The translations under genes were made by a program, and so were the position numbers. A stretch of DNA of 64,000 bases, taken from contig NC_019973.1 of NCBI RefSeq assembly GCF_000230995.2, positions 5,966,001-6,030,000 of the forward strand, written 5' to 3'. Source of the stretch: Mesorhizobium australicum WSM2073. Its GTDB lineage: Bacteria > Pseudomonadota > Alphaproteobacteria > Rhizobiales > Rhizobiaceae. The notes beneath the pieces are model-generated. The model did not search any database and was not told the origin of the DNA. It was given only the letters and a program-made list of their open reading frames with translations. Shown piece after piece: positions 1-64,000 of this stretch (the first letter of the stretch is position 1; every line of letters begins with the position of its first letter).

Positions 1-42
1 TTTCGTATTTGACCCAACAGTTTTCCGACAAGGGAGAATGTA

Positions 43-423
43 ATGACCTGTTCCGCTGACGGCCGTCCCATCGATGTCACCGATATCGTTACGCGACTGA
101 AAGGAGTGTCGGCCGCGGAGGAGTTCTTCTCTGTCCTTGGCGTCGCCTATGATCCGAAGGTGCTCAACGTTTCACGGCTTCATATCATGAAGCGTGTGGG
201 ACAATACCTTGCTGAGGAAGATTTCTCCGGTCTGCCCGACCAGGTGATCGCCGCGCGCGTGCGCGCCCTGCTGGAACGGGCTTACGGGGACTTCGCGGTT
301 TCCTCGCCGCTCACGCACCGGGTCTTCAAGGTGCTCAAAGATCACGATCCGGATAAAGCTTGCACGACACGCCGCGCTTTCGTTCCTTTCGATTCCGTCC
401 TGAAGCCGTTCGGCAGGGAATGA
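43..423 (+). CDS. nifW: Nitrogenase-stabilizing/protective protein NifW
   Basis: A 126-residue protein whose whole length reads like NifW: an N-terminal helix with AAEEFF and LGV, a central LHIMKRVGQYL stretch and a C-terminal FKVLKDHD segment. NifW is known to associate with the MoFe protein of nitrogenase and to help protect or mature it when oxygen is present. The ATG is preceded by GGGAG eight bases upstream, which fixes the start. It is the first complete gene of the window and is followed by a NifA-type promoter, so it is probably the last gene of an upstream nif operon outside the window. The family call is from recognition of the sequence; the protective role is family knowledge. Confidence 0.93.
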   Translation: MTCSADGRPIDVTDIVTRLKGVSAAEEFFSVLGVAYDPKVLNVSRLHIMKRVGQYLAEEDFSGLPDQVIAARVRALLERAYGDFAVSSPLTHRVFKVLKDHDPDKACTTRRAFVPFDSVLKPFGRE

Positions 424-448
424 TCGCGACATAGACGCGACGCGACAA

Positions 449-549
449 TGTCAAGAAGTCGACAAATTCGGGATCGCAACGGCACCATCCGTAATGAGCA
501 GCCCGAACTTAGGGGAACAGGGCCGCAAAGCACTTGGCACGAATGATGC
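449..549 (+). promoter_or_regulatory. NifA upstream activator site and sigma-54 promoter of fixABCX
   Basis: The sequence shows TGT-N10-ACA at 449-464, the NifA binding pattern, and TGGCAC-N5-ATGC at 535-549, in which GG and GC are exactly 10 bases apart as required for a -24/-12 promoter. About 80 bp separates the two, a spacing repeated ahead of nifB. Transcription would start near 561, about 45 bp before fixA. Activation by NifA is inferred from the pattern. Confidence 0.85.
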
Positions 550-604
550 AGCCAAGAACTCGCACCGCCAGCCCGCATCCGGATAACAGCGTAGAGAAAC
601 GCCA

Positions 605-1453
605 ATGCACATCGTCGTCAGCATTAAGCAGGTGCCGGACTCGGCACAGATACGGGTCCATCCGGTGACGAACACCATCATGCGCCAGGGTGTGCCGACC
701 ATCATTAACCCCTATGACCTATTCGCCCTCGAAGAAGCTCTCAGGCTACGCGACGCTTATGGCGGCGAGGTCACCGTGCTCACCATGGGTCCGCCCATGG
801 CAGAGGACTCCCTGCGCAAAGCGCTTGGCTACGGCGCCGATCGCGCGGTGCTTTTGACCGACCGCTATTTTGCCGGTTCCGACACACTGGCGACATCACT
901 TGCTCTCTCCCAGGCAATCGCGAAGATCGGCGAAACCTTCGGCACGCCGGACGTGGTCTTCACGGGCAAGCAGACGATCGACGGCGACACCGCGCAAGTC
1001 GGGCCCGGCATCGCCAAGCGTCTCGATCTCAGCCAACTCACCTATGTCGCGAGAATCGCTACCATCGATCTTGCTGCGCGCGAGATCACGGTGGAGCGTC
1101 GTTGCGAGGGTGGGACGCAGACGCTGAAGAGCAAGCTGCCTTGCCTCATCACAATGCTGGAAGGCACCAACGAGATGCGTCGGGGCTCGATCGAAGACGC
1201 ATTGAGCGCTGCGCGGAGGCAGGTGGTGAAATGGAGTGCGGCCGAGGCGGGCATTGAGGACCTCACCAAGTGCGGCTTGCGTGGCTCGCCGACGGTCGTC
1301 AGACGCGTTTTCGCCCCTACCGCGCGGTCGGAAAAGGCAGCGCAAATTGACACGGCCGAGAAGACGCTGCGCGATCTCGCCGACGAACTGATTGTTGCAA
1401 TTTTCACCCGCCAGCCGGCACTGGAACCGGAACTCGCCTTCGACGGCGCCTGA
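605..1453 (+). CDS. fixA: Electron transfer flavoprotein beta-type subunit FixA
   Basis: 282 residues of the ETF beta family, opening with MHIVVSIKQVPD and carrying the usual ALEEALRLRD and GADRAVLLTD segments. FixA pairs with FixB as an electron-bifurcating flavoprotein that, with FixC and FixX, passes electrons from NADH to quinone and to the low-potential donor of nitrogenase. It is the first gene of fixABCX, 44 bp behind the predicted transcription start. The gap to fixB is 18 bp, so the genes are co-transcribed. Length is normal for the family and nothing looks damaged. Confidence 0.96.
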   Translation: MHIVVSIKQVPDSAQIRVHPVTNTIMRQGVPTIINPYDLFALEEALRLRDAYGGEVTVLTMGPPMAEDSLRKALGYGADRAVLLTDRYFAGSDTLATSLALSQAIAKIGETFGTPDVVFTGKQTIDGDTAQVGPGIAKRLDLSQLTYVARIATIDLAAREITVERRCEGGTQTLKSKLPCLITMLEGTNEMRRGSIEDALSAARRQVVKWSAAEAGIEDLTKCGLRGSPTVVRRVFAPTARSEKAAQIDTAEKTLRDLADELIVAIFTRQPALEPELAFDGA

Positions 1454-1471
1454 CGGCAAGGAGCAGACCAT

Positions 1472-2581
1472 ATGTCGAGCGCGAACCCAGACACTCCCCG
1501 CCCGCCCGCCGGCCGTGCCGGGATGACGAAGGAGCTGCCCGAGCGTTTCAGGGCCTATCGGCACGTTTGGGTTTTCATCGAGCTTGAACGCGGCCAGGTC
1601 CACTCCGTGTCCTTCGAATTGCTTGGTGAGGGCCGCAAGCTGGCAGACAAACTTGGCGTCCAGCTCGGGGGCGTTGTGCTCGGACCGCCGGAAGAAGCCA
1701 CCCAGAACGCGGTCGCCGAAGCCTTCGCCTATGGCGCCGACCTTGTCTACTTCATCGAGTCGCCGCTGCTCGCCGACTATCGGAATGAGCCTTTCACCAA
1801 GGCGATGACCGATTTGGTTGATACTTACAAACCCGAGATTCTGCTTCTTGGAGCGACCACGCTCGGCAGGGATCTCGCCGGGTCCGTCGCGACGACCTTG
1901 CTAACAGGGCTCACGGCCGACTGCACCGAACTCGATGTGGATGCCGACGGTTCGCTGGCCGCGACCCGTCCGACTTTCGGGGGCTCGTTGCTATGCACGA
2001 TATACACGCTGAACTACAGGCCGCAGATGGCGACGGTGCGACCGAGGGTCATGCCCATGCCGCAGCGGGCGGACAGAGCGATCGGGCGCGTCATCGCGCA
2101 CAAGCTGTCACTGGCCGAGGATGAAATCGTCACCAAAATCCTCGGCTTCCTGCCGGATAGCCAGTCAGGCACAGCCAATCTCGCCTATGCCGATGTGGTG
2201 ATTGCGGGAGGGCTCGGCCTCGGCGGGGCGGAGAACCTGCAGCTTGTGAAGAGTCTCGCGCGAGCGATTGGCGCCGAATTTGGCTGTTCGCGGCCGCTGG
2301 TCCAAAAGGGCTGGATGCCGGCGGATCGGCAGATCGGCCAGACTGGCAAGACAATCCGGCCGAAGCTTTACATAGCGGCTGGTATTTCTGGCGCGATCCA
2401 GCACCGCGTTGGGGTTGAGGCAGCCGATCTCATCGTGGCCATCAACACCGACCCGAACGCTCCGATTTTCGATTTCGCTCACCTCGGGATCGTCACCGAT
2501 GCGGTCCGCTTCCTCCCCGCGCTCACCGAGGCCTTCACCCGGCGGCTGTCACCGCACAGCCGCGACAAGCTTGCGAGCTAA
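1472..2581 (+). CDS. fixB: Electron transfer flavoprotein alpha-type subunit FixB
   Basis: 369 residues. The C-terminal third has the FAD-binding signature of ETF alpha, with [10 protein letters not shown] near residue 245 and [19 protein letters not shown] near residues 290-310, followed by [20 protein letters not shown]. It is the partner of FixA in the bifurcating complex. AAGGAG lies nine bases before the ATG. The N-terminal ~20 residues are proline-rich and variable, as in other FixB proteins. It lies between fixA and fixC with 11 bp to the fixC start used here. Confidence 0.96.
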
Positions 2582-2592
2582 GGGAGATGGAG

Positions 2593-3900
2593 ATGATCAA
2601 CGAAGAATTCGACGCCATTGTTATCGGAGCCGGCATGTCCGGGAACGCAGCTGCTTACACCATGGCAAGCGACGGCTTGAAGGTGCTCCAGTTGGAGCGA
2701 GGTGAATATCCGGGCTCCAAGAATGTTCAGGGCGCCATCATGTACGCGAACATGCTGGAGAAGATCATCCCGGATTTCCGCGATGATGCACCTCTGGAGC
2801 GGCATCTGGTCGAACAGCGGCTATGGGTCATGGACGAGACCTCCCACACCGGGATTCACTATCGGTCTGAGGACTTCAACGAGGTGAGCCCCAATCGCTA
2901 TACCATCATCCGTGCCCAGTTCGACAAGTGGTTTTCGCGCAGGGTGCGCCAGGCGGGCGCGACGCTTCTGTGCGAGACGACCGTGACGGAACTCGTGCGT
3001 GACGACAAGGGCAAGGTGATCGGGGTCCGGACAGATCGGGCTGGCGGAGCGATCTACGCGGATGTCGTTGTTCTTGCAGAAGGTGTCTGCGGGCTGCTTG
3101 GCACGCGAGGCGGCCTGCGCAAGATGCTGACGCCGGAAGCCGTGGCGCTGGCCGTCAAGGAAATGCATTTCTTGCCCGAAGAGGTCATTGAGCAGCGGTT
3201 CGGCGTCAAAGGGAGTGAAGGCTGCGTGATCGAGGCAGTCGGCACGATATCCCACGACATGGCCGGGCTCGGGTTCCTCTACACCAACAAGGAATCGATC
3301 TCACTGGGCATCGGCTGCCTCGTCTCGGATTTCACCGCGAAGATGGAGAGCCCTTACGCCCTCCTGGACGCGCTAAAAAACCATCCTTCGATCCGGCCGC
3401 TGATCGCCGGCTCGGAGGTGAAGGAATACGCGGCGCATCTCATTCCTGAAGGTGGCTACAAGGCAATTCCGCAGCTCTTTGGCGACGGTTGGGTCGTTGT
3501 TGGCGATGCTGCGCAATTGAACAACGCCATTCACCGCGAGGGTTCGAACCTCGCCATGACCTCCGGTCGCATTGCGGCTGAAGCTATCATCCAAGTCAAG
3601 AGACGCAACGATCCCATGACCAAACGGAACCTCGCCCTTTACAAGACGATGCTGGACGAATCCTTCGTGGTGAAGGACCTGCGGAAATACAAAGACATGC
3701 CAGCCTTACTCCATAATAACGCCGGCAATTTCTTCACGACCTACCCGCGGCTAATGTCGCAAGCCGCGCAGAACTTCATGCGGGTCGACGGCACGCCAAA
3801 GATCGAGAAGGAAAGGGCTACTACCGCAGCCTTCATCAAGGCGCGATCGCGGTTGGGTCTGGTCAGGGACGCTATCCGCCTGGCATTGGCGTGGCGGTGA
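2593..3900 (+). CDS. fixC: FixC flavoprotein (ETF-quinone oxidoreductase family)
   Basis: 435 residues. The N-terminal dinucleotide-binding motif [13 protein letters not shown] at residues ~9-21 binds FAD, and [17 protein letters not shown] near residue 300 is the second FAD contact typical of FixC. It carries electrons from FixAB toward quinone together with the ferredoxin-like FixX. Two in-frame ATGs are possible, at 2587 and 2593; GGGAG sits directly against the first but six bases before the second, so 2593 was chosen. The gene is full length and 12 bp ahead of fixX. Confidence 0.95.
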
Positions 3901-3912
3901 GGCACTGACCAC

Positions 3913-4212
3913 ATGGCAAACCCAGTGACGAACTTGCGTGTAGAGGACAAGCTTTACCAGAACCGCTATCTGGTGGACTCCGGCCGTCCGCATATAAAGG
4001 TGCGACCGCACGAGCAACCAAGCGCGAATCTGGTCGCGCTGACCCTCGTCTGTCCAGCGAAATGCTATGAGTCGAACGACAAAGGTCAGGTTGAAATCAC
4101 CGCTGATGGCTGCATGGAGTGCGGCACCTGCCGCGTCTTGTGCGAGGCCAGCGGCGAGATCGAATGGAACTATCCGCGCGGTGGCTTCGGTGTCCTCTTC
4201 AAGTTCGGATGA
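3913..4212 (+). CDS. fixX: Ferredoxin-like protein FixX
   Basis: 99 residues with the cysteine pattern of FixX: CPAKC near residue 50 and [11 protein letters not shown] near residue 72, which together hold a 4Fe-4S cluster. It accepts electrons from FixC. It is the last gene of fixABCX. In several rhizobia nifA follows at this point; here only a relic of nifA is found downstream (4396-4459). Confidence 0.95.
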
Positions 4213-4271
4213 TCCGCGTTTGCATAGGGCACGTGTGTACTCCTGAAGTTACCACAAGCGCCAACCGCTTC

Positions 4272-4286
4272 TGGCACCATCCTCGC
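4272..4286 (+). promoter_or_regulatory. Orphan sigma-54-like -24/-12 element
   Basis: TGGCAC-N5-TCGC with GG and GC 10 bases apart. It departs from the consensus at one -12 position. No TGT-N10-ACA site was found within 100 bp upstream. It points toward the nifA relic at 4396-4459 and may be what is left of a promoter for the lost gene, or a chance match. Confidence 0.35.
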
Positions 4287-4395
4287 AAAGGGGGGCGGGT
4301 GAACAGTGTACTTCCAGAATTGAATGAATGCTACTTGGGGGGAGCATTGGACCACAACTCCTGAGGTGTTTCCAGGGCTCACATACCGCCGGACC

Positions 4396-4459
4396 GGGTT
4401 AACGAACGCGGCAGGTCGGATACGCTTTGCGCCGACATGACATCGAGGTGAAGAAATTC
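4396..4459 (+). pseudogene. nifA: C-terminal relic of a second nifA gene
   Basis: Translating 4396-4404 and then, after skipping one base at 4405, 4406-4459 gives GLT followed by TRQVGYALRRHDIEVKKF. This matches the last helix-turn-helix of NifA; the intact copy in this window ends GLTPRQIGYTLRKYGIEIKRL. The relic has a one-base insertion, its stop codon is gone, and the remaining ~550 codons are missing. It sits between fixX and nifB, where nifA lies in related rhizobia. The homology is read directly; the deletion is inference. Confidence 0.75.
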
Positions 4460-4830
4460 CAGCGTTCTCACGATGTCGAGAACAAGACCATACCCCTGCG
4501 CCAGGTGCGCGGGAACTGTCCGTGCCAGGGCCAAGCTGCTCGGTCTCTGACGATGATCACGCTCTTGATCGCGATCATGAGGAGCCCATGCGGGCGTCTG
4601 GACGAGAGTAAAGGGGAGGCACGCACTCTCCTAGCTGGAACCATGCCGACACAGTATGCGGCGACACCTTCACCGCCGATGAGTTCACAGTCGCCGAGAT
4701 CGACATCTTCGTCGGAGACCGGTCGAGAACGTTGTGCCGAGGCGCTCACGGGTGAAGGGATCGACACGGGATTTCTGTCTCTCAATGATGTCCGGCCGTA
4801 GTCGCCTTCCTCACCTTATGCGGCTGCCGC

Positions 4831-4933
4831 TGTCCGAGGTCCGACAAATTTATGTCGGAGCAGCCTCATGATATCCGACGCGAAAGCCAATTGCCGATCA
4901 TAGTGCCGCCTTTTTAGTTGGCATTGCGCTTGC
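4831..4933 (+). promoter_or_regulatory. NifA site and sigma-54 promoter of nifB
   Basis: TGT-N10-ACA at 4831-4846 and TGGCAT-N5-TTGC at 4919-4933, a clean -24/-12 promoter. Spacing is ~80 bp, as upstream of fixA. The predicted transcription start, near 4945, lies downstream of a possible TTG start at 4937, so nifB must begin at the ATG at 4973. Confidence 0.88.
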
Positions 4934-4972
4934 GCTTTGAACCGCGACGTTAACCCGCAACGGAGCCGTTCA

Positions 4973-6454
4973 ATGTCCGCACCGGCAATTTCGGTTGAGA
5001 GCCTGACCGAGACGAAGCTCTCCGACCAGTTGCTGGCGAGCGCGAATTCGGGTGGCTGCGTATCTACCTCCTGCGGGTCGTCGACAAGACCGGACGATCT
5101 GGATCCGGCTGTCTGGGACAAGATCAAGGATCATCCGTGCTTTTCTGAAGAGGCGCATCACTATTTCGCGCGCATGCACGTCGCTGTCGCGCCTGCGTGC
5201 AATGTCCAATGCAACTATTGCAATCGCAAATATGACTGCTCCAACGAAAGCCGGCCTGGGGTTGTCTCGGAAAAGCTGACGCCCGACCAGGCGGTACGCA
5301 AGGTTATCGCGGTCGCCAACGAAGTGCCGCAGCTTTCCGTGCTGGGCATCGCCGGACCGGGCGATGCCTGCTACGACTGGGAGAAGACAAAGGCGACGTT
5401 CGAACGCGTCGTCAGGGAAATCCCCGACATCAAGCTTTGCATCTCTACCAATGGGCTCGCGCTGCCGGACCATGTCGCCGAGCTTGCCGACATGAATGTC
5501 GATCACGTGACGATCACCATCAACATGGTCGATCCGGAAATCGGAGCAAAGATCTATCCCTGGATCTTTTACGACCACCGCCGCTATGTCGGCATCGAAG
5601 CCGCCAGGATCCTGCACGAGCGACAGATGCTGAGCTTGGAGATGCTGAGCGCGCGCGGCATCCTCACCAAAATTAATTCGGTGATGATCCCCGGGGTGAA
5701 CGACCAGCACCTGGTTGAGGTGAACAAGCAGGTCAAGCAGCGCGGCGCGATCCTGCACAACGTCATGCCCCTGATTTCAGACCCGGCTCACGGCACGTAC
5801 TACGGACTGACCGGGCAGCGCGGCCCAAATGCACTGGAGATGAGGGCTCTTCAGGATCGTCTTCAAGGCGGCGCCAAGCTGATGCGCCACTGCCGGCAGT
5901 GCCGGGCAGATGCCGTCGGCCTGCTCGGCGAGGATCGTGGCCAGGAATTCACGATCGACCAGATTCCTGGCGAGCTCACCTATGATGCCGGCAAGCGCGA
6001 AGCCTATCGGGAGCTGGTCGCGGACGAGCGCCGTGATCACCTGGCGGCCAGGAGCGAAGCGATTGGAATGGTCAAGGCAGCCGGCTCCGGCAAGTCCCTG
6101 GTCGTCGCGGTGGCGACTAGGGGCGGTGGCCGCGTCAACGAACACTTCGGCCATGCCAAGGAGTTCCAGGTGTATGAAGCCTCGCCGATAGGTATCAACT
6201 TTGTCGGGCACCGCAAGGTTGAGCAGTATTGCCTCGGCGGTTGGGGCGAGAACGACACTCTCGAGTGCGTCATCGCCGCGCTGGAAGGCGTAGACATCGT
6301 GCTTTGCGCCAAGATTGGAAACTGCCCCAAGGATAAGTTGGCGGACGCCGGTATCCGAGCAACCGACGCTTATGGCCATGACTATATCGAAACGGCAATC
6401 GGCGCGATTTACGCCGGCGAGTCCGGCGTCCCGGCCCTCGCGGCGAACGCCTGA
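4973..6454 (+). CDS. nifB: Nitrogenase cofactor biosynthesis radical SAM protein NifB
   Basis: 493 residues. C76, C80 and C83 form the CNVQCNYC radical-SAM cluster motif; further conserved cysteines lie at 29, 34 and 56. The C-terminal ~110 residues (from [13 protein letters not shown] with [11 protein letters not shown]) are the NifX/NafY-like domain that holds the product. NifB fuses two 4Fe-4S clusters with a SAM-derived carbide into NifB-co, the core of FeMo-co. The reading frame is open up to a TTG at 4937, but that codon precedes the transcription start, and CGGAG precedes the ATG at 4973. nifB leads the operon nifB-fdxN-nifZ-nifT. Confidence 0.97.
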
Positions 6455-6485
6455 GCCGTCTCATTCCACTCGAACAGGAGTCAAA

Positions 6486-6680
6486 ATGGCTTTCAAGATC
6501 ATCGCATCCCAATGCACGCAATGCGGCGCCTGCGAATTCGAATGCCCGTCTGGTGCGATCAAGTTCAAAGGCGAGAGCTACGTGGTCGAGCCGCAGAAGT
6601 GCACAGAATGCCAGGGAGAATTCGACACGCAACAATGTGCCTCGGTATGCCCGGTGCCGAAGACCTGCGTTCCTGCCTGA
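6486..6680 (+). CDS. fdxN: Bacterial-type 2x(4Fe-4S) ferredoxin FdxN
   Basis: 64 residues with two cluster motifs: C10-x2-C13-x2-C16-x3-C20-P and C39-x2-C42-x8-C51-x3-C55-P; the long x8 loop is typical of FdxN. It supplies low-potential electrons for nitrogenase or for NifB. The reading frame is open further upstream, but ACAGGAG seven bases before the ATG at 6486 and the family length set this start. It follows nifB by 31 bp. Confidence 0.94.
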
Positions 6681-6756
6681 CCCGGCATAGGGCTGCTTCC
6701 GAGAAAGCCTGCGCGCCTCATCAATAACTCTGGCCTCAAACAAACAAGGAACCGCC

Positions 6757-7074
6757 ATGCGCCTCGCACGCGAACAGGAGGTCGAAATCCGCAGGCCTCC
6801 CCAATTCAGGCCGGGGGAGCGGGTCCGTGCCACTCGTCACGTCAAGAACGACGGCACCTATCCTGGCAGGGAGATCGGCGAAAATCTCGTGCGCAAGGGT
6901 GAAGAGGGTTATGTGCGCGACATCGGCACCTTTCTACAGCAGTTCTTCATCTATGCCGTCGAATGGATCGACCGTGGCACGGTCGTTGGCATGCGAGCGC
7001 GCGAATTGATGAGCCTCGACAGGGCCGACCTTGCCCGTAGGGCCGAAGAAAACGCGAAGCAAGGGACGGCCTGA
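6757..7074 (+). CDS. nifZ: Nitrogen fixation protein NifZ
   Basis: 105 residues, recognised by FRPGERVRATRHVKNDGTYPG near the N-terminus and GEEGYVRDIGTFLQQFFIYAV in the middle, the fold shared by NifZ proteins. NifZ is needed for full maturation of the P-cluster of the MoFe protein. AAGGAA lies eight bases before the ATG. Its stop codon overlaps the start of the next gene by one base (TGATG), so translation is coupled. Confidence 0.93.
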   Translation: MRLAREQEVEIRRPPQFRPGERVRATRHVKNDGTYPGREIGENLVRKGEEGYVRDIGTFLQQFFIYAVEWIDRGTVVGMRARELMSLDRADLARRAEENAKQGTA

Positions 7075-7286
7075 TGAAAGTTATGATCCGCAGGACCGAT
7101 TCCGGGTTGTCGGCGTACATCCCCAAAAAGGATCTCGAAGAGCCGATTATCGAGCTCGAGAAGCAAGACCTCTGGGGCGGCGTCGTAACGCTCAGGAACG
7201 GGTGGCGGCTCCTTCTACCCGATCTTCCGCCGCATACGCGCCTGCCGATCACTGTCGAGGCAAGGAAGCTTCCCGACGAGGGCTGA
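7074..7286 (+). CDS. nifT: NifT/FixU family protein
   Basis: 70 residues, matching NifT (called FixU in rhizobia) from end to end: MKVMIRR, SAYIPKKDLEEP, LWGG, NGWRL and LPITVEARKLP. The exact function is not established; the gene regularly closes nifB-fdxN-nifZ operons in rhizobia. It overlaps nifZ by one base. Confidence 0.92.
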   Translation: MKVMIRRTDSGLSAYIPKKDLEEPIIELEKQDLWGGVVTLRNGWRLLLPDLPPHTRLPITVEARKLPDEG

Positions 7287-7325
7287 CGCTGACCCTCAAT
7301 GAAAGGCGTCAAGAGGAAAAAGAGC

Positions 7326-8210
7326 ATGAACACGATCCCGACCTCGGGCCACCTCTTCGTCGTCCGCGACAGTTTTGCCCGAAAGCTGCTTGAACTGGCC
7401 AGACGAGCGCTCGTCTACGATCAGATGATCCCGTATCTCGGTCCGGGTCTGCTGCGGCTAAGCTCAGCGGAGCCGCCTGTACCGTGCACCCCAGAGGCCG
7501 TCGCCGCCGCACTCAACACCCGGGCCACAGCTCCCTCGAAGATCCGCACCAACATGTGGTCGGTCGCGCAATTCATCGAGCAGCGCCGGCATCGCCGCAC
7601 ACTTCAAGCCTGGATGGCAGATATATTCGCGGGGCCGACGGCGCCGACGCCCCTCCACAACTGGCTCGCAAAGCTCCCGCTCTCCCTCATCGTCGACAGC
7701 TGGTACGAAGGCGCCATGAGGGCGGCGCTGGCTGAGGCCGGCCGAACCGACGTCGCCGAGATCCAAGGCGTCACCCGGGCGAACGAAACTCGCGACATTT
7801 GGACCAGAACCTACGACTTGTTCGGGACGGAGCTCGAGCCCGGAGCAGCGACAAAGACGGTTCTCTATGCGCCTCATGGCAGTATCAGGCCGGCCGCAAA
7901 TTTCCTCATAGCCGATTCCGACTATGTCGAAGCCCTGACCGAGATCGACATCCAGACCCCTATCCCTGACGTGGTCAAGGAACGGCGCACCGACCGGGGG
8001 TTTTTTTTCGTCGGCTGCCGCTTCAATGATCAGATGCTGCGCACTTACGCCAGGCAGATCATGAAGCGCTCAGAAGGCCCACGTTACGCGATCATGGACG
8101 GACAAACGCTGACCAGAAACGAAGCGCGTTTCCTTGGGGCAAGCGGGATCACGGTGATTGACATGCCAGACAGCGATGCCGTGGCGCAACTCGCCGGGTC
8201 AACGACTTGA
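7326..8210 (+). CDS. SIR2-like domain protein linked to the nif operon
   Basis: 294 residues. MIPYLGPGLLRL near residue 36 resembles the nucleotide-binding turn at the start of SIR2-like domains (usually FLGAGxS), and LPLSLIVDSWYEGAMRAAL near residue 118 resembles the later TTNYDxLxExAL motif, but with the Asn-Tyr-Asp triad altered. FFFVGCRFNDQMLR near residue 230 matches the family's late strand. It follows nifT by 39 bp, so it is probably in the same operon. SIR2-like domains bind or cleave NAD; whether this one is active is doubtful given the altered motif. An upstream ATG at 7299 is possible, but AAGAGG precedes 7326. The gene contains a G5T8 run at 7997-8009 that could promote slippage. 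Confidence 0.75.
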   Translation: MNTIPTSGHLFVVRDSFARKLLELARRALVYDQMIPYLGPGLLRLSSAEPPVPCTPEAVAAALNTRATAPSKIRTNMWSVAQFIEQRRHRRTLQAWMADIFAGPTAPTPLHNWLAKLPLSLIVDSWYEGAMRAALAEAGRTDVAEIQGVTRANETRDIWTRTYDLFGTELEPGAATKTVLYAPHGSIRPAANFLIADSDYVEALTEIDIQTPIPDVVKERRTDRGFFFVGCRFNDQMLRTYARQIMKRSEGPRYAIMDGQTLTRNEARFLGASGITVIDMPDSDAVAQLAGSTT

Positions 8211-8296
8211 GCCAACGCCTGGATCAACTTGAGGACTTCGTTGGTGTGAGTCGACGGCTTGCTTTTGAAGGCGCTAAGTTCAGTTAGGGACACACT

Positions 8297-10159
8297 GTGA
8301 GCAGTGATGCTGTTGGCACGACCTCTCTCAAATCGTCCGCGCATGTGAAAGCTGCCGGGTGGGGCCGGGGCTTGAGCACGCTGCTGCGCATCACGCGCAT
8401 GAATCTGAGGCATCCGGGCCAAGCCGCGCTTGCGATCGGGTCGACAATCGCAGCCGTAATCCTGCAGGTGCTCATTCCTCAGCTTCTCGGCGACGCTATC
8501 GACCAGACCAAGGTAGTCCTCGGGGGCGGTGCCACGGGGGCGGCTGCAGAACAAGCGCTCTGGGTTCCGGCTCTCCTGCTGCTCGCCGCGAGTACGCTAC
8601 GCGGCCTTTTCACGATGGCGCAAAACTATTTTGCCGAGGCCGTCGGACATCACGTCGCGTACGAACTGCGGCTGGCTTTTTACGACAAGGTCCAGCGCCT
8701 CAGCTTTTCCTTTCACGACCGGGTGCATTCAGGCGACCTGATCACCCTCGGCATCCTCGATCTCGATGGTGTGCGGATGTATTTTTCCACCGCCCTGGTT
8801 CGCTTGCTTCTGCTCACCATGCTGATCGGGATCGGCGGCTACAGGATGATCTCAACCGACACGCTGCTCGGTCTCATGGCGCTGAGCTTCGTGCCTTTCG
8901 TAGCCTGGCGATCGTCGATCACGCAGGTCAAGCTACGCGCCATCTGGCTCAACCTGCAGGAGCGGCTCTCCGTCCTCGGCCGTGTGATGGAGGAAAATCT
9001 CGCGGGTATCCGCGTTGTCCGGGCCTTTTCGGCACAGGCCTACGAGATGGCAAAGTTCGACCGCGCGTCGAAAACCGCGCTCGAAGTCGCTCACCAGCAG
9101 GTTGACGTGTACGTGCCAAATACGTCGGCAATGACCCTGGCCTTCTTTCTCGCCATGGGGTTGGTCCTCTGGCTCGGTTGCAACAAGGTCATTGTCGGGC
9201 AGATCAGCGTTGGGACGCTCACCATGTTCCTGGCCTTCATGACGATCCTGCAAATGCCCGTCCGGCAGATTGGCCTGATGGTCAACGGCTTCGCCCGCGC
9301 TTATACTTGCGGTTCGCGCCTCTTCGGTCTGCTCGATCAGGACAATACGATCAGGGATGTCCCCACCGCCCGACCACTTGAGATCGGTGAAGGCACTCTG
9401 CGCTTCGACAATGTCTCGTTTGCATATCCCGGCACCGGAAACCGGGCCGTTCTGGAGAATGTCACTTTTTGTGCCCGTCGGGGCGAGACGATCGCGATCG
9501 TGGGTCCGCCGGGTTCGGGCAAATCGACAATCGCTCACCTGATCCCCCGCTTTTACGACGTCACTGGGGGCGCCATCATGCTTGACGGGCAGGACATCCG
9601 TGGGGTCACCCTCGCCACGCTTCGCAAGGCGGTCGCTGTCGTACAGCAGGATGCATTCCTGTTCACTACCACGATCGAGAACAACATCGCTTATGGCGAC
9701 CCTTGGGCAAAGGAACAGCGGATCGAGCGCGCTAGCGAATCCGCCCAGTTGCACAACTACATCCTGGACCTCCCCGCAGGTTACAAGACGGTCGTCGGCG
9801 AACGCGGCACTTCTCTGTCTGGGGGCCAGCGGCAGCGCCTCACCATAGCTCGCACCATGATGTTACGTCCATCAGTCGTCATTTTCGACGACTCAACGGC
9901 CGCGATCGACGCCGCCACCGAACAGCGCATTCGCCTGGCGATACGGCGTTTCGCCAAGGATAGGGTGACGATCATCATCGCCCACCGGCTAAGTTCGCTC
10001 AAGCACGCCGACCGGATCCTGTTTGTCGACAACGGCAAGATCGTGGAACGTGGTACCCATCAAGAGCTTTTGGCCAAGCAAGGACGCTACAAGGCCCTTC
10101 ATGATCTGCAGTTGCGCCCGGGAGATGACATTGTGACGAAGTATAGAGGCGCGCCCTGA
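8297..10159 (+). CDS. ABC exporter half-transporter, degenerate-site subunit
   Basis: 620 residues: an N-terminal six-helix membrane domain (residues ~40-330) and a C-terminal nucleotide-binding domain. Walker A is GPPGSGKST (~403), the signature LSGGQRQR (~508) is intact, but Walker B reads VVIFDDSTAAID: Asp stands where the catalytic Glu normally is. It starts with GTG and its stop overlaps the next gene (TGATG). With that gene it forms a heterodimeric type IV exporter. The substrate cannot be told from sequence. It lies directly behind the nif operon, which suggests a role in or around bacteroids (inference). Confidence 0.88.
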   Translation: MSSDAVGTTSLKSSAHVKAAGWGRGLSTLLRITRMNLRHPGQAALAIGSTIAAVILQVLIPQLLGDAIDQTKVVLGGGATGAAAEQALWVPALLLLAASTLRGLFTMAQNYFAEAVGHHVAYELRLAFYDKVQRLSFSFHDRVHSGDLITLGILDLDGVRMYFSTALVRLLLLTMLIGIGGYRMISTDTLLGLMALSFVPFVAWRSSITQVKLRAIWLNLQERLSVLGRVMEENLAGIRVVRAFSAQAYEMAKFDRASKTALEVAHQQVDVYVPNTSAMTLAFFLAMGLVLWLGCNKVIVGQISVGTLTMFLAFMTILQMPVRQIGLMVNGFARAYTCGSRLFGLLDQDNTIRDVPTARPLEIGEGTLRFDNVSFAYPGTGNRAVLENVTFCARRGETIAIVGPPGSGKSTIAHLIPRFYDVTGGAIMLDGQDIRGVTLATLRKAVAVVQQDAFLFTTTIENNIAYGDPWAKEQRIERASESAQLHNYILDLPAGYKTVVGERGTSLSGGQRQRLTIARTMMLRPSVVIFDDSTAAIDAATEQRIRLAIRRFAKDRVTIIIAHRLSSLKHADRILFVDNGKIVERGTHQELLAKQGRYKALHDLQLRPGDDIVTKYRGAP

Positions 10160-12057
10160 TGGCCCAGGAGCACGCCAGCGAAATCGAAATCGAACCCAAT
10201 GACGGCGGCAGACGTCCCCCGCGCGCGGTCGTTGGTTCCCATCGCGCCGAGGAGGAGATATTCGGCCGGGCCTTTGACCAAAAGATCATTCGGCGCATCT
10301 GGGCCTTCGTTCGTCCCTACCGGGCCACGGCAGCCATCTCCGTCGCCGCATTGCTGATTTTCACTGGCACGCAGCTTCTCATCCCGCTGATCATCCGCTA
10401 CGCGATCAACGAGGCCATAACCCCGGCAGGCGTTGATCGCTACGCCCTGCTTGAGGCCGCCGGCGCGTTTGCGCTCGCCATTCTGGTTAATTTCGGCGCC
10501 GCTTACGCACAGGAAGCCGTGATCGGGAAAATGGCCGGAAACGTCCTCTTCGACATCCGCCGCGCCATGTTTGCGCATCTGCAGATGGTATCGCTCTCCT
10601 TCATGGACAAGACCGAGATCGGACGCCTGATGTCCCGCCTCCAAGGCGACGTCAACTCTATCCAGGAATTCCTCGAAAGCTCAATCTACTCTGTAGGCGA
10701 CATAACGCTTCTCTTCGGCATCATTGTCGTTATGCTGTGCGTCAACTTCAGGCTCGGCCTTCTGACGCTCTCTGTCTTGCCGGTCCTGTTGATTATCCGC
10801 ATCGTCTGGCTGCCGCGTGCTCGCGACGCCTTCACTGCTGCACAAGACACCAATTCAGTTGTTAACGGCGCGTTGGCCGAAGCCATTCACGGCGTGCGCA
10901 CCGTTCAGTCCATGGACCGCCAGCAGGTAAACTTCGCATTGTATGACGACAAGGCACATGCTGACCTCACAACCCACCTGATCGCTGCCAGGTATACACA
11001 GATAATGGTGCCGATCGTGGATGGCCTCACGGGCCTCGCCATGGCTGTCGTAATTGTGGTCGGCGGCTCCATGAATGGTCGCATCGAAGTAGGAACGTTG
11101 GTTGCCTACATATTCTATATCCAACGCTTCTTTGACCCAATTCGCTCACTTACCCTGCAATATTCGGTCATGCAGAGAGCGATGGCCTCCGGCAAGCGCC
11201 TGACCGATGTGCTCGACGTCAAGGTCGAAATCCAGGACAAACGGGATGCGAGTGTCCTTTTGCCGGAAATGGCCTGCTCAGTCGAGTTCAGGGACGTCAC
11301 GTTCGGCTACGACCCCAAAGATCCGGTGCTGAAGAATGTCTCCTTCGAGGTCAATCCCGGCGAGACGGTCGCCTTGGTCGGGCCGACTGGCTCTGGTAAA
11401 TCCAGCGCGATGGCCCTCGTCCACCGCTTCTATGATGTTCAGCAAGGTCAAGTGCTGGTCGGCGGACATGATGTGCGCGATCTCACACAGGAATCGCTCG
11501 GCAACCAGATCGCTATGGTGCTGCAGGAGCCGTTTCTGTTCACCGGAACGGTTTTCGAGAACATCCGCTACGGCAACACGGAAGTCTCGCGCGAGAAGGT
11601 GATTGAGGCCGCCAAGGTGGTCGGAGCCCACGACTTCATCATGAACCTTCCCGACACGTACCAGACTCAACTCGGCGAACGCGGCGGCAATCTTTCTCTC
11701 GGCCAGCGTCAGCTTGTCAGTTTCGCCCGCGCTCTCGTCGCCGACGCCAAGATCCTTGTTCTTGACGAGGCCACCGCCAGCATCGACAGCTACACGGAAA
11801 TGCTGATCCAGAAGGCACTCGGAAAGCTCCTTGAAGGCCGTACCGCGCTTGTCATCGCTCACCGTCTCGCAACAATCCGGGGTGCCGATCGCATCATCGT
11901 GCTTCAGAACGGCCAGGTTATTGAGACCGGCAACCATGACAAGCTGATGGCTTTGGGCGGGCTCTATTCCAAACTATACAATCTGAACTACTCGTCATTC
12001 GACGACATTCCCGATGAGGAGGCCGATCCGACTGGACAAGCCGCCTCGCGTACCTGA
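10159..12057 (+). CDS. ABC exporter half-transporter, catalytic subunit
   Basis: 632 residues with the same layout as its upstream partner, plus a longer N-terminal cytoplasmic stretch of ~45 residues. Walker A GPTGSGKSS (~409) and Walker B ILVLDEATASID (~530) keep the catalytic Glu, but the signature is LSLGQRQL rather than LSGGQ. In the heterodimer the intact Walker motifs here face the intact LSGGQ of the partner, giving one active and one degenerate ATP site. The start overlaps the upstream stop by one base. Confidence 0.88.
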   Translation: MAQEHASEIEIEPNDGGRRPPRAVVGSHRAEEEIFGRAFDQKIIRRIWAFVRPYRATAAISVAALLIFTGTQLLIPLIIRYAINEAITPAGVDRYALLEAAGAFALAILVNFGAAYAQEAVIGKMAGNVLFDIRRAMFAHLQMVSLSFMDKTEIGRLMSRLQGDVNSIQEFLESSIYSVGDITLLFGIIVVMLCVNFRLGLLTLSVLPVLLIIRIVWLPRARDAFTAAQDTNSVVNGALAEAIHGVRTVQSMDRQQVNFALYDDKAHADLTTHLIAARYTQIMVPIVDGLTGLAMAVVIVVGGSMNGRIEVGTLVAYIFYIQRFFDPIRSLTLQYSVMQRAMASGKRLTDVLDVKVEIQDKRDASVLLPEMACSVEFRDVTFGYDPKDPVLKNVSFEVNPGETVALVGPTGSGKSSAMALVHRFYDVQQGQVLVGGHDVRDLTQESLGNQIAMVLQEPFLFTGTVFENIRYGNTEVSREKVIEAAKVVGAHDFIMNLPDTYQTQLGERGGNLSLGQRQLVSFARALVADAKILVLDEATASIDSYTEMLIQKALGKLLEGRTALVIAHRLATIRGADRIIVLQNGQVIETGNHDKLMALGGLYSKLYNLNYSSFDDIPDEEADPTGQAASRT

Positions 12058-13675
12058 TGCATGCATCGCCGGCAGTATCCGCTTTAGGCGCGTCGGCGAA
12101 CGCCGCGGATGAAGCGGGCAGAGAAAACCGCTCGCACTCAAGGAAGCCAACTGCGTGACGGCCGTATGATGAGCGGGATAACCCTGTCCGTTGCCAATCA
12201 GACGAACGCTGCCTGGCCTCCAGCAAGCCCTGGACAAGAGGCCGTGCGAACGAGACCGATCAGAAAACGGCGGCAACCATTGGCTCCAAGCGTTGAAGAA
12301 ACGCTGATAGACCTGACGCAGGTGCCATAAGCCCCGACGGGTGGGCAATTGTCCAGCGGATGATGTTTGATCTGCGGTCACTTCAGGTTTTTCCCCGGTA
12401 GCATACTGTCCCGCAACAGGCGTGTAGCTCTGGTCTAGGCAAACCGGCTGCCGCGCGCCGAGCGTGTGGCGCGTGGCATCGACGGTCCACGCCACCTCTT
12501 CCTGTTCCACACCAAGGCTCGCAAAAATCGTATCAACTCACCCATCGACCCGACATTCGTTTCCAACAGTTAGCCTAAGCCCCAGAAAAGAAAGTGCCTA
12601 AACCAAGAGGTTTGTCGCGGACCCGACAATCCCCACACTCCGTGTCGGACGGCGATCATAAACGCTATCGTACTCGGATACCGGAAAAGTGGGGCAGCGA
12701 GTGGGACGCGATTGAGCACGAGACCGCTGGAGGCCATTCGGATAGTCGGTTCGGATGCCATTGATCCCGCGGATCCGGCGCCCAGCCGTCTGGTGCAATG
12801 CACCTCCCCGCTGTTTGTGGGACGCATCAATCGACGAACCCGCGACCAGTCTACGTTCGCGCCAGCCGCGTTCCAGTAGCCGCGTCGCTCAACCATCATT
12901 GCCGAAGCTGGCCGTCTTCGACGTGTTCATCGCCAGTTTCTAAGTTCTGCCTGCTGGACACTCGACACAGCCGTCAGGCCAATATCGAGGCCAGCCCGCC
13001 TTTTCCAAGTTCGGCGACGACAGGCTACGTCTCACCCGGACGAGGCCGGCAAGTCTGCAGGCGTCAGTGTGAGAACTCATTCTTCGGGCATAGTTCGAGC
13101 ACTCCTTCGCAAGAGATCGCGACACCAGCAGACGCACGTGTTGTGCAGCATTGGCGAATGCGGTCCGACTACCGGCCTTTCGTTAAGGGCGGGGCGTTCC
13201 CGACCATGGCAGGAGCACCAATTGCGCAATCCCCTCGCCTTTTTCCTCTCGAGTGCCACAGATGCGATCGCTCCGTCTCGCCGGCGTCTCCATCTAAATG
13301 CTGGGCGCGAGCTGACGATCTCGCGCAAGCAGGCCCTCGCTTTTCCGGCCGATCCCGACGCCTACCTCAACGGAAAGCCGCTATGTGCTCGATGATACCT
13401 CAGCGCTACGAATACGAGACCTTCGGGGCACAGCATCATCCCTCGCGGAACGTGGCCACGGCGCTCAGGCCTACGCCAGCAAGGGCCAACTCAGATAGCA
13501 ACCCAGAGACGAAAACCACGTGAACCTGCACACGCTACAGCCGGCGACGACTGCGCAATCGACAAATGACCTGCACGCCCGGCATTTTGCTGTTGTCGGC
13601 GCTCTCCTTGGCACGAGGATTGCTCTGACCGTCACCGAACTAGCCAGGAATTCGAAACCGTTAACAGGAGCAAAG
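12058..13675. other. 1.6-kb stretch without a recognisable gene
   Basis: Several overlapping open frames occur on both strands, the longest ~240 codons, but none has a ribosome site, family motif or consistent coding bias that I can recognise. It is most likely decayed accessory DNA. Confidence 0.5.
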
Positions 13676-13876
13676 ATGGATACCGCACAATTGGACCGGG
13701 AGATCCACAAGATCGCCAACCAATGCGTGAGCGAGGCCAGGGCAGTCGTCACGAAACGAGGTTTCCAGCCCCAGGAACTAACCGCGAAAACCGTCGCTGC
13801 CGGCGTCGACACTGTCGAGATCGTACGCTCGGCCGACGCGGCCATGAGCAAGGTTGACGAGGGGACGTGGCTGTGA
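13676..13876 (+). CDS. Small protein of unknown function, coupled to an Ntn hydrolase
   Basis: 66 residues starting at an ATG with AACAGGAG seven bases upstream. The frame is open further upstream, but only this start has a good ribosome site. No family recognised; the sequence is mixed helix-forming with one Cys. The stop codon overlaps the next gene's GTG start (GTGA), a sign of translational coupling, so the two probably act together. Confidence 0.55.
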   Translation: MDTAQLDREIHKIANQCVSEARAVVTKRGFQPQELTAKTVAAGVDTVEIVRSADAAMSKVDEGTWL

Positions 13877-14394
13877 CGACGATCGCCTACAAACACGGCG
13901 TAATGGCCGCCGACAGCCGTGCCTACGGCGCCGGCCTGGGATCAATCGGCTCCAAGCTCAAAATCCGCCGTCTTCCGGATGGACGCCTGATTGGCGCAAC
14001 GACTCCCCAGGTTGGCGCCGGTGAGGCCATTCTGGACTGGTACGCCGCTGGCGCTGACGTTCACAACACGCCAGAGGGTGTAAAAGGCTCCAACGTCGGT
14101 CTGCTGGTCGTTCATCCCGACGGGCGCGCTCAGGTGGCGTCTGGCGCCTGGACACTGACCGGCATGCTCGAAAGCCCCTATTTTGTTATCGGCAGCGGCT
14201 CCCATTACGCGGAGGCCATTCTCGAATCCGGCGGGACCTCACAGCAGGCTGTAGAGATCGCCTGCAAGTTCGATTGGTGCTCCGGGCTCCCGGTCGTGTC
14301 CCTGATGCACGGAGCGCCCTGCCCTTCCCCGCGCCACCCCAGGCGGGCCAAGTGGCTGTCGTGGGTCGGCAGGAGGTTCAAGATTACGGGCTAG
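13873..14394 (+). CDS. HslV/proteasome-like Ntn hydrolase
   Basis: 173 residues from the GTG at 13873. The N-terminus MTTIAYKHGVMAADSRA has the Thr right after Met that acts as nucleophile in HslV and proteasome beta subunits after Met removal, and AADSRA is the usual next segment. GSGSHYAEAILESGGTSQQAVEIACKFD near residue 115 matches the family's SG-x-A helix region. Such single-domain proteins are common in rhizobial prophages. The last ~30 residues are Arg/Pro-rich and unlike the family, perhaps from a frameshift. A GTG at 13867 would put extra residues ahead of the nucleophile. Confidence 0.72.
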   Translation: MTTIAYKHGVMAADSRAYGAGLGSIGSKLKIRRLPDGRLIGATTPQVGAGEAILDWYAAGADVHNTPEGVKGSNVGLLVVHPDGRAQVASGAWTLTGMLESPYFVIGSGSHYAEAILESGGTSQQAVEIACKFDWCSGLPVVSLMHGAPCPSPRHPRRAKWLSWVGRRFKITG

Positions 14395-14440
14395 CTATCG
14401 TCGCAGCTGCCGGCCGTGACAATAGGATGAAGGGAGTTTG

Positions 14441-14536
14441 ATGGGGTACAAACCGACGCGGCACAAGCCGCGCGAGGCAGCCCTGATCCGCTGGATCATC
14501 AACGGGTTCGGGACCCAGCGCCGGCGCCGCTGGTAG
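14441..14536 (+). CDS. Possible 31-residue basic peptide
   Basis: A short frame beginning ATGGGGTAC with AAGGGAG six bases upstream, 46 bp behind the Ntn hydrolase gene. The product is strongly basic and ends QRRRRW. No family recognised. The ribosome site and position suggest it may be a small member of the same prophage-like cluster. Confidence 0.35.
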   Translation: MGYKPTRHKPREAALIRWIINGFGTQRRRRW

Positions 14537-14929
14537 CGATCGCGCTGCTGGCGACGTCGGCCATCCAGTTCGCCGGCGTACCGGTCTCAGTCGTGGCGCT
14601 ATTGTTCTAGCGCCAGCTTAGGAATCTTTCAGTTAATTGTACACCAAAAACGATAACGAGCGCACAGAGCTCATGTCGGGTGGTAGCACCGGTTCCTCGT
14701 TCTATTTTGCTTTACATAACGGCCGCCTGTCGTTGGGGCCAACTAGGTCGAAACAGCTTAAAATTGGCCTCCTGCCCGCCAATCTCATTGCTAGGTAGCA
14801 AAGCGTCATCTCGGGTGAGGCCCCATGTTCTTGCCTGGGTCGATCGAATCGAAATGGCGATGCGGGGACCCCACATCGCTCGTCTCAAGGCGCCAAAGCA
14901 CCAAGGCTTCATCTGGTTCGGTTGACTCT
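14537..14929. other. Intergenic stretch between the Ntn cluster and nifA
   Basis: I see no gene or promoter motif here. Short open frames lack ribosome sites. Confidence 0.4.
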
Positions 14930-16699
<1,770 letters not shown>

Positions 16700-17764
16700 G
16701 TCATCCTCCATTCCGGGCCGCGACAGCAACGCCGCGCCATGTGGGCCTGCGACGTCGCCGGGCGTAGAGGCCCTCGTCAAATGGCATCGGCGCCCCAGCC
16801 ACCGTTGGCCGGGACCGGCATGAGTCTTCGCCCCGTAGGCCGCCGCAGATTGGCGCACTTGCTCGCGCGTCGGAGCCACGAGTGCTTGGGACGTCGATAG
16901 AAACAATCGTGACGCGGGGTTGGCGGCAGCACGCCGGAGTTCCGCAGGAGGCATAAGACGAAAAGTAGGTTTCGGTTTTTGGCTTCGTCAGGGCCCGATG
17001 AAAGGCAGGCGCGAAAAATGCGGGAGGCGATGCTCGATGCATGGCTGGACTATCCTTACTGAATCGGGGCGCTCTACAGGCTCTTTCCGGTGGCCACCAC
17101 TGCTGCTCGGAACGAGATGGGCAGTCAACAGCTGCTCGGAACGAGGTGGCCAATCAACCGAACTTCCTTGCATTTCTGATAGGTTGAGAGAGGCTATGAT
17201 AGAATCCATCATTCAGATTCTTGCCAGGAGATCGATTCGGAACGGCAAAGATGTTTGCCCCGGCGTGTCGAGGGTGCCTGGCGCGCTGAGCGAGCCGACG
17301 CATTTGCGTCGCTTCTATCGCCGGCAATCGCTGCCGACGTCCTCCTGGCTCGCTGAGTTGATCGCGACAATCGTTCATTCCTCGCTATTTGATGCCATTC
17401 CCACGAGAGCAGGCGGCGCGTGCCGTGGCGCGAAGTTGTCGTCGTGCGGGGCTTCAGTGTTCGTGCTGCAAAGCATCTCCTCAATCACCCGGTTGCGCCA
17501 GGACCCGCGGGATCAATCGGTCTGCCGACGGCCCCTTCGAGACGCTCTGCTTCGGCGGGAGCGCGGCAGAGCACGCTCGCGTAGGTGATCCTCCACTCCG
17601 GTGCGCGGTCGGTCACAAATACGACAACGAAGCGGGGACATCGGGGCGCCAGAGACACAACCGGCGGCCGCTCTGCCAGGCAAAGCAATTACTGCACGGC
17701 GCCCTGTCAATCCTCTTTCTTCTACCGGACCGTATTGCTTCGACCCGGCACAATTCCGAGCCTA
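16700..17764. other. 1.06-kb region between nifA and the dctA operators
   Basis: No convincing gene. Open frames on both strands overlap each other and lack family motifs. It contains a pair of ~27-bp near-repeats (17101-17157). Confidence 0.45.
17101..17157 (+). repeat. Tandem 27-bp imperfect repeat
   Basis: Two copies starting CTGCTCGGAACGAG at 17101-17127 and 17131-17157, differing at about three positions and offset by 30 bp. Arrays of this type occur at transposon ends; no transposase gene is adjacent, so the origin is unknown. Confidence 0.6.
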
Positions 17765-17892
17765 AGTGCGGGATTTCGCCCAGGATGAAGGCAGCCAGTG
17801 CGGAAACCCGCACAAACGTCAGGGACACCGGTTGACCGAGCGTCTGAACCTGCACGATTGGGCGCGGGATTTCCACTTGGCACGACGCTTGC
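17765..17892 (+). promoter_or_regulatory. Two DctD-type operators and sigma-54 promoter of dctA
   Basis: The palindrome AGTGCGGAAACCCGCACA at 17797-17814 differs at two positions from the DctD site I recall for Sinorhizobium (TGTGCGGAAATCCGCACA). A weaker copy lies at 17765-17782, centres 32 bp apart (three helical turns). TGGCAC-N5-TTGC at 17878-17892 is a perfect -24/-12 promoter. Control by the DctB/DctD two-component system is inferred; those genes are not in the window. Confidence 0.85.
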
Positions 17893-17929
17893 AGCCGAGA
17901 CGACAGCAGCGCTCGACCGGAGCGCCGCG

Positions 17930-19288
17930 ATGGGAGAAGCGCGGGAAGGGAGGCGGCCCACCCCGATCCGGTCAGGGAGAGAAAAGCTGTTGGCTCCACC
18001 GATTCGAAGCGCCGGTCCCCCAGCCCGCAAGGCCTTCTACGCCCAACTGTACGTGCAGGTGCTTACCGCCATCGCCCTCGGTGTCGCAGTCGGCTATTTG
18101 TATCCGGGCACCGGAGAGGCTCTGAAGCCGCTGGGCGATGCTTTCATCAAGCTCGTGAAGATGATTATCGCACCTGTGATCTTTCTAACCGTAACGACCG
18201 GCATTGCGGGCATGAACGATCTCAAGAAGGTCGGCCGGGTCGCCGGCAAGGCGATGATCTATTTCCTCACCTTCTCGAGCCTCGCATTGATGGTCGGTCT
18301 CGTTGTCGCCAATGTCGTTCAACCCGGCTCTGGCCTCGATATCGATCCGGCCTCGCTCGATGGCCAGGCCGTGCAGGGCTATGTGGCCAAGGTCCACGAT
18401 CAGTCGGTGACCGGCTTCCTCATGAACATCATCCCGTCAACTATCGTTGGTGCCTTCGCCGAAGGCAACATCCTGCAGGTCCTGTTCTTCTCGATTCTGT
18501 TCGGCAGCGCTCTGGCGATGGCCGGAGACACCGGGAAGCCTGTGCTTTCCTTGCTTCAAGCGCTCCTCGCGCCGGTGTTCAAGCTGGTCGGCATCCTGAT
18601 GCAGGCCGCGCCCGTCGGCGCTTTCGGCGCCATGGCCTTCACAATCGGCAAATATGGCATCGGTTCAGTGGTCAACCTCGCCATGCTGGTCGCGACGTTC
18701 TATTTCACCGCATTCGTCTTCGTGTTCGGGATTCTCGGCGCGGTTTGCCGATACAACGGTTTCTCAATCTTTTCTCTCGTGCGATACATCAAGGAAGAGC
18801 TGCTGCTGGTCCTGGCAACGTCCTCCTCGGAGGCTGCGCTGCCCTCGCTCATGGAGAAAATGGAGAAGGCAGGCGCCAAGCGTTCCGTCGTGGGTCTCGT
18901 CATCCCGACGGGATATTCCTTCAATCTGGACGGTACCAATATCTATATGACGCTTGCCGCCCTCTTCATCGCCCAGGCAACGAACACGCATTTGTCGGTT
19001 GCCGATCAGATTCTCCTGTTGGTCGTCGCGATGCTTTCCTCGAAGGGTGCCGCAGGTATTACGGGGGCTGGCTTCGTCACGTTGGCCGCCACGCTTTCCG
19101 TAATACCAACTGTTCCCGTTGCTGGGATGGCTCTGATCCTTGGTGTGGACCGCTTCATGTCCGAATGCCGAGCGCTGACGAATGTAGTGGGTAACGCGGT
19201 GGCTGCGCTCGTCGTCGCCCGCTGGGAAGGCGAATTGGACGAAGCGCGCATGAAAGCCGCCTTCTGCGGGAGCTTGCCGAGAGATTAA
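17930..19288 (+). CDS. dctA: C4-dicarboxylate transporter DctA
   Basis: 452 residues of the DAACS family: [17 protein letters not shown] opens the first membrane helix, and [17 protein letters not shown] and [15 protein letters not shown] are the hairpin and substrate-binding signatures. It brings succinate, malate and fumarate with protons into the cell, the main carbon supply of bacteroids. The frame opens at 17798, but that lies inside the operator; transcription starts near 17904, so the ATG at 17930 was chosen. The first ~30 residues are an unusual Arg/Pro-rich extension, so a later start is possible. Confidence 0.94.
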
Positions 19289-19574
19289 ACCGGCCACCCC
19301 GCCCCAGCAAGATTGCTGCAGCGCGACCAATCAAGTCGCCGCGCTGTCATCAGCACGAAAGAATCGGCTCGCGGCTCTAAACAGCGCGTCGCGAGACACA
19401 AGATCAGAAGCGCCAATGCGGTGAATCAAGAAACATGGATGCCTTACGCAAACGAAACCGAGAGCGACGAATGCTCGGTTGCTCCTTGAGCGCTGTTCAT
19501 TGGATAGGTTGCCGATCGTGGAGCATGTCGAAATCTTCATGTTGCCGCCCGGAACCGTCGCCGGGACAGGGCCG

Positions 19575-20639
19575 ATGACACAGGGACAGCCGATCAGAAT
19601 TGGCGCGACGGCCAAGCGCCCCACAATTGCCGATCTCGCCCGCGAAGCCGGAGTGAGCGTAGCAACGGTCGATCGCGTCCTGAACGATCGTCTTCCGGTG
19701 CGGGAGCGGACCGCGCGGCTGGTCCATGAAGCCGCCCACGCGATCGGCTATCATGCGGCGGGTCTCATCAAACAGCGCTTGCAACGGGACCTGCCGCAGT
19801 ACCGGCTAGGCTTCATCCTGAGAAAGCCGGCCCAGCATTTCTACCAAGATTTCGCGCGCGAGGTCAAAGCAGCGGTTACTTCGGCCGAGACCTTCTATGG
19901 CATTCCGGTTATCGAATTCGCGCCTTCGCATTCGCCCGGGGAGCTGGCGGCTAGCCTCAAGAATCTTGGTAGGCGCTGTCACGCGATCGGCATGGTGGCG
20001 CCAGACCACCCTAAGATCACGGCGGCAGTCGAGGAGCTCAAGGCAAAAGGCATCCCGGTTTTCTCGCTGCTTTCTGACTTCGCCGCTGGCGTGCGCGAGG
20101 GCTACGTAGGTCTCAACAACCACCGGGTCGGGCGCACGGCAGCTTGGATGTTCTCCAAAGCCGCTAAACGGCCTGGCAAAGTGGCGGTGTTTGTCGGCAG
20201 CCACCGTTTCCAGAGTCATGAGCTGCGGGAAAGCGGCTTCCGTTCCTATTTCCGAGAGAACGAGCCAGCATTCGAGGTGCTCGATACGCTCTTGAACTTT
20301 GAGAAACGACAGATCACTTACGAGGCGCTACTGCATCTTATGCAGCGGGAACCTGAGCTCGTCGGGTTCTACGTGGCCGGCGGTGGCATGGAGGGTGCCA
20401 TCTCCGCGCTCCGGGACGAGTGCAACGGTCAGGATCTCGTCGTGATCGTGAATGAAATCACGCCGGAGTCACGGGCGGCTCTCGCGGATGACATCGTCAC
20501 GATGGCGCTCGCCACACCACTGCGCCGACTTTGCCATGAGCTGATGCTGCTGATGGACCGCGCCCTCAAGAACGGCACGGCGGAGACATCGGGCCAGACA
20601 TTTCTGCCGTTCGATATCTATGTGCCGGAGAATATCTGA
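19575..20639 (+). CDS. LacI-family transcriptional regulator
   Basis: 354 residues. The helix-turn-helix TIADLAREAGVSVATVDRVLN lies at residues ~17-37, followed by the hinge helix and a periplasmic-binding-protein-like sensor domain with GMVAPDHPKI and VGLNNHRVGRTAAWMF. The frame is open to 19479; ATG at 19575 with ACAGGG upstream places the DNA-binding domain near the N-terminus as usual. It lies ahead of a sugar isomerase-like gene, so it probably controls a sugar or cyclitol pathway; the ligand is unknown. Confidence 0.85.
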   Translation: MTQGQPIRIGATAKRPTIADLAREAGVSVATVDRVLNDRLPVRERTARLVHEAAHAIGYHAAGLIKQRLQRDLPQYRLGFILRKPAQHFYQDFAREVKAAVTSAETFYGIPVIEFAPSHSPGELAASLKNLGRRCHAIGMVAPDHPKITAAVEELKAKGIPVFSLLSDFAAGVREGYVGLNNHRVGRTAAWMFSKAAKRPGKVAVFVGSHRFQSHELRESGFRSYFRENEPAFEVLDTLLNFEKRQITYEALLHLMQREPELVGFYVAGGGMEGAISALRDECNGQDLVVIVNEITPESRAALADDIVTMALATPLRRLCHELMLLMDRALKNGTAETSGQTFLPFDIYVPENI

Positions 20640-20801
20640 ATGATGTGATTCCATCAGTGCGTGCTAATTTCCTATCATAAATGCAAGAATCGCTCGATTG
20701 ACTAGCCTGCTCTAATCAGCTTTGTGCATCCGCCTGCGGTGGGGCGCGCGGAGAAGCCAGACAAGACTGGCGCCGCACTTGTTGAAGGAAAAGCCAAGCC
20801 C

Positions 20802-21641
20802 ATGCGCCAGGTATCTCCCCGCTTTGCGCTGCAAGACATGGCGGCGCCTTCTGTCGACGTCAGTGCCATTTTCGCAATTGCGCGTGATCAGGGCCTGACC
20901 GATGTTCAAATCCGTGACCATCGTTTCAGCAATCCTGTTGCACGCGCCATTCCGGCTGCTGAGGTCCGCTCGGCCGCTACCGAAGCCGGCGTCACGATAA
21001 TTTCGATGAACGCTTTGCAGCGCTTCGACGACTGGACTGCCACCCGCCGGGCGGAGGCGAGCAAGCTGGCCGACTACGCTGCGGCCTGCGGGGCCAAGAC
21101 GGTCGTGCTGGTGCCAGTCAACCACGGCTCGCGCGCCAGCGCTGGCGAGCGCCATGACGGTCTCCGCCTCGCTCTAAACGCGCTCAAGCCGATCCTCCAA
21201 TCGCGCGGGCTTATCGGCCTGATTGAGCCGCTGGGCTTTCGAACCTGCTCGCTCCGATCAAAGAGGGAAGCGGTCGAGGCCATTGCCGCGGTTGACGGCC
21301 AGACCGTGTTTCGCCTGATGCACGATACGTTCCACCACACGCTCGCCGGCGAGACCTCCTTGTTTGGCGAGCTTACCGGACTCGCGCACATTTCAGGCGT
21401 GAACGACCCGATGTTCTGGATTTACCCGGATCGCCTTCCTGGAGGTTCTGACAATGCCAGTCAGATCCAGGCGCTGCTTGATCATGGTTATGCGGGACCC
21501 TTCTCGTTCGAACTGGTAGAGGAAGTGTGCACGATGGACGAGCTCGCTGGCGCGCTTGCCGCCAGTATTGCTTTCATCCAGCGCGTGCTGTCGACGCGAA
21601 AGCAGTTGGTCGAAGAGGTAGAAAGCGAAATGGACGTGTAA
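20802..21641 (+). CDS. MocC/IolE-like TIM-barrel sugar isomerase, copy 1
   Basis: 279 residues of the AP-endonuclease-2-like TIM-barrel family that includes IolE and the rhizopine protein MocC. IEPLGFRTCSLRSK (~146) and HDTFHHTLAGE (~180) carry the Glu and His residues that bind metal in this family. A closely related copy lies at 37793-38788, about seven in ten residues the same by eye. The start at 20802 matches where conservation between the two copies begins; a GTG at 20724 is possible. It follows the LacI gene by 162 bp and is convergent with nodD (14-bp gap). Substrate unknown. Confidence 0.8.
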   Translation: MRQVSPRFALQDMAAPSVDVSAIFAIARDQGLTDVQIRDHRFSNPVARAIPAAEVRSAATEAGVTIISMNALQRFDDWTATRRAEASKLADYAAACGAKTVVLVPVNHGSRASAGERHDGLRLALNALKPILQSRGLIGLIEPLGFRTCSLRSKREAVEAIAAVDGQTVFRLMHDTFHHTLAGETSLFGELTGLAHISGVNDPMFWIYPDRLPGGSDNASQIQALLDHGYAGPFSFELVEEVCTMDELAGALAASIAFIQRVLSTRKQLVEEVESEMDV

Positions 21642-21655
21642 AGCCTTGCGTGTTG

Positions 21656-22573
21656 TCACAGCGGAACAGCCATGCGAGCTGCCTCCTGTATCATTACCTC
21701 GCGCATCCAGACGCTTGCCGGATCGGTATTATGGAGTGCTGGCCATTGGACCGCTTCGGTGAAAGCAGGAAGCGGCAGCGGAAGTTCCACAATCTGAAGG
21801 GGGAAGGTTTTTTCGAAGTACTTAACCAGCCGGAAGGGCATGGTCGCAATACGAGCCGTGCCGGACACCATGGGTGGGATCATGCTGAAGCCCTGCACGG
21901 CCACCTCGACACGTCTTTTAAGACCATGCTCGAGTAAGAACCATTCCTCGACGGACGGCATCAGCGAACGTCCGAACCTGACCGAGACGTGCCTCATCGA
22001 CAGGTATCTCTCGAATGTAAGCTGCCGTCTCAGCTGCCTGTTCGTGGGACAGCCGACGCATACGAGCCTCTCGTCGAACAAGGCCACGCTCGAATGCGCG
22101 CTCGACGTGAACAAATCTGGAAGAACTACAAAATCGACGTCGCCGCGCCCGAGGAGCTCATCGGGGCTATCGTTGACAGGCAGCAATTCGAAACTGACGG
22201 CGGGGGCTTCCCGGGCAACACGTTCCACGACTTTCTCAAAAAAAACGAGCGTGGCGAAATCGGAAATAGTGATCCTGAAGCGACGATCGGATCGAGCCGG
22301 GTCAAACGGATCGGAAGAAATAATCGTACGTTGGATGTGCAGCAGAGCGTCGCGGACTGCGGGGCCAAGTGCTGCCGCACGTGACGTCAGAATACGTTCG
22401 CGGCCGTTCATGCTGAACAGTTCATCGCCGAAAAAATCGCGCAGTCGGGCGACGGCCGCACTCATCGCCGGCTGACTGAGATTGATCCGGCGTGCCGCCG
22501 CCGAGAGATTGCGCTCGGCCAGCAATGCGTCCAGCACGACGAGAAGATTGAGATCAAGCCCCCTGAAACGCAT
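21656..22573 (-). CDS. nodD: LysR-type nodulation regulator NodD, copy 1
   Basis: 305 residues. [20 protein letters not shown] leads into the LysR helix-turn-helix [22 protein letters not shown], then the flavonoid-sensing domain. NodD binds nod boxes and activates nod genes on sensing plant flavonoids. The frame is open into the nod box to 22615, but the conserved MRF start is at 22573. It is divergent from nodA copy 1, with the nod box in between. It resembles copy 2 (26735-27718) closely, except that copy 2 has ~20 extra C-terminal residues. Confidence 0.95.
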
Positions 22574-22583
22574 TTCTGCGGCT

Positions 22584-22632
22584 ATCCATCGAGTGGATAC
22601 CTTCCATCGAAACAAACGATTTTATCATTGTG
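22584..22632 (+). promoter_or_regulatory. nod box upstream of nodAFEG
   Basis: A 49-bp nod box starting ATCCATCGAGTGGATA and ending in the conserved ATCGAAACAAACGATTTTAT core. It lies between divergent nodD and nodA, 100 bp ahead of the nodA start. NodD binding is inferred from the match to the known consensus. Confidence 0.92.
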
Positions 22633-22731
22633 CTGAAATCTCGCATGGACAAACACCTGACGCACCGATCACCCGCTGCCTCTATGCCGTGATGAGCGTC
22701 TTAAGGACAACCCGAAAGGAGAAATTCTTCC

Positions 22732-23322
22732 ATGCGCTCTGCCGTGCAGTGGAGGTTATGCTGGGAAAATAACTTGCAAGTGGCCGACCATGTCGAGCTC
22801 TCCGATTTCTTCCGAAAGACCTATGGACGAAACGGGGCCTTCGGCGCAAAGCCATTCGAAGGTAGCCGCAGTTGGGCCGGCGCAAGACCCGAACTCCGCC
22901 TTATTGCCAGCGACCCTGAGGGCGTAGCGGCACACATCGGCATACTGCGCCGCTTCATCAAGGTTGGCGACGTCGATGTTCTTGTGGCTGAGTTGGGCCT
23001 GTATGGCGTTCGTCAGGATCTTGAGAAGCTTGGAATCAGCTTTTCTATGCGCGCCGTATATCCCGTCCTGCAGCAGATGGGGGTTCCCTTCGGTTTCGGC
23101 ACGGTTCGGCACGCCATGCGGAATCATGTTGAGAGGTACTGCAGAGAGGGCATAGCCACCATTGTGCCAGGCGTCCGGGTCCGTTCGAGCCGCGCAAATG
23201 TGCATCACGACCTGCCGTCCACGCGCCTGGATGACGTGCTCGTGTTGGTATCGCCAATTGGACGCTCGATGGACGAATGGCCTTCCGGCACGCTGATCGA
23301 CCGCAACGGTCCGGAGCTGTGA
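22732..23322 (+). CDS. nodA: Nod factor N-acyltransferase NodA, copy 1
   Basis: 196 residues, the usual NodA length, opening [13 protein letters not shown] and ending [23 protein letters not shown]. NodA transfers a fatty acyl chain to the free amino group of the chitin oligomer made by NodC and NodB. This copy heads nodF-nodE-nodG, which make a special acyl chain, and is not followed by nodB. It differs from copy 2 (28017-28607) at about three in ten residues by eye, so both are kept and may prefer different acyl donors. Confidence 0.96.
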
Positions 23323-23533
23323 ACTTCGGGGCTGCATATCCGTCCCGAGTGGCTACGGCCTCCCAGCAACATTCTTCGCCATCGCAGCCTGCGCCGCAGG
23401 CCAGCCGGACTTATCCGGCTCTATGGGCGTTAAGCTTCTTCAGTTGCAGAAGTTTAATGGCTGGTTCCCCGACGCGCGGCTCAAGGAGTTATGTCGCGCA
23501 CGTAAAAAACAAGCTGAAATGGAAAGAAACAAA

Positions 23534-23815
23534 ATGTCTGATCAACTTATAACGGAAGTCATTGAGATAATCAGGAAGCGCATCGAATCGGAGAACGCCG
23601 AGGGAACGACTGCAGCATCCGTCGGCGAAATAACCACTGCGACGGAAGTGACTTCGCTCGGGATCGATTCACTGGGGTTGGCGGACGTGCTCTGGGACCT
23701 CGAGCAGGCGTACGGCATCAAGATCGAGATGAACTCGGCCGATGCGTGGTCTGATCTCCAAACTGTCGGGGACATGGTGGAAGCCATCCGCGGCTTGCTC
23801 AACAAGGCGGCTTGA
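23534..23815 (+). CDS. nodF: Specialised acyl carrier protein NodF
   Basis: 93 residues. [16 protein letters not shown] holds Ser46, the attachment site for 4'-phosphopantetheine. NodF carries the growing chain while NodE makes the polyunsaturated fatty acid used on some Nod factors. The frame is open to 23423, but the family begins at [16 protein letters not shown]. Its stop codon touches the nodE ATG with no gap, so the two are translationally coupled. Confidence 0.94.
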
Positions 23816-25024
23816 ATGGATCGCCGGGTCGTCATCACTGGACTAGGCGGGCTGTGCGGGCTGGGCACCGATGTCGGCTCCATCTGGAAAGGCATGCGCG
23901 AGGGCCGATCGGCCATCGGTCCGATTATCAATGCACAGCTTCACGGGCTGGAGGGCGCGATCGGCGCCGAGATCAAGACGCTGCCTGAGCACGACATTGA
24001 GCCCCGGCAGCTGCTCTCCATGGGACGTTTCAGCCTGCTTGCCGTGCTTGCAGCACGCGAAGCCATGCGACAGTCCGGACTCTCCTGCGATGAAGGCAAT
24101 GCCCATCGCTTTGGCGCAATAGTGGGTGCCGGCTTCGGCGGCTACGATGCGACCGAGAAAGGCTACCGCGACGTCCTTTTGGGGGGAGCGTCCCGCGTTG
24201 AACTGTTCTCGGGAGTAAAGGCGATGCCGAGCGCGGCTGCGTGCCAGGTCAGCATGAGCCTCGGCCTTCGCGGGCCGGTCTTCGCCGTCACCACCGCCTG
24301 TGCATCGGGCAATCATGCGATTGCCTCGGCCGTAGACCAGATCAAGTATGGCCGAGCCGACGTGATGCTTGCGGGAGGCAGCGACGCGGCGTTCGTGTAC
24401 ATGATGATGAAGGCATGGGAAGCCATGCGCGTGCTCGCTCCGGACACTTGCCGGCCCTTCTCCGCGGACCGGAAGGGAGTGGTGCTGGGCGAAGGTGCGG
24501 GCATGGCCGTACTGGAAAGCTATGAGCATGCTACCGCCCGGGGTGCAACGATTCTTGCCGAGGTCGCGGGCATCGGTCTGTCTGCCGATGCCTCCCACAT
24601 CGCCGCGCCGGCAGTTCACGGGCCGGAAGGCGCGATGCGCGCCTGCCTTGCCGATGCGAAACTGAATCCAGAGGACGTCGAGTACCTGAACGCGCACGGC
24701 ACCGGCACCAAGGCCAACGATCAAATCGAAACGGCGGCGATCAAGCGAGTCTTCGGTGAGCATGCTCATTCGATGTCCGTCTCTTCCACCAAATCCACCC
24801 ACGGTCACTGCCTAGGTGCAGCCAGCGCGATTGAAATGATCGCCTGTGTGATGGCGATTCAGGAGGGCGTGGTACCTCCGACCGCCAACTATCGCGAGCC
24901 AGACCCCGATTGCGATCTCGATGTCACGCCCAACGTGCCGCGCGAGCGTAAGGTGCGTGTGGCCATGAGCAACGCGTTTGCCATGGGGGGCACGAACGCA
25001 GTTCTAGCGTTCAAGCACGTATAG
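23816..25024 (+). CDS. nodE: Beta-ketoacyl synthase NodE
   Basis: 402 residues of the KAS II type. Catalytic residues are all visible: Cys162 in [10 protein letters not shown], His294 in [11 protein letters not shown] and His329 in [10 protein letters not shown]. With NodF it extends fatty acids destined for Nod factor and helps decide host range. It begins directly at the nodF stop codon. Confidence 0.95.
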
Positions 25025-25270
25025 TGAGCGTCCATGTCGCCGCAAAGTCCTTCCGCGCGCCTTGCTGGACAGTCTGAACGCTCTCCCAGTGTCCACCAGT
25101 CAGCTCCAGGTGGTCAGATCGGTCGAGCCGCGTCTGGTCGTGCGGCCGATGCCGCCGCAACCCAATTGGTGCGTGAACTCACCAAGGCCGTTTGGCCAGG
25201 AAGCCAACCATCGAGCCGTTCCGGAAAAGGCGAAACCGAATTCGCCGGCCTGAAGAGAAGAGGACAAGAT

Positions 25271-26008
25271 ATGTTCGAACTGACCGGCCGCAAGGCGCTC
25301 GTCACCGGGGCATCGGGAGGCATCGGCGAGGCGATCGCCAGGATACTGCATGCGCAGGGCGCCATTGTTGGCCTGCATGGTACGCGCATCGAGAAGCTGG
25401 AGACGCTGGCCGCCGAGCTTGGGGACAGGGTCAAGCTGTTTCCGGCCAACCTTTCGAACCGCGACGAGGTCAAGGCGCTTGGCCAGAAGGCGGAGGCCGA
25501 TCTCGAAGGGGTTGACATCCTGGTCAACAATGCCGGCATCACCAAGGACGGCCTGTTCGTGCGCATGTCGGACACAGACTGGGATACGGTGATGGAAGTG
25601 AACCTGACCGCAGTGTTCAGGCTGACCCGGGAACTGACCCACCCGATGATGCGCCGCCGCCATGGCCGCATCATCAACATCACTTCAGTTTCGGGTATCA
25701 CCGGTAATTCGGGCCAGACCAACTACTCAGCTTCCAAGGCCGGCATGATCGGTTTCTCCAAATCGCTGGCGCAGGAGATCGCCACCCGCAACATCACGGT
25801 CAACTGCGTCGCCCCCGGTTACATCAAATCAGCGATGACCGACAAGCTCAACGACAAGCAGAAAGAGGCGATTATGGCAGCGATCCCGACCCGGCGCATG
25901 GGCACCAGCGCTGAAGTCGCGTCCGCGGTCGCCTACCTCGCCTCCAACGAAGCCGCCTACGTCACCGGCCAGACCGTCCACGTCAATGGCGGCATGGCCA
26001 TGATCTGA
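25271..26008 (+). CDS. nodG: 3-oxoacyl-ACP reductase NodG (FabG-like)
   Basis: 245 residues of the short-chain dehydrogenase family: TGASGGIG at 12-19 binds the cofactor, NNAG at 86-89, and Ser139, Tyr152 and Lys156 form the catalytic set. It reduces 3-oxoacyl-ACP; NodG is a FabG relative in nodFEG operons. The frame is open to 25034, but the SDR fold begins at the ATG at 25271 and the intervening sequence is low-complexity, so the 246-bp nodE-nodG gap is treated as untranslated. Confidence 0.92.
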   Translation: MFELTGRKALVTGASGGIGEAIARILHAQGAIVGLHGTRIEKLETLAAELGDRVKLFPANLSNRDEVKALGQKAEADLEGVDILVNNAGITKDGLFVRMSDTDWDTVMEVNLTAVFRLTRELTHPMMRRRHGRIINITSVSGITGNSGQTNYSASKAGMIGFSKSLAQEIATRNITVNCVAPGYIKSAMTDKLNDKQKEAIMAAIPTRRMGTSAEVASAVAYLASNEAAYVTGQTVHVNGGMAMI

Positions 26009-26130
26009 GCACGGGGTAACCGGAGCCTACCTTGTCGTAGGCATCGCGCGACAGGCCTCACCGCCGGGGTTTGCAGGGCAAGTGCTGCTGCATGCGGATC
26101 AAACGTCTGCGGCGCTTGTCGTAGACGGTT

Positions 26131-26193
26131 TATCCCGCAGCCGGGCCACGGCTGCACTCATGGCCGGGCGAATGAGTTTGATACGCGTGCCGC
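26131..26193 (-). pseudogene. Short relic of a third nodD-like gene
   Basis: Read on the minus strand this gives [19 protein letters not shown], against [19 protein letters not shown] in both NodD proteins of the window. DNA similarity extends over about 60 bp and then stops. The rest of 26009-26734 shows no gene. It sits ~540 bp beyond the 3' end of nodD copy 2 and looks like debris from a rearrangement. Confidence 0.65.
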
Positions 26194-26734
26194 GGCAGCG
26201 CAACAGGGACTCAAAGCCAGGCCACAGGCCTTTCCGGTCGGCATGGCGACCAAGATCCTTGCGCTCACCGATCCGCTCGGCACTTGTGTGCTTCGTCCCC
26301 CCTGTCAGGAGGCCGCTTCGATACGGGGTTTCGCCCGTCCATCGAGGGCGTCGCCTTCGGCGATCCGACGCCGACAAGGGTTCAACATCAACACCATCAT
26401 TGCCGATCTGAACGACCGCGTCGCCAGGATCGTAATCCAGCACGATCCGAGGCGCGCCTTGCCGCCTCCTCTCGATCTGGAAGCGTCTGATCGAGAACTT
26501 CTTCTGCACCCAAGCGTATGCCAGGACAACTCCAACCAGAGCTTCGAAGCGAGCATCGACCGCAACCGCGGCATAACCCACCATGGGGCTCAGCAAACCT
26601 AGACCAAGGCCAGCCAAGCTGCGAATCCGGATGAGGTACCGACCCAAGACATGCACTTCGAGCTCCGCTCCTCGCTTCGGGCGTCTCACAGTCTGCAAGC
26701 GCAACACCTGCCGATCAGCTGACGATCCGTCGCC

Positions 26735-27718
26735 TCAGGCAACATGAGTGTGGGCGGTAACGGCCGACACAAGTCCAGGAGCGCTGGGGGCCTCTCGTGG
26801 ATTCGCAGGAGTAGCAAGCCGGGATGCTTCCTGCACCATTATCTCCCGCATCCAGATGCTGGCCGGATCGCTGTTGTGGTTGGCCAGCCATTGGACGGCT
26901 TCGGTGAAAACGGGAAGCGGCAGTGGAAGTTCGACGACCTTAAGGGGGAACGTTCTTTCGAAGTGCTTAACCAGCCGGAGGGGCACGGACGAAATACGAG
27001 CTGTGCCGGACACCATTGGCGGCACCATGCTGAAGCCCTGCACCTCGACTTCGACACGTCTTTTTAGGCCGTGCTCGAGCAAGAACAGTTCCTCGATAGA
27101 GGGCTTGCGCCAACGTCCGAACCTGACGCAGACGTGCCTCATCGACAGGTATCTCTCAAATGTAAGCTGCCGTGGCAGCTGCTTGTTGGCGGCACAACCC
27201 ACGCATACCAGCTTCTCATCGAAAAGCGCCACGCTTGGATGCGCGCCCGACATGAACATATCCGGAAGAATTACAAAGTCGATGTCGCCGCGCCGGAGGA
27301 GCTCGTCCGGGTTGTCATCGAGTGGCAGCAATTCGAACGTGACGGCGGGGGCTTCACGAGCGACACGCTCCACGACTTTTTCAAAAAAAACGAGCGTGGC
27401 GAAATCGGAAATAATGATCCTGAAGCGTCGATCGGATCGAGACGGGTCAAACGGATCCGAAGAAATAATCGAGGACTGGATACGCAGGAGAGCGTCGCGG
27501 ACTGCGGGGGCAAGTGCAATCGCTCGTGAGGTCAGGATGCGCTCTCGACCGTTCATACTGAACAGTTCATCACCGAAAAAGTCGCGCAGCCGGGCGACAG
27601 CCGCACTCATGGCCGGCTGGCTTAGGTTTATGCGGCGTGCCGCCGCCGAGAGATTGCGCTCGGCCAGCAATGCGTCCAGCACAACGAGAAGGTTGAGATC
27701 AAGCCCCTTGAAACGCAT
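26735..27718 (-). CDS. nodD: LysR-type nodulation regulator NodD, copy 2
   Basis: 327 residues, starting [20 protein letters not shown], with the same helix-turn-helix as copy 1. The C-terminus is longer than in copy 1 ([25 protein letters not shown]). It is divergent from nodA copy 2 with a nod box between. A start at 27730 is in frame but lies inside the nod box. Two NodD proteins could respond to different flavonoids, as known in other rhizobia; that is inference here. Confidence 0.95.
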
Positions 27719-27728
27719 GCCTGCGGCC

Positions 27729-27777
27729 ATCCATAGAGTGGATACCTTTCATCGAAACAAACGATTTTACCAGTTTT
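27729..27777 (+). promoter_or_regulatory. nod box upstream of nodABCIJ
   Basis: Starts ATCCATAGAGTGGATA and contains the core ATCGAAACAAACGATTTTAC. Nearly the same as the first nod box, but nodA begins 239 bp downstream here against 100 bp there, so the leader differs. Confidence 0.92.
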
Positions 27778-28016
27778 GCGGAACGTCGCATAGGGACCTC
27801 ACAAGAGATGTAAGCAAGCCCTAAAGGAACTTGATGCTTGCGTGGGTGCCGGACAGCATTTCTGGCGTACGCCTTCCGGTGTCGACCGGATCGCATGTCC
27901 AGTGCGGCTAAAGTTCACCGTGACCTGCGAAAGCCATATCGCGCCGGCTCGACGCGACAAGCTCCCCGTCATTACGCGCTTACCTCAGGAAAACAGGAAC
28001 GGACAGAGGTCTTTCC

Positions 28017-28607
28017 ATGCGCTCTGAAGTGCAGTGGAGGTTGTGTTGGGAAAACGAGTTGCAACGGCATGAGCATGTCGAGCTCTCAGACTTCTTGCAC
28101 AAAACCTATGGAGGGACTGGCACCTTCTCCGCAATGCGATTCGAAGGCGGGCGGAGTTGGTTCGGCGCGAGGCCAGAGCTCCGAGCAATTGGTAGGGACA
28201 CGCACGGTGTAGCGGCACATCTCGGTCTACTGCGCCGTTTCATCAAAGTTGGCGCAATCGACGTGCTGGTGGCCGAACTCGGATTGTACGGGGTGCGTCG
28301 GGATCTTGAGGGCCTCGGCATCAGCTTGTCCCTGCGCAGTCTGTATCCGGCGCTGCAGCAGATGGGCGTTCCATTCGCTTTCGGCACGGTTCGGCACGAA
28401 ATGCGAAATCACATCCAGAGGCTCTGCAAGGTGGGGCTTGGGAAGATTGTGCCGGACGTTCGCATCCGCTCAACCTTGGCAGACATGCATCCCGACCTGC
28501 CGCCCACGCGCTTGGAGGACGATCTCGTCTTTGTCTCGCCGATTGGGCGGTCGATTGACGAGTGGCCGTCCGGCACCTTCATCGAGCGGAACGGTCCGGA
28601 GCTATGA
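28017..28607 (+). CDS. nodA: Nod factor N-acyltransferase NodA, copy 2
   Basis: 196 residues, starting [13 protein letters not shown] and ending [14 protein letters not shown]. Same family and length as copy 1; the two agree strongly at the ends and in [18 protein letters not shown]. This copy heads nodB-nodC-nodI-nodJ. Its last codons overlap the nodB start (ATGA), the usual nodAB arrangement. ACAGAGG lies upstream of the ATG. Confidence 0.97.
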
Positions 28608-29245
28608 AACATCTGGACTGCATATGTGAAATGTCCAGTCACTGCGCAGACGGCACCCAAGAGCGCAGCGTCTATCTCACGTTTGACGACGGTCCCGATC
28701 CCGTTTGGACACCGGAGGTCCTCGACGTGCTGGCGCAACACCGGACACCGGCGACATTCTTCCTGATCGGTGACGCGGCTGTAGACCGGCCGGAGCTTGT
28801 CCGGCGAATTATTGCGGATGGGCATGAAGTGGCCAATCACACGATGACTCATCGGGATCTGTCCAGATGCGAACCCGGCGAAGTTGAACGTGAAATAGTT
28901 GAGGCGAACAGCGCCATCAGGATGGCGTGCCCGCAAGCTGCGGTGCGGTACTTTCGTGCGCCCTATGGGAGCTGGACCAAAGAAGCTCTCAAAGCCTCGG
29001 CGAGCACTGGATTGGCACCCCTGCATTGGTCAGTCGATCCGCGAGACTGGGCTCGCCCCGGAGCGGACTTGATTGTCGATGCAGTTCTCGCCGGGGTCCG
29101 CCCGGGCGCGATTGTGCTCCTTCACGACGGGTGTGAGTGCTCTCGAAGCGATCCGCGCGACCAGACCGTTGTGGCGCTGTCCCGCCTGATCCCAGCGCTC
29201 CACGACCGCGGATTCACAGTCCGACCCCTTCCTCAACATCATTGA
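28604..29245 (+). CDS. nodB: Chitooligosaccharide N-deacetylase NodB
   Basis: 213 residues. The polysaccharide deacetylase fold is shown by [10 protein letters not shown] (Asp28, Asp29) and the metal-binding pair His79-x3-His83 in [18 protein letters not shown] and IVLLHDG are the later motifs. It removes the acetyl group from the non-reducing end of the chitin oligomer so NodA can acylate it. The ATG overlaps the nodA stop codon. Confidence 0.96.
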
Positions 29246-29259
29246 ACAAACGAGATCCT

Positions 29260-30612
29260 ATGGACCCGCTTACCACAGCCAGTACCGTCGCCGTTTCGTG
29301 TTACGCGCTGCTCTCGACCGTTTATAAAGGCATGCAAGCGGTTTATGCGCAGCCGGGACACGTTGCCTCGAGCTCGGACGACTTGCTCGCCTTCGACCTT
29401 TGGCCGAGCGTGGATGTCATTATCCCCTGCTACAACGAGGAGCCGCGCACACTTTCGGCCTGTCTGGCTTCGGTTGCAAACCAGGAATACGCCGGAAAGC
29501 TGCATGTCTATGTGGTTGATGACGGTTCTGGAAATCGCAACGCCCTCATGCCGGTGCATCACGCCTACGTGGACGACCCCAGATTCACCTTTATTCAGCT
29601 CCCCCACAACGTCGGCAAACGCAAAGCACAGATCGCCGCGATCCGTGGTTCGTCTGGAGATTTCGTGCTCAGCGTCGACTCTGACACGACTCTCGAGCCC
29701 GACGTGATCGCGAAACTTACGGCACGGATGCGGGATCCAGCGATCGGCGCCGCCATGGGCCAGCTGACGGCATCCAACCGGAGCGACACTTGGTTGACCC
29801 GGTTGATTGACATGGAGTACTGGCTCGCTTGCAACGAGGAACGGGCTGCGCAGGCCCGCTTTGGTGCGGTCATGTGCTGTTGCGGCCCCTGTGCAATGTA
29901 CCGCCGCTCTTGTCTGATGTCGCTGCTGGATCAATACGAAACCCAGCTGTTTAGGGGCAAACCTAGTGACTTCGGCGAGGACCGCCATCTTACCATCCTG
30001 ATGCTGAAAGCAGGCTTTCGGACCGAGTACGTTCCGGACGCCGTCGCAGCGACAGTCGTTCCGGACAAGATGGGGCCCTATCTGCGCCAACAACTACGCT
30101 GGGCACGAAGCACTTTCCGCGACACGCTGCTGGCACTGCGCCTGTTGCCGGGCCTCGATCGCTACCTCACGTTGGACGTGATTGGACAGAATGTCGGTCC
30201 ATTGTTGCTCGCGGTCGCTGTACTAGCCGGGCTCGCAGAGCTCGCATTGACAGATACGGCGCCTTGGCCAACGGCAATTATCATTGCCGGCATGACGATC
30301 ATTCGATGCACCGTGATAGCTTTCCGTGCACGCCAAGTCCGATTCTTCGGCTTTTCTCTGCACACGTTCATCAACATCTTTCTCCTACTTCCCTTGAAAG
30401 CTTATGCGTTGTGCACCTTGAGCAACAGTGATTGGCTGTCGCGCAAAAATGCCATCCAGCCCCATGGGAGCAAGAAGCCGATCATCGTCGCAAACCCGAT
30501 CACCAGGGCAAATGGTACAGGCAGTCCGGGAATTGCCGGCTCGAATCGTACGGATCGTTCTCGCGATTCTGCACAGCTGGTTGAGCCTGGCGTTCTTCAC
30601 AGCTCCGAGTGA
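29260..30612 (+). CDS. nodC: Chitin oligosaccharide synthase NodC
   Basis: 450 residues. A membrane helix near the N-terminus is followed by the GT2 domain with DVIIPCYNEEP, VDDGSGN, SVDSDTTLEPD, FGEDRHLT and the QQLRWARS product-binding motif, then several C-terminal membrane helices. It polymerises UDP-GlcNAc into the Nod factor backbone in the inner membrane. The frame opens at 29137 inside nodB; the family start MDPLTTASTVAVSCYALL is at 29260. The C-terminus extends ~30 residues past the LSRKNAI segment, a bit longer than most Rhizobium NodC proteins. Confidence 0.96.
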   Translation: MDPLTTASTVAVSCYALLSTVYKGMQAVYAQPGHVASSSDDLLAFDLWPSVDVIIPCYNEEPRTLSACLASVANQEYAGKLHVYVVDDGSGNRNALMPVHHAYVDDPRFTFIQLPHNVGKRKAQIAAIRGSSGDFVLSVDSDTTLEPDVIAKLTARMRDPAIGAAMGQLTASNRSDTWLTRLIDMEYWLACNEERAAQARFGAVMCCCGPCAMYRRSCLMSLLDQYETQLFRGKPSDFGEDRHLTILMLKAGFRTEYVPDAVAATVVPDKMGPYLRQQLRWARSTFRDTLLALRLLPGLDRYLTLDVIGQNVGPLLLAVAVLAGLAELALTDTAPWPTAIIIAGMTIIRCTVIAFRARQVRFFGFSLHTFINIFLLLPLKAYALCTLSNSDWLSRKNAIQPHGSKKPIIVANPITRANGTGSPGIAGSNRTDRSRDSAQLVEPGVLHSSE

Positions 30613-30838
30613 CCGAGTACTTGGGTAGAGAATACGTCGTGAGCTTAGGCATACATCCACGATCAGACCGAGAACCAGCCGAAAGCGACCGTAGCCTTCG
30701 ACCCTATTTTGCGCGGCTGCGACACTCGTTTTCTCTCATTCCTCAAGGACCAGCACAGGTACCAGCTGCTCTGGACCAGAACCTCGAAAGTAAGCTGCCG
30801 GCCGGCCGATTGGCCTGTTTTCAGCCTGAGATAGACGT

Positions 30839-31753
30839 ATGTCCAATGTAGCAATCGACCTTGACCAGGTAACCAAGTCATTTGGCAGCAAACTCGTTGT
30901 GAACGGGTTGTCCTTCACTGTGGGTACGGGAGAGTGCTTCGGCCTGCTGGGGCCGAACGGTGCAGGCAAGAGCACCATTGCGCGCATGCTCCTCGGCATG
31001 ACCCGGCCCGACTCCGGTAAGATCACGGTGCTCGGAGTGCCGGTGCCGGGTCGAAGTCGCTTGGCCCGCAAGGGCATAGGTGTCGTTCCGCAGTTCGACA
31101 ACCTGGACCTGGAATTCACGGTCCGCGAGAACCTGATGGTGTTCGGGCGGTACTTCGGCATGAGCACACGGAAGATTCAAGAGGTCGTTCCATCTCTCCT
31201 TGAGTTTGCCCGCCTTGAGAGCAAGGCGGACGCACGTGTGGGCCAGCTATCAGGCGGCATGAAGCGGCGTCTAACGTTGGCGCGCGCGCTGATCAACGAC
31301 CCCCAACTTCTTATAATGGACGAGCCGACTACCGGCCTCGACCCGCACGCCCGCCACCTGATCTGGGAGCGGCTCCGTTTTCTGCTGGCGAGCGGAAAGA
31401 CAATCATTTTGACCACCCACTTCATGGAAGAGGCTGAGCGGCTATGCGATCGGCTGTGTGTACTGGAGCGGGGACGCAAGATTGCCGAGGGCAGCCCTCA
31501 TGCTTTGATAGACGAACATATTGGATGCAATGTGATCGAGATCTTTGGCGGCAATCCGCAGGAGCTGACTTCGCTAATCAAGCCGTACGTTCAGCGCATT
31601 GAGGTAAGCGGTGAGACCCTCTTTTGCTATGCGCCCGATCCAGAGCAGGTGCGTGTCCAGCTTCGCGGGCGCGCAGGTCTGCGGATTCTGGAGCGTCCAC
31701 CAAGTCTGGAGGACGTCTTCTTGCGGCTAACCGGACGCGAGATGGAGAAGTGA
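30839..31753 (+). CDS. nodI: Nod factor export ATP-binding protein NodI
   Basis: 304 residues. Walker A is GPNGAGKST (~40), the signature QLSGGMKRR (~136) and Walker [13 protein letters not shown] (~156). It powers the NodIJ exporter of Nod factors. The gap from nodC is 226 bp, longer than within the rest of the operon, without an obvious promoter. It is three bases ahead of nodJ. Confidence 0.95.
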
Positions 31754-31756
31754 AAA

Positions 31757-32545
31757 ATGCGTGAAGGTCTTGCGGCGGCACTGCCCGCCAACGCGTGGAA
31801 CTGGATTGCGGTGTGGCGCCGTAACTATCTGGCGTGGAAGAAGGTCGCATTTGTGTCGCTTCTCGGCACTCTTGCCGATCCTATGATTTACCTTTTCGGG
31901 CTCGGTACGGGGCTTGGACTGATGATAGGTCGGGTTGAAGGCGCCTCGTACATTGCCTTCTTGGCAGCCGGGATGGTCGCGACAGGCGCGATGACCGCAT
32001 CGACCTTCGAAACAATATACGCGGTTTTCAGTCGCATGCGCGACCTGGGCACCTGGGAAGCAATCCTTCATACACAACTCACCCTGGGCGACATCGTTCT
32101 TGGTGAATTGGCATGGGCAGCCACCAAGGCCTTTCTGGCAGGTACCGCAATTACCATTGTTGCTGTTATGCTAGGCTATGCCGATTGGACGTCCCTGCCC
32201 TATGTGCTGCCGGTAGTCGCTCTCACCGGCTTCGCCTTTGCCAGCCTGGCAATGGTCGTCATCGCGCTCACCCCCAGCTATCACTATTTCATATTCTATC
32301 AGACGCTCGTCATCACACCCATGCTGTTCCTGTCTGGCGCGGTCTTTCCAGTCGGCCAGTTGCCAGGCGCCTTTCAGCGCGTGGCGGCCTTCTCCCCCCT
32401 GGCGAACTCTATCGACCTGATCCGCCCGGCAATGCTTGGCCATGTGGCAGACAACGTCGGGCTGCATATCGGCGCACTTTGTATGTACACGGTTTTGCCG
32501 TTCTTCCTCTCTGCTGCGCTCTTTCGCCGACGCCTGATGCGTTGA
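31757..32545 (+). CDS. nodJ: Nod factor export membrane protein NodJ
   Basis: 262 residues of the ABC-2 permease family, with about six hydrophobic helices and the conserved [16 protein letters not shown] near residue 190. It forms the membrane channel for NodI. It begins three bases after nodI stops. Confidence 0.94.
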
Positions 32546-32709
32546 CGCTGCTTACGACGGCACGAGAACGAGGGCCGCAATGCATCTTGAATTGGCCACC
32601 ATCAAAGCTGTAGCCGAATTGAGTCCGCGTTCAAGACATAGCAGCCGAATTTCTGGTGCCCTGGTCTGCCCTAACCCTCGCGACCGCTACTAGCTGGAAC
32701 CACATAGCA

Positions 32710-33447
32710 ATGACACACCGCACGCCGATGCCTCAGCCTTTTGTTATCCTTGCGATGCCAAGGACTGGCACACATTATTTGGAGGAACTGCTAAACGAGC
32801 ATCCGACCGTGCTGAGCAACGGTGAGTTGCTCAATGAGTACGACACCAATTGGCCCGGAAAGGATCGCCTGCTACGCACGGATCGTGAGCTCCTCGAACA
32901 AGCTTATTGGCGTTATCCCACGCCAGACTACAAGAACGTGACGCATATTGGCTGCAAGATCAACGAGCCCCAATTTCACGAACGTCCAGGTTTTTTTGCT
33001 GAACTGACCCGTTGGCCAGCACTCAAGGTCATACTCGTAACTCGAAACATATTGGAATCGCTTCGGTCCTTTGCACAGGCAAGGCAAAGCGGCCAATGGC
33101 TGAAATTCAGTTCGGACGCCGCTCGGCCGCCGCGCGTAAGATTGTCAATCGCTGATTGCGAGGCTTACTTCAAAGCCGCGGACAATTTCCACGCTCGCAT
33201 CGAGCACTCCTTCACGACGAGCCAGCTGCTTGTAGTCGAATACGAGAGCCTCCTTCACGAACCCGCTGCTTGCTTGGGAAAGGTTTGGCATTTTTTGGGC
33301 GCACCGGCCGTTGGGCTCTCTGATCGCGCCGTCCTTCAGCGCCAGGAAACGCGAGCGCTGGACCAGACAGTGCAGAATTTTGATGAGTTGCAGCTCCACT
33401 TCGCGCATGGACCATACGCCCGGTTCTTTGACGTGGGTGGTCTGTGA
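32710..33447 (+). CDS. nodH: Nod factor 6-O-sulfotransferase NodH
   Basis: 245 residues, starting MTHRTPMPQPFVILAMPRTG as in Sinorhizobium NodH. AMPRTGTHYLEELLNEHP is the 5'-phosphosulfate loop that binds PAPS; VILVTRNILESLRSF is the second PAPS contact. It sulfates the reducing-end sugar of Nod factor. The frame is open from 32656, but the family start is at 32710. The PAPS-making genes nodP and nodQ are not in the window. It follows nodJ by 164 bp without a nod box, so it is probably in the same transcript. Confidence 0.94.
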   Translation: MTHRTPMPQPFVILAMPRTGTHYLEELLNEHPTVLSNGELLNEYDTNWPGKDRLLRTDRELLEQAYWRYPTPDYKNVTHIGCKINEPQFHERPGFFAELTRWPALKVILVTRNILESLRSFAQARQSGQWLKFSSDAARPPRVRLSIADCEAYFKAADNFHARIEHSFTTSQLLVVEYESLLHEPAACLGKVWHFLGAPAVGLSDRAVLQRQETRALDQTVQNFDELQLHFAHGPYARFFDVGGL

Positions 33448-33809
33448 TTGGCCCGCTACGCCGACGGCAGTTCGCTTGCTGCGGGGCCACTCGATCCCTT
33501 CCATTGAAGGTTGAAATTACGAACCACCCGATGGCGCCTGCCGCAGTTCTCAACAGGAACGGCGGCCTTAGCGGTGCTTCCCTTCCTTGGGCATACCGCG
33601 TCGGCACCACGCGGCTTTTTCTCGTCAGTGGGCCCACGCTGGCAATTTCGAAACGTTGGGCCGGATTTTGGCACTGACGACACCCCTGCCAGAGTTTGAC
33701 GATGTCTGATTGCGGTTGCAGGCGAGAAAGATAATGGAGCCCGTTCTAAGTCGAACGGCCTTGAGCCGGGCCAGCCGGTCCTTTTTGTCATAATAACATG
33801 GAGATCGAG
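33448..33809. other. Spacer between nodH and nolO
   Basis: 362 bp with no recognisable gene, nod box or -24/-12 promoter. nolO probably depends on read-through from the nod operon. Confidence 0.45.
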
Positions 33810-35855
33810 ATGTTGTGTCTAGGAGTGAGTGGCGGATTGGACAAAGTCCATGAAAACCGATTCCAGTTTGCGAATACATTTTTGCACGATGGTGCTGCGG
33901 TGCTCGTCCGAGACGGACACGTAATAGCGGCCGTTGAAGAGGAGCGCCTCAACCGGATCAAGCACTCCAACAAGCTCGCGAGTGGTGCGATTCAATACTG
34001 CCTCTCAGCCGCTGGAGTTCAGCTCAAAGACATCGATCGTGTAGCGTTTTACGCTACCGAAGCCTATTGTAACGCCGCCCTGGAGAAGATGCTTATTTCC
34101 CAGCCGGACGCCTCCATCCCTGTGGACGCTAAATTGATGGTACAGAAGCTGTTCGCGCAGGAGTTCGGCACCGAACTGGAGGCTTCGCGTATCTCATTCG
34201 TAAGTCATCATCAGGCGCACGCGGTAAGTGCTTTTGCAATGTCGGGCTTCGAACAAAGCCTGATTTTCGCGATTGATGGCTCTGGTGATTTCTTGTCGGG
34301 CCTCTTGGCGGTCGGGTCTGGCACAGAAATCCGGCAGCTCGAGAGTTTCCCAGAGAATAACTCTCTAGGCCTGTTCTATATAGAAACTATTCGTCATCTG
34401 GGCTACGGCATGTTCGACGAATATAAGGTAATGGGGCTTTCCCCATACGGCGATGCAGTTCCCTATCGCGAGCTCTTCGAGCAGTTCTATGAACTCTTGC
34501 CCAACGGTGGCTACCGCGTCCATCTGGACCGCATCGGCCCGACACTGCTCCGCAACATCAGTGTCAGGCGAAAGGGAATGCCATTCACACAGCAACATCG
34601 TGATGTGAGTGCCTCATTGCAGGAAGCGCTGGAGCGGATCGTGTTCCACATTCTCCGCCATCATCGTGAGGCGACCGGGATGAAGCGGCTGTGCCTCGCT
34701 GGAGGCGTAGCCCACAACTGCTCGATGAATGGCAAACTGCTGTATTCAGGGCTTTTCGAAGATATTTTTGTTCAACCCGCAGCGCATGATGCTGGGTGCG
34801 CATTGGGCGCCGCACTCATGGCATCTGCTGAGCTGGGGCACCCTGCGCCTCGCAAGCGGTTGCGGGAGGTCTATTGGGGGCCTGATCTCGGAAGCGACCA
34901 GGCCGTCGAGCAGGAACTTATTGCATGGGCCGGGCACATCGAGGTCGAACGCACCGATGATGTGGCCAGCAGTGCAGCCGACTTGATGGCCAATGGCGCG
35001 GTGATCGGCTGGGTGCAGGGCCGTTCGGAGTTCGGTCCACGTGCGCTTGGCAACCGAAGCATTCTTGCAGATCCACGACCTGCCGCAAACAAGGAGCGGA
35101 TCAACGCAATGGTTAAGAAGCGCGAAGGGTATCGGCCCTTCGCGCCATCGGTGCTGGAGGAGGATGCGGCCGAATTTTTCGACCTGCCGGACACTGAATG
35201 CGAATTCCCTTTCATGAATTTCGTCGTTCGTGTGCGCGACTCTATGCGTGGCTTGCTCGGCGCCATCACACACGTCGACGGTACCGCGCGGCTGCAAACC
35301 GTATCGCGCAAAGCCAACCCGGCCTACTGGGACCTTATTAATGCTTTCAAGAAGCGGACGGGCATCCCAATTTTGCTGAACACATCCTTCAACAACAACG
35401 CCGAGCCGATCGTAGATTCAGTTGCAGACTCGATTGCGACCTTTTTAACGACAGAATTGGACGGACTTGTGGTCGGGCCGTTCCTCGTCAAGAAACGGGC
35501 TACCGCGCTGGAGGACTGGACTGCGCTCGCGGTTTCATTGCCTCCTCAGTTTAGTCTGCATCAAGTACGTGCTTATACAACGCAAGATCGCCAGGAGACG
35601 GTCTGCGAGATTCGCGCAGTCCACTCCCCTCGCGACGGTGTGCGCATTTCAAGTGAAGTGTACGCTCTGCTCATTCAGATCGAGGGCGAAGCCGTGCTGG
35701 GGGATCTCCTCAATCCAATCACGCTAGATGAAGCTAAGCGTCAAGCTCTCACAAAGGAGCTTCGTCAGTTGTGGGAGCAGCGCTGCATTCGGCTGCACCC
35801 CTCACAAGCTGTTCGCGTCCGTCAAGGCCCCGATCGTTTGCTGGAGCAGGCATAA
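33810..35855 (+). CDS. nolO: Nod factor carbamoyltransferase NolO
   Basis: 681 residues, almost the length I recall for NolO of strain NGR234. It begins MLCLGVSGGLDKVHENRFQF, with FVSHHQAHAVSAF (metal-binding histidines) near residue 135, LCLAGGVAHNCSMNGKL near 295 and GRSEFGPRALGNRSILADP near 410. NolO adds a carbamoyl group at O-3 of the non-reducing sugar. An ATG at 33798 is in frame, but GGAG five bases before 33810 favours the latter. It is distinct from nodU at 57622, which belongs to the same superfamily. Confidence 0.92.
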   Translation: MLCLGVSGGLDKVHENRFQFANTFLHDGAAVLVRDGHVIAAVEEERLNRIKHSNKLASGAIQYCLSAAGVQLKDIDRVAFYATEAYCNAALEKMLISQPDASIPVDAKLMVQKLFAQEFGTELEASRISFVSHHQAHAVSAFAMSGFEQSLIFAIDGSGDFLSGLLAVGSGTEIRQLESFPENNSLGLFYIETIRHLGYGMFDEYKVMGLSPYGDAVPYRELFEQFYELLPNGGYRVHLDRIGPTLLRNISVRRKGMPFTQQHRDVSASLQEALERIVFHILRHHREATGMKRLCLAGGVAHNCSMNGKLLYSGLFEDIFVQPAAHDAGCALGAALMASAELGHPAPRKRLREVYWGPDLGSDQAVEQELIAWAGHIEVERTDDVASSAADLMANGAVIGWVQGRSEFGPRALGNRSILADPRPAANKERINAMVKKREGYRPFAPSVLEEDAAEFFDLPDTECEFPFMNFVVRVRDSMRGLLGAITHVDGTARLQTVSRKANPAYWDLINAFKKRTGIPILLNTSFNNNAEPIVDSVADSIATFLTTELDGLVVGPFLVKKRATALEDWTALAVSLPPQFSLHQVRAYTTQDRQETVCEIRAVHSPRDGVRISSEVYALLIQIEGEAVLGDLLNPITLDEAKRQALTKELRQLWEQRCIRLHPSQAVRVRQGPDRLLEQA

Positions 35856-36869
35856 CAGGCCCACCAAAATGGCTCTTTTGGCTCCATGCCTTGGTCTGAA
35901 CAGGAGCGGTGCGTTGTCCAGAATCGGACTGCTCACCAATGGGTGAGGCGACACCAAAGCCGGTTGGGGGTCAGTTTTTAGTGCCCTTTAACAGCAATGC
36001 TTGCTGATGCCTTGTGAAGGCGCCCGTGGTCGCCTGGTTGCCGGAGAGGCAACCAGGCGCGCGTCCTTCAGCATTCCCAAGCCCGACCGTCGACATCAAC
36101 GCCAATCGGCCTTGAGAACGCGCCATCGATCGAACGCGAAAAGCAGGCTGGCCGGCCTTCAGGAGAAGGCCAGGGTAGCAAACTCGCACAAGAGGTGAAG
36201 CGGACGACTAAAGGCTCAGTGAATTCATGTGCGTACCATGCCACTAAGTGAACTCGCAAGATTTCCTCGGTCAGTACCGGGACCACGTTCCGACCAAACC
36301 AGATGACCGCCGCGGTACTCACGGAAGAAGGATTGGCCCCAGCGGTGGCCGCGGCGAGGAGTAGCTCCGGTCGGCCTCCGTACCACGCTCTGCCGCTGCC
36401 GGACGAAGCTCGATGCGAGTTCGACTCGGCTCGTGCCCTCCACTCTCCATGCGCGCCATTCTGCGCAGCTGTCCGCTCTTCGCCGCCAACTCAAGTCGGT
36501 TCACGTTTTGATAAGCCGGGCTAGCGTCGCTAGCCGGCCTTTCGGATGTAAGCCGTCCTGCACTGCCAGCGCAGATTGGATCGGCGCACTTGAGCAGCTC
36601 CTTTCAGTCCGGATGCCACCCGTCGCTGCGCCGTCGAAAACCAGGAAGATAGCTTTTGCATGCTGCGAGGAAGCACCACCTCCTCGGTTCGAGATGAAAT
36701 AGCCTGCTTGCTTTTAGGTGCTCGTAGGCTGTTTTAGGATGTGCGTCGCCAGCAGGGCTTGCTCAAGCGATCGGATGCATATAGCTCGGCTACAGAAGAG
36801 CCGGCCAGACCTTCATTCCGTCGTCTGCCGCGACTTCCTGTACAATTCGTCTTCAACAAGGAACGACCT
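35856..36869. other. 1-kb region downstream of nolO
   Basis: No convincing gene; open frames are short and mutually overlapping. It contains a perfect hairpin at 36031-36059. Confidence 0.45.
36031..36059 (+). repeat. Perfect 12-bp inverted repeat (stem-loop)
   Basis: CGCCTGGTTGCC and GGCAACCAGGCG face each other around a 5-base GGAGA loop. The stem is GC-rich and exact. No T-run follows, so it is not a standard Rho-independent terminator; it may be a repetitive element or slow polymerase after nolO. Confidence 0.7.
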
Positions 36870-37556
36870 ATGAGGCGGCAGCCCCGAGCATTCACGGTGG
36901 AGATCAGACAGAAGCGCAGTTCTCAAAAACGGAGTCTTTCAATCTGGAGCGATGTCGATCTCACCGCAGCAATGGCCGAGACAAGAAGGGAACTCGAGAA
37001 GATGGAGTTGCCAAATGGTCGCCCTGTTGACTCGAGTGTAGTATCGCTCAATGCTGAACACATGCACAAACCGCGAGCGGAGCATCTCATGACGAATTCC
37101 CTGGACGCAGGATCAGGAACAACTGCAACGCAACCGGCAGCCAAAGTGGAGACGCCTCTGAAGAAGAAAGCACAACGGTCGCCGAGAGCTAAGGTTGAGC
37201 CCAGGCCGCCTGCTCGGAAGAACGCGCCCAATGCGGCGTCGCAGGCGCAGCAAATACCAGCGGCGGCCGTGCGGACCGGACGCAAGATCTACTCTGAAAA
37301 CGAGCGCGCTCAGATGCTTGCCCTTATACAGAAGTCTATCAGTGGCGGCGCCACCCATAAGAGCGCGGTCAAGCAGGCCGGCATCTCGGAACAGACCTAC
37401 TATCAATGGAAGAGAGCTGCGCTGCCTGCATCGGTTGGTGATGATCTGAAGGACCTCGTCGCGCTTGAGGAAGAAAACAAGCGACTGAAGAGCCTGCTCG
37501 CGGAACGGCTGCGCAAGGAGAACGCGGAACTGAAGAGGAAGCTGGAGCTTGAATAA
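36870..37556 (+). CDS. SyrB-like regulator
   Basis: 228 residues. The N-terminal ~60 residues (FTVEIRQ, SLSIWSDVDL) are a domain common ahead of SyrB-like proteins. A long Lys/Pro/Ala-rich linker follows, then the transposase-derived helix-turn-helix SAVKQAGISEQTYYQWKRA (~165-185) and a coiled coil EEENKRLKSLLAERLRKENAEL. SyrB in Sinorhizobium represses the nod regulator syrM. The helix-turn-helix resembles IS3-type OrfA proteins, but the other domains argue for a regulator. Start chosen for AAGGAA upstream of 36870. Confidence 0.78.
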   Translation: MRRQPRAFTVEIRQKRSSQKRSLSIWSDVDLTAAMAETRRELEKMELPNGRPVDSSVVSLNAEHMHKPRAEHLMTNSLDAGSGTTATQPAAKVETPLKKKAQRSPRAKVEPRPPARKNAPNAASQAQQIPAAAVRTGRKIYSENERAQMLALIQKSISGGATHKSAVKQAGISEQTYYQWKRAALPASVGDDLKDLVALEEENKRLKSLLAERLRKENAELKRKLELE

Positions 37557-37792
37557 CGCTGCGGTTGGGGTGGGCCACTCGCCCTTGGTCCGCCATCAGT
37601 TGCTCTTCGTCCGAAAACCGATAGCTCGCCGCCCTCCGCATCAGATCCGATCTTCGCCTTGCCGCCCATCGAACTGCCGCGGCCGCCCAAGGCGGTCCAA
37701 TGGCCAGTTTTGACAATGGTGATGCGGCAAGCGCCTGCATCAGCGAGATACAGCGATCTCAAATGACTTCTCGGCTCAATCGCCTGCGCGAA

Positions 37793-38788
37793 TTAGACTG
37801 GCACTCGCCTGAGAAGCCCGCGTCGGATGAGATCGATGCTGGAGGCAAATGCGCCTGCAAAGTCATTTAACGCATGGACCTCCTCCACAAGCTCAAAGGA
37901 GAAGGGGCCCGAATAGCCGCCATCGAGTAGCGTCCGGATTTGGCTGCAATTGTCCGAGCCGCCCAGGATGCGATCCGGGCGAATCCAGAAGGTTGGATCG
38001 TTTATGCTCGAAATGTGCACGAGACCGGTCAAGTCGCAGAAGAAGGACGTCTCGCGGGCAAGCGTGTGGTGGAATGTATCGTGGACAAGCCGGAAGGCGG
38101 ACTGGCCATCAACCGAGGCAATGGCGATAGCCGCTTCTTTCTTCGACCGAAGTGAGGAGGTCTGGAACCCAAGCGGCTCGATAAGCCCAACAAGACCTCG
38201 CGACTGAAGTATTGGCTTTAGCGCCTTCAAGGCGACGCGGAGATTGCCTTGGCGCTCGGCATTGGCGGACCGCGAACCGTCGTTCACCGGCACCAGCATG
38301 AGCGCCTGGGCGCCGCAGGCGGCCGCATAATCGGCGAGCTTGCTGGCCTCGGCTTTGCGGGCGTGAGTCCACTCGTCGAATCGCTGCAAGGCGTTGACTG
38401 AGATAATCGTGACTCCCGCTTCGGCAGCGGCAGCCCGGACATCCGCCGACGGCTTGCCGCGCGCAACAGCCTTACTGCAAGGATCAGTCCTGACTTGCAC
38501 GTCGGTTAGACCGAGATCGCGGGCGAGTGCGAGGAACGTCATGACGTCAAGCCCAGGTGTCGCCATATGGTCGAGTGCAAACCGAAGCGGCGCCACGCGC
38601 ACGGATTGGCGTTCTTTCATCAAGGCGGCCGCCATTCGCGGCTCACTGGCCGTTTGGCGATTTTCAAGGCCGAAATGTTCGGCATAGGGAGGCGAGCCGG
38701 TCGAAGTCACCCGCTCTTTATTCATAGGATTGTCTATCATTGTGAGCCGACTTTCACGCAACGGGTACCACCGCGCCTCTTGAGACAT
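37793..38788 (-). CDS. MocC/IolE-like TIM-barrel sugar isomerase, copy 2
   Basis: 331 residues from the first possible start, of which ~270 align with copy 1 at 20802-21641: IISVNALQRFDEW, KLADYAAACGA, RGLVGLIEPLGFQTSSLRSK, HDTFHHTLARE and GPFSFELVEEVH. The metal-binding Glu and His are kept. Similarity begins near RFALDHMATPGLDV, so the true start may be one of the later ATGs (38740, 38725, 38635 or 38620); none has a clear ribosome site. Together the two copies bracket the nod block in opposite orientation. Substrate unknown. Confidence 0.75.
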   Translation of the reverse strand: MSQEARWYPLRESRLTMIDNPMNKERVTSTGSPPYAEHFGLENRQTASEPRMAAALMKERQSVRVAPLRFALDHMATPGLDVMTFLALARDLGLTDVQVRTDPCSKAVARGKPSADVRAAAAEAGVTIISVNALQRFDEWTHARKAEASKLADYAAACGAQALMLVPVNDGSRSANAERQGNLRVALKALKPILQSRGLVGLIEPLGFQTSSLRSKKEAAIAIASVDGQSAFRLVHDTFHHTLARETSFFCDLTGLVHISSINDPTFWIRPDRILGGSDNCSQIRTLLDGGYSGPFSFELVEEVHALNDFAGAFASSIDLIRRGLLRRVPV

Positions 38789-39063
38789 TCATCTGCTAAG
38801 CGAAATGACCGAAGATGGATCCAGCCTACCCAGCCGCTTCTGCAGAGTGAGTACCAGGCCGCAAGGATGCTGAACCGCTCCGGAGCCAAACTGATGTGGC
38901 CGGCTGCTCCGCCGTAGCGAGGTGGACTGCCAGTGCAATCATAGCGCCTCCCCGACCTCTCCCTCAGGCGCTGATTCAATCCAGGACGCGCTGCTGTGCG
39001 GCCTTCAATGCCGCTGGGCACAAAGCCAACATGTCGGCGAGAGTATTGAACGCAATTGGGGCG

Positions 39064-39171
39064 ACCGCCGGCGAGACTGCGGGCGACAACATAGAGTCGC
39101 CGAGCACCAGGCGTTATGGCGAGCACAAAAGCCGCGGCAAGGCGTAGGGCGAGTTGCGTCAGATTTGTCAT
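39064..39171 (-). pseudogene. N-terminal relic of a LysE/RhtB-family exporter
   Basis: Translation gives MTNLTQLALRLAAAFVLAIT followed by PGARRLYVVARSLAGG, the first helix and PGP-type turn of amino-acid exporters of the LysE family. After that the frame loses all similarity and no second half is found. LysE-type genes often neighbour paiB and MocR regulators, as here. Confidence 0.5.
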
Positions 39172-39199
39172 GGGGTCGATACCAACGAAGTTTATGTTG

Positions 39200-39820
39200 C
39201 TAAGGGATGAAGGAGGCGACCTCACGGTCAGATGCCCGCTCGCTCGCTGCGAGGCCCGCAGCCACTCCGGCACGGTCGGCCGCGTTCCGATTCTGGCTCA
39301 TCTTGCGCTTGCCCTCGATCCTCGTGATCGACATGCGCAGACCCACAATTCCGCGGAGTTGGGCCTGCACGAAATCCGACGGCGCATCCGACACCGCCCA
39401 GGGCGAGACGCGCTCACCCTCGTGGTGGTCGGTCAGGCGATTCACGGCCTCCAGCAGCCTCCCGGTGTCCTCGAAGAACTCGACCGGGCCATAAGCGTGG
39501 ACGGTGACGTAATTCCAGGTAGGCACAACCTTCCCGGTTTCCTGTTTGGTCGCGTACCACGCCGGGGTCACGTAAGCCTCCGGCCCCATGAAGATGGCCA
39601 GACCGTCGCCCAGCGGGGGAACACGGCACTGTGGATTGGCCTTGGCGAGGTGGCCGTAGATCACGCCGTGCTCGCCCTCGCTTTCATCAAGCAAGAGGGG
39701 CAGCGGCGAGGCGAAGAGTCCTTCGGCCGTCGCGGTGACGAAGTTCGCCAGAGGAGATGCGCGGACGCTCGCCCGCAGGAAATCCATATCATCATCGCGG
39801 AAGGCGGGAGGGGTGTACAT
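39200..39820 (-). CDS. paiB: PaiB-type FMN-binding negative regulator
   Basis: 206 residues starting MYTPPAFRDDDMDFLR, with TPAWYATKQETGKVVPTWNY near residue 90, the flavin-binding core of the PaiB family, and LRGIVGLRMSITRIEGKRKM near residue 165, the usual ending of the domain. The family controls degradative genes in Bacillus; in proteobacteria its role is not settled. GGAG lies eight bases before the ATG at 39820. Confidence 0.85.
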   Translation of the reverse strand: MYTPPAFRDDDMDFLRASVRASPLANFVTATAEGLFASPLPLLLDESEGEHGVIYGHLAKANPQCRVPPLGDGLAIFMGPEAYVTPAWYATKQETGKVVPTWNYVTVHAYGPVEFFEDTGRLLEAVNRLTDHHEGERVSPWAVSDAPSDFVQAQLRGIVGLRMSITRIEGKRKMSQNRNAADRAGVAAGLAASERASDREVASFIP

Positions 39821-40288
39821 CGGGGAACTCCGTGTGTGCGCTGCAGGTCGGGATACCGGCAATCTGACCCTCAGGAAACAGCCAGTTAATTACAATTGAA
39901 GTCGTCCAGTTGGTGAAGTGACTTGGCGAGCCCAGATCATCGGGCCAACTATCTTAGTGGCCCAACAGTCGTAGAGGGCCGTGTGTCCAGCTTGCCCAGC
40001 AGGACCTGGGTGACGCCGAGCTGGCGCCGTCCTCCAGGGTTGGCGAAATCATGACACAGCATGTGCCGCCGAGCCGCTGGCGGCGTCGGCGGCAAGGTCG
40101 CGACCCGCAGATATGGCTGCGTACCGATCCGCTCGGGAAGTTAGCCTTCGAAGGAGGCGGAGAGCTCCCCCGACGGGTGAGCATGTGCCTCTCGATCGAC
40201 ATCTCTGATAGGCTTCCGTGCCGCCGGCCTGCCTATCAGGCGGCGCATGCAGGCCAGCTCAGCCTCGATGACAGGGACGGCACGTTCC
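39821..40288. other. Spacer between paiB and the B3/B4 gene
   Basis: No intact gene. A minus-strand frame near 39960-40080 reads RHMLCHDFA and VTQVLLGKLDT, faintly like the end of a tyrosine recombinase, too weak to call. Confidence 0.35.
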
Positions 40289-41008
40289 TCAACCGACCCG
40301 CCTGGCGGAACTGGCGACCGAGGCTTTAGCGGTGGTGATTTCCTGTTCGTAGACCTTACACCCTGGTGCAAGCTCTCTCAGACCGCTCACGAGCATCTTA
40401 GCTGCGTCCTCGAGCGCTCCTTCCGGCATCGCTGCTAAGCTTTCCAAAATAAACCACATGCGGCCGCCCACCGTCTCCAACCGGGTGCGCGTGCCCTGCC
40501 GCCAGTTCCAGCGGCGACATGTAGCTGCCAGATCGTCGCGCCAGATGACCTCCCCCTTGGAAGGCTTTTCGACGACCGCTTCCCCATTCAAAACAGTGTG
40601 GAAGCACTCCGTTCCTTCCGCAATTGTCAGCCGTGGTTTACCGACATATGCATCGAAATTTTCGCCGCCGACGGGTATTGCGAAACGCAGGCTCACTGCA
40701 TTGTAGAGGTCAACGACAGGATTTATCGATGGGATGCGGCCGTCCCTCTCCACCCGTTTTTTCAATGCGTGCGCCGAGCACGGCGTCCGGTTTGGTTTCG
40801 CTCCGAATCGGACGTATGCCTCCGCCCAATTGGCCAAGTGCGCTTCTCCCCATGCGGGTCCTCCCGCTCGGACGAAATCGCAAGCCTCTCCCAACACGTC
40901 TCGAGCCATGACGCCTCGCGCACTGTCCTGTGCATCAACAAGAATGCTGATAGCGCGAAAGTCAGGTGCGATCTCTGCTATTTCCTCGTCGATCAGCGGA
41001 AAATCCAT
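40289..41008 (-). CDS. B3/B4 tRNA-binding domain protein
   Basis: 239 residues matching the B3/B4 domain, the editing-type domain of phenylalanyl-tRNA synthetase beta chain found alone in many bacteria. SINPVVDLYNAVSLRFAIPVGGENFD near residue 95 and GEVIWRDDLAATCRRWNWRQG near residue 155 are the recognised segments. AAAGGAG precedes the ATG at 41008. Stand-alone members may edit mischarged tRNA or bind free amino acids (family inference). Confidence 0.8.
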   Translation of the reverse strand: MDFPLIDEEIAEIAPDFRAISILVDAQDSARGVMARDVLGEACDFVRAGGPAWGEAHLANWAEAYVRFGAKPNRTPCSAHALKKRVERDGRIPSINPVVDLYNAVSLRFAIPVGGENFDAYVGKPRLTIAEGTECFHTVLNGEAVVEKPSKGEVIWRDDLAATCRRWNWRQGTRTRLETVGGRMWFILESLAAMPEGALEDAAKMLVSGLRELAPGCKVYEQEITTAKASVASSARRVG

Positions 41009-41226
41009 CAACGCTTTCTCCTTTAAGCCGGCCGCACGGCGCCTTGCTTCCAGTGGATGTAAGAGTCTCGTCGAGAACTCTCTTCGCCAGGTCGCAGGGT
41101 CAGAGTACTGCCCGGGACCCGGAATGGCCGACAGGGCCAGTCACGGCAAGTCTTGCTGATCCAGTCTGCGATCGCTGCCGGCGTGACTCTGGGGTCACGA
41201 GCCAGGCCTGTGCACCGTCAGGCCGG

Positions 41227-42738
41227 TTATTGAGGATGTTGCCGAGTGCTCGCAAGGCTTTTTACCCGTTGGACAGCGCCAGTAAGGAGCCGAACGCCAT
41301 TCTCGATCTGCCGAATGGTCAGGGCGGAATAGCCCATCACCAGTCCAATCCGGTCAGCACGGCCTTCATCTCGAATGTACAGTGATGAAATCGGATGGAT
41401 GCCCACCCCGACCCGCCGCGCCTCTTCAACCAGGATGTCCTCCAGCGACCGAGAAAGATCCTTGAACCAGACGACGACATGCAGCCCTGCATCAGCACCC
41501 TCGATGACAATACCGTCTGCGAACGCGCGTTGAAGGACGGCAAGCAGCGCCTCACGGCGCTCGCCGTTGAGACGGCGGACGCGTCGCACATGGCTTTCAT
41601 AACCACCGCTCTCGATAAGTGAGGCCAGGGCCTCCTGTTCGGCAACCGGAGAATGCCTGTCGAGAAGCTGCTTGGCCGTCGCAAAGACATCTTGCAACTC
41701 GGCCGGAACCACCAGGTAGCCGATGCGCAGCATCGGCGACAGTGTCTTGGAGATCGTCCCAACATAGATGACGGAACTGCGGTCTTCCAGCTTGTGCAAC
41801 GGGGGCACCGGACGAATGTCGTACCGGTACTCGCCATCGTAATCGTCCTCGATGATATAGGCGTCGTTGCGCCGAGCCCATTCGAGGAGTTGATAGCGCC
41901 GCGAAATCGACAAGACGCCGCCGAGCGGGAACTGGTGCGACGGGGTGACATAGGCCAGCCGCGCCGGAATTTCCTGCAGCAGCTCCGTCTTTATGCCCTC
42001 GCTATCGACGGCGACGGCCACTGGAGTGGCTCCTGTGCTGGCAAAGACTAGGCGCGCCATTCTATAGCAGGGATCCTCGATCACGAAGCTGTCAGCAGGA
42101 TCTAGCAGCAGACGCGCGCAAAGGTCCAGGCACTGTTGTGATCCACTCACGACGAGGATCTGCTCGACCCGGCAGCTAAGCGTTCGGGCGCGCCACAAAT
42201 ATCCCTGCAACGCCTGGCGCAAGCGATGCGAGCCGCGTGGATCGTGATAGGCCAGCCTTCCGGGACTTTGTGACATCGCCGCGTTCATCGCGCGCTTCCA
42301 CGTCAGTGCAGGGAAATCAGATGGTGCGAGGTCGCCGTAGCGGAAATCGACCTTGAGACGGTTCGGGAGGTAGTCGGGCCGTGGCGGACTGGCGCGCAGT
42401 CGCTCGCCGTAACTGGAAAGGTGAATCGGGCCAGTCCTTTTCGGCACCGCGCTAGTCGCTTTACTCCCGACTAGCGAAGCTGCAACGCGAGGTCTTGCGC
42501 CTTGGATGACCTCAATGAAACCCTCGGCGACCAGCTGGTCATATGCCACCGTCACCGTGGTTCGCGACACACCGAGTTCATTTGCGAGGCCCCGGGACGA
42601 CGGCAGCTGGCTGCCCGTTTCATAGATGCCGCCCAGGATCTGCTCGCGAAGAGCTTCGCAGATCTGGCGCGCGCCCAGACCTTGAGGGCGAGCTGTCGAA
42701 GCGGCAGGAGAAGGCTGGACCATTTCTTTCATCGCCAA
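41227..42738 (-). CDS. MocR-type GntR regulator with aminotransferase domain
   Basis: 503 residues. The N-terminal GntR winged helix (QLPSSRGLANELGVSRTTVTVAYDQLVAEGF, ~45-75) is fused to a fold-type I aminotransferase domain; YVGTISKTLSPMLRIGYLV carries the PLP lysine (~315) and IIEDDYDGEYRYD is the PLP-binding aspartate region. MocR proteins sense PLP or amino compounds. It is divergent from a broken PLP-dependent gamma-lyase gene, a likely former target. Confidence 0.9.
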   Translation of the reverse strand: MAMKEMVQPSPAASTARPQGLGARQICEALREQILGGIYETGSQLPSSRGLANELGVSRTTVTVAYDQLVAEGFIEVIQGARPRVAASLVGSKATSAVPKRTGPIHLSSYGERLRASPPRPDYLPNRLKVDFRYGDLAPSDFPALTWKRAMNAAMSQSPGRLAYHDPRGSHRLRQALQGYLWRARTLSCRVEQILVVSGSQQCLDLCARLLLDPADSFVIEDPCYRMARLVFASTGATPVAVAVDSEGIKTELLQEIPARLAYVTPSHQFPLGGVLSISRRYQLLEWARRNDAYIIEDDYDGEYRYDIRPVPPLHKLEDRSSVIYVGTISKTLSPMLRIGYLVVPAELQDVFATAKQLLDRHSPVAEQEALASLIESGGYESHVRRVRRLNGERREALLAVLQRAFADGIVIEGADAGLHVVVWFKDLSRSLEDILVEEARRVGVGIHPISSLYIRDEGRADRIGLVMGYSALTIRQIENGVRLLTGAVQRVKSLASTRQHPQ

Positions 42739-42800
42739 CTGAACGTTCCATCTGAGTTAGTGTGACGGCATTGTTCCCGAAATCAAGAGGGCTAAAGCCG

Positions 42801-44030
42801 ATGGCCAGCGCCGAAGATTCGCTTGAAAACGAGGCAATATCAATGCCGTTCCGGAACGAGGTCGACCTCGCATTTGCCACCCGGGCCATACATCACGGCT
42901 ACGATCCGGCCGGCTTTTCCAATTCCGTTCAGACGACTGTGTTTCTTACATTGACCTACGGATTTGAAAGCGTGGCAGCAAACGAAGCCGCCGCAGCAGC
43001 GGAAGACTCTACGCACGCGAATACAACCCGACGACTGAGGTCCTCGAAAAGCGGCTCGCCAATCTCGACGGAGCCGAAGCTGGGCTGGTACTCGCCTCGG
43101 GGATGGCGGCCTTCGGCACGCTGATCCTTTCGCCGCTTTCGCAAGGTGACGAACTCATCGTCCACAACACCGTTTATGCCAATACACTCGCCATGGTCGA
43201 ACAGGGCCTGCCGCATTTTGACTAAGGTCGTTGCCCTCGACCTGTCAAATCCCAGTAATTCGATGGGGCCATCACCCGAAAGACTCGGCTCGTTTTCTTC
43301 GAGACGCCGATCAACCCGCTGAGCCGTATCCTCGACATCGCTGCCATTGCCGAACACGCCCATTCTCGCCGGGTGAAGGTCGCGGTCGACAGCACCTTCG
43401 CCTCGCCCGCCCTCCAGCGTCCACTGGAACTCGGAGCTGACATCGTGATCCATTCCCTGACCAAGTACATCAACGGACATGGCGATGCGCTTGGCGGTTT
43501 CATACTCGGCGATGCGAAGACATTGCACCTGTTGCGCGAAACTGGCCTGCGCTATCTCACCGGGGCAGCGCTCTCGCCCATGTCCGCATTCCTGATCTTG
43601 CGCGGGCTGAAGACACTCACGCTGCGTATGGAGCGTCACAGTGCCTTTGGGCTCGCGGTCGCCCAGGCGCTCGAGGCGCACCTGGCTGTGGCTTGGGTTA
43701 GCTATCCGTTTCTCCGCTCTCATCCCGAGCATAAGATCGCGCGCAGACAGATGTCGAACGGCTCAGGCATGTTGGCTCTCGGCCTCCAAACGGGGTTCGA
43801 GGGCGCGCGCCGTATGATGGACGGTCTCACGTTGATCACCAGGTCAGTCAGCCTTGGCGATGCTGACAGTCTCATTTGTCATCCGGCAAGCCTAACCCGC
43901 TCGCGCAAGTCAATCCATCTGCAAGGACGCGCCTTTGCCTGAAGCAGTCGGCGACGACCTCATGTGCCTGTCGGTAGGCTTGAAGACGCCGCCGATTTGA
44001 TCACCGATCTCAACGCTGGAGGGGGTCTGA
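42801..44030 (+). pseudogene. Frameshifted Met gamma-lyase-type PLP enzyme
   Basis: Pieces in three frames join into one Cys/Met-metabolism PLP enzyme: FATRAIHHGYDPAGFSNSVQ, then YAREYNPTTEVLEKRLANLDGAEAG, then RLVFFETPINPLSRILDI and HSLTKYINGHGDALGG with the PLP lysine. Frameshifts lie near 43000, near 43220 (with a TAA stop) and near 43250, and a further one near 43983 breaks the C-terminal LSVGL-ED-ADLITDL segment. The gene was once intact and sat divergent to its MocR regulator. Confidence 0.88.
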
Positions 44031-44090
44031 TGCCCAACGCTTCACGCAATCTAACAGCGGGAGCTTCAGCATGGCTTTCCTGAGCGGCCT

Positions 44091-44968
44091 TTGGCCTTCC
44101 CAATAACGCCAAGCGATAGTGACGGCAGCGTCGATATCCTCGCGCTTCGAAAGCTCAAAGCGCGGCTTTGTGCAGCAAAGGTGGATTCCATCGGCCTGCT
44201 CGGCAGCACCGGCACTTACATGTATCTGTCGCGCGAGGAACGCCGCCGGGCAATTTCTGAAGCGCTGGACGAGACGGTGGACGAGTCCCGCTCGTGGTTG
44301 TGGGCGCTTTGCGCACCGATGAAGCGGTAAAATATGCAAGGGATGCGAAGGCCCTCGGCGCAGCCGCGGGATTGCTCGCCGCTGTGTCATACAGTCCGCT
44401 CACTGAGGACGAAGTTTTCGAGCATTTTTCGACAGTGGCGCGCGAAAGTGGCCTTCGTATCGTGATCTACGACAATCCTGGAAACACGCATTTTCGCTTC
44501 ACGCCAGCACTCATCGCGCGTCTGGGACAGTTGCCTGAGATCCTCGCTATGAAAAACTCAGCGGACCGGGGCGATGCTATCGAAGGCCAACTTGCGCACC
44601 AGAAAGAAATTCTGCCGAAAGGATTCTCGATCGGCTACAGCGGCGACTGGAACGCCACGGCGGCCCTGATCGCGGGCGCCGACACATGGTACAGCGTCCT
44701 CGGTGGCATCTTGCCGGAGCCCTGCCTGGCGATCGTCAGAGCGGCTCGGCACGGCGACCACACAGAAGTACACCGGATAGACGCCACGCTGGCCCCGGTG
44801 TGGGAGCTTTTTAAAACGTTCTCGAGCCTTCGCATTGTCTACGCTATCGCCGAGCTCCTCGAAATCTGTTCCGCCCAGCCCCCACGGCCAATCAAGCCGG
44901 TTTCAGCGGCCGCGAAGTACCAGGTCGCCGAAGTCCCGGCCCGTTTAGGATCAGGTCCCCAATCGTAA
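44091..44968 (+). pseudogene. Frameshifted DapA/DHDPS-family aldolase
   Basis: Two overlapping frames, 44091-44330 and 44294-44968, together make a dihydrodipicolinate synthase-like protein: AFPITPSDSDGSVD, IGLLGSTGTYMYLSREERRR, then VVVGALRTDEAVKYARDAKAL, IVIYDNPGNTHF and LAMKNSADRGDA with the Schiff-base lysine. The break lies just before 44284. No clean start codon remains. It follows the broken gamma-lyase gene and was probably co-transcribed with it. Confidence 0.87.
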
Positions 44969-45272
44969 GCCCCGCTTTCGAGCGGTGTGCTGACCACCGA
45001 CGGATTACAGCTCTCGACCCCTACCCAGCGCGCTCACCGTGTGTGCCGAGGGAGCGCAGCACCTCCCGTCCCTCGGGATATGTGACCACATCCTTGCTCC
45101 AGCGGCTTGCGAGGCCAGCTCTCACTGCGGCACAGTGCCGGCAAAATGTCATCGTCCGAGCATGCTACTCCTCCTAATTGTGTCAAGTTTAAATCAAATT
45201 GTCCTGTGTATGTTGACCGTTGCGCGACACTGACCTCGTAGAGGGCTGACGCGGCGGCTACTGAGAGGTTAA

Positions 45273-45464
45273 ATGAAGAGCGATTTTTCCGCGGCCCGGG
45301 TGCATTTAGATCGGGCATACCACTATCTTGGTGGTGATGACCCGATGAGCCAGACGGGGCGTGAAGCCTTGGACGCTATAATTGAGGCGGTCGCCTTCGA
45401 AGAATTCAAACAGCCCCGCCAACAGGCGGAGGTGCTACCATTTCCGGATGTGCGTCGCTTCTGA
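45273..45464 (+). CDS. Small hypothetical protein (63 aa)
   Basis: 63 residues starting MKSDFSAARVHLDRAYHYLG and ending VLPFPDVRRF, with GAGAGG upstream of the ATG. It is compact, helix-rich and acidic in the middle. It resembles short hypothetical proteins that I associate with rhizobial symbiotic regions, but I cannot name a family. The 300 bp upstream show no nod box or clear sigma-54 promoter. Confidence 0.55.
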   Translation: MKSDFSAARVHLDRAYHYLGGDDPMSQTGREALDAIIEAVAFEEFKQPRQQAEVLPFPDVRRF

Positions 45465-46429
45465 GACGATCGCTCTAGCTATTAACCTGGGGAGCAAATC
45501 CTCCCTGCTCCCCAGGCATAACCCGATGGGTAATAGCCATGAAGGCCTGGGGCGCGCATCCACGATGCCGGGCAGGCAGCGAACTCCATGGGCGGGGAAC
45601 ACGCGGTCGATTGGGCCAAGGTCCTGTCCGAAGCGCGGTGTTACGGCCCCGCGTTAGCCACGCGGTCGGCGATCTTTCTGTTGTGAATTTTACTATGCTT
45701 CCTGCGAGCGCCGAGATCGAGCGTTCAACCCGTAGGCCAAACTTCATCTTAGTGTTCGCTACAAAAAGAAGACGGAGCGCCCATGGATGCGCCGCCTGTA
45801 TTGCGTTCGGAAAACGCATGTGAACTGCTGGGCTAGGGACTGGGCGGGTCTCGTAGATCGTCGATGTTAGGACTTCCTCTTCGGTTGTGGAGCGCGGGGC
45901 TCACAGCTGCGTAGTCGTAGGCTGCGATGAATACGAATATTTTGAGCGGCGCCGTCGGCCTGCATGTTGGACCTGATCGTGTCGCCCTCCGCCGCCGGAA
46001 TGACGGCGCCACGTAGGACCGAGAATTTCGGATAGGCATCGACGAAAGCGCCCCGAAGGCCGTGTGATCCATGTGATGGCCCCGCCTCATCGACTCTACA
46101 AGTCCCGTTGTCGGTACGCGGGTGCGAGCCATCGTCCCGTCATTGTCCAGGGGGCAGCCCGTGATCTTTCCGGCCGGCGCGTCCGATGAATTCGAAGTGC
46201 GCATTTGGCTCGATGCGCCGCCTAACCAATGCAGATGTACTGAACGTTCCACCACAATGGTTGGGTCCGGAGCCTCGCCCCTCCAGATGACCGGCGGGGC
46301 GTCTCGTTGGTCCGTTTGGCGGCGACCTCGCCTCCGGTAGTCATGCGATATGCCGCGTAAGGCATAGCCAGATCGACGATTTCCTGCCTGGCTACGTCAA
46401 CAAGCCCGAACTCAAGGCTTGGCCCTGAG
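45465..46429. other. Region without a recognisable gene, left of the inverted-repeat module
   Basis: Open frames on both strands are short, overlap and show no motif. Probably decayed DNA. Confidence 0.45.
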
Positions 46430-46461
46430 AAACGCGTTGGGTAGTGGGTCAGTTTGAAATT
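46430..46461 (+). repeat. Left inverted repeat of the 3.7-kb module
   Basis: Reads AAACGCGTTGG then GTAGTGGGTCAGTTTG and a few more bases. Its reverse complement, apart from two extra bases, is found at 50173-50202. The core resembles ends of IS21-type elements. Confidence 0.8.
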
Positions 46462-46473
46462 CAGGCCGCATTT

Positions 46474-46779
46474 TTAGCGTAAAGGGACATCTAGAACCCG
46501 CTCTCGCTCGGCGACTTCGGCATCTGTCAACGATCCCATATAGAGACAGTTGGCAATTCGGTTCTTCTCCGTAGGGGAAATGCCGAATGCCTTATTCAAT
46601 TTTGCCAACTGATCGACGCAATCCTCACGAAGGACCGCTTGCAGCTGCTCCTGCTCCGCCTCGTCTTTCTGACGCTGGTAATTGCGATATTCGCCGAAAA
46701 GGTAATAGCCGACGCCAACGATCACCGCGATGCAGGCGCCGGCAATTAAGAGGCGCAAACCAGAGTCGGCCTTGTCCAT
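46474..46779 (-). CDS. Small membrane-anchored protein (101 aa)
   Basis: 101 residues: a single membrane helix at ~9-28 (LLIAGACIAVIVGVGYYLFG), a charged coiled coil (RNYQRQKDEAEQEQLQAVL), then a C-terminal region with two cysteines (ED-C-VDQL, NC-LYMG). No family recognised. It lies just inside the left inverted repeat and 21 bp downstream of the transposase gene, so it may be carried by the same element. Confidence 0.65.
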   Translation of the reverse strand: MDKADSGLRLLIAGACIAVIVGVGYYLFGEYRNYQRQKDEAEQEQLQAVLREDCVDQLAKLNKAFGISPTEKNRIANCLYMGSLTDAEVAERERVLDVPLR

Positions 46780-46800
46780 TTCTCGCCCTCCCCAAAACCG

Positions 46801-47688
46801 CTAGGAACGCTTTTTATATGTTCCGCGAACCATCGGCTTTTCGGCTTCCTTCGCTTCGATCAGCGCAACGATATCGCCGATCTCCCAAAGTTTGCCAGTG
46901 ACGCCAGCGGCCATCGCCGGGGTCATTCGCAAGGTGGCATGGATGCGAACAAAATTGTAGTCCATGAAGTGAAGCGCCACGGCGTTGGCGTGGGCTTCCA
47001 CCTTCTTGGAAAAGCCGTTGGTCAGCCGAGTGAAGCGGCGCATATGCATCCGCATGGTGAGGTTCTGGCGCTCAGCAAATGACGTGCTGACATGCTTGAT
47101 GTTTGGATTGCCTTCGATCCGCTCTTTGTTCGCTCCGGTGCATTCGGCGGGGCTGTAACGGCCCTTTGCGCTGTCAGGGGAGGCGCCATAGAGCTTGATC
47201 AGCATGGCGTAGTCGATGTCGCCACCGAATGCACCTTGAACAGCCTCTAGATAGGCCCTGTGGCCATCGCTGGTCAGCTGGACGCGATTGGCGAGGCGGC
47301 GCGAAAGATCGTCCATGAAGCCCATCGCGTATTCGCTGTCGCGACCGCCGACCAGCCACGACATGACAAGCTTGGTGTCGGCATCGATGGCCGTCCATGT
47401 CCATGTGTCGCCAGCGCCTTCCGGGGCAGCCTTGGCCGTCGCGACGTTCTTCTGCTTGGCGTAGGTGAAGCTCCAGATTTCATCGACCTGCACTCGCTTG
47501 CTGGTCAGGTTGCGAAGGGTTTCATCCTGATACTGTGCGCAAATCGCGCCAGCGTCAGAGAGAAGTTTTGCCACCGTATTTTTGCTGGTACCCATGATGC
47601 GGGTAATCGAACGGATCGACTGACCTTCGCAGAGCATGTGAAGGATACCAGACCGGGCTTGGGCGTCCAACTTATTCATACTGACCAT
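46801..47688 (-). CDS. IS1-family-like DDE transposase
   Basis: About 295 residues. An N-terminal helix-turn-helix ([20 protein letters not shown]) precedes a DDE domain with Asp in VDEIWSF, Asp in [10 protein letters not shown] and Glu in [12 protein letters not shown]. Starts at 47688 or 47679 are possible; the frame is open to 47898, but that part is unlike the family. It appears intact, unlike the other transposase genes in the window. No IS1-type ends were seen immediately around it; the nearest inverted repeats are those at 46430 and 50173. Confidence 0.8.
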
Positions 47689-47786
47689 TATGCATAAGCG
47701 CTCTTGCTTTGCAACTATTATTACGCTATCCGGGATAAAGGGTATTGAGATTTTTTCTCCGGCGCTATATAAAAGGGACGTGAGGC

Positions 47787-48080
47787 ATGGAGATCGAATT
47801 TGCCGATGATGACCTCGACAAACTGGACCATGATCCGAGTTTCGATGCGGGCTTTGGCCCTGACATTGTGCGTGGATTCTGCAAAGCGCTATGGGCATTG
47901 CGCGCTGCCGTCGACCAGCGGGACCTCTATCGCGGCGGACTCCGATTCGAGAAGCTTCAGGGGAGAAGGGGCCACCAACATTCGGTGCGGCTGACCAAGC
48001 AGTGGCGGCTCATCATTGAGATCGTCACCGACAACGAAGGCACCCGACTGCGGGTAATTGAAATAACGGATTATCACTGA
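47787..48080 (+). CDS. higB: HigB/RelE-type toxin
   Basis: 97 residues: [27 protein letters not shown] is the family's RelE-fold core with the basic residues used in mRNA cleavage. HigB toxins cut mRNA at the ribosome. The gene comes before its antitoxin, as usual for hig systems, and its stop overlaps the next start (TGATG). Confidence 0.85.
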
Positions 48081-49213
48081 TGCCAAGGAATATGACCGAT
48101 CGGACGCCAGCTTACACTTTCCCACCGGGCGAGTTCCTTAAGGACGCCTTGGATGAGTTGGGTTGGTCGCAGACAGAGTTTGCGGAGATCATCGGCCGCA
48201 AGGCCAATGTGGTGAATGAGATCATCATGGGTAAGCGCTCGATCACGCCAGACACGGCGCGAGAGATCGCTGCGGCGCTGGATACGACTCCGCAGTATTG
48301 GTTGAATTTGGAATCCGCTTATCAGCTGGCGAAAACGTCGCCGGCTGACGAGCGGATCGCTCGCGAGGCGGAGATGCGGAAGCGCTTTCCCGTCCGAGAT
48401 TTGGCGAAGCGTGGCTGGCTTCCGCAGCGGCCCGGCGAGAGTATGGAAGCATCGGTTTGCCGCTTCTTCGGAATCGCTTCGATTGGCGATCCTATCACCG
48501 GATCGTTCGCCGCATGGAGGAAGAACAACGAAGATGTTTCCACTATCCAACTGGCTTGGCTTATCCGCGTAAAGCGCCTTGCGGAAGCGATGGTCGTGCC
48601 GAAGTTCTCGGAAACGCTACTGCGCGACGCGCTTGTCCAGCTTGAAGCCTTGATGGTTGACCCGGAAGAGGTCCGCCATGTCCCGCGCATCTTGCATGAC
48701 TGTGGTGTGCGGTTTTTGGTTGTCGAACCGCTTCCCGGCTCGCGTATTGATGGGGTGTGTTTCTGGCTGGACAAAAACAGGTCGCCGGTCATTGCCCTGT
48801 CGCTTAAGGGTGGCGACCAGATCGACCGCTTTTGGTTTAATCTGCGGCATGAGATCGAGCACATTCTCAGGCTTGAAGGTCGCGATAATCCGGTCATCGA
48901 CAACTTCGAAGATGACGACCGACTTACAGACGAATCCGAACGTGCAGCCGATGCGGCGGCGGCGGATTTCTGTGTGCCGAGACTGAAGATGGAAAGCTTC
49001 ATTCGTCGGCATGACCCGATCTATTCCAAACCAGGGTTGATCGGTTTTTCGAAACTAGTGAAGCGCCATCCCGGCATCGTGGCCGGGCAAATACAAAAGC
49101 ACCTCAACAGATGGGACTTATTCAAGCAGTACCAAGCCAAGGTGCGGCATGTCCTCATACGTACGGCGATGACCGATGGGTATGGGGTGACACCGCATCT
49201 GAAGGAGATTTGA
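48080..49213 (+). CDS. HigA-type antitoxin fused to an ImmA/IrrE metallopeptidase
   Basis: 377 residues. Residues ~15-70 are a HigA-type Cro/CI helix-turn-helix (GWSQTEFAEIIGRKANVVNEI, PQYWLNLE). The C-terminal half is an ImmA/IrrE domain with the zinc motif HEIEH at 257-261 in NLRHEIEHIL and a later ESERAADAAAADF segment that supplies the third ligand. The fusion suggests the antitoxin could be a self-contained sensor or could cleave a repressor. It is translationally coupled to higB and three bases ahead of the next gene. Confidence 0.87.
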   Translation: MPRNMTDRTPAYTFPPGEFLKDALDELGWSQTEFAEIIGRKANVVNEIIMGKRSITPDTAREIAAALDTTPQYWLNLESAYQLAKTSPADERIAREAEMRKRFPVRDLAKRGWLPQRPGESMEASVCRFFGIASIGDPITGSFAAWRKNNEDVSTIQLAWLIRVKRLAEAMVVPKFSETLLRDALVQLEALMVDPEEVRHVPRILHDCGVRFLVVEPLPGSRIDGVCFWLDKNRSPVIALSLKGGDQIDRFWFNLRHEIEHILRLEGRDNPVIDNFEDDDRLTDESERAADAAAADFCVPRLKMESFIRRHDPIYSKPGLIGFSKLVKRHPGIVAGQIQKHLNRWDLFKQYQAKVRHVLIRTAMTDGYGVTPHLKEI

Positions 49214-49216
49214 AGC

Positions 49217-49678
49217 ATGACTTACAGTAAGCAGATGCAGAAAATCGTTGCAGAGTACCGCATGTCCGGCGAGCCGTGGCCGGCAGGCACCAGAACAATG
49301 GCCGCTTGGGCTATCCGAACCGGACGATGGGAATTGCCGGAGTCGGCAGCAATCTCCAAATGCGCCGAAGATTTGCAGTCGGCCATGCGCGAAGATTACA
49401 TCACCGACAAGCGCGGAAGAAAGGTTCGCAAACTGCATCCCGCCACGACCAAGTCAGGCGGAATGCAGATGGTTCTGTGGGACGATATTCGAACCGCCCC
49501 ACGACACCATATGCAGATGTCGTTCCAGCAGCGCCGTCGCGGGATCGTCGGTGACGTTCGGCAGTTGAAGATCGATGTCGATAGCTACAATGATGCGAGG
49601 TCGGACGAAGAGCCTATCCAGATGGATTTCGACTTCACGATGGACTTGGCGGAAATCGAGGCAGCAGAAGCTGCCTAG
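49217..49678 (+). CDS. Third gene of the hig operon, unknown function
   Basis: 153 residues, no family that I can name. It has a basic N-terminal half (RTMAAWAIRTGRWELP, RGRKVRKLHP) and an acidic C-terminus (DEEPIQMDFDFTMDLAEIEAAEAA). GGAG is found just before its ATG, and it lies three bases behind the HigA-ImmA gene, so it is part of the same operon. The DNA-binding-like N-terminus and acidic tail suggest a regulator or accessory antitoxin (inference). Confidence 0.7.
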   Translation: MTYSKQMQKIVAEYRMSGEPWPAGTRTMAAWAIRTGRWELPESAAISKCAEDLQSAMREDYITDKRGRKVRKLHPATTKSGGMQMVLWDDIRTAPRHHMQMSFQQRRRGIVGDVRQLKIDVDSYNDARSDEEPIQMDFDFTMDLAEIEAAEAA

Positions 49679-49917
49679 TCGTCGCGCTTTCTCCAACGGG
49701 CCGATGCAGCTAGCCTTGCTGCATCGGCCCTTTCTTCTGCCGACATGCGGTCAGCCCGTACGCGGCCACCGATCTTACCGCCACGTCGCCCTAGCTCCAC
49801 AGCGGCCTTGTTCTTATGATCTTCTTTGGCCGGCGCTTCGCCAGTCGCGATGTCAACAATCGACCTTGCCAACTGGTTAGGATCGCGCGGGCGCTTGGGC
49901 TTAGGTCCGGTTGGCAT
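49675..49917 (-). CDS. Small basic protein with AxLGRRGGxxGG motif
   Basis: 80 residues: AVELGRRGGKIGGRVRADRMSAEERADAARLAASARW is a short motif found in small histone-like or hypothetical proteins of alphaproteobacteria, rich in Arg/Gly/Ala. It may bind nucleic acid. The gene is convergent with the hig operon, overlapping it by four bases. Its 5' end overlaps the upstream 61-aa gene by 17 bases. Confidence 0.65.
   Translation of the reverse strand: MPTGPKPKRPRDPNQLARSIVDIATGEAPAKEDHKNKAAVELGRRGGKIGGRVRADRMSAEERADAARLAASARWRKRDD
49698..49736 (+). terminator. Rho-independent terminator of the hig operon
   Basis: GGGCCGATGCAGC pairs exactly with GCTGCATCGGCCC (13 bp) around a 7-base loop and is followed by TTTCTT. 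It lies 20 bp after the hig operon and at the same time inside the coding part of the convergent 80-aa gene. Confidence 0.7.
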
Positions 49918-50086
49918 ACTGGTATCCTTCTAGCCTGCGCAAATCCGCCTCGATTTCCTTAAGAATTTTCTTTCGCTTGGCGATCTCCTTAGCGTCGGCA
50001 GGCTTTAGGTCCATGCCTTCCACCCGCTCGATGCTATGGCGGACCGTGTCGCGCAACCAAGTCATTTCCTTAATGACGTCGAACAT
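49901..50086 (-). CDS. Small helical protein (61 aa)
   Basis: 61 residues, highly charged and probably a helical hairpin: TWLRDTVRHSIERVEGMDL and AKEIAKRKKILKEIEADLRRLEGY. No family recognised. Upstream of, and overlapping, the 80-aa gene, so they form a two-gene operon. Confidence 0.6.
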   Translation of the reverse strand: MFDVIKEMTWLRDTVRHSIERVEGMDLKPADAKEIAKRKKILKEIEADLRRLEGYQYANRT

Positions 50087-50172
50087 GCCAGTTCCTCATG
50101 CTTCGCGTTGAGCATATATAGGAGTTCGGCCTATCGTGCGACAGTCGGTTGACGTCGATTGACGGCATGGCA

Positions 50173-50202
50173 AATTTCAAACTGACCCACTACCACGCGT
50201 TT
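50173..50202 (-). repeat. Right inverted repeat of the 3.7-kb module
   Basis: Reverse complement of the left repeat at 46430-46461, with the same CAAACTGACCCACTAC core and an adjoining ACGCGTTT. No target duplication is seen outside the pair. Confidence 0.8.
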
Positions 50203-50267
50203 GCGGTGGATCGCCACGCGCGACAAGGTGATCGAGGCCGCCATGGCGGTCGGCGCACCACTTCGTC

Positions 50268-50400
50268 ATGAATCTAACCGGCGGGTATGAAGCCCGGACC
50301 GAACAGGAGCTGCAGATCATTGAGGAGAGTTTCCTTTCGGGCGAGACCGTGACGTCTGTCGCCAGACGACGGGGCGTGCGCCGGCGAGCCTCGGCGTGGC
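50268..50400 (+). pseudogene. Transposase OrfA-type fragment
   Basis: TEQELQIIEESFLSGETVTS and VARRRGVRRRASAWR match the helix-turn-helix of IS66/IS3-type OrfA proteins. The C-terminal part is lost; the rest of the 118-codon frame is unrelated low-complexity sequence. No other part of the element is found. Beyond it, to 50794, nothing else is recognised. Confidence 0.5.
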
Positions 50401-50794
50401 GCGCCGAAGCGGTGCCGTACGCCGTTCGGCGGCCTTGTTTGTTGAGAATGCCGGCGATGACGGCGTCGGGGTATGCGGCGCCAGCCCCCGCAGCAGCACC
50501 AGCGTATGCTCGTCCGTACGACGAGGAGCGGGCCAGCGGGCCGACGCACATATCTATCTTGAACGCTCCGGCTGGCCCCCGGTCTGGACAGATTCCCGAA
50601 AATTGGCGCGATCGAAGCTTTTGAGCGGTGTTCGCTATAACCTTCACATCAATCACCGCGCCAATCCGTCAGGCGCGAGGCTCGCGCGGGCAAGTGGATG
50701 TTGAATTTAGTTAATCCTCCGGGGAATCAGCAAAAGCGCCGGCAGCAACAGCAGCAAAAGTGAGCCAGAGCCACATCTCGGTGGAAACCGCCGG

Positions 50795-51508
50795 TCAGCT
50801 CTCGTCGAAATTCGACAGCAATGTCTTCAACCAGCTCTCTTTCGTATCCCCGGCACGAAGATTACCCTCCAGCACAAGCTCGGGGACGTTTTCAATTATC
50901 GCACTGAATTGCCGACCAATATTTGCGATCACCCCATTTTTGTCTTGCTTGTCAAGAAGCTCTACAAGCTGTCTCATATCACTTATAATACATGATAGAC
51001 GCTCCGGCCGTTGCAAATCCAAAAGACGTACATATCTCGTTCGGATGTTGAACTCATGAACGAGATCCAGCATTTTTCCATTGTTTCCACCCTCTGCGAT
51101 CTTCTCATAAAATACCTCGAGGAACTCCCCAAACAAAATACAGTCGTTAGAGCTGGGGATCGTAGGAAGCGTTGACCACAGCTTGGAATGCTCATCTGGG
51201 CCTTGCCTGAAAACACCCTGAAGTATTGCGTTGGCAACACCATACTCATCTGATAATTGCTTTGTATCCAGCTTTCTTGTGTAGTAGCCATTGCGAGGAG
51301 ATCCGACGATGTACTTTTCGGTTTCGATCTGAATCAATGCCTCGCGTAACGGGGTAACGCTCGTTTTCAGAGTAACGCTGATTAGACGGGGGTCGAGTCG
51401 CGTATCGGGGGGTACCTTAAAATCGACGATAAGCTTCTTCAATGCTTTATAGAGTCGATTGGCCTTGGACCGATCCCACCCTGGTGTATCTTCGTGCTGC
51501 CTATACAT
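50795..51508 (-). CDS. GntR-family transcriptional regulator
   Basis: 237 residues. A winged helix (LYKALKKLIVDFKV, TSVTPLREALIQIETEKYIVG) at ~18-70 is followed by a helical FCD-like ligand domain. AGGAGAAGG lies just before the ATG at 51508. The gene is clearly poorer in GC than its surroundings, which points to transfer from another source. No adjacent metabolic gene reveals the ligand. Confidence 0.8.
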   Translation of the reverse strand: MYRQHEDTPGWDRSKANRLYKALKKLIVDFKVPPDTRLDPRLISVTLKTSVTPLREALIQIETEKYIVGSPRNGYYTRKLDTKQLSDEYGVANAILQGVFRQGPDEHSKLWSTLPTIPSSNDCILFGEFLEVFYEKIAEGGNNGKMLDLVHEFNIRTRYVRLLDLQRPERLSCIISDMRQLVELLDKQDKNGVIANIGRQFSAIIENVPELVLEGNLRAGDTKESWLKTLLSNFDES

Positions 51509-51769
51509 GCCTTCTCCTGGGAGAATGGTTTCTGCTATTCAAAGAAGCTTGGGCTGCAGCCCCACTCCTGGTGTCCCTCGCCCGCCCGATCTGCCCTTAC
51601 AACCCGGGGGAGCCGGTTAGATGGGGCTGATCCTCGTGCGCGCAAGTGACATTTTTGCCCCCCGGGGGCATTTGAACCTCGCCGCCACATCAAACGGTGA
51701 GCCAAAGCGGCCGCTTTAAAGCTGGCCTCACCGACTTCGCCATGCCATCGGTATCGTTCTTGTTTCGTT

Positions 51770-52206
51770 AAGTTTCGCTGAAGGCGCACCAGAACCTGGT
51801 CGTCACCGGCCAGACCGGGATCGAAAGTCATGGCTGGCCTGTGCCTTCGACCGTCAGGCGGCACGGCTCGATCATTCCGTGCTCTACCTGCGCGTTTTAC
51901 GGCTCTCCGAGGGCCTGGCGTTCGCCCGCATTGATGGCCGCTGCCGCCGCCTCATCTACAAGCTCACGCGCGTGCGGCTCCTCATCCTCGACGACTTCGG
52001 AACGCACTCCCTCTTGGGGAGCAGCACTTCCATCTGTTCGAACTCCTCGAGAAACGCTATCGGCGCAAACCACCCTGATCACCGCCTGTGGCCAGATGGC
52101 ATCATCGCCGAGCTAAATATCAGGGGCCGCGGCCATTCTCGACAGGCTCGCTCAGAACGCCCACCGCAGCGCTCCAGTGCGAAAGCAAAGCCGCTACGTC
52201 TCCTAG
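51770..52206 (+). pseudogene. IS21-type istB ATPase relic
   Basis: Fragments in alternating frames: [11 protein letters not shown] (Walker A remnant), [35 protein letters not shown] (Walker B) and [20 protein letters not shown] followed by a stop. They cover almost the whole IstB protein in the right order, with several frameshifts. istA is not seen. Confidence 0.75.
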
Positions 52207-52789
52207 TGCGCGTCGCAGCCTCACTTTGCCAGAGCGCCGCCTCTATTCACTTCCCATGTATCTTAGTGAACAAATGTCCGCCTACTAAGCATCACGTCGT
52301 TCGCTGCCTGCAGTGCCTGCCCGTCACCTTCCGCCCTTCATTGTGGAGAATCTGATCCAAATGGCCAGCCGAGGTGTTCATGGGGCGCGCGATTGCGGGT
52401 AATCCTCTGCGCTCCACTCGTGATTATTGCACGTCCGATAGCCAAGGCAATTCTGGGCAACGCTGACATTTCCGCAAACACGCGCCGCACGATTTCCTCG
52501 GCGATCCGCTCCGGGGATCGACGTGGGCTCGTCTTCGGCCGGTACGAACGATGCCATGCCGGCGAGGCATTCGCGCAGCATGCGCCACGACCTTCGCCGC
52601 AGCGGGAACTGGCTTCATGTACATGCGCGAATTAGCCCTAAAGAAGATTGAGCGCGCGATCAAAATCATCGTTGCCACCAGACGCGGGCACCAAGCGCTA
52701 GATTCCTTCCACCGTCATGAGTGCTGACAACGGCCTTTGGCGTAGAAATTGGCCCGCCACTCGATCGGCGATCGAGGCACTTGGACTGC
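52207..52789. other. Decayed stretch between istB and IS110 relics
   Basis: I recognise nothing here; open frames are short and without motifs. Confidence 0.4.
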
Positions 52790-53805
52790 GGATATCAGGT
52801 GCAAGAGGCGGACTTGACGCTCTGACGGGCCGCATTTTTGCCTGGACGCGCCGGCGCGTCTGGAACGACCCGATCGCGAACGACGTGTGGCAGCGCTTCG
52901 ATCGGGTCGACCTTGCGCCGGCCGATGCGGTCTGATCCTGTAAGCTCAGGCGCCCTCGACCAACGCGCGCCGGGCATGGTGTTGCCGGTCGTTGTGATGC
53001 GGCCCGCGCCAGACGGTCTCGCCACTCGATTGCTCGCCAGGGACCAGGCCGAAGTAGGCCATGAGCCGGCGTGGATTGAAGAAGCGGGTGAAGTCGCCGA
53101 CTTCCGCGACCAGCACCACGGCAATGGCTGACGCGATACCGCGTATTGCCTACAGGCATCACCCACCGGGCGCCGGTTCGTTCCGGGATCGGGCTGAGTA
53201 TCTGTTCCTGGACCTGCTGCAGGCGCCGTTCCGCATCCATGACGGCATCGACGTAGTCCTGAATCCGACCTGCTGAGCGGGATGTTCGAAGGCCAATGTC
53301 AAAGCCATCGGCAGTAAGCCATTCGCCAGGCCGCCCCACGCTCTTGCTTATGCCCGTGACGCAGCAGAAATCGCGAAGACGTTCATGCGCTCGCGTCAAT
53401 ATCTGTCGCACGACGGGGCTACACAGGCGATCAGGTCGCGCATGGCTCTTCGTGATCGTTATGGGCACCCAGACGGGGGGGTCAACTCTCCGGCCCGATT
53501 GCGGCGGGCGAGCATGGTGGCATCGCGACGGTTTATCTTCACCCGATCGGCCGGCCGCCTCGGAATCAGCGATGACGCCACCACGTCGCAGCGATGACTC
53601 AGGCTTGTGAGTTGGCGATAACGGCCATAACCGCACGCGCCGGTCTCATAGCCAAACGCCAGCGGCTTGCCGGAATACCCAGACGGTTGCAGAGCTTTTT
53701 GATGCATCAGTGTCATTGGGAATCTCGCCGAATATTCCAGCGATCCGCCGCGTCAGCTCGCTGCCACCGCGATCGAAATCCGCTCCTTGTGAATATCCAC
53801 ATAGG
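52790..53805 (-). pseudogene. IS110-family transposase relic
   Basis: On the minus strand, pieces of an IS110 transposase follow in order: DIHKERISIAVA near 53790, LAFGYETGACGYGRYRQLT and VVASSLIPRRPADRVKINRRDA (frame 53459-53716), then a VGDFTRFFNPRRLMAYFGLV-like segment near 53080. Several frameshifts and stops separate them. The 312-codon open frame in this interval (52698-53636) is in the wrong frame for most of it. Confidence 0.75.
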
Positions 53806-53944
53806 GCCCGCCTCTTGTGCATGAGGCACTGCGCCGGCCAGCTGGCTTAACCCTCGGCCGTTGCTTATCGGATGACGCCCCCCCTCAGGCCCAGCAGTCA
53901 TAAGGAGTACGTGGAGTCGCCGCGGCTCCCGACACCGTCACATC

Positions 53945-54105
53945 AATCCAGAAATTGAACAATAAGTTGGACTATATTATTAAATATATGTTAGTATACC
54001 TCTTCACCTGTGGGCGACATGCCCGATTGCATCATGTTCCCGCAAAATACTGGGATATATTCGGAAATATACTTATATTCTCTTGCCTTCTAACTGGCAC
54101 AAACC
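53945..54105. other. AT-rich island upstream of the CpxP-like gene
   Basis: This ~160-bp stretch is far richer in A and T than its surroundings, with runs such as ATATTATTAAATATATG. A 77-codon frame crosses it but has no ribosome site. It may hold the promoter of the following gene or mark a foreign join. Confidence 0.5.
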
Positions 54106-54174
54106 TATCTGGTGCAAATGCCGGTTCTACTGATCCAGGCATTCCACTCGACCAACATTCAAAGGAATATGTTT

Positions 54175-54747
54175 ATGGCCGAACCTGAACCCTCTGCGTG
54201 GCAGAAACTTCGTCACCATTTCTCCCGCGCTCCGAAGTCGAAGAACTGGGGCAAGCGCATCGCAATCGGCGGCATTGCGGTCGTCACGCTTGCCAGCGTC
54301 GGCGTCTCTGGCGCGCTCAGCCAGGGTTACGGACGCGTGCAGCGCTTCGACGTCGGCGGCGGCCACGCCGGACCCGACATGCACATGCAGACCAGCCTCC
54401 GCCATGGGACGGGCTACTGCGCGCATGACTTAGAGTCCAAGCTCGCTGATCTTGACATCACGCCCGAGCAGGAAGAAGAGTTGGCGGCGATCACCGACGA
54501 GGTCCATAACCATATGCGCCTCATCGAGCAGGGCTTAATCCAGGCGCACAATGATCTCGCCGAGCTGCTCAACGCGCCAACCCTCGACCCCGACGCAGTG
54601 GAGGAGGTGCGCGCCGAGATTGTCGAGTGGGCCGGCGAGGCTTTGCGCGCGCTGACGACCGATCTGCTGGATGCCACCGAGGTGTTGACGGCCGAGCAGC
54701 TTGAGCAGTTGCTCGACGATTTCGAGGATCTCGAAGATCGCGGATAA
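54175..54747 (+). CDS. CpxP/Spy-like periplasmic stress protein
   Basis: 190 residues: a signal anchor at ~28-50 (IAIGGIAVVTLASVGVSGAL), a His/Gly-rich linker (GGGHAGPDMHMQTSLRHGTGY) that could bind metal, and a helical domain with two LTxxQ-like repeats (LDITPEQEEEL, EVLTAEQLEQLL). It resembles heavy-metal or envelope-stress sensors of the Spy/CpxP type. ATGs at 54169 and 54175 are both possible; AAGGAA spacing favours the second. A broken response regulator follows, hinting at a former CpxP-CpxR pair. Confidence 0.72.
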   Translation: MAEPEPSAWQKLRHHFSRAPKSKNWGKRIAIGGIAVVTLASVGVSGALSQGYGRVQRFDVGGGHAGPDMHMQTSLRHGTGYCAHDLESKLADLDITPEQEEELAAITDEVHNHMRLIEQGLIQAHNDLAELLNAPTLDPDAVEEVRAEIVEWAGEALRALTTDLLDATEVLTAEQLEQLLDDFEDLEDRG

Positions 54748-54790
54748 GCTCTATACGAGCACAGGTTCGAATCGGAGCTGACAAACGAGC

Positions 54791-55085
54791 ATGGCGGACC
54801 AGGTCCTCATCGTCGATGAGGACAGGCGCCTGTCCGCCATGCTCGCGGAATATCTGACGGGTTACGGGTTTCGTGTACTAACGGCGGACACGGCGGGGTG
54901 GGCATTGCCGACATCGCGCGGCAGTACGCCCCAAGCCGTAATTCTCGATGTCAGGCTGCCTGACATGGACGGCTTAGAGGCGCTCAAGCGCAGCCGCGCG
55001 AACTCCGACGTGCCGGTTCTGATGCTGACGGCGCGGGCCGACGAAACCGACCGCATCGGGGCTGGAAACAGGCCCGGGCGATATT
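54791..55085 (+). pseudogene. Truncated OmpR/CpxR-type response regulator
   Basis: The receiver domain is clear: VLIVDEDRRLSAMLAEYL, AVILDVRLPDMDGLEAL with the phospho-acceptor Asp, and VPVLMLTARADETDRI. Near 55068 a frameshift follows (GLETG continues in another frame), and the DNA-binding domain is missing. The remaining open frame to 55201 is unrelated. Confidence 0.82.
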
Positions 55086-55301
55086 GGAGGCGCAGGCCAA
55101 GTAGACCTGTGGAAGGTTGTAACTCTCATCTGCATCCTGAAACGCCCACCTCAGAAGGGAAAGCTGATCCGAACCCTCATGCGGCGGGGCGATCAGGATG
55201 AGATTCGACCTGTCTCCCAAATAGTCTCGCCATAGAGCGCTCAAGCTCAACCTGCAACGCGAATAGTTTTCGACAGAATCGGAAAATAAGGCAAACATGT
55301 G

Positions 55302-55680
55302 ATGCAACGACTGTTACTGACATCTGTGGCGCTTTGTGGCCTGACGGCGGGCGCTACCGCCACAGTGCCGGTGAACGCCGAGTCCGCGTCTATAGCCTGG
55401 GCAGGTCTATAGCCTGGGCAGCGGCCCCTCCAGTTTTTTCCTTCGAAGGTGGCCAGCGCTATTTCTACAGTACCGGCAAAACATCGAAGGACCTTTACAA
55501 TCATGAAGGCACGTCACTGCTCTCGCGGCTTACCTATGACGATTTAGACGCGTATTCAATTGAAGTCTTCTTCAACGCGATCCACAATCCGACTGGCATT
55601 TTCGTCAAGGGCCTCGTCGGTGCGGGCTGGATTACCTAGGTTCTCTCGTCGACGAGGACTTCAAAAACGGCTTCTCATAA
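55302..55680 (+). pseudogene. Outer-membrane beta-barrel protein broken by a tandem duplication
   Basis: ATG at 55302 opens a signal peptide (LLLTSVALCGLTAGATA) that ends in a TAG after 37 codons. Removing one copy of the 17-bp repeat at 55388-55421 restores one frame reading on into FSFEGGQRYFYSTGKTSKDL, SRLTYDDLDAYS and GLVGAGW, typical of rhizobial outer-membrane proteins. A second frameshift near 55636 (LVDEDFK in another frame) and loss of the remaining barrel follow. Confidence 0.78.
55388..55421 (+). repeat. 17-bp tandem duplication
   Basis: GTCTATAGCCTGGGCAG occurs twice in direct succession with no mismatch. 17 is not a multiple of three, so it shifts the frame of the outer-membrane protein gene. 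Exact identity of the copies suggests a recent event. Confidence 0.92.
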
Positions 55681-56372
55681 TGCGGATAGAGTTGCGTGTA
55701 CCGCGCCAATGCAAACAAGGCGGTTCAAAACATCCGAAAGTCGGCTTCTGTTACTACATTGTCAGCTATTAGACATCGCCGAAGACGCCGGCCGACAATC
55801 CCAGCGAAGAGAGGGGCCGAGTCGTTCTCGGCATCAACCTGGCCCGTGAACAGGTACCAGCCCACACATCGTAACCAAGGTGACGGCGGCTACACGGAAC
55901 GTTGGCAGCCTGACGTATCGCGCGGACTAGCACGCCGGCACGAACAAGGGTCTGGCCCGGATACGCCGCCCCATAAACGTTGATCTCATCAATGCGCTAC
56001 GGAGCTCAGCATTCCTCGGAGAGCCGGTCGAGGGCGGGGAGTTCCCGCGAAAGACGACCGACATAATCGCGCAATTCCTCCTTCGGCACTTCTGAGCTCA
56101 GGTTTTCATGCATGGCCACAAGACCGCACATGCTCGACAGCGCATTGCTGAATGTCGTTGGAGCGATCGGATACCGAGCAGGGGCGTGCCGGCTTGTGCC
56201 ATTTCTCCGAGCCGGTGCCCCCGGCATGAACAGCCTCGGTAGATGAACAACAGATCAGCTCCCGACAGTCTGGTCCGACGAACTATTCGACGCAAATCAG
56301 CAGCACTTCCGTACCGCTGGTCGCTAATGTCAGGCTTGCCCTTGGCAAGTTGTGGCGGGCGGAGGAGCTATC
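55681..56372. other. Decayed stretch without a recognisable gene
   Basis: No motif or ribosome site supports any of the short open frames on either strand. Confidence 0.4.
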
Positions 56373-56715
56373 ATGAAGACTGGTGAGACTCATAGCAAAG
56401 CAGCGTACGCCAAATCCCGGAACCAGTCGGTGTTTTCAGATGAAGACGCCTTGCTCTCTAGAAAAGGTAGAAGCCAGATTGAAGTCGAAAATGCTTCTGC
56501 AAGCGCGTGCGGCAGATAACGATCCACGCGCGACCTTTTGCGACCGGTGGATCAATGATCGAGGCCTGCTTCTTGACGATGATGCCATTGATATCGCCAA
56601 GGCAGCGTACCTAGCTTTTTTTCAGCAAGAACAACTCGTATCCGCCGATTATGAGGTTCGAGCACGAGCTGGTGACCATGGCACTCGAGTTGTTTCACGC
56701 GAGGCCAGAAGCCGT
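56373..56715 (+). pseudogene. Broken hypothetical gene, cut by an IS5 relic
   Basis: GGAGGAG sits six bases before an ATG at 56373 that reads MKTGETHSKAAYAKSRNQSV for 47 codons. A second frame from about 56466 continues with coding-like sequence (KVEARLKSKMLLQARA, RGLLLDDDAIDIAKAAYLAFF). A frameshift near 56465 would join them. The downstream end meets the IS5 fragment. No family recognised. Confidence 0.45.
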
Positions 56716-57216
56716 TAGAAGCTTTATTGCATCGGGTTGGAGGGCGTCGAGCATGGCGGCGGCGGGCTTGCCTTCATGTGCCTGTCCGGCCGTCGGGACA
56801 AGGTCGATCGCCCGGCCTTCGGCATCGACGAGCGCGGGGATCTTGGTCGTGAGCCCGCCGCGGGAACGTCCCATGCAGCCATCGTCAGCGCCCCCCTTTT
56901 TTGCCGTGGCAGCGTGCAGGTGAACGCGGACACAGGAGCTGTCGATCATGATGATCTCGCCGTCAGATGCCTTGGAAACCGCCGCCAGAAGCCGATCCCA
57001 GGCCCCGGTTTTGCGCCATCGCACGAACCGGTTGTAGAAGGTGGTGTAGGGGTCATAGCGTTCCGGCACATCGGCCTAGGGTGAGCCGGTGCGGAAGCGC
57101 CACAGGATGCCGTTGAGCACCTTGCGGTGGTCAACGCGTGCCACAGCGCGGACCTTGGCGGGGAGATGAGGCGCGATGATGCCCCATTCAAAATCGCTCA
57201 ATTCATACCGACGCAT
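56716..57216 (-). pseudogene. IS5-family transposase fragment (IS427 type)
   Basis: On the minus strand MRRYELSDFEWGIIAPHLPA starts at 57216, followed by RAVARVDHRKVLNGILWRFR, an in-frame TAG near 57078, then PERYDPYTTFYNRFVRWRKT and GGADDGCMGRSRGGLTTKIP up to ALQPDAIKLL near 56718. The rest of the transposase, including the terminal Glu region, is missing. Confidence 0.85.
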
Positions 57217-57480
57217 CAAAGCCTCCAAAAGAAGCCCTGAATCAGACTTACATCAGCACGATACCCAGTTTATGAGTGGCCTAGCGCTGTCGAACAGCCG
57301 ATCGGCGCGTTGAGGCGCCAAGGGCTGCTGACCGGCAGTTGCCAGCAACCAAATGCTGAAGGTGGCGTGCGGGTCGCCGTCACGAGAGGACGCAGACGGC
57401 AAGCTTGGCTCGGGTGGCTTGCTCAACAGAGCGCTGGGGCTCCGTGTCCACCATCTTCTAGATCACGCGGCAGACCTGAT
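57217..57480. other. Spacer ahead of the nodU nod box
   Basis: No gene or repeat recognised. Confidence 0.4.
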
Positions 57481-57529
57481 CATTCATCGCGCGGATGCCT
57501 CATATCCAAACAATCTAATTTACCGGTCC
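57481..57529 (+). promoter_or_regulatory. nod box upstream of nodU
   Basis: ATTCATCGCGCGGATG followed by ATCCAAACAATCTAATTTAC matches the 49-bp nod box, more divergent than the other two but with both NodD half-sites visible. It lies 92 bp ahead of the nodU start. Confidence 0.82.
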
Positions 57530-57621
57530 CGCATCATAGCGCATAGCGCGACATCGAACCCACGGCTTTTTCTCAGCCGTTTTCAGCGGGTGCTCTACTG
57601 GCACCTCGACAAGGATCTACT

Positions 57622-59301
57622 ATGCGTATTTGCGGTATTAAGCTGACGCACGACGGCGGGATTGCTGTCGTGGAAGACGGCAGATTAATCTTTTGCGTCG
57701 AGCAGGAGAAGCTTGAAAATAACCCACGGTACCAACATATCGAGCGGCTTGAGACGGTCGTAGCTGTTCTGGCTGAAAACGGGCTGGCTCCGGGCGATAT
57801 CGACCGGTTCGTCATTGACGGATGGGACGGTGAGATCCAGTCGGAATTCCATGTTTTGAGCAAGGGCTCCCCGATCACTCTCAACGGCGCGCCATATGTG
57901 GAGTGGGACGCCGAAAACCCACTGAAGGCCTATGAAGGTTCCGGTCTCGTCCTCGACAATGGGGTATTTTCCTACGAAAGCTACCCGCATGTTCTTGGGC
58001 ACGTGGCTTCTGCATACTGCACCAGTTCATTCGCGAAAGCAGAAGAACCGGCGCTTTGTCTGGTATGGGACGGCTGCATTTTTCCGCGGCTTTACTACGT
58101 CGAGCCAAGTGGAGTGAGATTTGTTGGCAGCCTGTTTCCGATGATAGGCCATGCCTATGCCGCCGCCGGTCAACATTTCGGTCCTTACAGGCAAGAACTG
58201 CGGGCTGGCTGGAATCTGGGCATCGCCGGCAAGTTGATGGCTTATATCGCGCTTGGAGTAGTCCGTGAACACATCGTGAATGTATTTCAGGAGCTTTACG
58301 ATGACCGTTTCGCCGGGGATACGGACCACGCGTCGGAATACAGGAACAACACCCACAGCGAAGAGGCGCTGCTCACTGCTGTACACAACTTCTTCGATGC
58401 TAGCGCCTCGGCACTAATTTCCGAAACTCCCGAGGACATACTTGCTTCTTTCCATGCCTTCGTAGAGCGTCTTCTCGTCCGGGAACTGAAAAGCGCACTG
58501 CGTCGGTACTTGGTTCCGGAAACCCGAAACCTGTGCATCGCCGGCGGATGCGGGCTGAATATCAAATGGAATAGCGCCCTTCGGGCGAGCGGTTTATTCG
58601 ACGCAGTCTGGGTACCTCCGTTTCCAAACGACAGCGGATCGGCGATTGGTGCCGCTTGCTGCGCGCTGTCCGCCGACAAAGGTTTCGTGCATCTTGACTG
58701 GTCAGTCTACAGCGGGCCGAATGTGGGCCGTGGCAAGATTCCCCCCGGTTGGCAATCTGCTGCTTTCAGCCTGAAAGATCTTGCCGGTTTGCTCGCCGAC
58801 AACAAGCCTGTGGTGTTCCTTGCAGGCCGCGCAGAGCTTGGTCCGCGTGCCTTGGGAGGCAGAAGCATTCTGGCGGCTGCAACTTCGCCGGAAATGAAGG
58901 ACCATCTCAACAAGATCAAATTGCGAGAGCACTTCCGGCCGGTAGCGCCAATATGCTTGGAGGATCGTGCACCTGACATGTTTGACCCCGGCACGCCGGA
59001 TCCTTACATGCTGTTCGACCACCGGACCCGTTCAGAGTGGAAAGAAATAATCCCGGCGGTCGTCCATCTCGACGGAACTGCGCGACTTCAGACGGTTTCA
59101 AGAGCTTCCGAACACCCAATTGCAGAACTTCTCATAGAGTACGAGAAACTCACGGGCATTTCGCTGCTCTGCAACACGAGTGCAAATCTCAATGGACGTG
59201 GTTTTTTTCCGGATGCTGCTGCCGCCTGTGAGTGGGGCTGCGTAGACCACGTTTGGTGCGATGGGTTGCTTTTGACCAAGACAAGTCAATTCGAGGGCTG
59301 A
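57622..59301 (+). CDS. nodU: Nod factor 6-O-carbamoyltransferase NodU
   Basis: 559 residues, matching NodU from MRICGIKLTHDGGIAVVEDG to the end. SYPHVLGHVASAYCTS (metal-binding His region) is near residue 120, LCIAGGCGLNIKWNSALR near 305 and GRAELGPRALGGRSILAAAT near 405. It adds a carbamoyl group at O-6 of the non-reducing sugar. It has its own nod box and stands alone, over 20 kb from the main nod block, among IS relics. Confidence 0.95.
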   Translation: MRICGIKLTHDGGIAVVEDGRLIFCVEQEKLENNPRYQHIERLETVVAVLAENGLAPGDIDRFVIDGWDGEIQSEFHVLSKGSPITLNGAPYVEWDAENPLKAYEGSGLVLDNGVFSYESYPHVLGHVASAYCTSSFAKAEEPALCLVWDGCIFPRLYYVEPSGVRFVGSLFPMIGHAYAAAGQHFGPYRQELRAGWNLGIAGKLMAYIALGVVREHIVNVFQELYDDRFAGDTDHASEYRNNTHSEEALLTAVHNFFDASASALISETPEDILASFHAFVERLLVRELKSALRRYLVPETRNLCIAGGCGLNIKWNSALRASGLFDAVWVPPFPNDSGSAIGAACCALSADKGFVHLDWSVYSGPNVGRGKIPPGWQSAAFSLKDLAGLLADNKPVVFLAGRAELGPRALGGRSILAAATSPEMKDHLNKIKLREHFRPVAPICLEDRAPDMFDPGTPDPYMLFDHRTRSEWKEIIPAVVHLDGTARLQTVSRASEHPIAELLIEYEKLTGISLLCNTSANLNGRGFFPDAAAACEWGCVDHVWCDGLLLTKTSQFEG

Positions 59302-60187
59302 CCGAGCCGCAGCCAAGGTTCCTGCATCGCCGGCGTGGAGCGCGGCTGCGACAATCATCGGGTCGCACATCCATGGAGCTGTTGCTCCTTGGCTGGCGTC
59401 GATCACCACATAAGGTCAAGGTGGGCACATAGGCTACCGTGCCGTCTCCTTCCTGAGCCGCCGGGGTGACATGCGACCGATCATTCCAACGTCGTAGTTG
59501 GCGTCATCGCAAAGTATCCGGCGGCCTGAATGGTCTAGATCACAGCCTCCTCGAGGAACGGTTCGTTGCACGAAATTCGCTCGTAGGAAAATGGCGACAG
59601 GTCCAGTGTCTGAAAACCGCCGCGGATGCATCAATAACGTTCAATGGAAGAAACTGACCGGTTAGGTTCGTTGCCTGCCATACCTCAGGGGTGAGCATCC
59701 GACGCCTCCCGATGCGCCGAAGGCCGACGGAAGCCACTTTAGCAACGTTGGACGGATGAACGAGGTTCGATATCCCGAAGCTTGCGCTTCCTCTTGGTTT
59801 CCGCACTCCTGACAAGATGCGACTTTCGCGTATTGCTTTGCGCTGGCAACAGTTCGGTTGGGCCAAAAGCCCGCCGCTGCGGTTGACTGGAAGCCGCCAT
59901 TGACTGCCCCTGCGCCGCGACCGTCCTCGAGACGCGTGAGAACACTAGGCGCGCGATAGACACGCTACAGCCTTCATCGCCGCTGAGTTGGAGAGAGCAA
60001 AACTGCGCAGAGAACGGCTCCAAACCCGACAGTGACGCGCAAATCCTTTGCTGAAGAGCTTGAAAGTGACTCGCAACCGAGGATGCGCTCATCAGCATTG
60101 CTGCGGAGATGAAAGTGGGCGGTCGGAGGTCATTCAAATCGTGTTGCGCAAGTGGGAGCTCAAGCGGCTGTAGAAGCGAACACCCGG
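59302..60187. other. 0.9-kb region between nodU and the protease cluster
   Basis: No convincing gene. Short frames on both strands have no ribosome site or motif. Confidence 0.4.
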
Positions 60188-61342
60188 CTAAGGACACTGC
60201 ACGATAACAGGCGTTTCGTGCTCCGCGATGCCAAACAGTTTCAATTCGACAATCCCCAGTTCGAATGCGACCGGGATGCCCTTTCCGGCACCAAGTGCTC
60301 GGTAGAAACCCGTGGCGAACGCGATCGCCGCTTCGTCACTGATCGTCGTGTGCATGCCGATGACGAAGGGGACATGCGGGGCAATCGCAAGAGCCTGGTT
60401 TTCAGAAAAGCAAGCGTTGAGCAGGACACACTGGACTTTCTCGCCCGCCGCCGCGAACAGCGCGGCCAACGCGTCGGGGTCGATTTCGTGGCTCGTCCCA
60501 TCGGATGCTTCCACACAGATTGCACCATCAGCAGTACCGTGGCCGGAGAAGTGCACATAGGCCGGTTCGAGCTCAAGCAGTGCCCGCACCATGTCCTTGG
60601 CACGGACTGCTCCGCGTGTTTGGAGGTCAAACCGCTCGCGGTATCCTGCCATTGCCAGCTCTTCTCGAATGTCCCGCAATTCCCTGTCGAGCCGCAACCG
60701 TGTTCTGTCCGAGGGATTGGCCGCTAGAAAGAGTATCCGGAGCTTCGTAGCCGTCTCGACAGCTAGTCCGCTCAGAGAGGTCACATAGTCCATTGTACTG
60801 TCGGCCCAGAGCGCGATACCATCGAAGAAATCGGCTTCTGCGCGTTCGTAGCGACGCTGCGCTTCCTCCGTCCCGAAATGTTCACGTGAGACAGGCGGGT
60901 TGCGCGAATCTCTGATCGCCTGCGCGAACTCACGGCACCCCTTCCACTGCTGGCTGGGATCCCCTCCGGTTACCCGTCTGGCCTTCTCCCGCACAAGGCT
61001 TTCAATCAGCTCGACCTCCGCGTCCCTGGGCCATTCTTCGGGCGTGATACCAGTGTCTTCCTTACGGTAGTGTCCAGCGGTACGCTTCGCCCTGGCCTTG
61101 AGCGAGCCAATAAGGCTTTTTAGCCCACTTCCGTTCGCGTCGATTTCCATCTTAGCCACGCTAATCCCCAATGCAGCGCCGTGCCGAGCAATGTACCCGT
61201 CGTGAGGCGCGAGCTTCACCTTAAAGCGAGCTGTGTTCGCCTGAACCGATTCGAGCCGAGGTCTCTTGCGATCCGCTGCCGCCACCACCTGCCGATGGGA
61301 TCGCTGGGATCTTCTCGGCGGAGGTGCGCTTCCTAGCCCCAA
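60188..61342 (-). CDS. CHAT-domain (caspase-like) protease, copy 1
   Basis: 384 residues from the first start. The C-terminal ~190 residues are a CHAT domain: LRILFLAANPSDRTRLRLDR opens it, His268 lies in VHFSGHGT and Cys308 in LLNACFSEN, the catalytic dyad. The N-terminal ~190 residues are a basic, helix-rich region without a recognised family (FKVKLAPHDGY, GLKSLIGSLKARAKR). The first ~30 residues are Arg-rich and may not be translated. It is divergent from the second CHAT gene. Confidence 0.85.
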   Translation of the reverse strand: MGLGSAPPPRRSQRSHRQVVAAADRKRPRLESVQANTARFKVKLAPHDGYIARHGAALGISVAKMEIDANGSGLKSLIGSLKARAKRTAGHYRKEDTGITPEEWPRDAEVELIESLVREKARRVTGGDPSQQWKGCREFAQAIRDSRNPPVSREHFGTEEAQRRYERAEADFFDGIALWADSTMDYVTSLSGLAVETATKLRILFLAANPSDRTRLRLDRELRDIREELAMAGYRERFDLQTRGAVRAKDMVRALLELEPAYVHFSGHGTADGAICVEASDGTSHEIDPDALAALFAAAGEKVQCVLLNACFSENQALAIAPHVPFVIGMHTTISDEAAIAFATGFYRALGAGKGIPVAFELGIVELKLFGIAEHETPVIVQCP

Positions 61343-61468
61343 TGCCGCTGCCCGCTCGACCGCTGTTCGGTCGCCACGACTCGACCATACGTCGCCTCGT
61401 GGGTCGACAATTGGTAGGCAAGTTCATACGGTTTAGCTTCGAGTTCAAGAGCAGTGATGGAGAATTGC

Positions 61469-61642
61469 ATGAATCAGCCAACTCTGCCGCCCTCTGAGCA
61501 GGAATTACTTGAACTTTGTCCTCAGAAACGCGAGCCAGGGAAGCGAGGAGGCCTAGGTCCGATGTTTCAGGCGCCACTGTTTGATTGCCCCCGGACAGCC
61601 CTTGCTCTTGGCTCGACCGCACCCATTCTGATTTCGGAGTAG
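61469..61642 (+). CDS. Possible 57-residue leader protein of the protease operon
   Basis: ATG at 61469 follows GGAG by six bases. The product, MNQPTLPPSEQELLELCPQK onward to ILISE, has no known family. It ends three bases before the next CDS, and the ribosome site of that gene lies within its last codons, so the two are coupled if it is translated. Confidence 0.45.
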   Translation: MNQPTLPPSEQELLELCPQKREPGKRGGLGPMFQAPLFDCPRTALALGSTAPILISE

Positions 61643-61645
61643 ACA

Positions 61646-62743
61646 ATGTCGCGCATCGATAGCCTGCGCAGCGAACTCGCTCGGCTTAAGCAATCGGAAG
61701 GGCGGCTTCGGAAGGAACTCGCCGGGCACGAGGCAACAGTTGCTGTGGCGCGGAAAGATGCCGGTTCGAAGCGTCAGTCGGCGGCGCGGTCCCGCAATGC
61801 GTCGTCGATCAATTCCTATCTCCGCTCGGCTGTGTCACTCGACCACAAGGCCACCGAAAGCGGTAAGAAGGCTGCCGCGGTCGCCGAGAAAATCGGTCGC
61901 AACGCCAAGGACCAAGCGAGCAAGCAGGCAGCGATCGCTAGCGCGGAAGAAGACCTGCGCAAGGAACGCGAGCGCGCCGACAAGAAGCGCCGACGTGAGG
62001 AACTCACTCACGCGCGTCAGGTTCACGGGCTCCTGCAGTCGGCCCCGCATCTCGCGCGTATCCCCGAGCCCAAACCCGAACGGCTCCGAGTCCTCTACGT
62101 CACAGCCAATCCCGAAGCGACCGAACGCATCTACCAGCGCGACGACGGGTCAGTCGTCGAGGAGGGCCGGTGGCTCCAGACCGACCGTGAGGTGCGGGAC
62201 GTTCGCAAGGCACTCAAGAGTGCGCTGCATCGCGATCTCATCGATCTCGAGCATCTTCCGGCAGCGACGTTCGCCGATCTGATCGATGGGACAAACGAAC
62301 GACGTCCGCATGTTATCCATTTTTCGGGTCATGCCGCCGAGGGCGCCTTGCTATTTGACGACGGGCTTGTCCACAGTACTCAAGCACGACCGATACCGCT
62401 GCAGTGGATTGCCGATCTGCTGGCGGCAACGACAACGCCACCGATTCTCGTTGTCCTCAATGCGTGCGACAGTCTCGTCGGCGCCGAAGCGCTGCTCGAA
62501 ACGGTCGCTGTTATTATCGGAATGCGTGGTGAAGTCGGGGATATTGGCGCCAGGGTATTCGCAGTGCGTTTTTATGCAGCGATCGCTGAGGGGCAGCCGG
62601 CGGGGATGGCTTTGCAGCAGGCCAGACTTGGCCTCAAGGACGCTTTGCTGCTGGACGACGCCTCCTTGCTCGAGTCGTTGTCACGATCGGGGACAGACCT
62701 TGATCAGGTTGTGTTGGTGAAGGGGCAAACGCCCGCCGCCTGA
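61646..62743 (+). CDS. Coiled-coil CHAT-domain protease, copy 2
   Basis: 365 residues. Residues 1-130 are a long charged coiled coil (SRIDSLRSELARLKQSEGRL, ASAEEDLRKERERADKKRR). Residues ~145-365 are a CHAT domain: LRVLYVTANPEATERIY, the dyad His229 in IHFSGHA and Cys274 in VLNACDS, and PAGMALQQARLGL near the end. GGAG lies six bases before the ATG. The coiled coil suggests assembly or sensing. It shares the fold but not the N-terminus with copy 1. Confidence 0.87.
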   Translation: MSRIDSLRSELARLKQSEGRLRKELAGHEATVAVARKDAGSKRQSAARSRNASSINSYLRSAVSLDHKATESGKKAAAVAEKIGRNAKDQASKQAAIASAEEDLRKERERADKKRRREELTHARQVHGLLQSAPHLARIPEPKPERLRVLYVTANPEATERIYQRDDGSVVEEGRWLQTDREVRDVRKALKSALHRDLIDLEHLPAATFADLIDGTNERRPHVIHFSGHAAEGALLFDDGLVHSTQARPIPLQWIADLLAATTTPPILVVLNACDSLVGAEALLETVAVIIGMRGEVGDIGARVFAVRFYAAIAEGQPAGMALQQARLGLKDALLLDDASLLESLSRSGTDLDQVVLVKGQTPAA

Positions 62744-62794
62744 GACTGATAGTTCGTGCCGGCGCGTCCGGACCAAAATGGAACTGGGGGACTG

Positions 62795-64000
62795 ATGAGT
62801 AGCGACGACAACGCTGAACGCGACAAGGGTCTCGTCTTTGTGGATACCGCTTTCGACCGACGGCCCGCGACCCATGTGATGATCATTGGCGTCGGCGCGT
62901 TTCAGAGCAAGAAGCTGAAGCCGGTTACTTCACCGCCGATCTCGGCACGCGCTATCGCCGACTGGTTTCTCGATCAGAAGGCCGGATTCACCAACCCGGA
63001 GCGGCCGCTCGGGAGCCTTGCACTGGCCCTCTCTGAAACGCCCCCTGGGCAGGCTGGCGCCCAATATGCAAGCGTAACCGTGCCACGAGCGACGTTTGCC
63101 GAGGTGAAGGCTGCAGTGAAGGACTGGGTCAAGCGGGCCAATACGCACAAGGACAACGTGATGGTGCTGTTCCTTTCAAGCCACGGCGAGAGCTTCGGTC
63201 GGAGGACAGCCTTCTTACTTGAAGACTACGACACAGACCCGCTTGAGCAGACCGCCGGAATGACCGAGATCGAGCAGTTCATTACAGCGCTCGAGAACGC
63301 TGTGCCGACGTCGCAGCTGTTATTGTTCGATTGCTGCCGTTTGAAGACCTCGTTGGGGCTGCCTGCCGAAGAGGAGTTCGGCACCAAGCTGATCTCGCTT
63401 TCACGAGCGCGGGACGACCACGGTGGAACGCGCCACCAATGGGCGCTCTGCTCAACTAGCCTCTATGAGGAGGCCGACGGTCGGCGCGATAAGACAACTG
63501 TCTTCACCGACAGTTTGCTCCGAGCGCTCAACGGTGCCGCGGCCGACGTGTCGGGGGCTCGCTGGCCGGTTCGACCCGGCATTCTCGTTGACCGGCTCAC
63601 TCAGTTTCTAAGGCTCTTTGCTCGACCAGACGGGTCGTTGCAGACGCCGGCGGGCCGAGCCGCTGGAAGCTTTGCGATCACCTATCCTGGCGGCCTTGAT
63701 CGGGTGAAAACCTATGTCAGTCTTTCCGATCGAGCCCGATGGCCACGCTGTCGCACCGTCATCTCAGACCATCGGGAGGTCGTATCTACGAAAACTGCGG
63801 GCGAGGCCGCGCCCTTCTTCGCGGAGTTTGACCTCGAAGAACTGAAGACAGTGACGATTTCAATTGATCGGGACGGCAAGGCTCTTGGGTCAGAGATACT
63901 TACCCCTCGCGCTCCCGTGGCATTCGTCGAAATCGGAGCGGTACCGACCGTCGAAACCGCCTCGCCAGTCCCGCGTCGCGGCCCCAGCGCCGAATTGGTT
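62795..64000 (+). CDS. Caspase-like (peptidase C14) protein, partial at window end
   Basis: At least 402 residues, open to the end of the window without a stop. The N-terminal half is a caspase-like domain: THVMIIGVGAF opens it, His130 in LFLSSHGES and Cys180 or Cys181 in LLLFDCCRLK form the dyad, and WALCSTSLYEEADGRRDKTT is the later strand. From ~300 a beta-rich region follows. TGGGGGA precedes the ATG. It is 51 bp after the CHAT gene, in the same direction, so the two likely form an operon. Confidence 0.85.
   Translation, partial: MSSDDNAERDKGLVFVDTAFDRRPATHVMIIGVGAFQSKKLKPVTSPPISARAIADWFLDQKAGFTNPERPLGSLALALSETPPGQAGAQYASVTVPRATFAEVKAAVKDWVKRANTHKDNVMVLFLSSHGESFGRRTAFLLEDYDTDPLEQTAGMTEIEQFITALENAVPTSQLLLFDCCRLKTSLGLPAEEEFGTKLISLSRARDDHGGTRHQWALCSTSLYEEADGRRDKTTVFTDSLLRALNGAAADVSGARWPVRPGILVDRLTQFLRLFARPDGSLQTPAGRAAGSFAITYPGGLDRVKTYVSLSDRARWPRCRTVISDHREVVSTKTAGEAAPFFAEFDLEELKTVTISIDRDGKALGSEILTPRAPVAFVEIGAVPTVETASPVPRRGPSAELV

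Follow-up and report, generated by a model that had tools for sequence, protein, structure and literature searches.

Three protease genes stand side by side at the end of a stretch of 64,000 nucleotides of Mesorhizobium australicum WSM2073 DNA (hereafter the window), which raises the question whether they form a conflict or cell-death system, and of which type. The host is a nitrogen-fixing soil bacterium. The sequence-only reading of three neighbouring proteases with intact His-Cys dyads was confirmed: the ORFs lie where it placed them, all three proteins score above the Pfam cut-offs, and the dyads are found in HFSGH/LNAC (CHAT proteases) and SHG/DCC (caspase) motifs. It had also suggested that a sensor or pore-former might follow past the window end. 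A decisive partner was indeed found directly there; it is an MBL-fold nuclease rather than a gasdermin, an NTPase or a sensor with TPR. Pfam, run on the six cluster proteins and on three more ORFs downstream, showed no gasdermin or other pore-former.

Genes past the window are given in L003 numbering (L003 position + 54000 = window numbering). CHAT2, a divergent CHAT protease gene (60188-61342, minus strand; ORF and Pfam CHAT), is separated from CHAT1 by positions 61343-61645, which include a doubtful 57-aa ORF (61469-61642, plus strand; ORF list). CHAT1 (61646-62743, plus strand; ORF and Pfam CHAT) encodes a CHAT protease with a coiled-coil-like N-terminus. A gap of 51 bases precedes the ATG of the CanA-CanB-like caspase/tail fusion, which occupies 62795-64000 of the window (plus strand; Pfam C14, relatives and structure model) and extends 1218 bases beyond its end to L003:11218. 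The gene for the CanC-like MBL-fold nuclease (L003:11228-12307, plus strand; PADLOC, residues, model and tree) begins 9 bases 3' of the caspase stop. A caspase-helicase gene converges on it (L003:12486-15623, minus strand; Pfam C14, DEAD and Helicase_C). Across the genome (6.2 Mb), only two CHAT matches were obtained at E <= 0.001, both at this locus, which is more than expected by chance. A whole-genome search for C14 gave a single match, in the convergent caspase-helicase gene that lies 3.6 kb beyond that of the caspase; this search missed the window's own caspase and is therefore not a census.

Canu is a caspase-nuclease anti-phage system of which one member, KaeCanABC, was tested (Tuck et al., November 2025; PMC12799240). 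According to its main text, caspase and nuclease residues are both required and CanAB activates CanC. Canu features described there are an Ig-like fold after the caspase domain and, in the nuclease, a pair of gating insertions that contain conserved Gly; a Gly-directed cut is proposed for KaeCanC. Canu loci are described as variable and as including further genes of unknown function (PMC12799240).

The caspase fusion scored 38.4 bits against Pfam Peptidase_C14 (cut-off 21.4), and its SHG/DCC dyad is intact (H130, C181). His and Cys were kept in 12/12 aligned rows, the Cys being identified by pattern in 11 and read separately in R. leguminosarum. The protein has 807-820 aa. ATG 62795 is a likelier start than GTG 62756, since it is preceded by a G-rich, ribosome-site-like stretch and agrees with the N-termini of relatives. 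The caspase spans residues 28-249 and is followed by a pair of beta-sandwich domains (about 300-483), a linker and a tail (about 645-800) for which helices are predicted with low confidence in the structure model. Block pLDDT was 46-75 at 300-483 and 21-61 elsewhere, the caspase part (21-36) being unreliable. Full-length relatives were found at 38-43% identity. The tail region occupies the place of CanB in the gene order and is likened to KaeCanB by position, not by sequence. Sequence searches with the caspase alignment returned no relatives of solved structure at E <= 0.1.

The MBL protein scored 236.8 bits against PADLOC LmuA and 137 bits against PADLOC Avs1a. Its catalytic residues (HxDxDH...D...HH...H) are invariant in 12/12 rows. 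In the tree, it is separated from the Avs1a rows (97/95) and groups on the side where all caspase-associated MBLs are placed; this canu side has 17 rows, in 4 of which no caspase was found, and the canu label needs three changes. The structure model is weak (mean 60, built from 4 sequences) and has seven low-confidence stretches. Two of these (85-143 and 177-199) look like long inserts placed between conserved motifs and resemble what gating loops would be. Gly is present at positions 108 and 199 in 10/12 and 8/12 rows, respectively; because the window protein carries N108 and S199 instead, a Gly-directed cut is not assured here. No solved-structure relatives of the MBL were found by sequence at E <= 0.1.

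Two elements of the earlier description are doubtful. The possible 57-aa protein ahead of the operon has a frame-shift in G778, whose copy is 98% identical (two sequences compared), and is for this reason probably not a real protein; no family match was obtained in PADLOC, Pfam or NCBIfam. CHAT2, proposed as third component, scored 35.5 bits against Pfam CHAT (cut-off 24) with an intact HFSGH/LNAC dyad. The catalytic half is intact and the 5' end disrupted or undefined. CHAT2 is split into two ORFs in G778, the window and G778 copies differ by a 28-base gap at its 5' end, and 0/65 plasmid records with a match reach 80% coverage of the gene. Its membership is therefore doubtful, and it is probably not a working component of the system.

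CHAT1 scored 56.8 bits (cut-off 24), and its HFSGH/LNAC dyad is intact in an alignment with relatives. The N-terminus (about 1-135) is charged and coiled-coil-like, as judged from composition and alignment, and matches profile positions 1-131 of the PADLOC candidate PDC-S66 (36.3 bits).

CHAT1 and CHAT2 occur together in 4/146 Mesorhizobium genomes, each time with caspase and MBL genes behind CHAT1 and on one shared DNA stretch, which looks like one mobile symbiosis island. Elsewhere it is the unit caspase-tail-MBL that recurs; this order is present in 13/29 loci examined. The tail is fused to the caspase in 5 of these 13 and a separate gene in 8. An empty insertion site was not found: the right flank matches 100/146 and the left 28/146 Mesorhizobium genomes, mostly in pieces.

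Relatives place other enzymes ahead of the caspase. A patatin gene lies directly 5' of it in Labrys (two) and Rhizobium aethiopicum, and a Tle1-like hydrolase gene fills this slot in Bradyrhizobium (B. barranii). Lipase-type or alpha/beta hydrolase genes adjoin 7/13 cores. Six patatins form one family (36-88% identical), five beside Canu cores and one beside a lone canu-type MBL. No slot gene was present in the incomplete gene table of the Caballeronia core. TIR-caspase pairs were found near some relatives. Read from gene order, CHAT1 is the occupant of an exchangeable slot ahead of the caspase.

The caspase alignment matched 1/385 genomes of the class sample (the window's own copy only) and five loci in genome contigs. 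The MBL query gave 4/249 in the second order sample: its own genome, two from Labrys and a further one that matched weakly. In the phylum sample (398 genomes), five matches beyond its own were obtained, with caspase-tail-MBL in 1 of 4 regions inspected. Caspase-helicase relatives were found on 27 plasmid records. Viral contigs held no copies for the caspase alignment and none for the MBL, queried with a single sequence that detects close relatives only. A distant MBL match was present in 3/50,697 phage records.

The locus is very probably an intracellular conflict or cell-death system, as the sequence-only reading had proposed, its caspase-MBL core matching anti-phage Canu. CHAT1, the caspase/tail fusion and the MBL are read as an abortive-infection system of the Canu type to which an effector is added, at a probability of about 65%. 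Phage infection would be sensed by the CanA-CanB-like fusion, the beta-sandwich domains and tail serving as putative sensor or oligomerisation parts, and the caspase domain would thereby be switched on. The caspase would then cut loops that keep the catalytic site of the MBL pro-nuclease blocked, leading to destruction of DNA and arrest or death of the cell. Activation of the nuclease, and defence, were shown for KaeCanABC, as reported in the main text of PMC12799240, and are inferred here for the window locus. From gene position only, it is suggested that the caspase would set free the slot enzyme as well, which is CHAT in the window and a patatin or Tle1-like hydrolase in relatives, and that this enzyme would be a second arm of killing. 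We propose that the caspase would control both arms, DNase and slot enzyme, with an experimental precedent for the DNase arm only. In a more general version, put forward tentatively and doubtful, the caspase would act as master switch of two executioners, the DNase plus an exchangeable partner (phospholipase, TIR or CHAT protease), and a caspase -> CHAT cascade would operate in the window. The convergent caspase-helicase may provide a second, DNA-sensing entry to the same cascade.

Other roles for CHAT1 were weighed against that of a caspase-released effector. Standing first in the operon, it might instead be the initiator, whose N-terminus senses or assembles and whose protease activates the caspase fusion (CHAT -> caspase -> nuclease). 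As its N-terminal region is common to another defence candidate model (PDC-S66), an adaptor role for this region is plausible, and the Craspase complex is reported to work with a TPR-CHAT protease (PMC9729208). However, the slot in relatives holds phospholipase-type genes, which resemble effectors rather than initiators, and KaeCanABC consists of three genes and no slot gene (main text of PMC12799240); this role is considered improbable. CHAT1 might also be an independent defence gene whose place beside the complete Canu system, within a defence island, is accidental. Its relatives elsewhere accompany other defence-like genes (among those examined), and no Canu core was found beside those in L061-L064, G681 and G696, the G681 and G696 pieces ending near contig ends. 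Adjacency of CHAT1 to the caspase-MBL core is known from one island only (4 genomes), and the 51-base gap compares with a 4-base overlap to 8-base gap in the measured patatin/Tle1 loci. Yet CHAT1 lies on the same strand at a short distance, in the position of the directly abutting hydrolase genes of relatives, and chance proximity is regarded as unlikely, if still deserving of weight.

The whole cluster could moreover be a decaying remnant without present function, in keeping with the split or shortened CHAT2 and with an A. tumefaciens Kin003 relative that retains the MBL and a tail fragment, its caspase not being found. This is very unlikely: CHAT1, caspase fusion, MBL and caspase-helicase are open at full length in 4/4 island copies, and codon changes between copies are mostly silent in the caspase (10 silent : 4 not) and the helicase (20:9). 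They are mostly silent in the MBL too (4:2), and the ratio of 4:6 for CHAT1 gives no clear signal.

If the Canu-type reading with an added effector holds, the locus and its relatives suggest that the caspase core has a modular slot for a second effector and that a single protein can combine CanA and CanB. A Canu-type system would also be placed on an apparent symbiosis island moving between soil rhizobia. This raises the questions of bacterial caspase targets besides the nuclease and of caspase cascades with several executioners. If true, a caspase -> CHAT cascade beside a caspase-activated DNase would parallel the initiator and executioner proteases and the caspase-activated DNase of animals.

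The locus was compared with known systems that share parts with it. Type IV Thoeris consists of a TIR protein plus a caspase-like protease. It resembles the cluster in having a caspase-like protease in a defence locus, but no TIR match was found among the cluster proteins (Pfam). Thoeris is cited in PMC12799240. AVAST type 1 shares the MBL-fold nuclease (Avs1a model 202 bits, below the cut-off of 420) but has a trypsin-type Avs1b and Avs1c, neither of which is among the six cluster proteins, where a caspase is found instead. AVAST membership was rejected, the MBL neighbours being the caspase fusion and caspase-helicase and the Avs1a score lying under the cut-off. Lamassu with a nuclease-protease pair is similar in its nuclease, given the LmuA match, but no SMC-type LmuB was identified among the six cluster proteins. 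Lamassu membership was likewise rejected, with no SMC family in Pfam and no LmuB in PADLOC (best 25 of 45 matches for the caspase-helicase, all matches for the other cluster proteins). The convergent caspase-helicase resembles HamB of Hachiman (HamAB, HamMAB; PADLOC), but carries an N-terminal caspase domain. HamA was not found among the six cluster proteins (the same PADLOC matches); beyond the caspase-helicase, the scan covered some of the genes and used Pfam alone. EACC1-caspase systems combine, according to Kaur et al. 2020 (PMC7159879), a constant caspase with variable partners, as seen here, but the caspase model scored 39.5 bits, far under the cut-off of 140, and no EACC1 partner was identified; with scores of 39.5 and 93.2 bits, this type was rejected.

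Canu shares with the locus a caspase-family protease and, downstream, an MBL-fold nuclease of the putatively gated type, and the tail is a candidate for its middle component. In both cases, relatives occur on plasmids and in the company of further defence genes. The caspase-MBL core matches Canu by gene order and domains, KaeCanABC being compared by its description only. Assignment to a known named system, the finding that the sequence-only reading had named as refuting it, has therefore been made in part. The sequence-only reading was thus right about a conflict system, although the core of this system had already been described. Neither "patatin" nor "CHAT" is used anywhere in the main text of PMC12799240, and no paper describing a slot gene of either kind in Canu was found in the literature searches, some of which covered the best-ranked papers only, the Canu supplement lying outside them. 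The locus differs from Canu in that the caspase is fused to the middle component and an extra gene stands in front (CHAT; patatin or Tle1-like in relatives). This combination of a caspase-tail fusion and an exchangeable front gene is, as far as the searches reach, a new variant feature.

The operon at the right end of the window contains, with a probability of about 0.85, the core of Canu, the published caspase-nuclease anti-phage system, here in the order caspase, tail and metallo-beta-lactamase-fold (MBL) protein. The window spans positions 5966001-6030000 of a complete 6.2 Mb genome, and 20 kb beyond its end was added to the analysis. Re-analysis by ORF and family scan recovered the same ORFs and families as the sequence-only reading: the CHAT proteases CHAT2 (60188-61342, minus strand) and CHAT1 (61646-62743, plus strand) and a caspase-like ORF that the window end truncates. 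The catalytic motifs described there as intact were confirmed as such in all three proteases. A sensor or pore-former had been suggested as a possible continuation beyond position 64000; the operon does run on, with an MBL-fold protein, and a convergent caspase-helicase lies after that. With the window numbering continued past its end, the caspase fusion occupies 62795-65218. Its ORF encodes 807 aa from ATG 62795, the more likely start, or 820 aa from GTG 62756. The MBL gene (65228-66307, 359 aa) begins 9 bases after it, and the caspase-helicase gene (66486-69623, minus strand; L003:12486-15623 in the extended region) lies 3' of the MBL gene.

HMMs of the caspase domain, tail and MBL were made here and applied to 25 loci plus 4 more; their E-values are optimistic owing to iteration on the same loci. 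The core order was found in 13 of 29 loci, with caspase and tail fused in five (L003, L014, L015, L016, L017) and separate genes in the others (L018, L019, L020, L021, L023, L027, L031, L115). Near-duplicates (B. septentrionale, a second S. americanum, R. laguerreae, Rhizobium sp. BG6) were left out of this count, and the other 16 loci include outgroup Avs1a and ABC-3C loci. Named hosts of the core were alphaproteobacteria, Caballeronia and Streptomyces. The window MBL scored 236.8 bits against PADLOC LmuA and 202 bits against NCBIfam Avs1a (cut-off 420). In an MBL tree of 23 rows it fell among 17, separated with support 97/95 from two Avs1a, two ABC-3C (by annotation), one Runella (MBL preceding a serine protease gene) and one unannotated Enterobacter row. 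The canu label was given to 13 of the 17, including A. tumefaciens Kin003, where only a tail fragment remains; the neighbours of the four unlabelled rows are different or unknown. With 3 changes required on the tree, the label is clustered rather than confined to a single clean clade.

Full-length relatives of the caspase fusion occurred in two further genomes of the order sample (n = 297, with one additional caspase-only match) and only in its own genome in the class sample (385 genomes). A contig scan gave five caspase loci: two Mesorhizobium, Rhizobium aethiopicum, and Labrys okinawensis and Labrys sp. KNU-23, the last two being the order-sample relatives. Among plasmids, tblastn with the caspase fusion matched 20 records (cover of 80% or more in 3), from which 8 regions were analysed. 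The MBL matched 62, from which 13 further regions were analysed, several best matches already being in the set. On a Bradyrhizobium barranii 1S5 plasmid (L024:7950-14597), a caspase gene is followed by a canu-type tail fused to two trypsin-like stretches plus a PLD domain; the HMM scan of this locus found no MBL, and the nuclease seems to have been replaced.

The gene position directly before the caspase varies. In the window it is taken by CHAT1, which ends 51 bases short of the caspase ATG; a patatin occupies it in Labrys KNU-23 (4 bases), L. okinawensis and R. aethiopicum (4-base overlap), and B. barranii has a Tle1-like hydrolase there (8 bases). Patatins also lie beside the core in S. americanum (divergent) and genome G985 (convergent), and a divergent alpha/beta-fold hydrolase, by annotation only, in Streptomyces. 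Such neighbours thus accompany 7 of 13 cores (five patatins, one Tle1-like, one alpha/beta-fold hydrolase). Pfam confirmed the L015 and L019 patatins, and the remainder were assigned by similarity; six, including the G837 patatin described below, are mutually 36-88% identical. Elsewhere the core adjoins a downstream CHAT and a divergent TIR-caspase pair (A. tumefaciens CG920), a TIR gene (Bosea), a HEAT-repeat protein 0.7 kb upstream (R. leguminosarum), or AAA and S8-like genes, judged by eye (R. grahamii); the incomplete gene table of the Caballeronia core shows no neighbour of such kind. In genome G837 the gene directly after a patatin is a canu-type MBL (L114:7336-9604), and the contig piece holds no caspase. 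Just upstream of the R. aethiopicum patatin-Canu operon lies a 1642-aa caspase-nSTAND1-WD40 protein (L015:3675-8603), possibly a further sensor. On plasmids of Agrobacterium, Sphingomonas and Rhodopseudomonas (L061, L021, L063, L078), TIR-caspase pairs recur together with genes for a metallophosphoesterase, CHAT or S8 protein, resembling a shared pool of death effectors.

Residues 1-135 of CHAT1 are 36% charged with one proline, and match positions 1-131 of the PADLOC candidate PDC-S66. Among 146 Mesorhizobium genomes, 6 encode a near-full-length relative, which comes together with this block in 4; a plasmid search matched 9 of 72,556 records. In the four plasmid regions examined and in genomes G681 and G696, whose pieces end near contig ends, no canu core lay beside the relative, and several have genes for a TIR protein, an S8 protease or another CHAT protein next to it. 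The link of CHAT1 to Canu thus rests on one island and positional analogy. The chances are about even that CHAT1 acts as a caspase-controlled second effector. The whole genome holds two CHAT matches at E <= 0.001, both at this locus, and their clustering is not chance. A whole-genome C14 search returned one caspase, the convergent caspase-helicase, and is not a full census because the window's own caspase, a weaker match, escaped it.

In the window the CHAT2 ORF starts with TTG. Genome G778 has it as two overlapping ORFs and carries a 28-base stretch near the presumed 5' end that is absent from the window copy. Changed codons in the 3' part are 10 silent to 11 not, and none of 65 plasmid matches covers 80% of the protein. 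CHAT2 was treated as probably decaying or wrongly started.

Two other species-level genomes carry the block and its flanks with 100% identity (18,957 and 19,289 bases); in G778 the identity is 98.3% over 12.9 kb. The caspase protein is 100% identical, as printed, to those of Mesorhizobium ciceri bv. biserrulae WSM1271 and Mesorhizobium sp. B2-7-2; the G778 copy differs by amino acid at 4 codons. A carbamoyltransferase gene, presumably NodU-like, lies just upstream of the block, and a nifH-family match 17.5 kb left of the window. Identity and neighbours fit recent spread of a symbiosis island, which may be linked to the known element of WSM1271. To the right of the caspase-helicase, at a distance of about 11 kb, a 1177-aa ORF (L004:6450-9983, minus strand) has a shikimate-kinase-like C-terminal part, judged by eye; it resembles a secreted effector of a plant symbiont.

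The caspase-helicase (1045 aa) joins a caspase to a Hel308/HamB-like helicase. Of 27 plasmid records with a match, 12 hold relatives at 80% cover or more, spanning Agrobacterium (65%) to Hymenobacter (49%). Among four regions viewed for this fusion, TIR and caspase genes adjoin one relative and a caspase gene another. It is possibly an undescribed single-gene defence system; the literature search on such fusions gave PMC12799240 only.

That paper was also the sole result for canu, caspase, nuclease and phage in literature from 2025 on. According to Tuck et al. (PMC12799240), partner proteases open the MBL nucleases of Hachiman and AVAST, which are made as pro-enzymes; canu loci encode CanA, a caspase with an Ig-like fold, CanB, and CanC, an MBL pro-nuclease with two gating insertions bearing conserved Gly. 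CanAB turns CanC into an active nuclease; KaeCanABC protects against T4, dependent on both catalytic sites, and T4 escaper mutations map to the helicase gene dda. The authors call the loci variable and note several genes without a known function; the words patatin and CHAT do not occur in the main text. The cluster had been proposed as a candidate undescribed system. For its core this probably does not hold, as the core is likely the known Canu; overall the locus is best seen as a novel form of a known type of system.
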